From NCBI GenBank assembly GCA_945906935.1, contig CAMDSO010000008.1:1-63855 (forward strand): 63,855 nt of DNA, written 5' to 3'. A model generated the notes under the pieces. That model made no database searches. It saw nothing but the letters and a program-made list of their open reading frames with translations, and had not been told where the DNA came from. Below are positions 1 to 63,855 of the stretch, in pieces; the first letter of the stretch is position 1, and each line of letters opens with the position of its first letter. The stretch comes from Bordetella parapertussis (lineage in GTDB: Bacteria > Pseudomonadota > Gammaproteobacteria > Burkholderiales > SG8-41). Made by a program: the position numbers and the translations under genes.

Positions 1-311
1 CGCGTGCTTGACACAAATCAGCATGCGCAAATTTGCGCAGTGACGAAACATCATCAATTTCTGGGATACCCCGACGTCGCCATTGCGTGAGTTCGTGTCT
101 GCGCTCAACTGGTAGGTGAAATACGGCGCAAACCATCCCGCGCCTTCCCTCGAGAAATGCCTCAAGCATGCGAAGAACGACCTTCGCACAAACAGAGAAT
201 AGAGACGAATTTAAGGGTGCTGCAGGGTGAAAATGCACCGACCGGTGTCCACCCTGAATTCGCAGCGCCGGAAAAAGCCCCGTAAATTCGGGGATTAGGC
301 GGCACAGGAAC

Positions 312-334
312 AAGGCCAGAGCACGTCTGGCCTT
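312..334 (-). terminator. Perfect 9-bp hairpin just downstream of the tRNA; possible processing or termination signal
   Basis: AAGGCCAGA-gcacg-TCTGGCCTT, directly 3' of the minus-strand tRNA; no clear U-tract. Confidence 0.4.
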
Positions 335-341
335 GAGATGG

Positions 342-417
<76 letters not shown>

Positions 418-526
418 ACGATAAGTATTTATTTTATCAGCAAATCATGTTTGCTGGAAAGCGCACGGGGGCGCAGAAAATGCTCTTCCGTATAATGAGG
501 CCTCTTACGCTCGGAAGGTCGCCGCT

Positions 527-1306
527 ATGCAATCCGCACCGCAAATTACTCCGCCCTACGGTTTTCAGGAAGTCATCCCGCTAAACAAAACGCACCGCGT
601 GCTATTACCCAAAGGCACATTGCTACCGATGCCTTTCCGCGCGATGAACCCGATGCCGGTGACATTTACCGAGTTCCCCTTGGCAAGCCGCGACTATCCG
701 CTGGTTTTCATCAGTGGCGACGACGGCAAGAGCTTTACGCCGATGCTGGTGACAGGGCTGGGTGCAGGACAAAATCTTTTCAATATGCCGGACAACGCCT
801 GGGATCGCAGCGCTTACCTGCCAGGGTATGTACGCCGTTATCCGTTTTGCATGACCCGCGTCATGGTCGATGGCAACGAAGTACCCGAACGCGTGGCCTG
901 CGTCGAAAAACGCGCCATCAACGACCGCGGCGATTCGCTATTCGATGAGCAGGGTGTTGCCACCGCCGAGTGGGAACAGCGACAGAAGTTGTTGTTTGAA
1001 TATGAGGCCGATCTGGCGCGTACTGAAGACATGTGCGTCCTGCTCTTGCAACTCGGCTTGCTCGAACCGTTCACCATGCAGGCCACGCCTGATCAGGGCG
1101 AGCCGATCCACCTGACCGGCATGTTCCGTGTCGCTGAAAACAAGCTGGGCGGGCTCGACGGCGCCGTGCTGAAGGATCTGGCACAAAAAGGCATCCTCGG
1201 CCGTATCTACGCCCACCTTATGTCGCTGGATAATTTTCAGCGCCTGCTCGTGCGCAATGACATCCATAGCCAGAACGCCGCGGCAAAAACCAACACCACC
1301 GATTAG
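527..1306 (+). CDS. SapC family protein
   Basis: 259-aa ORF with SapC-like pattern ([12 protein letters not shown]..., [15 protein letters not shown]). Confidence 0.75.
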
Positions 1307-2082
1307 CCGCGCCGGCGCACCACCGCAAACAGCACCAGACCGCCGGCTATCATCGGCACCGATAGCCACTGCCCCATGCTGAGACCGAAGGCGAGCAGGC
1401 CGAGAAAACTGTCCGGTTCACGCGTGAACTCAACACAAAAGCGAAACGTGCCATAGCCAAGCAGGAAAGCGGCCGCCGTTGACCCGCGCGGCAACGCCCG
1501 CCCCGAATACCACCAGAGCAATACAAACAGCAGCACGCCTTCAAGGGCAAATTCGTAGAGCTGCGACGGATGACGCGCCACGCGATCCACCTGCGGAAAC
1601 ACCATCGCCCACGGCAGGTCGCTGGCGCGGCCCCACAACTCACCATTGATGAAATTGCCCAGCCGCCCACTGGCAAGACCCAGCGGCACCAGCGGCGCGA
1701 TGAAATCAACGGTCGCCAGTACGCTGTGACGATGCTTGCGCGCATACCAAACCATGGCGATCACGACGCCGAGAAATCCGCCGTGGAAGGACATGCCGCC
1801 CTCCCACACGTAAAAAATGCGCCACGGTTCGGCAAGGTATTCGCTGAACTTATAGAACAAAACATAACCAAAACGGCCGCCGAGGATGGTGCCGAGGATG
1901 CCGTAGAACAGCGCGTCATCCAGATCAGCATCACTCCACACCGACTGCGGCCGGGTGCGGATCGCATAGCGGCCGACTAACCAGATCAAACCAAAACCGA
2001 TTAGATAGGTCAGCCCGTACCAGCGCACAGACAGCGGCCCCAGATGCAGCGCGACCGGATCGAATTGCGGGTGTAGCAGCAC
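1303..2082 (-). CDS. lgt: Prolipoprotein diacylglyceryl transferase
   Basis: Multi-TM protein with [18 protein letters not shown] and [14 protein letters not shown] motifs. Confidence 0.95.
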
Positions 2083-2268
2083 GAAGAGCGCCTAAAGATT
2101 GGGTTAGAATCCGTGATTATAAGGAAGCCATGACGCGGCGTTGCGCCTAATCACACGGTCTTCCAAGACACACCGATTTACAGGCGACAAGCCGGGAATC
2201 AAAGAGCCGCTCTTGATATTCCCGCTTGTTCAGTTCTTCGACCCGCATTCACTCAAAACCGGACCATC

Positions 2269-3942
2269 ATGGCACTCAATCGACGCAGTCATCTCATCAC
2301 CCAGGGCGTGGCCCGTTCACCCAACCGCGCGATGTTGCGCGCAGTCGGTTTCGGCGACGGCGATTTTGTAAAACCAATCGTCGGCGTCGCCAACGGTCAC
2401 TCCAACATGAACCCCTGCAACGCCGGCATCCAACCGCTGGTGGATCGCGCGATGGCCGCACTGCGCAAAGAAGGCGCGATGCCGCAGGTGTTCGGCGTCC
2501 CCACCATCACCGATGGGATCGGCATGGGCACCGAGGCGATGAAATATTCGCTGGTCTCGCGCGAAGTGATTGCCGATGCGATCGAGACCTCGGTTAACGG
2601 TCAGGCGATGGACGGCGTGCTGGTCTGCGGCGGCTGCGACAAAAACATGCCCGCCGGCATGATGGCCATGGCACGCATCAATGTGCCGGGCATCTACGTT
2701 TACGCCGGCACCATCAAGCCGGGCCGCTGGAAGGGGCAGGATCTCACCGTGGTCAGCGTGTTTGAAGCGGTCGGTTCGTTCAGCGCCGGCAAGATGAAGG
2801 AAGAAGATTTCATCGGCATCGAAAAAAATGCCTGCCCGTCGGTCGGTGCCTGCGGCGGCATGTATACCGCCAACACCATGTCGTCGTCGTTTGAAGCGCT
2901 CGGCATGAGCCTCTTGGGCTCATCGCAGATGGCTTCGCCCGACCCGGAAAAAGCCGACTCGGCGGCCGCGTCCGCCACCGTGCTGGTCAATGCGATCAAA
3001 CTCAATCTGCGGCCGCGCGACATCATCACGCGCAAATCGATTGAAAACGCGGTCGCCCTCATTATGGCCACCGGTGGCTCGACCAACGCCGTGCTGCACT
3101 TTCTGGCGATTGCGCATGCCGCCGACGTGAAATGGACCATCGACGACTTCGAACGTATGCGCCGCAAAGTGCCGGTGTTGTGCGATCTCAAACCTTCAGG
3201 CAAATATGTGGCGGTTGATTTCCACCGCGCCGGCGGCGTGCCGCAGGTGCTGAAAATGCTGCTCGCCCACGGCCTGCTGCACGGCGATTGCATGACCATC
3301 ACCGGCCGCACCATGGCGCAGGAGCTGGCGAAAATCCCGGCCGCACCGCGCAAGGATCAGGATGTCATCCGGCCGTGGAACAACCCGCTCTACGCACAAG
3401 GCCATCTGGCGATCCTCAAAGGCAACCTCGCGCCCGAAGGCTGCGTCGCCAAAATCACCGGTCTGAAATCACCAAAGATCACCGGCCCGGCCCGCGTCTT
3501 TGATTCCGAACCAGCGGTCATGAAAGCCATCATGGCGCGCAAGATCAAACCCGGCGACGTCCTGGTGATCCGCTACGAGGGCCCGAAAGGCGGCCCGGGC
3601 ATGCAGGAAATGTTGGCGCCCACTGCGGCGCTAGTCGGTCAAGGGCTTGGCGAGTCGGTCGGCCTGATCACTGATGGTCGTTTCTCCGGCGGCACCTGGG
3701 GCATGGTCGTCGGCCACGTCGCACCGGAAGCCTACGAGGGTGGCACCATCGCGCTGGTGAAAGAAGGCGACTCGATTACCATCGACGCGGACAAGCGTCT
3801 GATCCAGGTAAACGTCAGCGCCCGCGAGCTCGCTACGCGGCGCAAAAAGTGGAAACAACCGAAGCCGCGTTACACCCGCGGACTGCTCGCCAAATATGTG
3901 AAACTCGTTTCGAGCGCCAGCAAGGGCGCGGTCACCGACTAG
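2269..3942 (+). CDS. ilvD: Dihydroxy-acid dehydratase
   Basis: 557 aa; [14 protein letters not shown] and [14 protein letters not shown] motifs. Confidence 0.97.
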
Positions 3943-3964
3943 CCCCGGCAAGCCAGGCCGCCCG

Positions 3965-4951
3965 ATGCCCTCCCTGGTCAGCGCGACCTGGTCCGCCTGG
4001 CGCGCGGCAAACCTGCCGCCGCCGGGTACATTTGGGGAACGCGATTTCGCCTCCGCCATCGTCAAACTCGGCGTACGCGTGCCACGTTCGGCGCGCACCG
4101 CCGGTTCGCTGGGTGCGGAGCGCGAAGGCACCGGCGTCGTCATCGATGATCAGGGCCTGATACTGACCATCGGTTACCTCTTGCTCGAAGCCGACTCGGT
4201 GTTGCTGGTGGCCAGCGACGGCCGTGTCATGCCGGCCGCCGTGGTCGGCATCGATCACGCCAGCGGCTTCGGCTTGCTGCGTGCCCGCCAGCCGTTGGGC
4301 GGCATGGCGCTTGAAATTGGCAATGCCACCGCCGCGCGTGAACTCACCACCGCGATGGTAGCGACCCATCCGGGCGCCGGCGGCCTCTCGGGGGTCAGCA
4401 TCGTGTCACGCCGCCACTTTACCGGCTGGTGGGAATACGCCCTCGATGACGCGCTCTTTACCGCCCCTGCACGCGACCAGCACAGCGGCGCGGCGTTGCT
4501 CAACGCCGATGGAAAGTTGATCGGCATCGGCTCACTCTGGGTGGGTGACGCCATCAACGGCCGGGCGGCGTTTCCAGGCAACATGTTCGTCCCCACCGAC
4601 AGCCTGCCGGCGATCCTGCCTGATCTGCTGGCGCACGGCCGGCGCACGGGTGCGGCGCGTCCGTGGCTGGGCGTCTACTCGGAAGAAGTGCGCGGCTACG
4701 TGCTGGTGACCGAAGTGTTGCGCGGCGCGCCCGCCGATCTCGGCGGACTCAAACGGGGTGACGTCATCCTCGCCATCAACGGCGACGCCATCGGCAAGCA
4801 AGCGGAATTCTACGCAACACTCTGGAACGGCAGCCGTGCCGGCGATGAAATCACACTGCAAATCTGGCGCGACAAAGTCGTCTACGAACTGACCATACGC
4901 TCGATCGACCGCATGGATTATCTGCGCCCTTGGTCGACCTCGACGCATTAG
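3965..4951 (+). CDS. HtrA/S1C-like protein with PDZ domain, predicted catalytically inactive
   Basis: GTGVVIDDQGLILTIGYLLLEADSV... aligns by eye to HtrA; the NNHVV His position reads as Tyr, the SDIAL Asp position as Gly, Ser retained in QHSGA; C-terminal PDZ (ADLGGLKRGDVILAINGDAI). Confidence 0.8.
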   Translation: MPSLVSATWSAWRAANLPPPGTFGERDFASAIVKLGVRVPRSARTAGSLGAEREGTGVVIDDQGLILTIGYLLLEADSVLLVASDGRVMPAAVVGIDHASGFGLLRARQPLGGMALEIGNATAARELTTAMVATHPGAGGLSGVSIVSRRHFTGWWEYALDDALFTAPARDQHSGAALLNADGKLIGIGSLWVGDAINGRAAFPGNMFVPTDSLPAILPDLLAHGRRTGAARPWLGVYSEEVRGYVLVTEVLRGAPADLGGLKRGDVILAINGDAIGKQAEFYATLWNGSRAGDEITLQIWRDKVVYELTIRSIDRMDYLRPWSTSTH

Positions 4952-5164
4952 GATATCCCCGCATAACCAGCCGCGTGGTGGATTCACTGTTCACGGGTGT
5001 GCGTAGTCAGCATGAAACGTCCTCTGACATCCTGTCCTCCGCGGCGCACCAGCCGCACGAGCTAACCCCCACCGTCAACGCGGTTGAAATGTTTGGCGCG
5101 CACAGCGATGATCAAGCGCTGCCATCCGGTAGCGCCACTCCGCTGACCGCTAGCCCCCGCCCAC

Positions 5165-7180
5165 ATGCCCAACCGCCTTGCCGCTGAAACCAGCCCGTAT
5201 CTGCAACAACACGCCGACAACCCGGTGGACTGGTACCCCTGGGGCGCCGAGGCGCTGAAGCAGGCGCACCTGCAGGACAAGCCGATTCTGCTCTCGATTG
5301 GCTATTCGGCCTGCCATTGGTGCCACGTCATGGCGCACGAATCGTTCGAGGATGTCGGGGTGGCCGCGCTGATGAACGAGTTGTTCATCAACATCAAGGT
5401 CGACCGCGAAGAGCGCCCGGATCTCGATCAGATTTATCAAAGCACGCACGCCATGCTGACCAAACGCAACGGCGGCTGGCCTCTGACGATGTTTTTGCTG
5501 CCCGATCAAACGCCGTATTTTGGCGGCACTTATTTTCCGAAAACGGCGCGCTACGGCATGCCCAGCTTTGCCGACCTGCTGCCGCAAATCGCCAGCGCCT
5601 ATCATCATCAGAAAACAGCGATTGCCGAACAAAGCGCATCGCTTAGAGCGGCCCTTGCGCGGACGCTGCCGCCGCCGCCAACCGCAACCGCCCTGACTCC
5701 GGCCGCCTTCGATAGCGCACTGCTTGAGCTCAAAGACAGCTTCGACGAGGTCGAAGGCGGCCTCGGCAAAGCGCCGAAATTCCCGCATCCGGCCGAACTC
5801 GACCTATGCCTGCGCGGTGGTGTTGCACAGCGCGACGACTACGCATTGCAGATGGTCAAATTAACGCTGACAAAAATGGCCGAGGGCGGCATCCATGATC
5901 AGATCGGCGGCGGCTTCTGCCGCTATAGCGTCGACCAAACGTGGACCATTCCGCATTTCGAAAAGATGCTCTACGACAACGGCCCACTGTTGCGCCTCTA
6001 CAGCGAGCAGTGGCTGCTCGATCCACAGCCGCTGTTTGCGCGGACGGTTGCCGATACCGCGGCCTGGGTGATGCGCGAAATGCAAGCGCCCGAAGGCGGT
6101 TATTACTCATCACTCGACGCCGACTCCGAACACGCTGAAGGCCGCTATTACGTGTGGACGCCGGAGGAAGTGCGCGCGACCGTCAGCGCCGCAGAGTACG
6201 ACCTTATCGCCCCACACTATGGCCTCGATCAGCGCCCCAACTTCGAACATGAATACTGGCACCTGCGCGTCAGCCAACAACTCGCCGACAGCGCGCAGAA
6301 CCTGCAGCAACTCGACGCAGCACGCAAAAAATTATTCACGCGGCGCGAACAGCGAGTGCGCCCGGGGCGCGATGAAAAAATACTGGTCAGCTGGAATGCG
6401 CTGATGATCGGCGGCATGGCGCGTGCCGCGCGTGCTTTCAACCAGCCGTCGTGGTTGCAATCGGCACGCCGTGCGGCGGATTTTGTGCGCCTCGCGCTGT
6501 GGCAAAACGGCCGGCTGCTGGCGACCTGCAAGGACGGTCACGCGCACCTGAACGCTTATCTCGACGATTACGCCTTTTTGCTCGACGCGCTGATCGAACT
6601 CATGCAGCATGAGCTGCGCAGCGCCGACATCAGCTGGGCGCGCGAACTGGCCACGGTGTTGATCGAACAGTTCGAAGACCGCGTAAACGGCGGCTTCTTT
6701 TTCGTCAGCCATGATCACGAGCAACTGATCCAGCGCAGCAAAAGTGGCCTCGACCATGCCACGCCCTCGGGCAACGGCATCGCCGCCCTGGCGCTGAACC
6801 GACTCGGCCATCTGCTCGGCGAACCGCAGTGGTGCGCAGCCGCCGCGCGCACACTCAAAGCGTTCAAACCAGCGATGGAGCGACAACCCGGCGCGCATGC
6901 CAGCCTGTGTGTCGCGCTCGATGAACAACTCGAACCACCCGTCGTCGTTGTGTTGCGCGGAGTCGATGCGCCCGCCTGGCAGGTCCGGCTCGCCGCGCAT
7001 TATCTGCCCAGAACTCTCGTCATCTGCGTTCCACCAAGCCTCGTTTCGCCACCGGCAACACTCAACAAAGCGGCCGCGCACAACGGCGTCAACGCCTGGG
7101 TGTGCCGGGGTGTTGAGTGTCTGCCCGCCATCACCGGACTTGATCAACTCCTCACTACCCTTACAGCCGCACGGCGGTGA
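5165..7180 (+). CDS. Thioredoxin-domain protein of the YyaL/DUF255 (SSP411) family
   Basis: N-terminal [20 protein letters not shown] and [33 protein letters not shown]. Confidence 0.95.
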
Positions 7181-7291
7181 ATGGAAGGCGATTAGCGAAT
7201 TTGCTATGATGCCGCCAGTTTGGAATTGCCACGGTCGGGTGCACGTGAGCTGCGCCGCCCACATCGTCAACGCTTCATTCAAGGAGATCCC

Positions 7292-7603
7292 ATGAAAGCT
7301 TTTTACGTTGCTGTCATCGGCGCCACCAGCCTGCTGGCAGTCGCCAGCGTCAATGCAGCTACCCCCGAGGAAAACTACAAGGCGAGCTGCTCGGCGTGCC
7401 ATGACGCCGGTGTTGCCGGTGCGCCGAAGATGGGTGACAAGGCCGCTTGGGCACCGCGTATCAAAAACGGTAAAGAGGCGCTCTACAAGGTTGGAATTTC
7501 GGGTAAACCAGGTACCGCAATGATGGCCAAAGGCGGCGCGGCGAGCCTCCCCGACGCCGACGTCAAGGCGATTGTCGATTTGATGATAGCTAAAGCCAAA
7601 TAA
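7292..7603 (+). CDS. Cytochrome c5 family protein (class I c-type)
   Basis: SD AAGGAGAT, signal peptide, one CSACH heme motif, C-terminal GGAASLPDADVKAIVDLMI. Confidence 0.9.
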   Translation: MKAFYVAVIGATSLLAVASVNAATPEENYKASCSACHDAGVAGAPKMGDKAAWAPRIKNGKEALYKVGISGKPGTAMMAKGGAASLPDADVKAIVDLMIAKAK

Positions 7604-7620
7604 TCAGCAACCATGCATTC

Positions 7621-7649
7621 AAGGGCGCAGTTTCGGCTGCGCCCTTTTT
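7621..7649 (+). terminator. Intrinsic terminator after cytochrome c5
   Basis: AGGGCGCAG-tttcgg-CTGCGCCCT then T5. Confidence 0.9.
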
Positions 7650-7758
7650 GTTTGCCCCAGCGGCAAGCCGCTGCAGTAGCGCCAAATTGACAAGCCGTAG
7701 GCGCCTACGGATAATGATTTATCTTGTCGCAACAAACATTTAACGAGGTGTCGTCACA

Positions 7759-8991
7759 ATGAATAAAGTGCGGACTGTTGCCCTGAGCGGCGCTGTATTG
7801 TTGGCCTTGTATGGTTGCGGCAAGAGCGACGCCCCCCCCGCCCCCAAAGCAGCAGCGGCGGAAGAAACCATCATCAAAATCGGTCACGCTGCACCACTGA
7901 CCGGTGGCATCGCCCATCTGGGCAAGGATAACGAAAACGGCGCGCGCCTCGCCATTGATGAAGCCAACGCACGCAACCTCAGCATCGACGGCAAGAAAGT
8001 AAAGTTTGAATTGCTTGCCGAGGACGACGAGGAAAAACCGGACCGCGGTCCGATCATTGCGCAAAAATTTATTGACGCCAAAGTCGCCGGCGTCGTCGGT
8101 CATTTGAATTCGGGCGTCTCCATCCCCGCCTCAACCGTCTATGCACAAGCCGGCATGCCGATGGTGACCGGTTCCTCAACCAACCCAAAACTGACCGAGC
8201 AGGGTTTGAAAACCGTATTCCGCACGGTCGGTCGCGATGATCAGCAGGGTCCTGCGATCGCCAGTTATCTGGCCAGCGAATACAAACCGAAACTGGTGGC
8301 GGTAATCGATGACGCCACCGCCTATGGCGAAGGTCTTGGTAACGAAGTTGAAAAGACCCTGAGTGCTGCCGGCATCAAGGTTCTGCCGCGGGAAAAAGGC
8401 AGCAAAGACACGCGCGACTGGAAAGCGGTGCTGACCAAAATCAAAGGCAAGAAGCCGGACGTCGTGTTCTACGGCGGCATGGATGCCACCGCCGGCCCGC
8501 TGCTCAAACAGGGCCGCGAACTCGGCATCAAGGTGGTGTTCGCGTTCGGCGACGGCGCCTGCACCAACACCATGAAAGATCTGGCTGGCGACGCCGCCGA
8601 AGGTTTTGTCTGTTCGCAGGCCGGCATTCCGGTGCAAGCGGCGAGCACGAAGTTTCTCGGTGACTACAAGGCGAAATTCAACGCCGAGCCGATTCAGTAT
8701 TCGCCCTTCACCTACGACAGCACCCAACTGCTGATCGCGGCCATGCAAAAAGCCAATTCGAGCGACCCGGCAAAATATCTGCCCGAGCTGGCGAAAATCA
8801 GCCACGACGGCGCCACCGGCAAGATCGAATTCGACGAAAAGGGCGATCGCAAGAATGCCGAAATAACCATCTTCATGATGAAAAGCGGCAAGATCGAACC
8901 GCTCGCCATCATCAAAGGCGGCGCCTCGGTGAAATACCAAGACTACGTGAAGGCGGCGGTACCCGCGCCCGCCGCCACGGATAAAAAATAG
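7759..8991 (+). CDS. livK: Branched-chain amino acid ABC transporter substrate-binding protein, putative lipoprotein
   Basis: LivJ/LivK-type sequence, first gene of liv cluster; N-terminus MNKVRTVALSGAVLLALYGCGK contains a lipobox-like LYGC. Confidence 0.92.
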   Translation: MNKVRTVALSGAVLLALYGCGKSDAPPAPKAAAAEETIIKIGHAAPLTGGIAHLGKDNENGARLAIDEANARNLSIDGKKVKFELLAEDDEEKPDRGPIIAQKFIDAKVAGVVGHLNSGVSIPASTVYAQAGMPMVTGSSTNPKLTEQGLKTVFRTVGRDDQQGPAIASYLASEYKPKLVAVIDDATAYGEGLGNEVEKTLSAAGIKVLPREKGSKDTRDWKAVLTKIKGKKPDVVFYGGMDATAGPLLKQGRELGIKVVFAFGDGACTNTMKDLAGDAAEGFVCSQAGIPVQAASTKFLGDYKAKFNAEPIQYSPFTYDSTQLLIAAMQKANSSDPAKYLPELAKISHDGATGKIEFDEKGDRKNAEITIFMMKSGKIEPLAIIKGGASVKYQDYVKAAVPAPAATDKK

Positions 8992-9018
8992 TGCTCGGAG
9001 CGCAGCCGATCAAACAAG

Positions 9019-9046
9019 AACGGCACCTGCGGGTGCCGTTTTTTTG
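9019..9046 (+). terminator. Intrinsic hairpin between livK and livH (partial termination likely)
   Basis: AACGGCACC-tgcg-GGTGCCGTT then T-tract. Confidence 0.85.
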
Positions 9047-9068
9047 TGGCAACGGCTAAGCACACCGC

Positions 9069-9995
9069 ATGGATATTTTTCTGCAGCAGATCATCAACGG
9101 CCTTACGCTGGGCAGCGTCTATGCGATCGTCGCCCTCGGCTATACGATGGTCTACGGCATCATCCAGCTGATTAATTTCGCGCATGGCGAGGTCGTCATG
9201 ATCGGCGCGATGGTGGCCTTCTCGGTGATCGGCTGGCTGACAGCCAACACTACCCTGCCGCCGCTGCTGATCGTGCTGATCGGCACGCTGGCGGCGATCC
9301 CGGTGTGTGTCGGTGTCGGCTACGCACTGGAAATATTCGCCTATCGGCGGCTGCGCAATGCGCCACGTCTCGCGCCCTTGATCACCGCGATCGGCGCTTC
9401 CATCGTATTGCAGCAACTTGCGATGATGATCTGGAGCCGCAATCCGCTGGGTTTCCCACAAATCATCCCGAACACAGTGTTCCACGTTGGCGGTGCAACC
9501 ATCACGCTGGTGCAAATCGCCATCATTGCTATCTCGATTGCCCTGATGATCGCGCTGACCCTGGTCGTTTATCGCACGCGCCTCGGCGTGGCGATGCGCG
9601 CCACCTCGCAGAATGCACAAATCGCCGGCCTGATGGGTGTGAATGTGAACCAGATCATCGCCATCACTTTCATGATCGGTGCGGCGCTAGCGGCGGTGGC
9701 CGGCGTGATGGTCGGCACTTACTATGGTATCGCCCACTACACGATGGGTTCGCTGCTCGGCCTGAAAGCCTTTTGCGCCGCGGTGCTGGGCGGCATCGGT
9801 AATCTGGCCGGCGCCATGCTCGGCGGCATGCTCCTCGGCATCGTTGAAGCGCTGGGTGCCGGTTATATCGGTGACTTCACCAACAACGTGTTCGGCAGCA
9901 ATTATCAGGATGTCTTCGCATTTCTCGTCTTGATTGGCGTGCTGGTGTTCCGCCCCTCGGGTCTGCTCGGCGAACGCGTCGGCGATCGCGCCTGA
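9069..9995 (+). CDS. livH: Branched-chain amino acid ABC transporter permease LivH
   Basis: MDIFLQQIINGLTLGSVYAIVALGYTMVYGIIQLINFAHGE, typical LivH N-terminus. Confidence 0.95.
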   Translation: MDIFLQQIINGLTLGSVYAIVALGYTMVYGIIQLINFAHGEVVMIGAMVAFSVIGWLTANTTLPPLLIVLIGTLAAIPVCVGVGYALEIFAYRRLRNAPRLAPLITAIGASIVLQQLAMMIWSRNPLGFPQIIPNTVFHVGGATITLVQIAIIAISIALMIALTLVVYRTRLGVAMRATSQNAQIAGLMGVNVNQIIAITFMIGAALAAVAGVMVGTYYGIAHYTMGSLLGLKAFCAAVLGGIGNLAGAMLGGMLLGIVEALGAGYIGDFTNNVFGSNYQDVFAFLVLIGVLVFRPSGLLGERVGDRA

Positions 9996-10011
9996 TGAAC
10001 GGCGGCCCATC

Positions 10012-11082
10012 ATGAATCTCGCGCAACGTCTCAAATCCAATCCTGCCGCCGTCTGGGGTGGTATTGCACTGGTGGCCTGCGCGCTGCTGGCGCTGCCCTT
10101 CGTGCTGGCCATGGCCGGCACGACGTGGGTGCGCGTGACCAATCTGGCGATCCTCTTCACCCTGCTCGCCCTCGGCTTGAATATCGTGGTTGGGTTCGCC
10201 GGCTTGCTCGATCTGGGCTACATCGCTTTCTACGGCGTCGGCGCGTATGTCTATGCGCTGCTCGCGTCGCCGCAATTCAATCTGCATCTGCCGTTCTGGA
10301 TCATTCTGCCAATCGGCGCGCTGGCCGCCTGCGTATTTGGCGTGCTGCTCGGCGCGCCGACGCTCAAGCTGCGCGGCGATTATCTGGCCATCGTCACACT
10401 CGGCTTCGGCGAAATCGTGCGCATCTTTTTTAATAACCTGTCACAACCGGTGAACATCACCAACGGCCCACAGGGCATTTCTCGCATTGATCCGTTCAGT
10501 ATCGGTTCGTTCAGTTTCAGCCAGAATGAAGTGATCCTCGGCCTGCAGTTCAGTGGCCCGATCAAATATTATTACCTGCTGCTGCTGGTGCTGATCGCGG
10601 TGATCGTCATCAATCTGCGACTCGAAGACTCGCGCATCGGCCGCGCCTGGCAGGCGATCCGCGAAGACGAAGTCGCCGCCCAGGCGATGGGCATCAATAC
10701 CACGCGCATCAAACTGCTGGCCTTTGCCATGGGCGCCTCGTTCGGCGGTGTGGCCGGCGGCATATTCGCCGCCATGCAGGGCTTTATCAGCCCGGAGAGC
10801 TTCGTAATGGTCGAATCAGTGATGGTGCTGGCGATGGTGGTCCTGGGCGGCATGGGCAATATCTGGGGCGTGATCGTCGGCGCCTTGCTGCTGTCGTTTG
10901 TACCCGAGTTGCTGCGCCACACCGTCGACCCGCTGCAGCGTTCGCTGTTTGGCCACCTGATCGTTGAACCGGAAGTAGTACGCATGCTGCTATTCGGTCT
11001 GGCGCTGATGTTGATGATGTTGTTCCGACCGGCCGGCTTGTGGCCATCGCGCGTGCGCCGGCGGGAGCTGGCGAAAAAATGA
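10012..11082 (+). CDS. livM: Branched-chain amino acid ABC transporter permease LivM
   Basis: Internal ATG at 10012 after the livH stop; LGLNIVVGFAGLLDLGYIAFYGVGAY motif. Confidence 0.93.
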   Translation: MNLAQRLKSNPAAVWGGIALVACALLALPFVLAMAGTTWVRVTNLAILFTLLALGLNIVVGFAGLLDLGYIAFYGVGAYVYALLASPQFNLHLPFWIILPIGALAACVFGVLLGAPTLKLRGDYLAIVTLGFGEIVRIFFNNLSQPVNITNGPQGISRIDPFSIGSFSFSQNEVILGLQFSGPIKYYYLLLLVLIAVIVINLRLEDSRIGRAWQAIREDEVAAQAMGINTTRIKLLAFAMGASFGGVAGGIFAAMQGFISPESFVMVESVMVLAMVVLGGMGNIWGVIVGALLLSFVPELLRHTVDPLQRSLFGHLIVEPEVVRMLLFGLALMLMMLFRPAGLWPSRVRRRELAKK

Positions 11083-11846
11083 GTACGCTGCTGGAGGCCG
11101 TCAATATCGGCAAACGTTTCGGCGGCATTGAGGCGCTGTCGTCGATTTCTCTGACCATACAGCGTGGTGAGATTTACGGCCTGATCGGCCCCAACGGCGC
11201 CGGCAAGACCACTTTTTTCAATGTGCTGACCGGCGTCTATCGCGCCGACAGTGGTGGCTTTAATTTCAATGGCACCGTGCTCAATATCAGCGCCCCGCAT
11301 GAGGTAGCGGCATCCGGCATCGCACGCACGTTTCAAAACATCCGCCTGTTCGCCAACATGAGCGCGCTTGAGAATGTCATGGTCGGCCGCCATGTGCGCA
11401 CCCGCGCCGGTATCTTCGGCGCGATTCTGCGTGATGCGCGCACCCGCGCCGAAGAGCGCGCCATACATGAGCGCGCCCGCACGCTGCTTGAATATGTCGG
11501 CCTCTCCGGACGCGGCGACGAACTCGCGCGCAGCCTGCCCTACGGTGATCAGCGCCGCCTTGAAATCGCTCGCGCGCTGGCCACCGATCCGCATCTACTC
11601 GCCCTCGATGAGCCGGCCGCCGGCATGAACGCCACCGAAACCGCCACACTGCGCCGCTTGCTCGAGCGCATCCGCGATGACGGCACGACCATCCTGCTGA
11701 TCGAACACGACATGAAACTGGTAATGGGTCTGTGCGACCGCATCGCCGTGCTCGATTACGGCCGCAAAATTGCCGAAGGGGCGCCCACCGCCGTGCGCAA
11801 AGACGCGAAAGTGATCGAAGCCTATCTCGGAGGCGAACTTGCTTGA
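11079..11846 (+). CDS. livG: Branched-chain amino acid ABC transporter ATPase LivG
   Basis: GPNGAGKTT Walker A; ATGA overlap with livM; LALDEPAAGMN. Confidence 0.95.
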   Translation: MSTLLEAVNIGKRFGGIEALSSISLTIQRGEIYGLIGPNGAGKTTFFNVLTGVYRADSGGFNFNGTVLNISAPHEVAASGIARTFQNIRLFANMSALENVMVGRHVRTRAGIFGAILRDARTRAEERAIHERARTLLEYVGLSGRGDELARSLPYGDQRRLEIARALATDPHLLALDEPAAGMNATETATLRRLLERIRDDGTTILLIEHDMKLVMGLCDRIAVLDYGRKIAEGAPTAVRKDAKVIEAYLGGELA

Positions 11847-12549
11847 GGTGAGCGGACTGCGCGTCTCTTATGGCGGCATCAATGCCGTCAAGGGCGTTGA
11901 TTTCACGGTGCGTGCCGGCGAAATGGTGACGCTCATCGGCACCAACGGCGCCGGCAAGACGACGACCCTGAAAGCCCTCACCGGACTGTTGCGCCCATCC
12001 GCTGGCAGCGTCCGTTACAATGGTGAAGATATTACTGCAGTGCCTATACATCAGCGCGTCGGCATGGGGCTCGCGCTGGTGCCTGAAGGCCGCGGTATCT
12101 TTGCGCGGCTGAGTGTCGAAGAAAATCTCGATATGGGTGCCTACAGCCGGAAGGGGCCGGCAGAAATCCGTAACGACCGCGATCATGTCTATGCGTTATT
12201 TCCACGCCTAGCGGAACGTCGCCATCAAACCGGCGGCACCCTGTCCGGGGGCGAACAGCAAATGCTGGCGATCGGGCGCGCGATGATGAGCCGCCCGCGA
12301 CTGCTGCTGCTGGACGAACCGAGTATGGGGCTCGCGCCGCTGATGGTGCAGAAAATTTTTGCGACGATCCGCACGATCGCCGCCGAAGGCGTCACGGTCT
12401 TGCTGGTTGAACAAAATGCCAGACTGGCACTCGAAGTCTGTCAAAGGGGTTATGTCATGGAAAGCGGAGAAATCACCTTGCATGATGAGTCACCGGCATT
12501 GCTGGCCAACCCGCAGGTACGACGCGCCTACCTTGGCGAGGACGCATGA
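11839..12549 (+). CDS. livF: Branched-chain amino acid ABC transporter ATPase LivF
   Basis: GTNGAGKTT; LSGGEQQMLAIGRAMMSRPRLLLLDEPSMGLAP. Confidence 0.95.
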   Translation: MLEVSGLRVSYGGINAVKGVDFTVRAGEMVTLIGTNGAGKTTTLKALTGLLRPSAGSVRYNGEDITAVPIHQRVGMGLALVPEGRGIFARLSVEENLDMGAYSRKGPAEIRNDRDHVYALFPRLAERRHQTGGTLSGGEQQMLAIGRAMMSRPRLLLLDEPSMGLAPLMVQKIFATIRTIAAEGVTVLLVEQNARLALEVCQRGYVMESGEITLHDESPALLANPQVRRAYLGEDA

Positions 12550-14306
12550 AACTATCCGCAACCTTGCAGAACATACTGCTTGCCGCAGGCGCGACGATCA
12601 TGGTCGCTGCGCTGTTTTTTCTGTACGAAAAAACCGCGGCGGTGGACCTGCGCGAGCGCAACGAGGTGCTTGCCACTTTGCGCGAGTTAAAAGACATCGA
12701 TGTCCGCTGGGATATCGATGTCTCACGCACGCGCTTCGAGTTTGATCATGCCGGCAACACGCGGATCGACCGCGCACCGGCGGCACGTAAAGCGCTGCAA
12801 AGCCTGCAAACCGCAGGCCAGTCGATGGGAAGCCCGGCACTCAACGCAGCACTACCGGATCTGCTGCAAGCGATCCAACAAAAGACCGCGCTGGTCGGTC
12901 AATTTACCGCCGCCAGTAGCGCCGCGCAGGCGGGGCTCGACGGCTTGCTGCGCAACAGCAGCGAACTCACAACGCAGCCGGGCGCCGCAAAAACCCGCGG
13001 CCCTAACCTTGACGCTATCGTAAAACGGCTCGGCGGTAGCGCACCGCAGTTCTACCAGCGCGGCGGCGATACGGAGCAGCAAGCGCTGCTAACCACGCTG
13101 GCTGATCTGCAAACGGCGGCACAAAGCCTCGGCGAAAGTCAGCGCATGAAAGCGGAGCAGGCTTACAACGCCGGTATGCTGCTGCTGAAGAACAAGCCCG
13201 ACGCGCTTGCACTGGCCGCCCAAGTCGCACGTCTGAGCGCCGGACCGCGGCTGGATGCGCTGACCTTTGCCTTCAACCACGAAGTCGAAGATGTCCTGCA
13301 GGAAAAAGAACGTTTTCGCGTCTACCTGATCGCCTATGCCACGGCACTGCTGATTCTGCTCGGTTACCTTGGCGGCAATCTGCGCGCCGCCAACCTGAGC
13401 CTCGAGCAGCGCGTGGAGGAACGCACGCGGGAACTGTCGACTGCCCTCACCCACCTCAAGGAATCCGAGGCACAACTGATCCAGTCGGAAAAAATGTCCT
13501 CGCTGGGCCAGATGGTGGCCGGCGTGGCGCATGAGATCAACACACCGCTGGCCTATGTCAAAAACAGCCTCGGTGCGGTGGCGGCAAAACTGCCGGCGAT
13601 CAACGACACCGTCAATCATGGCAAAAAACTGCTGACTCTTTTGCAGGCCGGCAACAATGCCAATGCGCAGGAGCTGGCGCGTGAATTCACCAAACTCTCG
13701 GCGCTGATTAATGAACTCCAGCAGCGCAAGGTAATGGAAGAACTCGCCAGTCTTGTCAATGACGGTCTGTTCGGCAGTGGCCAAATGACGGAGATTGTCA
13801 GCAACCTTAAAGACTTCAGCCGGCTCGATCGCAGCAAAGTCACCGCCTACAATCTGAACGACGGCATGGCCAGTACCCTGTTGCTAGCCAAACATCTTTT
13901 GAAATCGGTTGAGATCGAACGCAAGCTGGGCAATATTCCCACCGTGATCTGTTCGCCTTCGCAAATCAATCAGGTGTTCCTGAATCTGGTCACCAATGCG
14001 GCGCAGGCCATGGAAGGTGCACAGGGCACCATCACCCTGAGTTCGCACGCCGAAGACGGGGGCGTGGTGGTCGAGGTGGCTGACAGCGGCAAGGGCATCG
14101 CACCAGAAAATCTGCCAAAGATTTTTGATCCGTTCTTCAGCACCAAGGAAATCGGCAAGGGCACCGGCCTCGGACTCTCGATCTCCTACAAGATCGTGCA
14201 ACAACATGGCGGCCGTATCAGCGTTGAATCCACCATTGGCACGGGCACCACCTTCAGGGTCTGGCTGCCGTTGCAGCCGCCCACCGAACACACGCTCGAG
14301 ACGTGA
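12546..14306 (+). CDS. Membrane sensor histidine kinase with large all-alpha extracytoplasmic region
   Basis: Two TM segments flank ~230 aa; H-box [18 protein letters not shown] box [11 protein letters not shown] boxes [19 protein letters not shown]; starts inside the livF stop (ATGA). Confidence 0.92.
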
Positions 14307-14340
14307 TTCATTTCAGGCCCGCATAGAAAACACATACCCC

Positions 14341-16236
14341 GTGACCGCCATACCCGAAAAAATCGGCAAGTACGAAATCCAGAGCATCCTCGGCCGGGGC
14401 GGTATGGGCGTGGTTTACAAAGGCTATGACCGTGCGATTGCACGCGGCGTCGCCATCAAAGCGATCGGCAAAGGCAGTCTCGACGAATACGCGCTCAAAC
14501 ATGTGGTGGCACGCTTTCGCCACGAAGCGCAGGCCGTCGGTCGTCTCGTGCACCCACGCATCGTGCAGATTTACGACTACGGCGAGGATGATGAAGTTGC
14601 CTATATCGTGATGGAGCTGGTCAACGGCAAACCGTTGTCGGATCACATCCTGCGCGAAAACGGCTACGAAATAAGCGAGGTGGGTGAAATCATCGGGCAG
14701 CTGCTCGACGGCGTCGGCCATGCGCATGCAGCGCGCGTGGTTCACCGCGACATCAAGCCGGCCAACATCCTGGTCAACAGCGACGGCCGCATCAAGCTCT
14801 CTGACTTCGGCATTGCGCGTATCGAATCATCGAATCTGACCCAGGTCGGCGACATGCTGGGCACGCCACACTATATGGCGCCGGAACAATTTCTCGGCGC
14901 TGAAATCGGCCTTGAAGCCGATCTCTACTCCGTTGGCGTGATCGCCTACGAATTGTTAACTGGTCGCAAACCGTTCACCGGCAACACCGCTGAAGTTATG
15001 CAGGCGGCACTGAACGAAGAGCCGGCCCTGCCGTCGAGACTGCGAACGGCAATATCACCGCAGCTCGACCAGGTGTTGCTCAAAGCGATGGCGAAGAAAG
15101 CCTCCAACCGCTACCGCAGCGCCGGGGAATTTGCGGCGGCATTCAGTGCTGTTATCGAAGCCGCGCGAGAGCCGATCGTCCCCGGGGTCCCCGACGCAAC
15201 GGCCCTGCTCGGCGCGGCGCGGATGATTGCCGCCACCTCGTCGATCGATCCGACACTGGCGCCCGGCAACGATGACATGCGAGACGCCACCGGCGACAGC
15301 GCCATCAGCCTCGATACCGGCGTCAAAAAAGGCCGGCTGCTGGTGATCGATGATGAAGAACGTATACTCTCGGCCTTAAAGTCGCTATTCCGTGATCGTT
15401 ACCACGTATTTGCCACCACCGATGGCAACAAGGCGCTCGACTTTTTGCGCCGCTACCAGATGCACGTCATCATCTCCGACCAGCGCATGCAAGTCATGAC
15501 CGGCGTCGAACTGTTACGCCGCTCGCGCGAGATTTCACCACACAGCGTACGCATCCTGCTGACCGGCTATTCCGACCTGGCGTCGATCGTCGGCTCGATC
15601 AATGACGGCGAAATCTACCGCTTCATTAGTAAACCCTGGGACAGCGCGGAGTTACGTAAAACGGTCGCCGAGGGTGTGACTATCGCCCTTGAGCTTGCCA
15701 ATACCAAGACGGCGAGCGCGGAGTTGCCCGGGCAGATGGAAGCCGGCGTGCTGGTGATCGACAAGGGTTACGATCTGCAGCGCGTCGCCCGCGAACTTGT
15801 CGGCAGCCGCTGCCCGGTGTTCTACGCGCCTGATCTCGAAGCGGCGCTACCGGTCATGCTGAAACATGAAATCGCCGTCGTCATCGCTGACGTCGAAGCC
15901 GGCCAGGAACAGATCATGACGATGCTTAAAATTCTTAAGCAGGAAAATCCTCAGATACTGACCATCGTCGTTACGGGCGCATCCGATTCAGAACTGGTCA
16001 TCGAGTTGATCAATCAGGCGCAGATTTTTCGCTTTCTCAACAAACCGGTCAGCGTGCGCCTGCTCAAAGGCCACGTCGAAGCCGCGCTGCAACGTTACCT
16101 CGCCTTCAGACAAACCCCGCAACTACTCGACGCCCACCGCGTGCAGGAGGCTGACGGTCTAAGAACCTCTTCCCTCGGACAACGCATCCTTGCCGGCATC
16201 GAGAATTTGCGCGGCCGGTGGTTCGGAAATAAATAG
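14341..16236 (+). CDS. Ser/Thr protein kinase fused to two response-regulator receiver domains
   Basis: Kinase motifs GRGGMGVVYKG, VAIK, VVHRDIKPANIL, SDFGIAR, APEQF; REC1 VIDDEE...IISDQRM...LLTGYSD...FISKPW; REC2 LVIDKG...VVIADVE...IVVTGAS...FLNKPV. GTG start proposed at 14341. Confidence 0.9.
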   Translation: MTAIPEKIGKYEIQSILGRGGMGVVYKGYDRAIARGVAIKAIGKGSLDEYALKHVVARFRHEAQAVGRLVHPRIVQIYDYGEDDEVAYIVMELVNGKPLSDHILRENGYEISEVGEIIGQLLDGVGHAHAARVVHRDIKPANILVNSDGRIKLSDFGIARIESSNLTQVGDMLGTPHYMAPEQFLGAEIGLEADLYSVGVIAYELLTGRKPFTGNTAEVMQAALNEEPALPSRLRTAISPQLDQVLLKAMAKKASNRYRSAGEFAAAFSAVIEAAREPIVPGVPDATALLGAARMIAATSSIDPTLAPGNDDMRDATGDSAISLDTGVKKGRLLVIDDEERILSALKSLFRDRYHVFATTDGNKALDFLRRYQMHVIISDQRMQVMTGVELLRRSREISPHSVRILLTGYSDLASIVGSINDGEIYRFISKPWDSAELRKTVAEGVTIALELANTKTASAELPGQMEAGVLVIDKGYDLQRVARELVGSRCPVFYAPDLEAALPVMLKHEIAVVIADVEAGQEQIMTMLKILKQENPQILTIVVTGASDSELVIELINQAQIFRFLNKPVSVRLLKGHVEAALQRYLAFRQTPQLLDAHRVQEADGLRTSSLGQRILAGIENLRGRWFGNK

Positions 16237-16248
16237 CCAAACAGCCTG

Positions 16249-16767
16249 TTAGCGGTGGTTACGCGCCTCTTCTTGAAGGGCGGCGACCACATCAACGGCA
16301 GGTGGCAAGCCCTCGACCGCCGCGCGAAGAACCGGCCGCCGCGCGTCAAAAGCAAAAGCCTGCGCCGAAAGATAGCTGCCACTGCCGGCGCTACGCACGA
16401 TAACAACGATCTCGGCGACGCGATCGCCGTCAATATCAGCCAGCAACAGACGCTCGAGCGTGCCGTCACACGGCCGCACCAGGCCCGCCCGAAAAAACGT
16501 TGTTTCATCACCGGCCGCCGCGGCATCGTATAAGCGCACGCTAAAACTGCCGCTGGAGCGGGCTTCTTAATCGCCTTCGGCTACCACCACCGTCTGTGCG
16601 GACGCCAGGGTTAGGCGGCCGACAAACCGCTCTAGCTGTCCAGCCCGCGCGGCGCCTGCCAGCAGCAAAACGACAAGCAGGAAAAACCGATCGGCTTTCA
16701 AGACTGCCCCATTAACTACGCGCCATGCATGGCGTGGCGAAGCTACAAACAGCCGCAGCAGTCGCAT
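16249..16767 (-). pseudogene. PliI-like (I-type lysozyme inhibitor-like) secreted protein interrupted by one in-frame TAA
   Basis: ORFs 16567..16767 and 16249..16539 are in the same frame, separated by TAA at 16567-16569 and sense codons: ...QTVVVAEGD*EARSSGSFSVRLYDAAAAG...LLLADIDGDRVAEIVVIVRSAGSGSYLSAQAF; N-terminal signal-like FFLLVVLLLAGAARA. Confidence 0.75.
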
Positions 16768-16812
16768 GATCGATACGGCTAGCCAAGGAAAAACAAGGGA
16801 AACTAAGCGAAA

Positions 16813-17757
16813 CTAAGCGGTAGCGTCCAGCCAATCACGGCCGGTCAGATAATCGGTCAACAGCTTCGCTTCTTCGCTACCCGCCGCCGGCACTTGGTCA
16901 TAACGCCATTTGACGATAGGCGGCAACGACATAAGAATCGATTCTGTGCGGCCACCCGATTGCAGACCAAACAAAGTGCCGCGGTCCCACACCAGATTGA
17001 ATTCAACGTAACGCCCGCGCCGGCAGGCCTGCCATTCGCGCTCGCGTTCACCATATGGCATGTCCTTGCGGCGCTCGACGATCGGCAGATAGGCGTCGAG
17101 AAAACGACTACCGACACTTTGCTGCAGACGAAAGCAGTGCATGAAATCAGGTTCGGAGAGATCGTCGAAAAAAATCCCGCCGATCCCGCGCGGCTCCTTG
17201 CGATGTTTGAGATAAAAATACTCATCGCACCATTTTTTATAACGCGCGTAGCGATCGCTACCAAACGAAACCAGCGCATCGCGGCAAACGCTATGAAAGT
17301 GAACCGCGTCACGTTCAAACCCGTAATACGGCGTGAGATCCATGCCGCCGCCGAACCACCATACAGGCTTGGCATCGGGCCCCTCGGCGTCACCGGGCTT
17401 GGCAACGAAGAAACGCACGTTCATGTGCGTGGTTGGCACATACGGGTTGCGCGGATGCATCACCAAAGAAATGCCGATCGCCTCCCACGGCCGGCCGGCG
17501 AGATGCGGCCGCGCCGCGGTGGCCGATGGCGGCAGCTGATTTCCGGTGACAAATGACAGATTAACGCCACCGCGCTCGAAGAGATTGCCGTCTTCGAGTA
17601 CACAACTGGTGCCACCACCGCCCTCGGGCCGCTCCCACGTATCCGTGCGAAACGCCTTACCGTCGAGAGCCGACAGGCGACCGACAATACGCGCCTGCAA
17701 GGCGGTCAGATATTTGCGAACCGCTGGTATATCAAGGGCGAGATTTTGCGGTCGCAT
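16813..17757 (-). CDS. hemF: Oxygen-dependent coproporphyrinogen III oxidase
   Basis: [44 protein letters not shown]; start taken at internal ATG MRPQNL. Confidence 0.96.
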
Positions 17758-17780
17758 GCGGTTTATTCCTGCTGGTACGG

Positions 17781-18644
17781 TTAGCAACTACCGCGAAAAC
17801 TGTCGTGTCCGCGGATGTAATCGTTATTAGATTGATCTGGATTACGATTAATAAGCGGACGCGCATAAAGCGGATTCGCGAGACTGCGCACCTCATGCTC
17901 GACGGTATACAAGACGCGGCCGTCGGCCGGATCAATAAGGTCGCGAAAGCGGTATTGGTGGGCGTTGGTCTCTTCAGTCACCAGGCCACGCGCCAATAAC
18001 GCCGCGTGCGGGCCGGAGAAATCAGCGATATAGATCTGGATGTGGTGATTATCGTAGTCCGGTAGTGGGGCTACCGTCTCGCGAAAATAAAATCGCTGCT
18101 CGGGGCCGGCGCAAACGTTCGCTACCGCAGTAGCGCCCTCTGCATCGAGCGTCGCGGGGGCGCCAATGAACTGCCGGTAGAACGCGGCAATGCCGGCGGC
18201 GCTGCCCTGCGGCACATCGAATTCGACGTAGGGCATGCCGAGCTCCATGGTGCCAAACTTTGGCGACGGCGAATGGCAGCGAAAGCGATTACCCCAAGGA
18301 CAGGTCACCTCGACACGCTCGGCGTTGGCGTTAAAACCAAAACAGGTTGCCGCGAGCAATGGCGCAACCTTTTCGAGGCGCCGCTGAAGTTTTTGCAAAT
18401 CCGGCACGACGATCCCGATGGTACCGCGCAAACGCTGCGTACCGCGGCTCGGCAAATGACACTGGCTACGGCCGATGTTGACCCACATGTTTTCGAGACC
18501 GGTAAACATATACGGGTCGCGCGTAAAACCAAGCCCGGCAATATAAAACGCGGTTGCCAGCTGCTGGTCTGGCACCGCAAGATTAACGTGTTCGAGTGCG
18601 ATGATATTGCCGACGTCAGCCTGCCGGCGCTCGTATATAGTCAT
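17781..18644 (-). CDS. VOC (glyoxalase/dioxygenase fold) family protein
   Basis: [28 protein letters not shown], two VOC-like halves. Confidence 0.75.
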
Positions 18645-18686
18645 GCCGCCTCCCCTGTCGCTGTTACAAAAATCCTGCCCGGAAAA

Positions 18687-19976
18687 TCAGGCGCGTCGTG
18701 CCGTAATCGCACGGTATCCGATGTCGTGCCGCATCTGCATACCGTCGAAACGGATCTGCTCGGCGACCTCGTAGGCGCGACCCTGCGCAGTTTTTACGCT
18801 GTGGCCCAAGGCCGTCACACACAGCACGCGCCCGCCGGTGGCGACGACCTGCTTGCCATTGAACGCGGTACCGGAATGAAAAACATGCGCATCATCACCG
18901 GTGCTGCGCCGCAGTTCCTCAAGCCCACTGATGACGTCGCCCTTGCGCGGACGATCGGGATAACCATGCGCTGCAATCACCACACCCAGTGCGGGCCGCG
19001 GGTCCCATTCAACTTCGATCTTGTCGAGATGACCGGCCACGGCATGTTCGAGCAGCCCGGGCAGATCGCTTTTCAGACGCATGATAATCGGCTGTGTTTC
19101 AGGGTCGCCCATGCGGCAGTTGAACTCCACCACATTGACCGCGCCATCCTTGCCGATCATCAGGCCGGCGTAGAGGAAGCCGGTAAACGGCGCACCTTCG
19201 CGCTCCATGCCGGCGATCGTCGGCTGTATCACTTCGCGCATCACACGCGCATGCACCGCCGGCGTCACCACCGGGGCCGGCGAATACGCCCCCATGCCAC
19301 CGGTGTTCGGTCCGATGTCGCCGTCCTTGAGCCGTTTATGATCCTGACTGGTGGCCAGCGCCAGGGTGTGGCGACCGTCCGACATGACGATGAAACTGGC
19401 TTCCTCGCCGTCGAGGAAATCTTCGATGACTACGCGCGCACCGGCCGCCCCCATCTTGTTGCCGACCAGCATCATGTCAATGGCGTCGTGTGCTTCCTTG
19501 AGATCGGCGGCAACCACCACGCCCTTGCCGGCGGCGAGTCCGTCGGCTTTGATGACGATCGGCGCGCCACGTTTTTCCACATAGTCATGCGCAGCCTGCG
19601 CTTCGGTAAACGTCTGATGCGCGGCGGTCGGGATCTTGTTGCGCGCCATGAACTGCTTGGCGAAATCCTTGGAGCTCTCCAGCTGTGCGGCGGCACGGGT
19701 AGGGCCGAATATTTTGAGACCGGCGGCGTTGAAGTCGTCAACGATGCCGGCGGCCAGCGGCGCTTCAGGCCCAACCACCGTCAGTGCGATTTGCTCACGA
19801 CGCACGAACCCGATCAGCTCGGCGTGCGCGGTAATGTTGACGTTCTCAAGCCCCTCTTCGAGGGCGGTGCCAGCGTTGCCCGGCGCGACATACACTTTCG
19901 ACACACGCGGCGAGTGCGTGAGCTTCCAAGCGAGCGCATGTTCGCGTCCTCCGGAACCAATGACCAGCAGTTTCAT
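18687..19976 (-). CDS. purD: Phosphoribosylamine--glycine ligase
   Basis: MKLLVIGSGGREHALAWKL; VIKADGLAAGKGVVVA. Confidence 0.97.
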   Translation of the reverse strand: MKLLVIGSGGREHALAWKLTHSPRVSKVYVAPGNAGTALEEGLENVNITAHAELIGFVRREQIALTVVGPEAPLAAGIVDDFNAAGLKIFGPTRAAAQLESSKDFAKQFMARNKIPTAAHQTFTEAQAAHDYVEKRGAPIVIKADGLAAGKGVVVAADLKEAHDAIDMMLVGNKMGAAGARVVIEDFLDGEEASFIVMSDGRHTLALATSQDHKRLKDGDIGPNTGGMGAYSPAPVVTPAVHARVMREVIQPTIAGMEREGAPFTGFLYAGLMIGKDGAVNVVEFNCRMGDPETQPIIMRLKSDLPGLLEHAVAGHLDKIEVEWDPRPALGVVIAAHGYPDRPRKGDVISGLEELRRSTGDDAHVFHSGTAFNGKQVVATGGRVLCVTALGHSVKTAQGRAYEVAEQIRFDGMQMRHDIGYRAITARRA

Positions 19977-20012
19977 TCTGTGCTCCGTATCGAACGCACC
20001 CGCAGGCAGCGT

Positions 20013-21575
20013 TTAATGGCGAAAATGACGGTGCGACGTCAATACCATGGCAATGCCGCGTTCATCCGCAGCGGCGATCACCTCGCCATCGCGCAAGCTG
20101 CCGCCGGGCTGGATGACCGCCACCGCACCGGCGTCGGCAACGATGTCAAGACCATCGCGAAAGGGAAAGAAGGCATCCGAGGCCACCACCGAACCAGCCA
20201 GCGTCAAACCGGCATTTTGCGCCTTGATCGAGGCAATGCGCGCGGAATCAACGCGGCTCATCTGGCCAGCCCCAACGCCGCGGGTTTGGCCGTTGGCGCA
20301 AAACACGATGGCGTTGGATTTAACGAACTTGGCCACCCGCCAGGCAAACAGCAAATCTTCGCGTTGCTGCGGCGTCGGCTGCACACGGGTCACCACTTTC
20401 AAATCGGCGGCCGCCACATTGAAGTCATCCGGCGACTGCACCAGCATGCCGCCGCCAACGCGCTTGGTTTCAAGCCGGTTCGCACCCGCTGCCAGCGGCA
20501 CCTCAAGCAGGCGCAGATTTTCTTTTTTCGCCAGCAGGGCTCGCGCCGCCGGCGCCACCGCCGGCGCGATCAAGACCTCGACAAACTGTCCGGACACCGC
20601 CTGCGCAGTCTCAACATCCAGCTCACGGTTAAAAGCAATGATGCCGCCGAAAGCAGAGGTCGGGTCGGTGGCAAAAGCAAGGCGGTAGGCTTCGAGCGTA
20701 TTGCCGGCAACCGCCACACCACAGGGATTCGCATGTTTGATAATCACACAAGCGGCTTGCGTAAAGCTCTTCACGCATTCCCACGCCGCATCGGCGTCGG
20801 CGATGTTGTTATAAGAGAGCTCCTTGCCCTGCAACTGCATATAGCGCGCCAGACTGCCGGCGGCTGGTTCGAGGTCGCGATAAAACGCCGCATTCTGGTG
20901 CGGGTTTTCACCATAGCGCAGCGTTTGCGCCAGCTCGAAATTCAAATTCAGCCGCTGCGGAAAATCCGCGCGGCGGCCGTCGCTACCCAGCGCGGTCAGG
21001 TAATTGCTGATGGCGCCGTCGTAGGCGGCGGTATGCGAAAACGCTTTTTGCGCCAGCGCAAAGCGCATCGGCGCGCCGACTGCACCATTGCTACTTTGTA
21101 TCTCATGCAAAATGGCGGCGTAATCGGCCGGATCGGTGACCACCGCCACATGGGCGTGATTCTTGGCGGCGCTTCTGACCATCGCGGGGCCGCCGATATC
21201 GATGTTCTCGATCGCCTCTTCAAGCGTGCAGCCTGCGCGCGCGATGGTTTGCGTAAATGGGTAGAGATTGACAACAACCAGATCGATCGTCTCAATGCCC
21301 GCCTGCCGGATCGCCTCGACATGGGCGGGCAGATCGCGCCGCGCCAGAATGCCGCCGTGTATCGTCGGATGCAGGGTCTTCACGCGACCATTGAGCATTT
21401 CAGGAAAGCCGGTGTGATCCGACACTTCGGTCACCGCAATGCCACTGTCGTGCAACAACTTCGCGGTGCCGCCAGTGGACAACATCTTGATGCCACGGCC
21501 GGCCAGCGCACGCGCAAATTCAACCACGCCAGTCTTGTCAGATACGCTTAACAGCGCGATTTTGATGACGGTCAT
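20013..21575 (-). CDS. purH: Bifunctional AICAR transformylase/IMP cyclohydrolase
   Basis: [42 protein letters not shown]. Confidence 0.97.
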
Positions 21576-21647
21576 ATTCAGGTCGGCAATGAAAGGGCGG
21601 CGTGGGAAGGAAGCGGATTAAACAAGGCACGGCTTGAAGATGTAGTT

Positions 21648-21890
21648 CTAGCTCTTGATCCCGTGCGCCTTCATCTTCTTGCGCAAAGTGTTACGGTTGA
21701 TGCCGAGCACCTCGGCCGCATGCGACTGGTTACCCTGCAGTTTGTGCAAGACCGATTCGAGCAGCGGCTTTTCGACGCTGTTGATCACCATGTCATAGAC
21801 GCCACGGGCTTTCTCGCCATCGAGGTCCTTGAAATAAACATCGATCGCCTTGCGTACAAAGCGCGCCATTTCATTCTCGTTCACCATCAC
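21648..21890 (-). CDS. fis: Fis family nucleoid/transcription factor
   Basis: 80 aa, C-terminal HTH LESVLHKLQGNQSHAAEVLGINRNTLRKKM; next to dusB. Confidence 0.93.
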   Translation of the reverse strand: MMVNENEMARFVRKAIDVYFKDLDGEKARGVYDMVINSVEKPLLESVLHKLQGNQSHAAEVLGINRNTLRKKMKAHGIKS

Positions 21891-22894
21891 GCTGCCAGTT
21901 CCTCGACATAAGTTAAACGAGGACCGTGGCTGGCCAGCTCGCCGAAAAAAATATTCACCGCATCCATCTGTTCAGCGCAGGTCTGCAACTGGTTCATGGC
22001 ATGCCGGAAAGATGCCGAGCCGGCAAGGCCCTTGGTGTACCAGGAAATATGTTTACGCGCGATGCGCACACCGGTGTGCTCGCCATAAAAGGCATAGAGG
22101 TCGTGCAAATGACCGATTAGCACACGGTGAATTTCGCCGACCTCCGGCGCCGGCAGGTGGGTGCCGGTTTTCAGATAATGCTCGATCTCACGAAAAATCC
22201 ACGGCCGGCCCTGCGCCGCACGGCCGATCATCACCGCGTCGGCATTGGTGTAAGCGAGCACCTGCTGCGCTTTTTCGGGCGTGGTGATGTCGCCGTTGGC
22301 GATCACCGGAATCTTCACCGCGGCCTTGACCGCGGCAATCGTGTCGTATTCTGCGTCGCCGGAATAACCACAGGCGCGCGTGCGACCGTGCACCGCCAGC
22401 GACTGTATGCCGGCGCTTTCGGCTATGCGCGCGACACTGATCGCGTTGCGGTTACTGCGGTCCCAACCAGTGCGTATCTTCAGCGTGACCGGCACCTGCA
22501 CCGCCCTCACCACGGCTTCGACAATGCGTTGCACCAGCGGCTCGTTCTGCAATAACGCGGAACCCGCCATCACATTGCAGATTTTTTTCGCCGGGCAACC
22601 CATATTGATATCGATGATCTGCGCGCCTTCATCAACGTTGTAGCGCGCGGCGTCGGCCATCATCTGCGGATCGGCGCCGGCGATCTGCACCGAGATCGGA
22701 TCGACTTCACCTTCGTGATTGGCGCGACGGCGTGTTTTTTCAGACCCCCACAGCAGCGAATTGCTCGCCACCATTTCCGACACCGCCATGCCCGCCCCCA
22801 TCAGCTTGCACAGCTGCCGGAACGGCCGGTCAGTGACGCCCGCCATCGGCGCAACCACCAGATTATTTTTTAATAGGTACGGGCCGATCTGCAT
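21887..22894 (-). CDS. dusB: tRNA-dihydrouridine synthase B
   Basis: VVAPMAGVTDRPFR; DINMGCPAKK; overlaps fis start by 4 bp. Confidence 0.95.
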   Translation of the reverse strand: MQIGPYLLKNNLVVAPMAGVTDRPFRQLCKLMGAGMAVSEMVASNSLLWGSEKTRRRANHEGEVDPISVQIAGADPQMMADAARYNVDEGAQIIDINMGCPAKKICNVMAGSALLQNEPLVQRIVEAVVRAVQVPVTLKIRTGWDRSNRNAISVARIAESAGIQSLAVHGRTRACGYSGDAEYDTIAAVKAAVKIPVIANGDITTPEKAQQVLAYTNADAVMIGRAAQGRPWIFREIEHYLKTGTHLPAPEVGEIHRVLIGHLHDLYAFYGEHTGVRIARKHISWYTKGLAGSASFRHAMNQLQTCAEQMDAVNIFFGELASHGPRLTYVEELAA

Positions 22895-22995
22895 TGTTCA
22901 ACACGCCTGATGCGGACTCGTTGGTTTCGGGGAAAGGGCGTAATTGTAATCGCCACCCCGAGGCAAGAAAAGCGACTTGATGAAAATTTTTGCAG

Positions 22996-24150
22996 TTAGC
23001 CGCGCGCACCGAAAATCATGCGTCGCGCCACAAATTTGCGTGCGGCTGGCAGGCTTGCCAGCGCGGTCAGGCCGAGTCCACGCAGGGCAGCCAATTGCGG
23101 GATATCGTTAGAAAACAACCGGATCAGCGTATCGGTGAAGAAAATGGTGGCAGTACGATCGACGCGGCGTTTTGCGAAAAACGCATCGAGAAGGCGCTGG
23201 ACACCCGCATCCGCCACGCCGTGCACGGCAATCAGGCGCGCCAGTTCATGGGCATCACGCAAACCCAGGTTAAATCCCTGTCCGGCAACCGGGTGCAGGG
23301 TTTGCGCGGCATTGCCGATCAACACACAGCGTGGTGTCCTCAAGCGTGCGGCCACCTTCAGCTGCAATGGAAAAACATTGCGCGCGCCACATAAACTGAA
23401 CGCGCCGAGCGCCGGCCCGAAGGCCTCGCGCAATTGGGCACAGAACGCATGCTCATCGAGCGCCGCGAGGGCAGCGGCACGCTCGGGTGTGGCGGTCCAC
23501 ACCAGCGCCCAACCCCGCGCGTTAGGCAGCAGGGCCAGCGGCCCCTCGGCGGTAAAACGCTCGAAGGCGCGATGACGGTGCGGCTCTTCACTGGCGACCT
23601 CGCACACCAGCGCCGACTGCGCGTAATCGCGGCGCTCAACCGCCGCGAGCTCAAGTGCGCCGCCGCCATCGGCAACCACGACGAGCGCGCCGCACATCTC
23701 GCGCCGCACACCGCCCTGACTAACGGTGACGCGGGCCTCATGCGCATCGCCGCCGACCTCAAGCACAGCACAGCCGGCCTCGACGCGCACGCGACTCGCG
23801 GCCAGCGCCGCGCCCAACGCCCGCTGGAGGGCGCCATACTCGGCGACGTAACCGAGCGCAGGCACAGCGGCCTCGGCTGCGCTTAACACAACACGACCGA
23901 AGCCCCCGCGCTGCGTGACGTTGATTTCCATGATGGGTGTCGCTGGTGGCGACAGCGGCCAGACGCCCAAACGTTCGAGCAAAAGACGGCTGCCGTGCGA
24001 GAGTGCCAATGTGCGGGCATCATCATCACCACCGCCGGCGGGGCGCGCCTCCAGCAAAGTGACCGCGCCGCCGCGCCGTTCAAGACCCAGTGCGAGTGCC
24101 GTGCCGACCGGACCAGCGCCTACAACAAGAATGTCGCCGCGCTCATTCAC
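22996..24150 (-). CDS. FAD-dependent UbiH/VisC-family hydroxylase
   Basis: ILVVGAGPVGTALALGLERRG; VLIGNAAQTLHPVAGQGFNLGLRDAHEL. Confidence 0.88.
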   Translation of the reverse strand: MNERGDILVVGAGPVGTALALGLERRGGAVTLLEARPAGGGDDDARTLALSHGSRLLLERLGVWPLSPPATPIMEINVTQRGGFGRVVLSAAEAAVPALGYVAEYGALQRALGAALAASRVRVEAGCAVLEVGGDAHEARVTVSQGGVRREMCGALVVVADGGGALELAAVERRDYAQSALVCEVASEEPHRHRAFERFTAEGPLALLPNARGWALVWTATPERAAALAALDEHAFCAQLREAFGPALGAFSLCGARNVFPLQLKVAARLRTPRCVLIGNAAQTLHPVAGQGFNLGLRDAHELARLIAVHGVADAGVQRLLDAFFAKRRVDRTATIFFTDTLIRLFSNDIPQLAALRGLGLTALASLPAARKFVARRMIFGARG

Positions 24151-25465
24151 ACATCAACGCTTCAATCGCGGCAACCGATTTGGGTGTCGCCACGGTCAGC
24201 ACTTCATAACCGTCCACCGTGACAAGCACATCGTCCTCGATGCGTATACCGATATTTTCGAAGTGCGCCGGCACGCCCTCGCCGGGGCGGATGTAGAACC
24301 CGGGCTCGGCGGTTAACACCATGCCGGGCTCGAGCAAGCGCCATTGGTTGTCGCATTTGTATTCGCCGGCATCATGTACATCAAGGCCCAGCCAGTGACC
24401 CGTGCGGTGCATGTAAAAACGCCGGTAATCGCCGTTTTCGAGCACCTTGTCGAGGCTGCCGCTGCACAGGCCGAAATCGATCATGCCCTGCGCCAGCACG
24501 CGCAGCGCGGCGTCATGCGGTTCGTTCCAACGCGCGCCGGGACGGGTCGCCGTGATCGCCGCCGCCTGCGCCGCGAGCACCACTTCATACACATCACGTT
24601 GCGCCGGCGTATAGCGCCCGCTCACCGGAAAAGTGCGCGTGATGTCGGCGGCATAACCGTTGAATTCGCAACCGGCATCGATCAACAACAAATCACCCTG
24701 ACGCAGGGGCGCATCATTACTGACGTAGTGCAACACACAGGCGTTGGCACCGGCGGCGACGATCGAGGTATAGGCCGGCGCCTGCGCGCCGCCGCGGCGA
24801 AACTCATACAGCAGTTCGGCCTCCACCTCGTATTCATGGCCCGCAGTCCTCGCCGCGCGCATGGCGCGCACATGTGCGCGGCTCGAAATATCGGCGGCGC
24901 GGCGCATCGCCGCGAGTTCATGCTCATCCTTGACCACACGCATATCGTCGAGCCAGCGGTGCAGGTCGTGCACCGCCGAGGGGGCGGCAACACCGCTGCG
25001 CACCTGCGCACGCACCGCGTTGATCCAGCCCAGCACGCGTGTGTCCCAGGCTGCATCGGCGCCCAGATGGCAATACAAGGAGGGCTGGTCGGCCAGTAAC
25101 TGCGGCATGCGCGCATCCAATTCCGTGATGCTGTAGCACTCATCGAAACCGAAAACCTCGCGCGCCGCATCAGGTCCAAAACGAAAGCCGTCCCAGGTTT
25201 CGCGCTCGAGATTCTTGTCGCGACAAAACAGGATGCTGCGCGGCGTGTCGCCGGCCAGCAAAACCATGACCGATTCGGGCTCGGGAAAACCGCTCAGGTA
25301 ATAAAAGTAGCTGTCGTAACGATAGAGGTAGTATGCGTCGCGATTACGCAAACGCTCCGGCGCGGTCGGCAGTATCGCTGCGCCCGTTTGCATGGCGGCG
25401 GCCAGACGCGCCCTGCGCGGGGCGAAAACAGCGCGGAAATCGACGGGATTGGGAGTGGTTTTCAT
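24143..25465 (-). CDS. pepP: Xaa-Pro aminopeptidase (aminopeptidase P)
   Basis: LLIDAGCEFNGYAADITRTFPVSGRYT; HRTGHWLGLDVHDAG; TAEPGFYI; start at internal ATG MKTTPN. Confidence 0.94.
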   Translation of the reverse strand: MKTTPNPVDFRAVFAPRRARLAAAMQTGAAILPTAPERLRNRDAYYLYRYDSYFYYLSGFPEPESVMVLLAGDTPRSILFCRDKNLERETWDGFRFGPDAAREVFGFDECYSITELDARMPQLLADQPSLYCHLGADAAWDTRVLGWINAVRAQVRSGVAAPSAVHDLHRWLDDMRVVKDEHELAAMRRAADISSRAHVRAMRAARTAGHEYEVEAELLYEFRRGGAQAPAYTSIVAAGANACVLHYVSNDAPLRQGDLLLIDAGCEFNGYAADITRTFPVSGRYTPAQRDVYEVVLAAQAAAITATRPGARWNEPHDAALRVLAQGMIDFGLCSGSLDKVLENGDYRRFYMHRTGHWLGLDVHDAGEYKCDNQWRLLEPGMVLTAEPGFYIRPGEGVPAHFENIGIRIEDDVLVTVDGYEVLTVATPKSVAAIEALMCE

Positions 25466-25473
25466 GCTGAGAA

Positions 25474-26154
25474 TTATACGCGTCCGACACGTAAATCCCG
25501 ATTCAGCTTGATCAAACGCTCGGCGGTGCCGACATCGCACCAACGTCCGCCAAAGTGCTCGCCGGTTACGTGACCAGCGGCGATTTGCTCACGCAACAGC
25601 GGTGCGAGCGGCAAGCGCGTGCCGGCGACGATCGCGGTAAACAAGGCGGGCCGGTAAACCGCCAGTCCGCTGAATGTCAGTAACGCCCCGTCGAGCGCGA
25701 GGCCATCGGCGTGCAAGGCGAAATCACCCTGCGGGTGATGCTCGGGGTTATCAACCAGCACCAGGTGCGCCCCGGCGTCACCCATACGGCCGGCGGCGGC
25801 AAGCAACCCGGCGTAGTCGTATTCGCTATAGACATCGGCATTCACTGCGATAAACGGCGCCGTGCCCAGCATCGGCAGCGCGGCGGCAATGCCGCCCGCG
25901 GTTTCCAGCGCGGTTTGCTCGCGCGAATAATCAATCGTCACGCCGTAGCGCGTGCCATCGCCGAGCGCCGCCTCAATCATCTCGCCCAGATGGGCGTGAT
26001 TAATCACCACGCGCTCGCAGCCGATAGCGGCGAGCTTTTCGAGATGATGCACAATCAGCGGCTTGCCGCCGACTTCGATCAACGGCTTGGGTACTCGGTC
26101 GGTGAGCGGACGCAGGCGCTCGCCACGGCCAGCGGCGAGGATAATGGCCTTCAA
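25474..26154 (-). CDS. murU: Nucleotidyltransferase, MurU-like (MurNAc-1-P uridylyltransferase)
   Basis: MKAIILAAGRGERLRPLTDRVPKPLIEVGGKPLI; adjacent to amgK-like gene upstream of lptD. Confidence 0.85.
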   Translation of the reverse strand: MKAIILAAGRGERLRPLTDRVPKPLIEVGGKPLIVHHLEKLAAIGCERVVINHAHLGEMIEAALGDGTRYGVTIDYSREQTALETAGGIAAALPMLGTAPFIAVNADVYSEYDYAGLLAAAGRMGDAGAHLVLVDNPEHHPQGDFALHADGLALDGALLTFSGLAVYRPALFTAIVAGTRLPLAPLLREQIAAGHVTGEHFGGRWCDVGTAERLIKLNRDLRVGRV

Positions 26155-27164
26155 AAGGTATAACCAACGCTGGCGCCGGCCTTGCCTTCGCTGGCATCAA
26201 GCAGCGCGAGCAACGGGGCGAGCGCGGTATAACGCGCTGCGACCGCACGTACATAGGTGATGAAACGCGGCGTGTCATCGAGATAGCCGCGTTTGCCATC
26301 GCGATAATGCAGGCGCGCGAAAATACCCAGCACCTTGAGGTGTCGCTGCAGACCCATCCATTCAAAATCACGATAAAACGCGCCAAAATCGGTATCGACC
26401 GGCAGGCCCGCGCGTTTGGCTTTTTCCCAATAGCGCACTGTCCAGTCGATCACGCGTTCCTCATCCCAACTGATGAATGCGTCCTTGAACAAGGAGGCGA
26501 CGTCGTAGGTAATCGGGCCGTAGACGGCATCCTGAAAATCAAGCACGCCGGGGTTTGGCGTGCAAACCATCAGGTTGCGCGGCATGTAATCGCGATGCAC
26601 ATACACCGTGGGCTGCGCCAGATTGCTTTCAAGCAGCGCATCAAACACGCTGTCGAGCATGCGTCGCTGCGCGGCGCTCGGTGTCAAGCCGCGATGGCGC
26701 TGTAAATACCATTCCGGGAACAGCTCCAGCTCACGTCGCAGCAAAGCGCGATCATAAGGCGGCAAAACACCTGGCTTACTAGCCAGCTGCCAGCGGATGA
26801 GCGCATCGGTGGCATCGGCAAACAGACGGTCGGCGCCCGCCGCACCGTCGGCGTTAAGCGCCTGTAAATAACTGGTGGTGCCAAGATCCGACAGCAGTAA
26901 AAAACCGCGCTCGAAATCAGAGGCGATGATCTCCGGCACATGCAAGCCGGCGGCGGCGAGCAAACCGGCGATGCGCACGAAGGCGTGGCAGTCCTCATGA
27001 GCCGGCGGCGCGTCCATCGCGATCAGCGTGCGTTCACCGCACTGCAGCCTGAAATAACGGCGAAAACTGGCATCGGCCGACGCGGCTGCCAGCGTCAGCG
27101 GGCCACACTTCAGCTGCGCTTCGAGCCAGCCCTGCAACTGCAGTTTTCTCTCCACGTAATACAT
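26151..27164 (-). CDS. amgK: AmgK-like anomeric sugar kinase (aminoglycoside phosphotransferase fold)
   Basis: YVHRDYMPRNLMVCTPNPGVLDFQDAVYGPITYDVASLFKDAF. Confidence 0.85.
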   Translation of the reverse strand: MYYVERKLQLQGWLEAQLKCGPLTLAAASADASFRRYFRLQCGERTLIAMDAPPAHEDCHAFVRIAGLLAAAGLHVPEIIASDFERGFLLLSDLGTTSYLQALNADGAAGADRLFADATDALIRWQLASKPGVLPPYDRALLRRELELFPEWYLQRHRGLTPSAAQRRMLDSVFDALLESNLAQPTVYVHRDYMPRNLMVCTPNPGVLDFQDAVYGPITYDVASLFKDAFISWDEERVIDWTVRYWEKAKRAGLPVDTDFGAFYRDFEWMGLQRHLKVLGIFARLHYRDGKRGYLDDTPRFITYVRAVAARYTALAPLLALLDASEGKAGASVGYTF

Positions 27165-27215
27165 TGCCTAAATTGGAAATTTGTGCGATTTTATCATCCC
27201 CTCGCGCCCGGACCG

Positions 27216-29555
27216 ATGATGCCCGCATTACGTTTACGATGGATGGCAGTACCGCTGCTGTTCGGCGCTGCTGCCGTCATGGCCGCCGACGGCCCGGCAC
27301 TGGGTTCGAAGCCCGTCGACACGCCAGTGGGGCTGCGCCTGCAGTCATCACTGCTGCCGCTCCCGGTTCAAAACAGTGGCCCGCTACCGCTGTTCGTCGA
27401 AGCCAATGAGGTGCAGGGTCATCAAGACCGTGAACTCGAGGCCGAAGGCACCGTGCGCCTGCGCCGCCGCGGACAGGCGATTTACGCCGACTGGCTGCGT
27501 TACGACAAACCGGCAGACGAAGTCCGGGCGCGCGGCAACGTGCGCATCGAGCAAGGCGGAGACGTGCTCGAAGGCACTGAAATGCGCATGCGGCTTGAAA
27601 GCGGCAACGGCACGATCGAGAAATCGACCTTTGAAGTACAGGTCCAGGCAACACGCGGGCGCGGCGATGCCGATCGTATTGAAATCGAGGGCCGGCAGAA
27701 ATACCGCACCTTCAACGTCAATTACACGGCTTGCGAGGTCGGTGAATCCGATTGGTTCCTGCGCGCGAGCGATCTGGAAATCGACAAAGACCGGCAGATC
27801 GGTACCGCTCATGGTGCGCGGGTCGACTTTCTCGGCGTGCCCATCCTCTATTCGCCCTATCTGACTTTTTCACTCGACCGTCAACGTAAGTCCGGGCTGT
27901 TGCACCCTACCTTCGGTAGCACGGGCAATTCAGGGACCGAGATTTCGGTTCCCTATTACTGGAACATTGCGCCCAATTACGACGCGACCCTGACGCCGCG
28001 CCTGATGTCCAAACGCGGCGAAATGCTCAATGCTGAATTTCGCAACCTCGGCGATCGCTCCAGCGGCGAACTGCGCTTCGAAGTTCTGCCCCACGACCAC
28101 GTCAAAGCGGATAGCAACCGCTTTGCGCTGAATTTGCGGCAGGTTAAAAACTGGGACAACGGCTGGAACGCCAATCTCAACATCCAGAAGGTGTCGGATG
28201 ACACCTATTTCACCGATCTGACCACACAAATCGCATCCACATCGCAATCGATACTGCCGCGTTCGGGTTTGGTCGGCAAAAGCGGTACTTGGTGGAATGA
28301 CGGTACCTGGAACAGCACCGCGTCGGTACAGCGTTGGCAAACATTGCAAACCAACCCCGCCAGCCCCATCACCGCACCCTATAACCGCGCCCAGCTCACG
28401 CTTGCCGCTACCAAGCAAAATGCCGGCTATGCCGATTTGGAGCTGACTTCGAGTGCGGTTGATTTTACCCACCCCTCGCTGCAAAACGGCCGGCGTTACC
28501 TCGCTTATCCGAGCGCGTTGCTGCCCATGCAAAATTCTTTTGGCTATGTGACGCCAAAAATCGGCATGCACATGACGCATTATGATCTCGACGCCACAAC
28601 CAGCACCCCTTCAAGCCAAAACCGCAGCCTGCCGATTTTTTCGACAGAAACCGGCATGGTTTTTGAGCGTAACGCCGCGTTTTTCGGCCAGAGCCTGCTG
28701 CAAACATTCGAACCCAAACTGTATTACCTCTACGTCCCAAGTCGGCCACAAAACCAGCTGCCGAATTTTGACAGCGCCACTCAGGACATCAGCTTTGCCA
28801 CGCTGTTTTCTGAAAACCAGTTCAGCGGTTCGGATCGCATCAATGATGCCAACCAGCTGACCAGCGGCGTTACAACACGCCTGCTGCAGGAGAATAACGG
28901 TATCGAACGCCTGCGCCTCGGCTTGGCCCAACGCTACTACTACAAAACGCATGAGGTAACCCTGCCCAATGTTTCGCCACGAGGCAGCAACAGCTCGGAC
29001 CTGCTGGCCGCAATCAGCAGCACGGTGGTCAAGAGCTGGAACGTCGACGCCGGCTGGCAATACACCACGAATATCGCGCAAACGCAGCGCTTTAACACCA
29101 GCGTGCGCTACCAGCCCGAGCCAGGCCAGGTGGTCAACATGGCTTATCGCTACACGAATGGCGCACTCGCTGCAGCCACCCAGCCCGCCGGCACTCCTGC
29201 AGCCTTGATCCCTTCGCTTAACACCTTGCGGCAGGTCGATCTTTCTACACAGTGGCCACTAACCGGGCGCTTGAATGCGGTAGCACGCTACAATTACTCG
29301 ATTCAGGACAGCAAGGCCCTGGAAACACTGATGGGTTTGGAATACAACGGCGGTTGCTGGGCGTTGCGCGTCGTCGCACACAAATTCACGACGGCGGCGG
29401 CCACCCAAGTCAGCTCTGTTTTCGTGCAACTAGAGTTAAACGGATTGTCTAAAATCGGCTCTAATTCGCTGGATCTGCTGCGGCGAAATATCGGTGGTTA
29501 TGCCCGCCCGGAAACACCCTTTGTGGCACCGGAACCGTATTATCCTACCCGCTAA
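27216..29555 (+). CDS. lptD: LPS-assembly protein LptD
   Basis: Signal peptide then OstA-like domain (VEANEVQGHQDRELEAEGTVRLRR) and beta-barrel region; followed by surA. Confidence 0.95.
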   Translation: MMPALRLRWMAVPLLFGAAAVMAADGPALGSKPVDTPVGLRLQSSLLPLPVQNSGPLPLFVEANEVQGHQDRELEAEGTVRLRRRGQAIYADWLRYDKPADEVRARGNVRIEQGGDVLEGTEMRMRLESGNGTIEKSTFEVQVQATRGRGDADRIEIEGRQKYRTFNVNYTACEVGESDWFLRASDLEIDKDRQIGTAHGARVDFLGVPILYSPYLTFSLDRQRKSGLLHPTFGSTGNSGTEISVPYYWNIAPNYDATLTPRLMSKRGEMLNAEFRNLGDRSSGELRFEVLPHDHVKADSNRFALNLRQVKNWDNGWNANLNIQKVSDDTYFTDLTTQIASTSQSILPRSGLVGKSGTWWNDGTWNSTASVQRWQTLQTNPASPITAPYNRAQLTLAATKQNAGYADLELTSSAVDFTHPSLQNGRRYLAYPSALLPMQNSFGYVTPKIGMHMTHYDLDATTSTPSSQNRSLPIFSTETGMVFERNAAFFGQSLLQTFEPKLYYLYVPSRPQNQLPNFDSATQDISFATLFSENQFSGSDRINDANQLTSGVTTRLLQENNGIERLRLGLAQRYYYKTHEVTLPNVSPRGSNSSDLLAAISSTVVKSWNVDAGWQYTTNIAQTQRFNTSVRYQPEPGQVVNMAYRYTNGALAAATQPAGTPAALIPSLNTLRQVDLSTQWPLTGRLNAVARYNYSIQDSKALETLMGLEYNGGCWALRVVAHKFTTAAATQVSSVFVQLELNGLSKIGSNSLDLLRRNIGGYARPETPFVAPEPYYPTR

Positions 29556-29569
29556 TTTTTACAACACAC

Positions 29570-30895
29570 ATGATTGGTCTCCCGGTGCGCACGATAAATT
29601 ACGTAATCCTCCTGCTTGCGCTGACGTTACTTGGAAGCGTTACACACGCACAGGAACGCCAGGCGCGTCGCGTTGTGCTGCTGGACAGGATCGTCGCCGT
29701 CATCAATGACCAAGTCATTACGCGTCGCGATCTCGACGAACGGATGAAAACCGTCAGCCTGCAGATGCAGCGACAGGGTACGCCAATGCCACCGCAGGAT
29801 GCGCTCGAAAAGCAGGTTCTCGAACGCTTGATTCAAACTCGCGTGCAGTTACAGTTCGCGCGCGATACAGGCCTGCGTATCGATGATGCAGCGCTCGACA
29901 GCGCGATCGCGCGGATCGCCTCGAACAACAAAGTCTCGACCCAGGAATTACGTACACTCGTCGAAAAAGACGGGATCAGCTTCAGCAAATACCGTGAGGA
30001 CATTCGCGAGGAAATCGTATTGGTGCGCCTGCGCGAACGCGAGGTGGAAAACAAAATCCAGATCGCCGACAGCGAAATCGATAATTTTCTGAAAACCGTG
30101 CAGCAGCAAGACGGCCGCAGCGAGGAATTCAACCTCTCGCATATTCTGGTCCGCGTGCCCGATCAGGCAAGCCCGGAACAATTGCAAGACAGGCGCGCGC
30201 GTGCCGGGCGCGCACTCGAACAAATCAAAACCGGCACCGACTTCCGTCAAATTGCCGCCACTGTTTCGGATGCCGCCGATGCAGTCCAGGGCGGCCTCAT
30301 GGGCTGGCGTGAGTTCATCCAACTGCCAACCCTCTTTGCCGACGCGGTCAAGAGCATGAAGCCCGGTGAAGTTAGCGGCGTGCTGCGCAGCGCGGCTGGA
30401 TTTCATATCCTGCGGGTCAACGAGCGCCGCGGTCATGTCGAAGCGGCGATGGTGACGCAAACCCGCGCCCGTCACATTCTCATCAAGACCAGCGAACTGG
30501 TGTCTGAAAATGATGCCAAGGAACGCATCATTAAATTGCTCGAGCGCGTCGAGAATAAAGCTGATTTCGCTGAGATCGCACGCCTGCAATCCGAAGACAC
30601 CAGCGCCTCGCGCGGCGGCGATCTCGGCTGGCTGTCGCCCGGCGACACCGTACCGGAATTTGAGAAAGCCCTGGACGCCTTAAAGCCCGGCGAAATCAGC
30701 GGTGCGATACGCTCGCCCTTCGGCTGGCATATCATCCAAGTAACAGAACGCCGCTCCCAGGACATGTCGCAACAACAGCAGCGGCTGCGTGCACGGCAGG
30801 CCTTGCGCGAACAAAAAGCCGAAGAAGCCTATTTGGAATGGACGCGCCAGCTGCGTGACAGTGCATTCGTCGAACTCCGGCTTGAAGAAAAATAA
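29570..30895 (+). CDS. surA: Peptidyl-prolyl cis-trans isomerase SurA
   Basis: LDRIVAVINDQVITRRDLDERM; two parvulin repeats. Confidence 0.95.
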   Translation: MIGLPVRTINYVILLLALTLLGSVTHAQERQARRVVLLDRIVAVINDQVITRRDLDERMKTVSLQMQRQGTPMPPQDALEKQVLERLIQTRVQLQFARDTGLRIDDAALDSAIARIASNNKVSTQELRTLVEKDGISFSKYREDIREEIVLVRLREREVENKIQIADSEIDNFLKTVQQQDGRSEEFNLSHILVRVPDQASPEQLQDRRARAGRALEQIKTGTDFRQIAATVSDAADAVQGGLMGWREFIQLPTLFADAVKSMKPGEVSGVLRSAAGFHILRVNERRGHVEAAMVTQTRARHILIKTSELVSENDAKERIIKLLERVENKADFAEIARLQSEDTSASRGGDLGWLSPGDTVPEFEKALDALKPGEISGAIRSPFGWHIIQVTERRSQDMSQQQQRLRARQALREQKAEEAYLEWTRQLRDSAFVELRLEEK

Positions 30896-30902
30896 GTCTC
30901 CC

Positions 30903-31880
30903 GTGATCGCCATCACCGCCGGTGAGCCGGCGGGCATCGGCCCCGATTTGTGTGTGATGCTCGCGCGGCAGCCGCGCGCAGAACGCATTGTCGTCATTGC
31001 CAACGCACAACTGCTCGAAGCAAGGGCGCGTTGTCTGGGCCTGCCATGGCACGCCATCCCTTTCGACCCAACGGAAGGCTGGCCGCCGACCGCAAGTGCA
31101 GACGCCATCCCCGTATTCGACGTGCCGCTCGCCGCCCCCGTCACCCCGGGCCGCCTCGACCGGAACAATGCGCCTTATGTTCTGCGCACGCTGGCGATCG
31201 CTCTTGACGGCTGCCTCGACGGCCGCTTCGATGCCATCGTCACCGCCCCCGTGCACAAAGGCATCATCAACGATGCCGGCGTAGCGTTTACCGGCCACAC
31301 TGAATTTTTTGCCGAGCGCACGCAGACACCGCGCGTGGTCATGATGCTGATCGGCGGCGGCATGCGCGTGGCGCTCGCCACCACCCATCTGGCAGTAAAA
31401 GACATCGCGGCACACATCACCCGTGACAGCCTAGAAACTACCTTGCGGATACTGCATCATGACATGATGACGCGTTTCGGCCTGGCGGTGCCGCGGATCG
31501 CGATCGCCGGGCTCAACCCGCATGCGGGGGAATCCGGGCACATGGGCCGCGAGGAGATCGAAGTGATGATCCCGCTGATTAAAGCCCTGCGCGCCGAGGG
31601 TATGGATTTATCCGACCCGCTTCCCGCCGACACGCTATTCAACCCCGAGAAACTCAAGGCCTTCGATTGTGTGCTGGCGATGTACCACGACCAGGGTCTG
31701 CCGGTGCTGAAATACGCGAGCTTCGGCCATGGCGTCAACCTCACGCTCGGCCTGCCGGTGATACGTACTTCGGTTGATCACGGCACCGCACTCGACATCG
31801 CCGGCAGTGGCAAAGCCGACCCCGGCAGCCTGCACGCGGCTATTGATTTGGCGGCGGCGCTGGCCCGCGGTCAGGGCTGA
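30903..31880 (+). CDS. pdxA: 4-hydroxythreonine-4-phosphate dehydrogenase
   Basis: VIAITAGEPAGIGPDLC; TAPVHKGIINDAG; GLNPHAGESGHMGREE; GTG start inferred. Confidence 0.95.
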   Translation: MIAITAGEPAGIGPDLCVMLARQPRAERIVVIANAQLLEARARCLGLPWHAIPFDPTEGWPPTASADAIPVFDVPLAAPVTPGRLDRNNAPYVLRTLAIALDGCLDGRFDAIVTAPVHKGIINDAGVAFTGHTEFFAERTQTPRVVMMLIGGGMRVALATTHLAVKDIAAHITRDSLETTLRILHHDMMTRFGLAVPRIAIAGLNPHAGESGHMGREEIEVMIPLIKALRAEGMDLSDPLPADTLFNPEKLKAFDCVLAMYHDQGLPVLKYASFGHGVNLTLGLPVIRTSVDHGTALDIAGSGKADPGSLHAAIDLAAALARGQG

Positions 31881-31890
31881 GACACCGCAC

Positions 31891-32691
31891 ATGCCGCATC
31901 AACCCCGCAAACGCTTCGGACAGAATTTTCTGCAGGATAACGGCGTGATCGCCGATATTGTTGCAGCCATCCGCCCAGTGCCTGGCGAACGCGTCGTCGA
32001 AATTGGACCCGGCCTCGGGGCATTGTCGCGCCCACTACTAGTCGCCCTCGGCCGCCTGGATGCGATTGAAATCGATCGTGATCTTGCCGCCACGCTACAA
32101 GAGCAATTCGGCCCGAAATTAAGCCTGCACCAGGGTGACGTGCTCGACTTTGATTTTCACACCCTCGGTAGCGATCTGCGGATTGTCGGCAACCTGCCCT
32201 ATAACATTTCGACACCACTGCTGTTTCATCTGGCGAAATTCGCACCCGACATCCGCGATATTCACGTGATGCTGCAAAAGGAAATCGTGCAGCGCATGAT
32301 CGCCGACCCCGGCGACACCAACTTCAGCCGGCTGTCGGTGATGGTGCAATACCGGTTCAGTGTCGAATTGCTGATCGAGGTGCCGCCGACCGCTTTCAAT
32401 CCGGCACCCAAAGTTGATTCAGCAGTCGTGCGCCTGATACCGTTGCAACCGCTGCCACATGTGGCGTGCGATGAGAAGGTCTTCGCGCAGGTGGTAGCGA
32501 TGGCTTTTTCGCAGCGCCGGAAAACACTGCGTAATTCGCTCTCGGCCTGTCTAAGTAGTGATGATCTGGCGCGGATCGGCATCGCGCCAACCGCGCGTGC
32601 GCAGGAACTGACTGTCGCACAGTTTGTCGCCATCGCCGACTATGTCGCGCAAGCCGGCCGCACGGCGGCTACATCGTGCCTTTCTGAATAA
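31891..32691 (+). CDS. rsmA: 16S rRNA (adenine1518-N6/1519-N6) dimethyltransferase
   Basis: [37 protein letters not shown]. Confidence 0.97.
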
Positions 32692-33058
32692 ACTCGATCT
32701 TGTAGCCGTCGGGGTCTTCGACAAATGCAATCACCGTGCTGCCGTGCTTCATCGGACCCGCCTCGCGTGTCACCTTGCCGCCACGCCGTTTTGCTTCAGC
32801 GCAAGCGGTAGCCGCGTTATCGACTTCGACGGCGACGTGACCATAACCGGTGCCTAGATCGTAGCTGGCGGTGTCCCAATTGTGGGTCAATTCAAGCACC
32901 GCGGCATGCGACTCGTCTTCGTAACCGACGAAGACATTGGTAAAACGTCCTTCCGGATAATCTTTGCGCCGCAGTTCGCGCATGCCGAGAACCTTGTTAT
33001 AAAAATCAAGCGAGCGCTGTAAATCGCCCACCCTGATCATGGTGTGCAGAATTCTCAC
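32669..33058 (-). CDS. gloA: Lactoylglutathione lyase (glyoxalase I)
   Basis: [39 protein letters not shown]. Confidence 0.96.
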
Positions 33059-33243
33059 ACCTGCACCATTTCAAAATCTTCCTTGCGCGCACTGCACTCC
33101 GGGCAAGTCCAGTTCATCGGCACATCTTCCCAGCGCGTGCCGGGTGCGATGCCTTCATCCGGCACGCCGGCGGCCTCATCATAGATATAGCCGCAAATAA
33201 GACACATATAGGTTTTGAAAACGTTGAGGTCTGTGGTTGTCAT
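33055..33243 (-). CDS. Rubredoxin
   Basis: [41 protein letters not shown]. Confidence 0.97.
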
Positions 33244-33326
33244 GATGAACGGCGCGTTTGTATGGTTTGGGATAAAATAACATTTTAGCGACGCAGCGCT
33301 GATATGAACAGCGAACACACGTCCCG

Positions 33327-34166
33327 ATGAATGCCTCCGAGCCGTCCGCGTTGCCCCCAATCGTGCTTGCCTTTGCTGCCACCGACCCGAGCGGCGGTGC
33401 GGGTTTGCAGGCCGATATCCTGACCCTCGCCAGCATGGGCTGTCATCCGCTCAGCGTGGTCACCGCAGCCACCATTCAGGACACCATGGGCGTCGAGGAC
33501 ATCATGGCGCTTGATCCCGAATGGGTGGCCGATCAAGCGCGTTGCGTGCTTGAAGACATGCCGGTTAACGCCATCAAGATTGGCGTTCTGGGTAGCGTCG
33601 AGAACATCACCGCCATCGCTGAAGTGGTATCCGATTATCCCGAGGTGCCGCTTGTTCTGGACCCGATTCTGGCGTCGGGCCGTGGCGATGAACTCGCCAC
33701 CGAGGATATGATTTCAGCGTTGCGCGAACTCCTGATTCCGCAAACCACCATCATCACGCCAAACAGCATAGAAGCGCGCCGGCTTGTGCAAGAAGACGGC
33801 GAAGAAGAACTCGAACTCGCTGAATGCGCCCGGCGCCTGCTCGCCCTGGGGTGTGAATACGTGTTAATTACCGGCACACATGAAAACACCACCCAGGTCG
33901 TTAATACCCTCTACGGTCAAGAAGGCGTCATTCGTATCGACCGCTGGGATCGGCTCCCCGGCTCCTACCATGGCTCCGGCTGCACCCTTGCTTCAGCCAT
34001 CGCCGCCACCATCGCCAACGGGCTGAGTATTGGCGACGCCGTGAAAGACGCGCAGGAATATACGTGGCAAACGCTGAAAGCAGCGTTTCGGCCCGGCATG
34101 GGCCAGCATATCCCGGACCGTTTATTCTGGGCACGAGAAGATGAACCCTCTGACCAAAGCGATTAA
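33327..34166 (+). CDS. thiD: Hydroxymethylpyrimidine/phosphomethylpyrimidine kinase
   Basis: AATDPSGGAGLQADILTLASMGCHPLSVVTAATIQDT. Confidence 0.95.
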   Translation: MNASEPSALPPIVLAFAATDPSGGAGLQADILTLASMGCHPLSVVTAATIQDTMGVEDIMALDPEWVADQARCVLEDMPVNAIKIGVLGSVENITAIAEVVSDYPEVPLVLDPILASGRGDELATEDMISALRELLIPQTTIITPNSIEARRLVQEDGEEELELAECARRLLALGCEYVLITGTHENTTQVVNTLYGQEGVIRIDRWDRLPGSYHGSGCTLASAIAATIANGLSIGDAVKDAQEYTWQTLKAAFRPGMGQHIPDRLFWAREDEPSDQSD

Positions 34167-34779
34167 AGGGCTCTACGCAGTCACCCCGGACACCGACGAT
34201 ACGGCCGCGTTGCTGCGGATGACGCAGGCGGCCCTCAGCGGTGGCGCACGCGTCTTCCAGTATCGGAACAAAACTGCAGCGCCCAGCCTGCGGCTTACAC
34301 AAGCGCAGGCGCTACTGCAGCTCTGCAATGAGTCGTCTGCAATCCTGATCATTAATGACCACGTCGAGCTGGCGGCAGAAATCGGCGCGCACGGTGCGCA
34401 TATCGGTGGTGAAGACGGCTCCTTGGCCGATGCGCGGGCCCTGCTTGGCGACACCAAATTGATCGGTGTTTCCTGTTACCGCGAATTGCCGCTTGCAAAA
34501 GCAGCAGTTGATGGTGGTGCCGACTATATTGCGTTCGGTAGTTTTTATGCGTCACAGGTAAAACCCGGTGCGGTACGCGCCCCTTTATCACTGTTGTCAT
34601 CGGCCCGCGCCTTCGGTGTTCCCGTAGTTGCCATTGGCGGCATTACACCCGAGAACGCGGGTGCGCTGATTACCGCCGGTGCCGACGCGGTGGCAGTGAT
34701 TTCGGCCCTCTATGCCGCGCCTGACATTAGCGTCGCGGCGAGACAATTCGATCACTTGTTTGAAACGATCAAACCATGA
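34141..34779 (+). CDS. thiE: Thiamine phosphate synthase
   Basis: [35 protein letters not shown]. Confidence 0.95.
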
Positions 34780-36071
34780 CTTCACGCAATGAAACGCTTT
34801 TCACCGCCGCGCAGGTGGTTACCCCCGGCGGCGTCAATTCACCGGTACGGGCCTTCCGTTCCGTCGGTGGAACGCCACGCTTTTTTGCCCGCGGCAGCGG
34901 CGCCCGCGCGTGGGATGCCGATGGCAAAGCCTATATTGATTACGTCGGCTCGTGGGGACCGTTAATCCTCGGCCACGCGCACCCGGCGGTTGTGCAAGCG
35001 GTGCAAGCGGCGGCGGCAAATGGCCTGAGCTTTGGTGCGCCCACGGAAGCGGAAGTCGAACTCGCCACGCTGCTCTGCCAGCGCGTGCCCGGTGTCGAGC
35101 AGGTGCGTCTGGTCAGTTCAGGCACGGAGGCCACCATGAGCGCCATCCGTCTTGCCCGCGGCCACACCGGCCGCTCAAGAATCATCAAATTCGAAGGCTG
35201 TTATCACGGCCATGCCGACTCGTTGTTGGTTAAGGCCGGCTCCGGCGCACTCACCTTTGGCAATCCGAGTTCAGCGGGGGTGCCCGCGGAAACGGCGGCA
35301 CATACGCTGGTCCTTGATTACAACGACACAGCCATGCTGGAAGCCGCGTTCGCGCGCGAGGGTGACAAGATCGCCTGCATCATCGTCGAGGCGGTCGCCG
35401 GCAATATGAATCTGGTTGCGCCAAAACGCGAATTTCTCGACGCCTGCCGCAGCTTGTGTACGCGCCACGGCAGCGTGCTGATATTTGACGAAGTGATGAC
35501 TGGCTTCCGCGTCGGCCCGGCCGGTGCCCAGGGGCTGTTCGGCATCACCGCCGATCTGATCACACTCGGCAAGGTGATCGGCGGCGGCATGCCGCTGGGT
35601 GCTTTTGGCGGACGACGCGACATCATGCAATCCATCGCGCCACTCGGCCCGGTGTATCAAGCCGGCACACTGTCAGGCAACCCGGTGGCAGTTGCGGCCG
35701 GGCTGGTGACCTTACAGCACATCGCCGCACAGGGATTTTTTGAACAACTGTCAGCGCGGACCAGCCGCCTGGTCTCCGGCCTGTGCGCCGCCGCAAAAGA
35801 TAACGGCGTGGTTTTTTCCGCGCAATCGATTGGCGGCATGTTCGGTTTGTATTTCCGCGAGCACCCACCGCAATCCTTTGCAGAAGTGATGCAATGTGAT
35901 GTCGCTGCTTTTAACCGGTTTTTCCATGCCATGCTGGAAGAAGGCATTTATTTTGCGCCCTCCGCATTTGAAGCGGGGTTCGTCTCCGCCGCCCATAGTG
36001 AGGCGGAAATCGATGCCACTGTCGCGGCAGCACGCGGCTACTTCGAAAAAACACCCGGCAAGCAGGCCTAA
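34776..36071 (+). CDS. hemL: Glutamate-1-semialdehyde 2,1-aminomutase
   Basis: [48 protein letters not shown]. Confidence 0.97.
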
Positions 36072-36075
36072 CCGC

Positions 36076-36105
36076 CAAAAAAAACGGGCAGCCCAAGCTG
36101 CCCGT
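36076..36105 (-). terminator. Intrinsic terminator for the cytochrome c4 gene
   Basis: ACGGGCAGC-ccaa-GCTGCCCGT; A-rich tract on + gives U-tract on the minus transcript. Confidence 0.85.
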
Positions 36106-36123
36106 CAATCGGTTGCGGTATTC

Positions 36124-36741
36124 TCAGCGTAAACCGGCTATGTATTCAGAGACCGCCTTGATTTCCGTGTCGGATAGTTTCGCCGCGAGAGTCCGCATCA
36201 TTTTGTTCGGATCATTGGCCCGCTCGCCACTACGGAAAGTCATCAGCTGGGCACTGAGGTAGTCGGCATGCTGACCGGCGACACGCGGATACTGGGCGGG
36301 TATGCCGGCACCGTTGGGCCCGTGGCAGGAAGTGCAGGCTGCCACGCCTTTAGCCATGATACCGCCACGGTAGATCTGTTGCCCGATCTGAACCAGCGCC
36401 GGATCTTTGGCTGAACGCGGCTTGGTTTTTTGTTGCTGGAAATACTCGCCCAACTTTTTCATATCCTCGGGCGCCAGCGTCGATGCTATGCCCAACATCA
36501 CCGGGTTCTTGCGTTCACCGGACTTGAAGTTCGCCAGCTGCTTGGCTGTATACTCGGCGTGTTGCCCTGCCAGCACCGGATTCGCGGGAGTTGCGCTGTT
36601 GCCATCGGCAGCGTGGCAGGCTGAGCAGACTTTGGTCACAATTTGCTCGGCAGTATCAGTCTTAGCAGTGGTCTCCGCTGCACGGGCTGTTGCAAAACAG
36701 CCGACGGTTGCAGCAACCAGCAGCAGGGTTATGAATCGCAT
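36124..36741 (-). CDS. Cytochrome c4-type dihaem protein
   Basis: Signal peptide; CSACH and CTSCH motifs in two repeats; LAGQHAEYTAKQLANFKSGER. Confidence 0.93.
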   Translation of the reverse strand: MRFITLLLVAATVGCFATARAAETTAKTDTAEQIVTKVCSACHAADGNSATPANPVLAGQHAEYTAKQLANFKSGERKNPVMLGIASTLAPEDMKKLGEYFQQQKTKPRSAKDPALVQIGQQIYRGGIMAKGVAACTSCHGPNGAGIPAQYPRVAGQHADYLSAQLMTFRSGERANDPNKMMRTLAAKLSDTEIKAVSEYIAGLR

Positions 36742-36836
36742 GCTTTCTCCTAGCGTTCCTGTCACGCCGCGATTGCGGTATGGCGTAAACGCCGTATTCT
36801 ATCGAAATCCCCTTTCTCCGACTAGGCGGCCCCCTG

Positions 36837-37457
36837 ATGTCCCTATTTCGAAATATCGAATTTTTAACGACCGTTGCAGATATAAAAACCCTGCCTCCCG
36901 CGCGTGGCGCCGAAGTCGCATTTGTCGGCCGTTCTAACGCCGGCAAATCAAGCGCCATCAATGCGCTGGCACAACGCAAACGCATGGCTTTTGTGAGCAA
37001 AACGCCGGGCCGTACTCAACACATTAATTTTTTTAGTGTCGGGCCGGACCAGTATCTGGTCGATCTGCCCGGTTACGGCTATGCGGCGGTCCCGGCGGCG
37101 GAACGCGACCGCTGGAATGATCTCATCGGCGGCTACCTGCAGGCGCGAACCTCGCTGCGCGGCGTCGTACTGATCATGGACGCACGTCATCCACTCGGCG
37201 TTCTCGATTACCAGCTGCTTGACTGGCTGAAACCCACGGACGTGCCGGTTCATGTGCTGCTAAGCAAAGCAGACAAACTGGGGCACCAGGAATCGGTCGC
37301 AACACTGAAATTTGTCCATGCCGGATTGAAAGATTTGGGCGATAACTACAGCGCCCAGCTCTTTTCGAGTCCGCGCAGAATAGGGATACAAGAGGCAAAT
37401 AAATTGATCGGCAGCTGGCTTGACCCGCGCAACCGAAATAAAAAGCCCCCGGTTTAA
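36837..37457 (+). CDS. engB: Ribosome biogenesis GTPase YihA/YsxC/EngB
   Basis: EVAFVGRSNAGKSSAINAL; TPGRTQHINFF; VDLPGYGYA; LLSKADKL. Confidence 0.96.
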   Translation: MSLFRNIEFLTTVADIKTLPPARGAEVAFVGRSNAGKSSAINALAQRKRMAFVSKTPGRTQHINFFSVGPDQYLVDLPGYGYAAVPAAERDRWNDLIGGYLQARTSLRGVVLIMDARHPLGVLDYQLLDWLKPTDVPVHVLLSKADKLGHQESVATLKFVHAGLKDLGDNYSAQLFSSPRRIGIQEANKLIGSWLDPRNRNKKPPV

Positions 37458-37540
37458 TGGAATTAAAACCGGGGGCAAAGCCTTAATAAGGGTATCAAGG
37501 CACCCGCTCAGGGAGGAGAAACGGGGGACGATCAATGATC
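37436..37540 (-). ncRNA. Candidate minus-strand sRNA with CUCCUCCC loop and intrinsic terminator; possible member of an anti-SD-type betaproteobacterial sRNA family
   Basis: Minus strand: GATCATTGATCGTCCCCCGTTTCTCCTCCCTGAGCGGGTGCC...CCTTATTAAGGCTTTGCCCCCGGTTT-taattccatt-AAACCGGGGGC-TTTTTATTTC. CUCCUCCC lies in the CCCG/CGGG loop; 11-bp GC-rich terminator stem plus U-tract; boundaries approximate. Confidence 0.6.
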
Positions 37541-37614
37541 ATCCATTAAGTCTGACCAAGTAAAATTTCTAAAGTTCCAAGTGCAAGCGATAAAATAGTT
37601 TTCCACCTTCATAG

Positions 37615-39236
<1,622 letters not shown>

Positions 39237-39271
39237 GGCATGCAACACGCCCCCAAAACCCCGGCCGGGAT

Positions 39272-41572
39272 TTAATTCAGTGGGGCGGCGACGGCCGGCG
39301 CGCCATCCCCGTCTCGTTCCGGTGGCAAAAATTCCTGATAAAAATATTCCGGAATCCCCCGGCCATCGGCTTCGCGCAATCCGCTCTCGGCATTGATGCG
39401 CGCCTGCACCACGCCTTCCGGCACGGATCTCGGAAGTTCTTCAATGCCCTTCAAGGCACGCCCCATGTATGTAATCCATATCGGCAATGCCGCCTGCCCA
39501 CCGGTTTCGTTATGCCCAAGCGTGTGTGGATTGTCGAAACCAATCCAGGAAACGGCAACCAAGCCGGTGCCAAAACCACAGAACCACGCATCAACAAATT
39601 CATTCGTCGTACCGGTCTTACCGCCTAGATCGGTGCGACCGAGCTGCATCGCGCGTGTCGCTGTACCGCTGCGCACGACATCCTGCAAGAGGCTCGTCAT
39701 AATAAAAGCGTTGCGCCCGTCAATTGCGCGCTCTGCGCCCTCGCCCGCCCGATCAGGACGCGCCTGCGCAACAACGTTTCCTTTGGCATCCTCGATTCGC
39801 GAAATGAAGTAGGGCGTCACCCGGAACCCGCCGTTTGCAAATACCGCGTAGCCACCCACCATTTGCATTGGGGTCACGTTACCAGCGCCCAGCGCCATGG
39901 TCAGATAAGGCGGATGATTTTTCGCTTCAAAGCCAAAGCGGGTGATGTAATCCTGCGCATATTGCGGCGTTATCGACTGCAATATGCGCACCGAGACGAG
40001 GTTTTTGGATTTGACCAATGCCGTACGAAGACGCATAGGTCCTTCAAACTTGCCATCGAAGTTTTTCGGCTCCCACGGCTCCGAACCGGTCTGTCTGGCG
40101 TCGAAAGTTAGCGGGGAGTCATTGATAATCGTCGCGGGGGTATAGCCCTTTTCCAAGGCGGCCGAATAAATGAACGGCTTGAAACTCGAACCGGGCTGAC
40201 GCATGGCCTGCGTAACATGATTATATTTATTACGACTGAAATCGAAGCCCCCCACCAGGGCACGCACGGCGCCGTCGGCAGGATCCATTGAAACAAGAGC
40301 GGCCTCTGCCTGGGGCATCTGGGAAATCAGCCACTGGCCTTTTTCATCTTTTTGCACACGTATCAGCGCTCCGCGGCGCAGCTTTTGGTTAGCTGGCGCC
40401 TTTTCACCAATCATCTTCTGTGCGAACTTAAGCCCGTCGCCGCTGATTTCAAACGTCTCACCACCCTTGCGATATACCTTAACCGCCCGCGGACTTACAT
40501 CAAGCACCAGGGCAGGATAAATATCGTCACTCTCGCTTTCGTCCTGCAACGCATCTTCAAAATCTTCTTCGTTTGGACTCGGCCCGAGTTCGGCATAACT
40601 TTCCGCCCCGCGATAACCGCGCCGGCGGTCATACTCGACGAGCCCCTTACGCACTGCCGCATGAGCGGCATCCTGATGGGCAACAGACAGCGTGGTAAAT
40701 ACGCTATATCCGCTGGTATAGGCTTCCTCCTTAAAGCGGTCAAACATGACCTGCCGCACCATCTCCGAAAAGTGATCAGCCTTCACCGAATATTCATTGA
40801 CGTATTTCTTGACGGCCAATACCTGCTTGTCGGCAGTCTGCCATTGCTCGTCGGAAATAAAATTGAGTTCGCGCATGCGGCGCAAAACATATTGCTGCCT
40901 CAATTTCGCCCGCTTCGGATTAACGACAGGGTTAAAACTCGATGGCGCCTTGGGCAACCCGGCAAGCATCGCCATCTCTGCCAGGGAAATTTGTTCTAGC
41001 GGTTTGCCAAAATAAATTTGCGACGCTGCGGCAAAACCGTATGCGCGTTGACCGAGATATATTTGATTCAGATAAAGTTCAAGGATCTGGTCCTTGCTCA
41101 GGCTATGCTCGATCTTGAACGCCAGCAGAACCTCGGTGAATTTCCGTGTCAGTGTTTTTTCTTTGGAGAGAAAAAAGTTACGCGCAACCTGCATCGTGAT
41201 AGTGCTGGCCCCCTGACGCGCACCACCCGATACGAAATTGGAAAACGCCGCCCTCATGACGCCGAGATAATCAACGCCCCCATGCTGATAAAACCGATCG
41301 TCTTCAGCCGCCAGAATGGCATCACGCATACTCTTCGGAACCGCGTCGATCTTGACCACCGCACGGCGTTCCTCACCGAACTCTCCAATGAGCCGCCCTT
41401 CCACACTGTATATCCGCAGGGGTACCTTAGGCTGATAGTCGGTGAGAACGCTCAGGTCCGGCAGCGAGGGAGAGACAATTATTGCTGCAAAAACAATAAC
41501 TAATGCTGCAGCAGCCGTGCATGAAAGGAGCAAACCCAGCGGGAAAAGCCACCAGCGTGAAAACATAGACAT
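39272..41572 (-). CDS. mrcA: Penicillin-binding protein 1A (bifunctional transglycosylase/transpeptidase)
   Basis: AAEDDRFYQHGGVDYLGVMRAA; GASTITMQVARNFFLS; RQPGSSFKPFIYSAALE; GKTGTTNEFVDAWF. Confidence 0.96.
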   Translation of the reverse strand: MSMFSRWWLFPLGLLLSCTAAAALVIVFAAIIVSPSLPDLSVLTDYQPKVPLRIYSVEGRLIGEFGEERRAVVKIDAVPKSMRDAILAAEDDRFYQHGGVDYLGVMRAAFSNFVSGGARQGASTITMQVARNFFLSKEKTLTRKFTEVLLAFKIEHSLSKDQILELYLNQIYLGQRAYGFAAASQIYFGKPLEQISLAEMAMLAGLPKAPSSFNPVVNPKRAKLRQQYVLRRMRELNFISDEQWQTADKQVLAVKKYVNEYSVKADHFSEMVRQVMFDRFKEEAYTSGYSVFTTLSVAHQDAAHAAVRKGLVEYDRRRGYRGAESYAELGPSPNEEDFEDALQDESESDDIYPALVLDVSPRAVKVYRKGGETFEISGDGLKFAQKMIGEKAPANQKLRRGALIRVQKDEKGQWLISQMPQAEAALVSMDPADGAVRALVGGFDFSRNKYNHVTQAMRQPGSSFKPFIYSAALEKGYTPATIINDSPLTFDARQTGSEPWEPKNFDGKFEGPMRLRTALVKSKNLVSVRILQSITPQYAQDYITRFGFEAKNHPPYLTMALGAGNVTPMQMVGGYAVFANGGFRVTPYFISRIEDAKGNVVAQARPDRAGEGAERAIDGRNAFIMTSLLQDVVRSGTATRAMQLGRTDLGGKTGTTNEFVDAWFCGFGTGLVAVSWIGFDNPHTLGHNETGGQAALPIWITYMGRALKGIEELPRSVPEGVVQARINAESGLREADGRGIPEYFYQEFLPPERDGDGAPAVAAPLN

Positions 41573-41795
41573 AGGGAAAACTTATAGATTGTTGTAAAAT
41601 AACAACATCTTAGTGGGGCAAGTTAAAAAAATACCTGCGAAATTAGAGCGTCGCTTCAGGGCGATTACGTTATATTGAACCGACGCATTATAGACAGCGT
41701 GCCTCGCAAAAAATAGGCAAGGGGAAAAACTTTACTTAACTGACGCTTGTTGTTACTATTTAAAGTAAATTATGTAAATTGCATCTAACTCACCA

Positions 41796-42902
41796 ATGCT
41801 TAAGGGAAAATTGAAATTCGACATCGGATTTATTGAGCGCCTTTTCAAGTCAAAGGCGCCGCCCTTGATTGGCTGCGACATCAGCACATCAGCGGTCAAG
41901 CTGGTGGAGATCGTGGAGACCAGCAAGGGCCTCTACCGGATCGAGCGCTATGTAATCGAACCGCTGCCGCGTGATGCCGTGGTCGATGGCAACATCATTA
42001 ATCTGGGCGCGGTCAGTGATGGCATGAAACGCGGCTGGAAACGCATGGGAACAAACGTCAAGAATATCGCCCTGGCACTGCCTACCGCGGCAGTCATCAC
42101 AAAAAAAATCAACGTCCCCGCCGGACAAAGCGACAGTGAACTCGAAATACAAGTCGAATCTGAAGCCAATCAATACATCCCGTTTGCTCTCGACGAGGTC
42201 AATCTGGATTTTCAGGTAATCGGACCGGCGCCGAATAACCCCGAAGACATTGAAATCCTGATTGCGGCATCGCGCAAAGACAAGATTGAAGACCGCATCG
42301 CTGCCGCGGAAGCCGCCGGTCTAAAGCCTATCGTAGTAGACGTAGAGTCGTTCGCAACGCAAACGGCTTTTGAACTTATCGCGCGACAACTCCCGGACAA
42401 CGGAAAAGACCTGAATATTGCGATCGTCGATATTGGTACTTCCGTTATGAATATGAACGTATTACGCAACGGCCAGTCAGTCTACATGCGTGAACAACCG
42501 TTCGGTGGCAATCAACTTACCCAAGAAATACAAAGGGTTTTCGGCATGTCGCCAGAAGAAGCCGAGGCGGCCAAACGCGCTGGCGGACTCCCGGATAATT
42601 ACGATGCCGAAGTGCTTCTACCTTTCCTCGACACCCTCGGACTCGAAGTCGCACGCGCCCTGCAGTTTTTCTTCACATCAACTCAATTCAGCCAAGTTAA
42701 TCATATCGTCATGTCAGGCGGCTGCGCGGCGATTCCTGGTATTGCAGAAGTCGTAAGTCGCCGTGCTTCGGTCAGCACCTTGATAGCGAATCCTTTTGCA
42801 AACATGGCGCTATCTTCAAAAATCCGGCCCAAATATTTGACAACCGATGCGCCCTCCCTGATGGTCGCTTGCGGTCTGGCTATGCGGAGATTTGACGAAT
42901 GA
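41796..42902 (+). CDS. pilM: Type IV pilus assembly ATPase-like PilM
   Basis: LIGCDISTSAVKLVEI; divergent from mrcA, first of pilMNOPQ. Confidence 0.95.
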   Translation: MLKGKLKFDIGFIERLFKSKAPPLIGCDISTSAVKLVEIVETSKGLYRIERYVIEPLPRDAVVDGNIINLGAVSDGMKRGWKRMGTNVKNIALALPTAAVITKKINVPAGQSDSELEIQVESEANQYIPFALDEVNLDFQVIGPAPNNPEDIEILIAASRKDKIEDRIAAAEAAGLKPIVVDVESFATQTAFELIARQLPDNGKDLNIAIVDIGTSVMNMNVLRNGQSVYMREQPFGGNQLTQEIQRVFGMSPEEAEAAKRAGGLPDNYDAEVLLPFLDTLGLEVARALQFFFTSTQFSQVNHIVMSGGCAAIPGIAEVVSRRASVSTLIANPFANMALSSKIRPKYLTTDAPSLMVACGLAMRRFDE

Positions 42903-43669
42903 TCCGCATAAACCTGCTGCCGCACCGGGAAATTAGGCGGAAACAGCAACAAAAAGAGTTTTTTGCATTGCTTGGCGCGGTCATCGGGTTGGGTGCTGCC
43001 GCATGGTTTGCAGTGCACTCTTATCTAGGTGGGCAACTCGAGGAGCAGGATGGTCGTAACGGTTATCTGGAATCCGAAATTGCAGTGCTCGATAAACAAA
43101 TCGACGAAATTAAAAAATTAAAAGAACAAACCTCTGCTCTTTTGCAACGCAAGACGATAGTCGAATCGCTACAGGCAAACCGTGCAGAAACAGTATACCT
43201 GCTTGATCAGTTGGTACGTCAGCTGCCGGATGGGGTCTATCTAAAATCCGTTAGCCAAAAAGTCAATACGGTGACGGTCAACGGCTATGCGCAATCAAAT
43301 GCCCGAGTGTCTACCTTCATGCGAAATCTGGAGTCATCCGCCTATCTCGAAAAACCTGTATTAATCGAAATCAAGGCGCTAGCCGACAAGAATTCGCGGC
43401 TTAGTGAATTCAGCCTGAGCGTCTTGCTCACTCGCAGCAAGGAAGATCAATCGCCGGCCAAAAAGCCCGCCGCGAAACCGGTGGCGGGTGCGGCGGGTGT
43501 GATGCCGTCAACGACTGAAGTTGGACAGACTGAGATTTTGGCTGCGCCGGCGATCGTGCGAAATGAACTCTCGCCCGCCAGCAGCCCTGCTTTCTCGGCA
43601 GTAACCGCGCCAACCGTCATCGCCACGGCAAACATCAAGATGTCTGATCGTTTAGCCCAACTCAGATAA
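42899..43669 (+). CDS. pilN: Type IV pilus assembly protein PilN
   Basis: MIRINLLPHREIRRKQQQKEF; PilN position; 4-bp overlap with pilM. Confidence 0.95.
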   Translation: MIRINLLPHREIRRKQQQKEFFALLGAVIGLGAAAWFAVHSYLGGQLEEQDGRNGYLESEIAVLDKQIDEIKKLKEQTSALLQRKTIVESLQANRAETVYLLDQLVRQLPDGVYLKSVSQKVNTVTVNGYAQSNARVSTFMRNLESSAYLEKPVLIEIKALADKNSRLSEFSLSVLLTRSKEDQSPAKKPAAKPVAGAAGVMPSTTEVGQTEILAAPAIVRNELSPASSPAFSAVTAPTVIATANIKMSDRLAQLR

Positions 43670-43675
43670 TTAATC

Positions 43676-44311
43676 ATGATGACACTGGATGATTTAAGAC
43701 GCCTCGACCCGAAAGACATCGGTAATTGGCCAGCACTTCCCAAACTGGGGGTGCTGCTATTAGCCTTCATTGGCTGCCTTGCTACAAGCTACATTTTTGA
43801 TTGGCAGGATCAAGTTGATGCCATCGACGCGTCAAAACAAAAAGAACTGAAGTTACGAGATACCTTTCTGGACAAGAGAAAACAGGCAGTCGACCTCGAC
43901 GCCTACCGCAAACAACTCGATGACATCGAAAAATCCTTCGGCACCCTGTTGAAGCAGCTGCCCAGCAAATCGGAAATGGAAGCACTGCTGACGGACATAA
44001 ACCAGGCGGGACTCGGTCGCGGCCTGCAATTTGAATTATTCAGGCCCGCGGCTAACGAAACGATTTCAGAATTTTATGCGGAACTGCCTATTACTATCCG
44101 GGTTACGGGCAATTACCACGACATGGGATCTTTCGCGAGCGACATTTCCAGACTATCGCGTATTGTCCTGCTTAATGACATTGCCATGACGCAATCAGCC
44201 TCGGGCGTGTTATCGATGGATGCTGTAGCAAAAACTTATCGATACCTTGATGAAAATGAAATCGCCAAGCAGAAAAAATCTGCGAAAGACAGCAAGGCAG
44301 CTAAAAAATGA
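43676..44311 (+). CDS. pilO: Type IV pilus assembly protein PilO
   Basis: LPSKSEMEALLTDINQAGLGRGLQFELFRP; PilO position. Confidence 0.94.
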   Translation: MMTLDDLRRLDPKDIGNWPALPKLGVLLLAFIGCLATSYIFDWQDQVDAIDASKQKELKLRDTFLDKRKQAVDLDAYRKQLDDIEKSFGTLLKQLPSKSEMEALLTDINQAGLGRGLQFELFRPAANETISEFYAELPITIRVTGNYHDMGSFASDISRLSRIVLLNDIAMTQSASGVLSMDAVAKTYRYLDENEIAKQKKSAKDSKAAKK

Positions 44312-44820
44312 TGCTCCGCGCCGTTCTCATCGGTATTTCGTTGCTTGCGCTAGCTTCCTGCAGTGGAGAGCAATATTCTGATCTTCGCCAATTTGTTAAA
44401 GAGTCTGATTCGCTGCCGCGCGGCAGGATTCCGCCCTTGCCGGACGTCAAACCTTACGAGCCATTCAGTTACAACGCCTACGAACTGGTCGACCCGTTCA
44501 AGCCGCGCAAAATCGAGCCCCCAAAATCAGCTACCGCCGGCGGCATCCAGCCGGATTTGAACCGGCGCAAAGAACCTCTTGAATCTTATCCGATAGAAAA
44601 CCTGCGAATGGTCGGGGCTTTACAACAGGGTAAAGCCAATTTTGCCTTGATCAAAAGTCCGGATAACAATTTGTTTCGTGTGAAATCCGGTAACTACATG
44701 GGGCAAAACTTCGGCCTGATTACGGAAATCAGCGAAACAGCTATAAAGGTTAAGGAAATCGTTCAGGACAGCGGCGGCGATTGGGCTGAGCGCATTAGCA
44801 CGATCACACTGGTTGAGTAG
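44308..44820 (+). CDS. pilP: Type IV pilus lipoprotein PilP
   Basis: LLALASC lipobox; LRMVGALQQGKANFALIKSPDNNLFRVKSGNYMGQNFG. Confidence 0.95.
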   Translation: MMLRAVLIGISLLALASCSGEQYSDLRQFVKESDSLPRGRIPPLPDVKPYEPFSYNAYELVDPFKPRKIEPPKSATAGGIQPDLNRRKEPLESYPIENLRMVGALQQGKANFALIKSPDNNLFRVKSGNYMGQNFGLITEISETAIKVKEIVQDSGGDWAERISTITLVE

Positions 44821-44886
44821 ACACAAAAATCCGTTGGGTATGGCGTGCATTTGTGCCGCGCGCGCAGCTAAGACAGGAGCAAGACT

Positions 44887-47034
44887 ATGAGTACCCGTAA
44901 AAAACTTTTAGCCATTTCGACTCGAATTGCGGTGGCATTGGCAATGTGCCTGCCAGCCACAGGCTCTTGGAGCCAAAACACGTCGCAGGCATTGCCGAAC
45001 AGCATAGAGGCGATAGATGTTGCGGGCCAGCAAGGCGGCAACATTGTGGTTCGCATAACGCTCAAAACCGCACCTGTCAATCCTCCGGTTGGTTTTACCG
45101 TGAATGACCCACCACGTATCGCCTTTGACTTCGCAGGCACCGCTAACGGGCTTGGCAAAAATATGCGTGAGGTCGGTGAAGGTGATTTGCGCCTGATGAA
45201 CATCGTGCAAGCTGGCGATCGCACTCGCGTGGTGATGAATCTGACCAAGCCACTGGGCTACGACACCCGTATCGACGGAAAAACCGTGGTCATCACGTTG
45301 CAAGGAACAAGGCCTGCAGGCGCGACCGCAAATACTACGGCTCCGGTGACGTCTCATTTCGCGGAGACGAAACCAAATGATGATCGCCATGCGTTACGGG
45401 ATATCAGTTTTCGCCGCGGCCCCAACGGCGAAGGCCGGATTATTGTTGATCTTTCGGATAATGCGGTGGGTATTGACCTGCGCCAGCAGGGCAAAAATCT
45501 GATCATCGAGTTCGCTAACACGTCGCTGCCGAAAAATCTTGAGCGCCGCCTTGACGTTTTGGACTTTGCAACCCCCGTACAAACCATCGATGCGTTTATG
45601 CAAGCAGGCAATTCCCGTATCGCCATAGAACCGAAAGGGTTGTGGGAACACTCAGCCTATCAAACCGACAACCGCTTTATCGTGGAAATCAAACCAATTG
45701 TTGAAGACCCGACCAAACTGATACAGGGCTCAAAAGTCGGCTATACAGGCGAGAAGCTGTCGCTCAATTTTCAGAATGTTGAAGTGCGTGCCGTGTTACA
45801 GGTCATCGCCGACTTTACGGGGTTTAATTTCATTACTAGCGATACCGTGGGCGGCAACCTGACCCTGCGCCTAAAAGATGTCCCGTGGGACCAAGCCTTG
45901 GACATCATCTTGCAGACCAAGGGACTCGACATGCGCAAGAATGGCAACGTGGTGTGGATTGCACCCCGTGACGAGCTTGCAACCAAAGAAAAGCTTGCGC
46001 TCGAATCACAAGCCCAGATCGCCGATCTGGAGCCGGTCAGGACAGAATCCTTTCAGCTCAATTACCAAAAAGCCGATGCGCTGCAGAAACTGGTTGGGGA
46101 CAAGGCGCAACCCATCCTTTCAAAACGCGGTAGCGCAGTGGTCGATGCAAGAACCAATACGCTGTTCGTGCAGGACACCCCAAGTCGACTCGAACAAGTC
46201 AGGGCACTCATCAAGAAGATTGATATCCCGGTACGTCAGGTGTTAATTGAGGCGCGCATCGTTGAGGCTTCGGACACTTTCAGTCGCAACCTTGGTGCTC
46301 GTTTGGGCTTAAGCGACCGGGCTGGCGGACAAGGCTTGCTCAATAGCTCCAATCGCGTGACCTATGGCGGCTCTCTCGATACAACCGCGTACACCACAAC
46401 ACAGATCGCGTCACCCGTTCCTACGCTCCCCCAGTCGCTCGGCGTAAATCTGCCGACGACCGGTCTGAACGGCTCTACGCCCGGTGTATTTTCAATGATC
46501 CTGTTTAACGAAGGTTTGACGCGCTTTATCAACATGGAGGTTTCGGCCCTCCAGGCGGACGGCAAAGGAAAGATCATCTCCAGTCCGAGGGTCATTACTG
46601 CCGATCAAGTCGAAGCGACCATCGAACAGGGCACGCAAATCCCTTATCAACAAGCCACCTCCAGTGGTGCGACCAGCGTAGCGTTCAAATCTGCGTCGCT
46701 CAGTCTGAAAGTAAAACCACAAATCACCCCCGACGACAATGTCATTATGGATTTGAATATTCATAAAGATAGCGTCGGCACCGTAACATCGTCAGGCCCG
46801 TCGATTGATACCAAACAGATCACAACGTCGGTACTGGTGCAGAACGGCGGAACCGTTGTGATTGGCGGTATTTATTCGCAAACTGAAAGCAATACGACTA
46901 CAAAAATCCCGCTTTTGGGCGATGCGCCGTTTATCGGCTTCCTCTTCAGAAACAATTCAAAAACGGACAACAAAAGCGAACTGTTGATTTTTATCAGCCC
47001 GAAAATTGTAAAAACCAATTTGGGCCTGCGTTAA
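44887..47034 (+). CDS. pilQ: Type IV pilus secretin PilQ
   Basis: AMIN domains, STN, secretin signature PLLGDAPFIGFLFRNNSKTDNKSELLIFISPKIV. Confidence 0.97.
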   Translation: MSTRKKLLAISTRIAVALAMCLPATGSWSQNTSQALPNSIEAIDVAGQQGGNIVVRITLKTAPVNPPVGFTVNDPPRIAFDFAGTANGLGKNMREVGEGDLRLMNIVQAGDRTRVVMNLTKPLGYDTRIDGKTVVITLQGTRPAGATANTTAPVTSHFAETKPNDDRHALRDISFRRGPNGEGRIIVDLSDNAVGIDLRQQGKNLIIEFANTSLPKNLERRLDVLDFATPVQTIDAFMQAGNSRIAIEPKGLWEHSAYQTDNRFIVEIKPIVEDPTKLIQGSKVGYTGEKLSLNFQNVEVRAVLQVIADFTGFNFITSDTVGGNLTLRLKDVPWDQALDIILQTKGLDMRKNGNVVWIAPRDELATKEKLALESQAQIADLEPVRTESFQLNYQKADALQKLVGDKAQPILSKRGSAVVDARTNTLFVQDTPSRLEQVRALIKKIDIPVRQVLIEARIVEASDTFSRNLGARLGLSDRAGGQGLLNSSNRVTYGGSLDTTAYTTTQIASPVPTLPQSLGVNLPTTGLNGSTPGVFSMILFNEGLTRFINMEVSALQADGKGKIISSPRVITADQVEATIEQGTQIPYQQATSSGATSVAFKSASLSLKVKPQITPDDNVIMDLNIHKDSVGTVTSSGPSIDTKQITTSVLVQNGGTVVIGGIYSQTESNTTTKIPLLGDAPFIGFLFRNNSKTDNKSELLIFISPKIVKTNLGLR

Positions 47035-47050
47035 ATCCTCCTCTTTATTT

Positions 47051-47086
47051 ACAAAAAACCCGGCCCCATGGCCGGGTTTTTTGTCT
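47051..47086 (+). terminator. Intrinsic terminator after pilQ (15-bp stem, both orientations U/A flanked)
   Basis: ACAAAAAACCCGGCC-ccat-GGCCGGGTTTTTTGT. Confidence 0.93.
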
Positions 47087-47129
47087 GCCTCGATTAAGTG
47101 CGGGAGACAATTCGGGATAAAATGTCGCA

Positions 47130-47729
47130 ATGCCACAGCCTCTCGAAAAGCCGGTCAACAAAACATTGACGCCAGGGAACATCTATCTGGTCGGATTAAT
47201 GGGGGCGGGCAAAACATCCGTCGGTCGCTATCTTGCCAAGAATCTTGGAAAGACGTTCTATGATTGCGACCACGAAGTAGAACGCCGAACCGGCGTCAAG
47301 ATCCCGTTGATTTTCGAGATTGAAGGTGAGCAGGGTTTTCGCGTCCGCGAAGCATCGGTGTTGAGTGAACTGACCAAGCTTCAGGATGTGGTTCTGGCCA
47401 CAGGGGGGGGCGCAGTTATCCGCGCCGAAAACCGTCGCGAGCTTGCCAGTCACGGCACAGTCATTTATCTACGCGCTTCACCTTCCGACCTCTGGCAACG
47501 CACGCGCAACGATCGCAACCGCCCACTGTTGCAAACGGCGGATCCCTTGGGGAAGCTTGAGCAGCTTTTTTTAGAGCGTGATCCGCTCTACCGTGAAATC
47601 GCCTCGATCATCGAAGACACTGGTAGCCAAAGCGTGCGTACCTTAGCGCAACGTCTGCAACAAAGGCTGCAGGAAAAGGTAGAGCTTCTTGCGCCGGAAA
47701 TGCCAGGGCCGCCCATTGAACAGCCATGA
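47130..47729 (+). CDS. aroK: Shikimate kinase
   Basis: [42 protein letters not shown]. Confidence 0.96.
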
Positions 47730-47736
47730 ATTCAAA

Positions 47737-48820
<1,084 letters not shown>

Positions 48821-48828
<8 letters not shown>

Positions 48829-49942
48829 CCTTGCCGTCTATGCGGTCAGCGCCAAGTCGTCACGTGGACGGCGCGTGGAAGAAGCCGCCCCAGATGGACG
48901 GACTGAATTTCAGCGTGACCGAGACCGTATCATTCATTCGACAGCGTTTCGTCGCCTTGAATACAAGACACAGGTATTCGTCAATCACGAGGGGGACCTC
49001 TTTCGCACGCGCCTCACCCACAGCCTCGAAGTCGCACAGATCGCGCGATCCGTTGCGCGCAGCCTGCGCCTCAATGAAGATTTGGTAGAAGCCATTTCCC
49101 TCGCCCATGATCTGGGCCACACGCCGTTCGGCCACGCTGGTCAGGATGCGCTAAACCGCTGCATGCAGCCTTATGGGGGCTTCGAACACAATCTGCAATC
49201 GCTGCGGGTGGTGGATATTCTTGAGCGTCGCTATGCCGCTTTTGATGGATTGAATTTATGTTTTGAAACGCGCGAGGGGATACTCAAACATTGCGCGCTA
49301 AAAAATGCGCGCCTGCTCGGCGATGTCGGCAAGCGCTTTATCAAACGACGGCGCCCGTCGCTAGAGGCACAACTGGCCAACCTCGCTGATGAGCTGGCCT
49401 ATAACAATCATGACGTGGATGACGGCTTGCGCTCAGGCCTGCTCAATATTGAGCAATTATCCGAAATCAATCTCTTTGCCCGCCACAAAAAACAGGTCTT
49501 GGACGCGTACCCTAAGCTCGATGCGCGGCGACTGGTTCACGAAACAATACGCCGTATGATCGGCACTCTGGTCATCGATCTCACCAGCCAAACCGCCAGC
49601 AATATCCGCAAGCATAGGCCGCGATCCGTTGAAGACGTGCAAAAAGCGCCACTGCTGGTCGCTTTTAGCGAACCGCTGGCCCGGCAACATCAGGAACTCA
49701 AAAAATTCCTGCACGATAACCTCTACCGGCATTACCAGGTATGCCGGATGACCGCGAAGGCGCGCCGCGTCGTGAATGAACTATTCGACGCCTTTCTGGC
49801 CGATCCGCAATTACTGCCACCCCAATATCAAACCGATGCCCGGGGCGACAAACCCCGCATGGTGGCCGATTACATTGCCGGTATGACTGATCGCTACGCG
49901 ATGCGTGAACACCGTCGATTGTTCGCGGTAGACGAAATCTAG
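48821..49942 (+). CDS. dgt: Deoxyguanosinetriphosphate triphosphohydrolase-like HD protein
   Basis: [60 protein letters not shown] start inferred. Confidence 0.94.
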
Positions 49943-50077
49943 GGGGCTTTTGCCGCGTCGCAACAACAGGTTGCGGTCGGCCGAAGGCGTCATTGATTAT
50001 CAAGGCATTTCAAGGGCTTGAAGTCCGCCGCCTATGTCTGTATATTTCTGAGGTTTCGCCGTAATTATTGCAAATTC

Positions 50078-50107
50078 AGGCCGGTTGGCTTTCAACCGGC
50101 CTTTTTT
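50078..50107 (+). terminator. Intrinsic terminator between dgt and gltB
   Basis: AGGCCGGTTG-gcttt-CAACCGGCCT then T6. Confidence 0.92.
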
Positions 50108-50123
50108 ACCCGTGAGGTAGCCC

Positions 50124-53100
50124 GTGACGCAGCCGCCCTGTGCCCAGGGATTGTACGATCCCGCCAATGAACACGACGCTTGTGGCGTCGGTTTTGTCGC
50201 ACACATCAAAGGCGCGAAATCGCACGCCATTGTTGAACAAGGTTTGCAGATTCTCAGGAATCTGACCCACCGTGGCGCCGTCGGCGCCGACCCACTCGCC
50301 GGCGACGGCGCGGGTATATTGCTGCAGATTCCTGACGCCCTTTTCCGCGAAGAGTTGGCGCAGCAAGGGATCAAACTACCCTCAGCCGGCCAGTATGGCG
50401 TCGGTATGGTATTTCTGCCGCAGGAACCAGCGTCGCGATTCGCCTGTGAATACGAAATCGAGCGCTCGATCAAGGAAGAAGGGCAGATTCTGCTCGGTTG
50501 GCGCGATGTCCCGAGGGATAACAGCGGCCTTGGGGAGTCAGTCAAGAAGATAGAACCGGTGATTCGCCAGGTCTTTATCGGCCGCAGTCGCGGCGTTACC
50601 GTCACCGACGCGCTCGAGCGCAAGCTCTACATCATTCGCAAAAGCTCCGGCCATGCGATTCAGGCGCTAAATCTGGCCCACGGCAAGGAATTCTACGTGC
50701 CGTCGATGTCAGCTCGCACGATCGTCTATAAAGGCATGTTACTTGCGGACCAGGTCGGCGCCTACTACAAGGATCTGCAGGACAGCCGTATGGTTTCAGC
50801 CCTTGCGCTGGTACACCAGCGCTTCTCAACAAATACCTTCCCGACCTGGGATCTCGCGCATCCATTCCGCTTGGTCGCGCACAATGGCGAAATCAACACC
50901 CTGCGCGGCAACGTCAATTGGATACGCGCCCGGCAAGGCGCTATTTCAAGCCCCATCCTCGGCAAGGATCTCGAAAAACTATGGCCGCTGATTTATGACG
51001 GTCAATCCGATTCTGCCTCGTTCGACAATGCGCTCGAAATGCTGGTGATGGGCGGATATTCTGTATCACACGCCATGATGATGATGATCCCGGAAGCTTG
51101 GGAGAGTCATTCCCTGATGGACAAAAACCGGCGCGCCTTTTACGAATATCATGCTGCGATGATGGAACCGTGGGACGGCCCGGCGGCAATGGCGTTTACT
51201 GATGGCCGCCAGATTGGTGCGACGCTGGACCGCAACGGACTACGGCCGGCTCGTTATATCGTCACCGAAGACGACCTGGTTATCATGGGTTCAGAATGCG
51301 GCTGTCTGCCCATCCCTGAAGAAAAAATCGTCAAGAAATGGCGTCTGCAGCCGGGCAAGATGTTCTTGGTCGACCTTGAAAAAGGCCGCATTATTGACGA
51401 CAAAGAACTCAAGGACACGCTCGCCGACGCCAAACCTTATGGTGAATGGATCGATCGCATTCGCGTCAAACTCGATGATGTTGAAAGCGACCGCCAGCAA
51501 CCCGATCGCTCCGCCGTGTCCTTGCTGGATCGCCAGCAGGCCTTTGGTTATACCCAGGAAGACCTCAAGTTCCTGATGACACCAATGGCCCTTAACGGTG
51601 AAGAAGCGACCGGCTCGATGGGTAACGACTCACCGCTGGCGGTTTTGTCGGACAAAAACAAACCGCTGTACAACTACTTCAAGCAATTATTCGCTCAGGT
51701 TACCAATCCGCCGATCGATCCGATCCGCGAAGAATTGGTGACGTCGCTGGTTTCCTTCATCGGCCCCAAACCGAACCTGCTGGGCATTGATGAGCTAAAT
51801 CCGCCGTTACGGCTTGAGGTCAACCAGCCTGTAGTTGATTTTTTCGAAATGGAAAAAATCCGCCACATCGATCGCTACACGCAGGGCAAATTCAAGAGCT
51901 ACGAACTCGACATTTGTTATCCGGCCGCATGGGGTAACCATGCCATTGAAGCGCGTCTTGCCTCCTTGTGTGCGCAAGCAGAAGACGCAGTGCGCAGCGG
52001 TTACTCGATCGTGATAATTTCAGATCGCAACGTGAACCGTGATCAGGTCGCAATCCCCGCGCTGCTTGCGGTTTCTGCCATCCATCAGCATCTGGTGGCG
52101 AAAGGTTTGCGCACATCCACCGGACTCGTCGTAGAAACCGGGTCGGCACGAGAGGTTCACCATTTCGCTCTACTGGGCGGCTACGGCGCCGAAGCGATCC
52201 ACCCCTATCTAGCCATGGAAACATTGCTCGATATGGGTAAACGCGGCTTGTTCGGACAGGCTTTCGACAGCAAGAAAACGATTAAAAATTTCGTCAAGGC
52301 AATCGGCAAGGGTCTTCGTAAAGTGATGTCCAAAATGGGCATTTCGACCTATATGTCTTACACCGGTGCGCAGATTTTTGAAGCTGTCGGATTGTCGCGC
52401 GCGCTAATCGATAAATATTTTGCTGGCACTACCTCGAATGTGGAAGGCATCGGCGTGTTTGAAGTCGCCGAGGAAGCGCTGCGTATTCACCGCGGTGCCT
52501 TTGGCAATGACCCGGTGCTGGCTAGCGCCCTTGAAGCCGGCGGAGAATATGCATTTCGCGTACGCGGCGAAGAACACATGTGGACGCCAGACGCCATTGC
52601 CAAGCTGCAGCAGTCGACGCGCAGCAGTTCGTTCTCGACCTTCCAGGAATATTCGCAGATCATCAATGATCAGTCGAAACGGCACATGACCTTGCGCGGC
52701 TTGTTTGAATTCCAGCTGGATCGTTGCCAGCCGGTGCCGATCGAGGAGGTTGAACCGGCGGCAGAGATCGTTAAACGTTTTGCCACGGGCGCCATGTCGT
52801 TAGGGTCGATTTCAACCGAGGCGCACACCAATCTGGCCATTGCGATGAACCGCATCGGCGGCAAATCGAACACCGGCGAAGGGGGTGAAGATCGCAATCG
52901 TTACGCCACTGCCAAAGCCGGCGAGACCCTCGCTTCGCGGCTGGGCAAGAATCAAATCGAAAGCGATATTGAACTGAAGGAGGGCGACCTGCTGAAATCG
53001 AAGATCAAGCAGGTAGCCTCTGGCCGTTTTGGGGTCACTGCAGAGTATCTGGCATCGGCCGAACAGATTCAGATCAAGATGGCGCAAGGCGCGAAACCCG

Positions 53101-54776
53101 GCGAAGGCGGGCAGCTGCCGGGCAAGAAAGTGTCCGAGTACATCGCCATGCTGCGCTACTCAACACCGGGCGTCGAATTGATTTCCCCGCCGCCCCATCA
53201 TGACATTTATTCGATTGAAGATCTGGCCCAGCTGATCCACGATTTGAAAAACGCCAACTCACGGGCTTCGATCAGCGTGAAGCTGGTTTCCGAAATCGGC
53301 GTCGGCACAGTTGCCGCAGGCGTCACCAAAGCAAAAGCCGACCATGTGACCATATCGGGTCACGACGGTGGCACCGGTGCCTCGCCTTGGTCATCGATCA
53401 AGCACGCCGGCACGCCGTGGGAACTTGGCCTTGCCGAAACGCAACAAACCCTGGTGTTGAACCGTCTGCGCGGCCGTATCGTCGTGCAGGCTGACGGTCA
53501 AATGAAGACCGGACGCGATGTCATTATCGGCGCCTTGCTCGGTGCCGATGAATTCGGTTTTGCCACCGCACCGCTTGTGGTTTCTGGCTGCATTATGATG
53601 CGGAAATGTCATCTGAATACCTGCCCGGTCGGCGTTGCAACGCAGGATCCGGTTTTACGCAAGAAATTTAGCGGCAAGCCTGAACATGTCATCAACTTCT
53701 TTTTCTTTATCGCCGAAGAAGCACGCGCGCTCATGGCACAGCTCGGCATTCGGAAGTTCGACGAATTGATCGGTCGTTCCGACCTTCTCGACACGCGCAA
53801 AGGCATTGAGCACTGGAAGGCACGCGGGCTCGATTTTTCTCGCATCTTCCATCTGCCCTTGATCGGCGCCGAAGTGGCGCGCTACCACGTCGAAGGACAG
53901 GATCACGGACTGGATGGGGCGCTCGATCACCGGCTGATTGAACTCGCAGAACCCGCGCTAAAACGTCGCGAAAAGGTATCCATCGATATCCCCGTGCGTA
54001 ATATTAATCGTACTGTTGGCACTATGCTGTCCGGAGAAATTGCCCGCCTGTACGGTCACGATGGTTTGCCCGACGACACGATTCATGTCCGCCTTGCAGG
54101 CTCGGCGGGACAGAGTTTCGGCGCATTTCTCGCGCATGGGGTGACGCTAGAGATCATCGGCGACACGAACGACTTTTGTGGCAAGGGACTCTCCGGTGGG
54201 CATATTTCCGTCCGTCCTTCGCCCAAGTTTCGTGGCAAATCAACACAAAATATCATCACTGGAAACGTTGTTCTCTATGGCGCGATCGCAGGCGAAGCCT
54301 ATTTCAGCGGTGTCGCCGGCGAACGCTTTGCCGTTCGCAACTCAGGTGCACAAACTGTTGTGGAAGGTGTCGGCGACCATGCCTGCGAATACATGACCGG
54401 TGGCAGTGTGGTTGTTTTGGGAAAAACGGGGCGCAATTTCGCTGCCGGGATGTCGGGCGGTATCGCGTATGTGCTCGACGAGGATGGTGAATTCAGCAAG
54501 TATTGCAACCCATCCATGGTTGACCTGGAAGCGGTGTTACCTGAAACCGAACAGTCGAATAAAGTTTCACGCGACCTCTGGCATATGGGCGAGGCCGACG
54601 AGGCAATACTCAAACGCCTGATTGAAAATCACGCTCGCCACACCGGCAGCAAGTGGGCACAATCCATATTGGATCAGTGGGCGACGTTCCGTTCGCGTTT
54701 CGTCAAGGTGTTCCCTAAAGAATACCGGCGCGCATTGACCGAACTCGCAGCGAACGGCCGCAAAGTTGCGGCCTGA
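50124..54776 (+). CDS. gltB: Glutamate synthase large subunit
   Basis: 1550 aa; [15 protein letters not shown] amidotransferase N-terminus; [19 protein letters not shown]. Confidence 0.98.
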
Positions 54777-54801
54777 CATCAACCTTCCCGGACGATAGAA
54801 C

Positions 54802-56256
54802 ATGGGCAAGATTACCGGCTTTCTCGAACACCAGCGATTGAACGAAGCCAGCGAAGATAAAGGATCGCGCAAAAAACACTATCGCGAATTCGTCCTGCAT
54901 TTGAGCGACGATGAAGCGAAAGTACAGGGCGCTCGCTGCATGGATTGCGGCGTTCCTTTCTGCATGAGTGGCTGCCCGGTCAATAACATCATTCCCGATT
55001 TCAACGACCTGGTGTTCAAGCAGGATTGGAAAAATGCGATTGATACGCTGCATTCGACGAACAACTTCCCGGAATTTACCGGCCGCATCTGTCCGGCGCC
55101 GTGCGAAGAAGCCTGTACGCTACGCATCAACAACGACGCCGTTGGAATCAAATCCATCGAACATGCGATCATAGACAAGGCATGGGAGCAAGGCTGGGTC
55201 AAAGCGCGTCCCGCCGCCGTCAAAACCGGCAAGCGTGTGGCCGTCATCGGTTCTGGTCCTGCGGGCATGGCCAATGCGCAACAATTGGCACGCGCCGGTC
55301 ATGCCGTCGTGGTTTTCGAAAAGAATGATCGGGCTGGCGGCCTTCTGCGTTACGGCATCCCTGATTTCAAACTAGAAAAAATCCATATTGACCGTCGGCT
55401 CGAGCAAATGCGTGCCGAAGGCGTGGAATTCCGGACAAATCACGTCGTCGGTAGCGCACCGTCCGGTGCTGGTAATGGAGCACCGACTCATCTCGACCCA
55501 ACCTCAGTATTGAATGAATTTGACGCGGTTGTATTGGCGGGTGGCGCAGAATATCCGCGCGATTTGCCGGTTCCAGGGCGTGATCTCGATGGCGTTTATT
55601 TCGCCATGGAATTTTTACCTCTGCAAAATCGCCGGGTTGCCGGCGACAAGCCGTCCGAACTGTGGGCTAGCGGCAAACATGTGGTTGTAATCGGCGGCGG
55701 CGATACCGGCTCGGATTGCGTCGGAACGTCCAACCGGCACGGTGCGGCCAGCGTCACACAAATTGAATTGCTCCCCATGCCACCGGATCTGAAGAACAAC
55801 CCGGTTTGGCCCTATTGGCCGCAAAGATTACGCACTTCGTCATCGCATGAAGAGGGCGCGACCAGGGACTGGGCGATCGCCACAAAACGATTTGAGGGCA
55901 GTAGCGGCAAAGTCGAAAAAGTGGTGTTGGTTCGAGTTGAATGGCAAAACGGAAAAATGCTCGAAATCGCGGGCTCTGAATTTGAATTGAAGGCCGACAT
56001 GGTTTTGCTGGCATTGGGTTTTGTGTCACCGGCCCAAAAGTTGCTGGAGTCGTTTGGCATCGAGCGTGATGCACGCGGCAACGCCAAGGCTACAACCGAA
56101 GGTGCGCAGGCTTACGCGACCTCGATGCCAAAGGTGTTTACAGCCGGAGATATGCGGCGCGGACAGTCGCTCGTCGTGTGGGCGATTCGTGAGGGTCGCC
56201 AGTGCGCACGCGCAGTCGATGAGTTTTTGATGGGTTCATCGGTTCTGCCACGCTAA
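54802..56256 (+). CDS. gltD: Glutamate synthase small subunit
   Basis: [46 protein letters not shown]. Confidence 0.98.
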
Positions 56257-56334
56257 TTGCCAGGCGGCAGGCCACCCCGGACGGTGTTCGTCAAAACGTC
56301 GCCGGGATAACCGTATTTCAACCAGACTCCCGCC

Positions 56335-57393
56335 ATGAAACTTGAAAACGATACCTTTCTACGCGCTTTGTTCCGCGAGCCAACGGCCTATACGCCGATC
56401 TGGCTGATGCGTCAGGCAGGCCGCTATTTGCCGGAATATAACCAGACGCGCGCACGGGCCGGGAATTTTCTGGCGCTGTGCAAAAACCCTGACCTCGCCA
56501 CTGAAGTAACGATGCAACCGCTGGCGCGCTATCGTCTTGATGCCGCCATCGTGTTTTCCGATATTCTTACAATACCGGACGCCATGGGGCTTGGCCTCTA
56601 TTTTGCGGAAGGTGAAGGACCAAAATTTGAACGCCCGTTACGTGAAGAATGGGAAATCCGCGATTTAAGTGCGCCCGATCCAACCGTCCACCTGCGTTAT
56701 GTTCTTGATGCAGTCAAGCAGGTGCGAAAATCGCTCGCTGGCAGTGTTCCGCTGATTGGCTTTTCCGGTAGTCCGTTTACTCTTGCCTGCTATATGATCG
56801 AAGGTCGTGGAAGCTCCGATTTTGCGAGCGTCAAGAAGATGCTTTATCGGCGACCTGATTTGCTCCACAAAATTCTGGCAGTCAATGCACAAGCCGTTAC
56901 CGATTATCTAAACGCGCAAATCGAGGCGGGCGCTCAGGCTGTGATGATTTTTGATACGTGGGGTGGCATGCTCTCTGACGCCGCTTATCATGAATTTTCC
57001 CTTGCCTATATCAGGCAGATTATTGGCGGTCTGAAGAGGGAAAACGACGGTATGCGCGTTCCCAGCATCGTCTTTACCAAGGGCGGAGGCGGCTGGTTAG
57101 AAAGCATCGCCGATACCGGTTGCGATGCGGTGGGGCTCGATTGGACGATTAATATTGGTGCGGCTAGAGCACGGGTTGGGGCCCGCGTGGCTTTGCAGGG
57201 AAATATGGATCCGGTGGTCTTGTTATCATCGCCCGAGGCAGTGCAACGGGAAGCCGTTGCGATTCTTGAGCAATTTGGTAGTGGGCCAGGTCATGTCTTC
57301 AATCTCGGCCATGGTATTTCGCAATTCACCCCCCCGGAACACGTATCGGCGCTAATCGAGGCAGTACGTGGGTTTAGCGCTCGTAACGACTGA
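56335..57393 (+). CDS. hemE: Uroporphyrinogen decarboxylase
   Basis: [46 protein letters not shown]. Confidence 0.98.
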
Positions 57394-57413
57394 AAACCCG
57401 CGCCGATACTGGC

Positions 57414-57623
57414 TTTGCGGGAAGCCTTACCCGCAAACTTATGCACAGTAAGGGTTTGCGGGTAATCTGCCCCAGGCATAAACCCCAGCGAGCCGAGCAG
57501 ACCCGCCAACCATATGTTTTTTATAATTAAACTTCTAATATCCTAGAAAATACTGCAAGATCACGCTCTAAATCATGCCCTAAGGCTTACATCACCCACA
57601 AAGTAATCAACACAATTATCCAC
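57414..57623. promoter_or_regulatory. hemE-priA intergenic region: alternative hairpins, two consensus DnaA boxes and an AT-rich tract
   Basis: TTATGCACA at 57439-57447 and TTATCCACA at 57615-57623; stem TTACCCGCAAAC (57427-57438)/GTTTGCGGGTAA (57454-57465); competing stem TTTGCGGG (57414-57421)/CCCGCAAA (57430-57437). Confidence 0.5.
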
Positions 57624-57728
57624 AGGTTGTTTCGACGGGAAATTTCATATAGGGCTAATGGCCTTGTGTTGCTTTTTGAGAAATCACGCGAGCGAACTGT
57701 GTTAACTCTGGATGCTACATAGGGAGCC

Positions 57729-59915
57729 ATGATTTTTGCCCGCGTCGCCCTTGATGTGCCGCTTAACACGCTATTTGATTACCGGGTGGGGCCAACGCAA
57801 GTGGTCGCTGTCGGCGGGTTTGTGTTGGTCCCGTTCGGTAAAAAGATCGTCGTGGGGGTGGTCCTCGAGCTTGCCAAGACCACGACGCTGTCTTTATCGC
57901 GGGTCCGCGGCGTTCTTGACGTAATCGGCAATATTCCGCCTTTGCCGCCAGATGTGTTGGCAGTGCTCAAATTCTGCAGTGACTACTACCACCACCCGAT
58001 TGGCGCAGTGGTAGTCAATGCCCTGCCAACGCGACTACGGCGTCGTAATGCAACGAAGCCACAAGCTGTGGCCTATCGTTTAACGGCGGTAGGCCAGCTC
58101 ATAGATACCGCAACATTGCCAGCGCGAGGCAAATCGCGACGCGAACTAATGGGCTGGCTAAAAGCATCAGGTGAGGGTATTGGCGCGGCGACGCTGCGCG
58201 CCAGGATGCCAAGCGCAGCCACCTTGCTGAAAGATCTGATTGCGCGAGGCTGGGTCGAAACCTTTGCGGAACAGCCTTACCAAGGCGCGGCGACAGGATC
58301 AGAAATTTTGCCGCGACCGACACTAACTAACGCGCAAGAAGCGGCGGTCAAGGCCGTACGGTCGTCCTTCAACCGGTTCAGCCCGTGGCTGCTTCATGGG
58401 ATCACTGGCAGTGGCAAGACCGAAATCTACCTAGAGCTCATTGCCACAGCACTCGAAGCAAATCAGCAAACACTCTTGCTGGTGCCGGAAATCAACCTCA
58501 CCCCTCAGCTTGAAAGCCGCATTCAATCGCGGTTTCCTGAGACCTTTGTCGTTCGACTTAACAGTGGTCTCAACGACAGCGAGCGCTTACTAAATTGGCT
58601 GGCGGCGCAATCCGGGGCCGCCGGCATCGTCGTGGGCACACGGCTGGCAGCATTCACGCCCATGCCCGCGCTCGGCTTGATTATTGTTGATGAGGAACAC
58701 GATGCCTCGTTCAAACAGGGCGATGGTTTACGCTACTCCGCGCGCGACATATCGCTGCTCCGCGCTAAACAACGGGCGGTTCCAATCGTGCTGGGCTCGG
58801 CTACCCCATCACTGGAAACCTACTATCAAGCGCAGCGCGGACGATACGGCCTCCTGACCCTCGAGCAACGCGCAAATGCGGCCATTCCGGAAATTACGAC
58901 CGCAAACATCCGTGGTGCGGCGCTCATCGATGGCTTATCACAAGAGGTATTGCATGCGATCAAGGAAAACACACGCCGCGGGCAACAATCTCTCATCTAC
59001 GTCAATCGACGCGGCTACGCGCCCGTCCTGATTTGTCCGAGCTGTCGCTGGACTTCCGGCTGCCCCCGCTGCTCCGTAAAACTTGTCTTACATCTGAAAA
59101 CCCGACTAATGCGATGTCATCACTGCGGCCATCAGGAACGCACTCCCGCAGCCTGTCCGCAATGCGGCAATCCCGAATTAACACCCTTGGGACAGGGAAC
59201 CCAGCGGGTTGAAGAGGCCTTGGCCCGCATTTTTCCTGCAGCCCGCATGCTGCGGATTGACCGTGACACCACCAGAGCCAAAGGCGCTTGGACTCAAATG
59301 CGCCAGCAAATTCATGACGGATCGGTTGACCTGCTGGTCGGCACTCAAATCCTCGCCAAAGGTCATGACTTCCCGGCATTAACGTTGGTCTGCGTAATTA
59401 ATGCGGATGCTTCCCTCTACAGCACGGATTACCGCGCGAGCGAGCGCTTATTTGCAAATTTGATGCAGGTGTCGGGGCGTGCCGGTCGGGCTGAGTCAGC
59501 TGGCCGGGTTTTGATTCAAACAGAGTTCCCTGAACATCCGCTCTACGTCGCCCTGCGGCGACAGAACTTTAATGATTTTGCGAAAGATGTATTGTCGGAA
59601 CGCAAGCAGGCTGGCCTGCCGCCTTATACACACCAGGTGATCTTACGCGCCGAAGCGCTCGAACAAGAAACCGCCATGGACTTTCTGCGGGACGCTGCGA
59701 GGCGAGCAGATGCCGACGGCGCGGAAGTCGCGGTGTTCGATCCCGTCCCGGCCGGCATGGCCAGACTCGCCGGCAAGGCACGCGCACAACTCACCGTACA
59801 ATCGCGTTCACGTTCGGCGTTACACAGTTTCCTGAATGCTTGGGAGCAAGAACTCAAAAAAATTGCCGCGCCCAAAGTGCGATGGGCGCTCGACATCGAC
59901 CCACAGGAGTCATGA
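57729..59915 (+). CDS. priA: Primosomal helicase PriA
   Basis: [39 protein letters not shown]; zinc-binding [17 protein letters not shown]...[18 protein letters not shown]. Confidence 0.97.
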
Positions 59916-60021
59916 TCCATTAAGCCCTAAACCCTGTTTGCACTCTGGCGCGCTCCGTGAATGGCCATGCCTGCGTGTTAGAATGCGCCGCGTTTCCCTC
60001 AAAAACTATCTGAAATATCCG

Positions 60022-61707
60022 ATGAATTCCGTAGCGATTTCGGATTTCCGAATCCATCTTGGCGAATTATTCAGAAGCGCCCTCGCGACCGTCGCGCCGG
60101 GGGTTCCAATTGCTGAAATAATCCTTGAACGGCCCAAGCAAGCTCAGCACGGCGATTACGCCTGCAACATCGCATTGCAACTGGCGAAAACGCTGAAACG
60201 AAAACCCCGCGACATCGCCGCTGAAGTCATCGCAGCGTTACCGGATTCGCCTTACCTCGCCAAAACAGAAATTGCCGGCGCCGGATTCATTAATTGCTTC
60301 CTGAAAGCCGAGGCGCATCAAACGATCGTCAGTCGGATTCTTCAGGAAGGTCAGACCTTCGGTCATAGCTTCACCGGCGCAGCTCAAAAAGTAGTGGTCG
60401 AATTCGTCTCGGCGAACCCGACCGGGCCGCTGCATGTCGGACATGGCAGGCAAGCCGCGCTCGGTGACGCCATCTCCGCATTACTGGAGACCCAAGGCTA
60501 TGCGGTTATGCGGGAGTTCTATTACAACGATGCCGGCGTGCAAATCCGCAACCTCGCGCTGTCAGTGCAGGCGCGAACGCGTGGTTTCAAACCTGGCGAC
60601 GCAGAATGGCCCGAGGGCGGCTATCAGGGCGAATACGTGCAAGAAATCGCCAATGATTTTCTCGCTTGCAAGTCTGTGGTAGCGAGCGACAGCACCGAGG
60701 TCAGCGCTAACGGTAACCGTGACGATGAGGAAAGTATTCGTCGCTTCGCAGTCGCCTATTTGCGGCGCGAACAGGACATCGACCTGGAAAAATTCGATGT
60801 TAAATTTGATATCTACTATCTCGAATCGAGTCTATACGCCGACGGCCGGGTAGCGTCCGCAGTCAAAGCCTTGATCGCCAGCGGTAAAACCTATGAGCAG
60901 GACGGCGCCCTATGGTTGCGTACTACCGATTTTGGCGATGACAAAGACCGGGTGGTTCGGAAGTCAGACAAGAGCTACACCTATTTTGTACCTGACGTGG
61001 CATATCACGTCACCAAATGGGAGCGCGGCTTTTCGACCGCCATCAACGTTCAGGGCACTGACCACCACAGCACTATTACGAGGGTGCGCGCCGGCTTACA
61101 GGCGCTCGAAATTGGCATCCCCGCGGGATTCCCGGATTACATTTTACACAGCATGGTGAAAGTCATGCGCGGCGGCGAAGAGGTCAAGATCTCCAAGCGC
61201 GCGGGCTCCTATGTAACCCTGCGGGATCTGGTTGAATGGGTAGGGCGGGATGCCGTGCGGTTCTTTCTGGTCTCGCGGCGCGCCGATTCAGAATTTGTTT
61301 TCGACATCGATCTCGCTTTGGCCAAAAGCGAGGAAAACCCCGTTTATTATGTCCAGTACGCTCACGCCAGGATTTGCAGCGTAGTCGCGCAATGGGGTGG
61401 GGACGCTGACGTTTTGAAAGCCATCCCTCTCACAACACTGACTGAAGAACGCGAACTCAGTCTGCTGAAAAGACTCGGCGAATATCCGGAAACCATCAGC
61501 TTGGCAGCCCGTGAATTTTCACCCCATCAGGTAGCTTATTATCTGCGAGAACTAGCCGGGGAATTTCACGGCTACTACAACTCAACCCGCTTCTTGGTAG
61601 CGGAGGAACCCGTTAAGTTGGCACGCCTTGCGCTAGCGGTGGCGACCCGGCAATTGCTACACGCCGGACTTGCGGTTCTCGGTGTTAGTGCCCCGGAAAA
61701 AATGTAA
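60022..61707 (+). CDS. argS: Arginyl-tRNA synthetase
   Basis: [42 protein letters not shown]; start at ATG 60022. Confidence 0.97.
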
Positions 61708-61716
61708 CATTCGACT

Positions 61717-62328
61717 ATGAGTAAAGATTACAAAAGTTCGAATAGAACCGTTCCCAGCGGCAAAGGGGGCGCCGGCTCGCTGATGGTTGGTATCTTGATC
61801 GGGCTATTGCTTGGCCTCGGGCTTTCTCTGGCGGTTGCTTGGTATATCAACAAAATGCCAACACCTTTTCAGGCTCGCTCCAGCCAGTCTGGTAAAGGAG
61901 ATTCACAAAAGTCGGTTGGTAACGAGACTGCAAAGGGCGACGAAAAAAGTGCGAAGACAGAGACCAAGCCGCGCTTTGATTTCTACAAGATTCTGCCCGG
62001 CTCAGAAGAGCCCGCCACCGACCAGCAGTTAAGGGATGCCGAACAGCAGAAACCTACCGCACAAGCAAGAGAAGCCTTCTATCTGCAGGCTGGCGCATTT
62101 CAAAACGCGCCCGACGCAGACAACCTAAAAGCCCGTCTTGCACTAATGGGTATGGAGGCAACTGTGCAAACAACCACCTTGCCCGACAAGGGCGTCTGGC
62201 ATCGCGTTCGATCCGGCCCGTATTCAACGGTTGAGGAACTTAATAGGGCGAGGGCGGCCCTAAAGCAGGGCGGTATCGATACCACGTTGATTAAAGTCCG
62301 TGAAACAACATCGCAATCGGAAAAATAA
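61717..62328 (+). CDS. SPOR domain-containing inner-membrane protein
   Basis: Single TM segment and C-terminal SPOR repeat AFYLQAGAFQNAPDADNLKARLALMGMEATVQ. Confidence 0.9.
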   Translation: MSKDYKSSNRTVPSGKGGAGSLMVGILIGLLLGLGLSLAVAWYINKMPTPFQARSSQSGKGDSQKSVGNETAKGDEKSAKTETKPRFDFYKILPGSEEPATDQQLRDAEQQKPTAQAREAFYLQAGAFQNAPDADNLKARLALMGMEATVQTTTLPDKGVWHRVRSGPYSTVEELNRARAALKQGGIDTTLIKVRETTSQSEK

Positions 62329-62344
62329 CCAGTTGGGAGAACTC

Positions 62345-63028
62345 ATGATATCTATGCTTAAACGACTTGTGGTAACTGGATGCGTTGCGCTGCTCATGTC
62401 AACAACTGGCCTGGCTTTGGCGCAAACAGCACCTACGCTGGGACGCGACTTTACGATGATCAACCCGCCCCAGCCGACTGACAGCGGCAAAAAAATCGAG
62501 GTCGTCGAGTTCTTTTGGTATGGCTGCATACATTGTTATCACCTTGAGGCTCCGTTAAAAGGTTGGCTCAAACGCAAACCTGCAGATATTGAGTTCCGCT
62601 ATGTGCCGGCGATTTTCGACCCGGCATCCTGGGGGCCGATGGCACGCGCGTTTTATGCGCTTGATGCAATCGGGGTAGGCGGCAAGTATCACGACGATAT
62701 ATTCGGCGCTATCCATAAGGATGGCTTCAAAGCCATGGTTACCGACCCGCGCGTTATGGCCGATTGGTTTGCCAACAAGGGCGTAGACCGGCAAAAATTT
62801 GTAGACGCCTACAACTCCTTTGCCGTAAACGGCAAGGTGAAACGCTCCGAAGACATTACTCGCAGCTACGATGTGTCGGGGACTCCGGCAATTGCCGTTG
62901 ATGGGAAATATATGACCGGGCCGTCCATGGTGCTCGGCGCTGACGGCAGCGTAAATTATGACCGGTTTTTTCAAGTCGTCGATCAGCTGATTGTACGCGC
63001 GCGCAAGGAGCGCGCAGGACAAAAATAG
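62345..63028 (+). CDS. dsbA: Thiol:disulfide interchange protein DsbA (CIHC active site)
   Basis: Signal peptide; VEFFWYGCIHCYHLEAPLKGWLKRKP; VSGTPAIAVDGKYM. Confidence 0.93.
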   Translation: MISMLKRLVVTGCVALLMSTTGLALAQTAPTLGRDFTMINPPQPTDSGKKIEVVEFFWYGCIHCYHLEAPLKGWLKRKPADIEFRYVPAIFDPASWGPMARAFYALDAIGVGGKYHDDIFGAIHKDGFKAMVTDPRVMADWFANKGVDRQKFVDAYNSFAVNGKVKRSEDITRSYDVSGTPAIAVDGKYMTGPSMVLGADGSVNYDRFFQVVDQLIVRARKERAGQK

Positions 63029-63031
63029 CGC

Positions 63032-63694
63032 ATGCGCGCTATCCGTCAGGACCTGTTCAGTTTTCTGTTAACAGTTTGCTTCGGGGTCTGGATCGGCAGT
63101 CCGGTTTTAGCTCAGCCCATCCAGCCTGAGATCGATTATCGAGTTCTCTCTCGTTCTCAACCAGTCCCTGACGGCAATCGGATCGAGGTCATTGAGTTTT
63201 TCTTCTACCCCTGTCCTTACTGCAACGAGCTGGCCCCGGAAGTTGAGCGCTGGCAGAAAACACTCCCTCCAGATGTTGTTGTTCGACGGGCGCCGGTCGT
63301 TAGGCATGACAGCTGGGTGCCATTGGCGAAAATTTATTTTGCTCTTGAGACGCTTGGTGAAGTGGCTCGATTGCATCTGGCCGTCTATCGGAGCTATCAC
63401 ACCGACGGCCTGCAGATTAACCGTGAACCCGTTGTAGAGACATGGGCCGCAAAAAATAGTATTGATGGCGCTAAATTTATGGCGAGCTATCGGTCTGCAG
63501 AGGTGCAACTAAAAGTTGATCTTGCACGAAAAATGACCTTGGACTACGAGGTTCAGGCGATGCCGTCTTTTGTAGTAGATGGCCGCTATATAACTTCAAG
63601 CAGCATGACATCTAATGTGCCTAAGGTGCTTTCGGTTGTGGATGCGTTGATCCGCCTCGCGCGCAAAAATAGGGTGGATATATCCATTCGATAA
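63032..63694 (+). CDS. Second DsbA-family oxidoreductase (CPYC active site)
   Basis: Signal peptide; IEFFFYPCPYCNELAPEVERWQKTLP; VQAMPSFVVDGRYITSSSM; 3 nt after dsbA. Confidence 0.9.
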   Translation: MRAIRQDLFSFLLTVCFGVWIGSPVLAQPIQPEIDYRVLSRSQPVPDGNRIEVIEFFFYPCPYCNELAPEVERWQKTLPPDVVVRRAPVVRHDSWVPLAKIYFALETLGEVARLHLAVYRSYHTDGLQINREPVVETWAAKNSIDGAKFMASYRSAEVQLKVDLARKMTLDYEVQAMPSFVVDGRYITSSSMTSNVPKVLSVVDALIRLARKNRVDISIR

Positions 63695-63840
63695 GAGTGC
63701 CGTTTGCCATATTGACAGCGTTGATCGCTGATTAAGGCGAAGCTCTGGCCTCTGGCTTGATTGTTCCGCTACCAGACTTACTCTACGGTGATGAAGTGCT
63801 TTTGGTAGTAGGTACTTGTCAACATTACCTACTAGCAGAA

Positions 63841-63855
63841 TTACTCCACGGTGAC
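63841..63855 (-). CDS. Possible 3' end of glmS (only the last codons V-T-V-E-stop in the window)
   Basis: Reverse complement GTCACCGTGGAGTAA = VTVE*, the typical GlmS C-terminus; truncated by window edge. Confidence 0.35.
   Translation of the reverse strand, partial: VTVE

Follow-up and report, generated by a model that had tools for sequence, protein, structure and literature searches.

The window, by which we mean the whole 63,855-nucleotide stretch of DNA analysed here, carries engB and hemB on its plus strand, and the spacer between the two genes reads GGAUGAUCAUUGAUCGUCCCCCGUUUCUCCUCCCUGAGCGGGUGCCUUGAUACCCUUAUUAAGGCUUUGCCCCCGGUUUUAAUUCCAUUAAACCGGGGGCUUUUUAU on the minus strand (sequence of 36600-38100). 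Comparison with Rfam (cmscan) identified one sRNA match above cut-off in the window, to the family RF02837 (anti-hemB), at 37438-37528 on the minus strand. It scores 66.6 bits against a gathering cut-off of 49.5 bits and covers positions 1-81 of the 81-position model. The feature is a real, already catalogued sRNA, a full-length member of RF02837. Above cut-off, the family has a single copy in the source genome and is represented in 133 of the 200 genomes sampled from the order. The first-pass annotation had proposed a minus-strand sRNA gene with its own terminator between engB and hemB, and the family match, the structure and the sequence support such a gene. It had likened the RNA to the "Betaproteobacteria toxic small RNA" (RF02278); this membership was rejected, as RF02278 gave no match in the window region even at E ≤ 10, and RF02837 is the right family. 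The interval then given, 37436-37540, does contain the element, but the element extends beyond it to include a 5′ hairpin at 37526-37544 and a promoter at 37551-37578 (Table 1).

Table 1. Features of the engB-hemB region, in window coordinates
Feature	Position	Strand	Basis
engB (YsxC/YihA-type GTPase)	36837-37457	+	ORF; convergent with the sRNA
hemB (porphobilinogen synthase)	37627-38634	+	ORF; divergent from the sRNA
Predicted sRNA transcript, ~107 nt, four stem-loops (RF02837 plus 5′ hairpin)	37438-37544	-	RF02837 match, model R2, fold
-35 element GGAACTT, sigma-E type	37572-37578	-	Sequence; position conserved across homologues
-10 element TCAGA, 16-nt spacer to -35	37551-37555	-	Sequence; spacer and base conservation in homologues
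5′ hairpin GGAUGAUC-AUU-GAUCGUCC	37526-37544	-	Helix 1 of alignment A1
Stem-loop 1, presenting the anti-Shine-Dalgarno loop	37503-37525	-	Fold; helix 2 of A1 and A3
Loop motif CUCCUCCC, complementary to ribosome-binding sites	37511-37518	-	Mostly unpaired in the ensemble; conservation
Stem-loop 2	37480-37501	-	Helix 3 of A1
Intrinsic terminator, stem 37445-37476 plus U-tract	37437-37476	- only	Sequence; helix 4 of A1

Only on the minus strand does UUUUUAUU follow the terminator stem, GCCCCCGGUUU/AAACCGGGGGC. On the plus strand no T-run was found 3′ of the stem, so that the terminator does not serve engB, in line with the earlier remark that a one-way terminator at this place is not explained by the flanking genes. 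As had also been pointed out, it overlaps the engB stop codon (37455-37457), which lies inside the stem, and the 3′ end of the sRNA overlaps the last ~20 nt of engB on the opposite strand. The sRNA is convergent with engB and lies 99 bp from the divergent hemB; the polA gene of the source genome is found on a separate contig.

The family has been studied in Burkholderia. Its B. cenocepacia member, ncS04, is an expressed RNA of 105 nt, characterized by RACE/dRNA-seq (including its 3′ end by RACE) and by Northern blot, for which Hfq binding was reported (PMC5688073). It was expressed in biofilm, and its level measured by qPCR did not change significantly in seven conditions, no dedicated envelope stress being among them (PMC5688073). 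RF02837, also named Burkholderia RNA 7, had been listed earlier in B. pseudomallei (PMC3521395), and neither study assigns it a function. The RNA described here agrees with ncS04 in its full-length family match, strand, gene order (hemB divergent, engB convergent), loop and terminator, while its 5′ hairpin is missing from the Rfam model. Bordetella S17 (PMC11722255) was considered as a prior description of the anti-hemB RNA but proved to be a different RNA, located near coq7 and similar to RF02278. Another contig of the source genome carries an RF02278-like element, the only one in this genome (G000:C69:13095-13159, or L001:1501-1565; 37.3 bits for a cut-off of 50), which is probably a diverged member of that family.

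The predicted transcript folds with a minimum free energy of -50.2 kcal/mol. Compared with shuffled sequence, the element is far more stable (z = -6.2), and none of 200 shuffles attained its stability. The ensemble leaves the loop UCCUCCCU unpaired and CUCCUCCC mostly unpaired. The placement of this anti-Shine-Dalgarno motif in a hairpin loop, from which it could pair with ribosome-binding sites, had been proposed in the first-pass annotation and is reproduced by our folding model. The hairpin layout it gave was modified at one point, as CCUUAUUAAGG belongs to the 9-bp middle hairpin GCCUUGAUA/UAUUAAGGC (37480-37501), and is otherwise as described. Alignment A1, of 43 Burkholderiales loci extended upstream, contains four helices; with the structure supplied, 93.4% of the cells pair and 21 of 28 pairs show a change on both sides. 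This covariation level was reached by 0/500 shuffles, and sliding the partners destroyed the signal. Although the 5′ hairpin (helix 1) lies outside the Rfam model, it covaries, with six of its seven pairs changed on both sides and 89.6% of its cells paired; in stem-loop 2 (helix 3), seven of eight pairs changed on both sides. The 43 Burkholderiales loci show no variation in the core of the loop 1 motif, nor do 30 loci of other orders in CUCCC. The CCC/GGG pairing that RNAalifold placed inside loop 1 was not retained: the stem CCCGCU/AGCGGG fits the sequences instead and covaries modestly.

Directly upstream of the 5′ hairpin, the minus strand carries GGAACTT-N16-TCAGA. The pattern GAACYH-N14-18-TC, the known form of sigma-E/AlgU promoters, has two matches in the window against 5.1 expected. 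It is thus no rarer there than chance, and the promoter argument rests on conservation. The upstream sequence was long enough to be examined in 148 sRNA copies; 119 of them display the pattern, compared with 326 of 18,204 length-matched control windows taken from these loci (1.8%). The spacer measures 16 or 17 nt in 114 of these 119 copies, position 5 of the -10 element is an A in 99 of them, though this base was not selected, and the distance between motif and RNA hardly varies across diverse genomes. With the predicted start at 37544, the transcript would be ~107 nt long, near the 105 nt published for ncS04. RpoE is encoded in the source genome (TIGR02939, 321.8 bits, cut-off 236), and a looser GAACTA-N17-TC is found upstream of rpoE. 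A simple promoter and terminator scan detected no sigma-70-like promoter in 37380-37700; it missed both the promoter and the terminator of the sRNA because it is limited to promoters of the sigma-70 type and to terminators with loops of 3-8 bases. Judged by its sequence, the promoter appears to be of the sigma-E (RpoE/AlgU) type, and we infer that the RNA would be sigma-E dependent.

The name anti-hemB implies an RNA restricted to Burkholderia and acting on hemB, but the family occurs far more widely and is not always found next to hemB. Across 91 Burkholderiales loci, hemB is divergent in 71, an engB homologue is convergent with the sRNA in 65, and the full order hemB (divergent)-sRNA-engB (convergent) is found in 62. 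In 13 of the 91, engB is followed by the sRNA in the same orientation; the sRNA promoter is retained in several of them. Inverted copies situated 64-157 nt downstream of engB were observed in L022, L032, L075, L077, L097, L101, L112, L117, L125 and L128. For other orders, RF02837 was searched in a class sample of 274 genomes, giving matches above cut-off in 14 and at E ≤ 0.001 in 124, both counts including the two Burkholderiales genomes of the sample. Control genomes also give matches below the cut-off, so weak RF02837 matches alone were not trusted, and our reading of the distribution relies jointly on synteny, promoter and structure. Of 45 loci from other orders, 39 include engB or polA in the retrieved sequence, 28 have engB convergent with the sRNA, and 18 show the full order polA-sRNA-engB. 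Some genomes lacking an RF02837 match have a promoter of sigma-E type, hairpins and a U-run beside engB.

In several loci of other gammaproteobacterial orders, RF02837-like sRNAs are repeated in tandem, with two to four or more copies (L144-L149 and L132); L144, L145, L146, L147 and L132 adjoin polA and/or engB, and neither gene was found near L148 and L149. Within the Burkholderiales, L072 and L076 (genomes G033 and G078) are tandem RF02837 pairs away from engB and hemB, in addition to a copy beside hemB. In one gammaproteobacterial locus, a c-di-GMP-I riboswitch (L051:2037-2121, 77.9 bits) lies some 450 bp away from the sRNA.

The presence of polA beside the RF02837-like copies of other orders recalls ErsA (RF01719), a sigma-22 dependent sRNA of the polA-engB spacer that represses algC by pairing with its ribosome-binding site, with Hfq (PMC8575079, PMC6321483). 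In P. aeruginosa PA7 (L200), RF01719 (Pseudomon-1/ErsA) matches at 3150-3265 on the minus strand, behind GAACTT-N17-TCAGA. RF01719 itself gave no match in 37380-37640 of the window at E ≤ 10, and the RNA was therefore not filed as ErsA. A model built from Burkholderiales copies only (R1) matched ErsA in Pseudomonas loci weakly. A second model (R2), built from the 83 copies of alignment A3 with Pseudomonas left out, was tested on 30 Pseudomonas loci and matched at the position of ErsA in every one, with scores of 22.1-37.8 bits against at most 17.7 bits in loci without engB; five of the 30 were checked against RF01719 itself. The PA7 match (26.5 bits, E = 6.7e-7 within its own 5.6 kb) spans the 5′ hairpin, the middle hairpin and the terminator, to the exclusion of stem-loop 1. 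The element is absent from the Stutzerimonas locus L153, and R2 gave no match there. Stutzerimonas had been considered as a source of ErsA, but the engB regions of G360 and of two named strains contain no such element, and other Pseudomonas loci were used for this reason. In the window, R2 matches 37433-37553 with 90.4 bits, the window being part of its training set. A further R2 match at 46994-47091 on the plus strand (17.6 bits) is at noise level and is probably a terminator-like hairpin.

The two RNAs have in common their convergence with engB, the promoter type, the 5′ and middle hairpins and a C-rich terminator loop. They differ in that ErsA adjoins polA rather than hemB and has a CU-rich stretch in place of the anti-Shine-Dalgarno hairpin, stem-loop 1. 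Rfam keeps RF01719 and RF02837 separate, without a common clan, and draws no link between them. Since likeness of the terminators adds to the R2 score, the match is not proof, and the missing stem-loop 1 together with the negative RF01719 result makes homology with ErsA probable, not proven. It is probable that the anti-hemB RNA and ErsA derive from one ancestral sRNA gene kept beside engB, and that the anti-Shine-Dalgarno hairpin was lost or gained since.

Spot 42 (spf, RF00021) of E. coli occupies the same position, between polA and engB (yihA) and convergent with the latter, but no sigma-E-type promoter was found there. RF00021 had no match in the window or in the 274 genomes of the class sample, source genome included, and neither RF02837 nor R2 matched E. 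coli spf. Spot 42 was accordingly rejected as a sequence relative, and only the locus is shared. We lean, with some reservation, towards the wider view that RF02837 and RF01719, together with numerous unannotated RNAs, belong to a single ancient sigma-E-dependent family residing beside engB across the Gammaproteobacteria, Betaproteobacteria included. This family would have been duplicated in tandem in some lineages, Spot 42 being an enterobacterial replacement or an extreme derivative.

We consider, with a probability of roughly three in four, that the RNA is a trans-acting, Hfq-class sRNA of the RF02837 family, related to ErsA, with its own sigma-E type promoter and terminator and a loop that pairs with ribosome-binding sites. 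The direct basis of this reading comprises family membership, structure, covariation, promoter conservation, synteny, the presence of rpoE and a weak but specific ErsA match; pairing with ribosome-binding sites is suggested by the analogy with ErsA and by the loop sequence. The RNA is presumably transcribed in the source organism, where envelope stress would raise its level through RpoE. Hfq would bind the U-tail and assist pairing of the exposed loop UCUCCUCCCUG of stem-loop 1 with the G-rich ribosome-binding sites of a set of mRNAs. Pairing of CUCCUCCCUG with these sites would block ribosome entry, and the presumed targets would be repressed at translation.

A search for CAGGGAGG-N3-11-ATG in five genomes of the family returned 44 sites versus 10 for the reversed pattern, an excess that a general Shine-Dalgarno preference would yield likewise. 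Several genes for TctC/Bug binding proteins are among these sites. Each of the five genomes (G000, G046, G090, G131 and G169) holds at least 133 genes for TctC/Bug substrate-binding proteins, a very large expansion, and for this reason no TctC enrichment can be claimed. The best ribosome-binding-site matches in the five genomes single out no pathway. Concerning the neighbouring genes, the hemB start region pairs with the loop at only -4.6 kcal/mol and has no purine-rich site, and the engB start region (-11.6 kcal/mol) pairs mainly with the stem of stem-loop 1. Both results argue against the function implied by the name.

In keeping with its Rfam name, the RNA could be read as a cis-antisense regulator of hemB or engB: the sRNA lies upstream of hemB on the opposite strand, its 3′ end runs into engB, and any transcript continuing from engB into hemB would be antisense to it. 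In addition, hemB is a predicted target of Bc7, an Hfq-bound sRNA of B. cenocepacia (PMC6321483). We nonetheless regard this explanation as quite unlikely, because beyond the Burkholderiales the sRNA stands by polA without hemB, pairing of the loop with the hemB start is almost absent, and it is the loop and the structure that are conserved. The first-pass annotation had suggested that the 3′ end is antisense to engB mRNA; the overlap makes this possible in principle, but the 13 loci with sRNA and engB on one strand, several keeping the promoter, make it unlikely as a function. These loci also speak against the idea that the hairpins are nothing but the 3′ end of engB mRNA, which the overlap of the terminator with the stop codon might suggest. 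As the U-tract is confined to the minus strand and the promoter, the anti-Shine-Dalgarno loop and the 5′ hairpin are all conserved on that strand, this last idea, which the first-pass annotation had named as a possible refutation of its proposal, has a negligible chance of being correct.

Regarding expression, the RNA might be transcribed from a housekeeping promoter without any link to sigma-E, the upstream motif serving something else. The expression of ncS04 in biofilm, at a level varying little between conditions, is compatible with this, as is the frequency of the motif by itself in the window. Such a promoter is unlikely, given that no sigma-70-like candidate was detected, that the spacer of the motif is fixed and its distance to the RNA nearly so in diverse genomes, and that the same arrangement precedes the sigma-22 dependent ErsA. 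An identity with the growth-inhibiting double-hairpin RNAs of RF02278 (Burkholderia ncS03, ncS05, ncS27 and ncS62, to which Bordetella S17 is related) was suggested by the CU-rich loop complementary to ribosome-binding sites and the terminator hairpin, both common to the two families, and by the occurrence of these RNAs in the same bacteria (PMC5688073). It is very improbable: besides the negative search, the present RNA has four hairpins instead of two and a different locus, and the sole RF02278-like element of the genome lies elsewhere.

The trans-acting, ErsA-related sRNA that we favour had been listed since 2012, as anti-hemB, among catalogued orphans without a function. The novel elements appear to be its promoter, its 5′ hairpin, its broad occurrence and the connection with ErsA: a search of the open-access literature found no links between anti-hemB, ErsA, sigma-E and Burkholderia. 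Placement beside ErsA provides a testable inducer (envelope stress via RpoE), a mechanism (pairing with ribosome-binding sites, with Hfq) and a more fitting name, and it points to a clan that would unite the two Rfam families. If this is true, the Burkholderiales hold an unrecognised sigma-E sRNA whose role would be comparable to those of MicA, RybB and ErsA. The chromosomal site beside engB would then have hosted a regulatory sRNA over very long times, and the origin of Spot 42 would be opened to comparative work.
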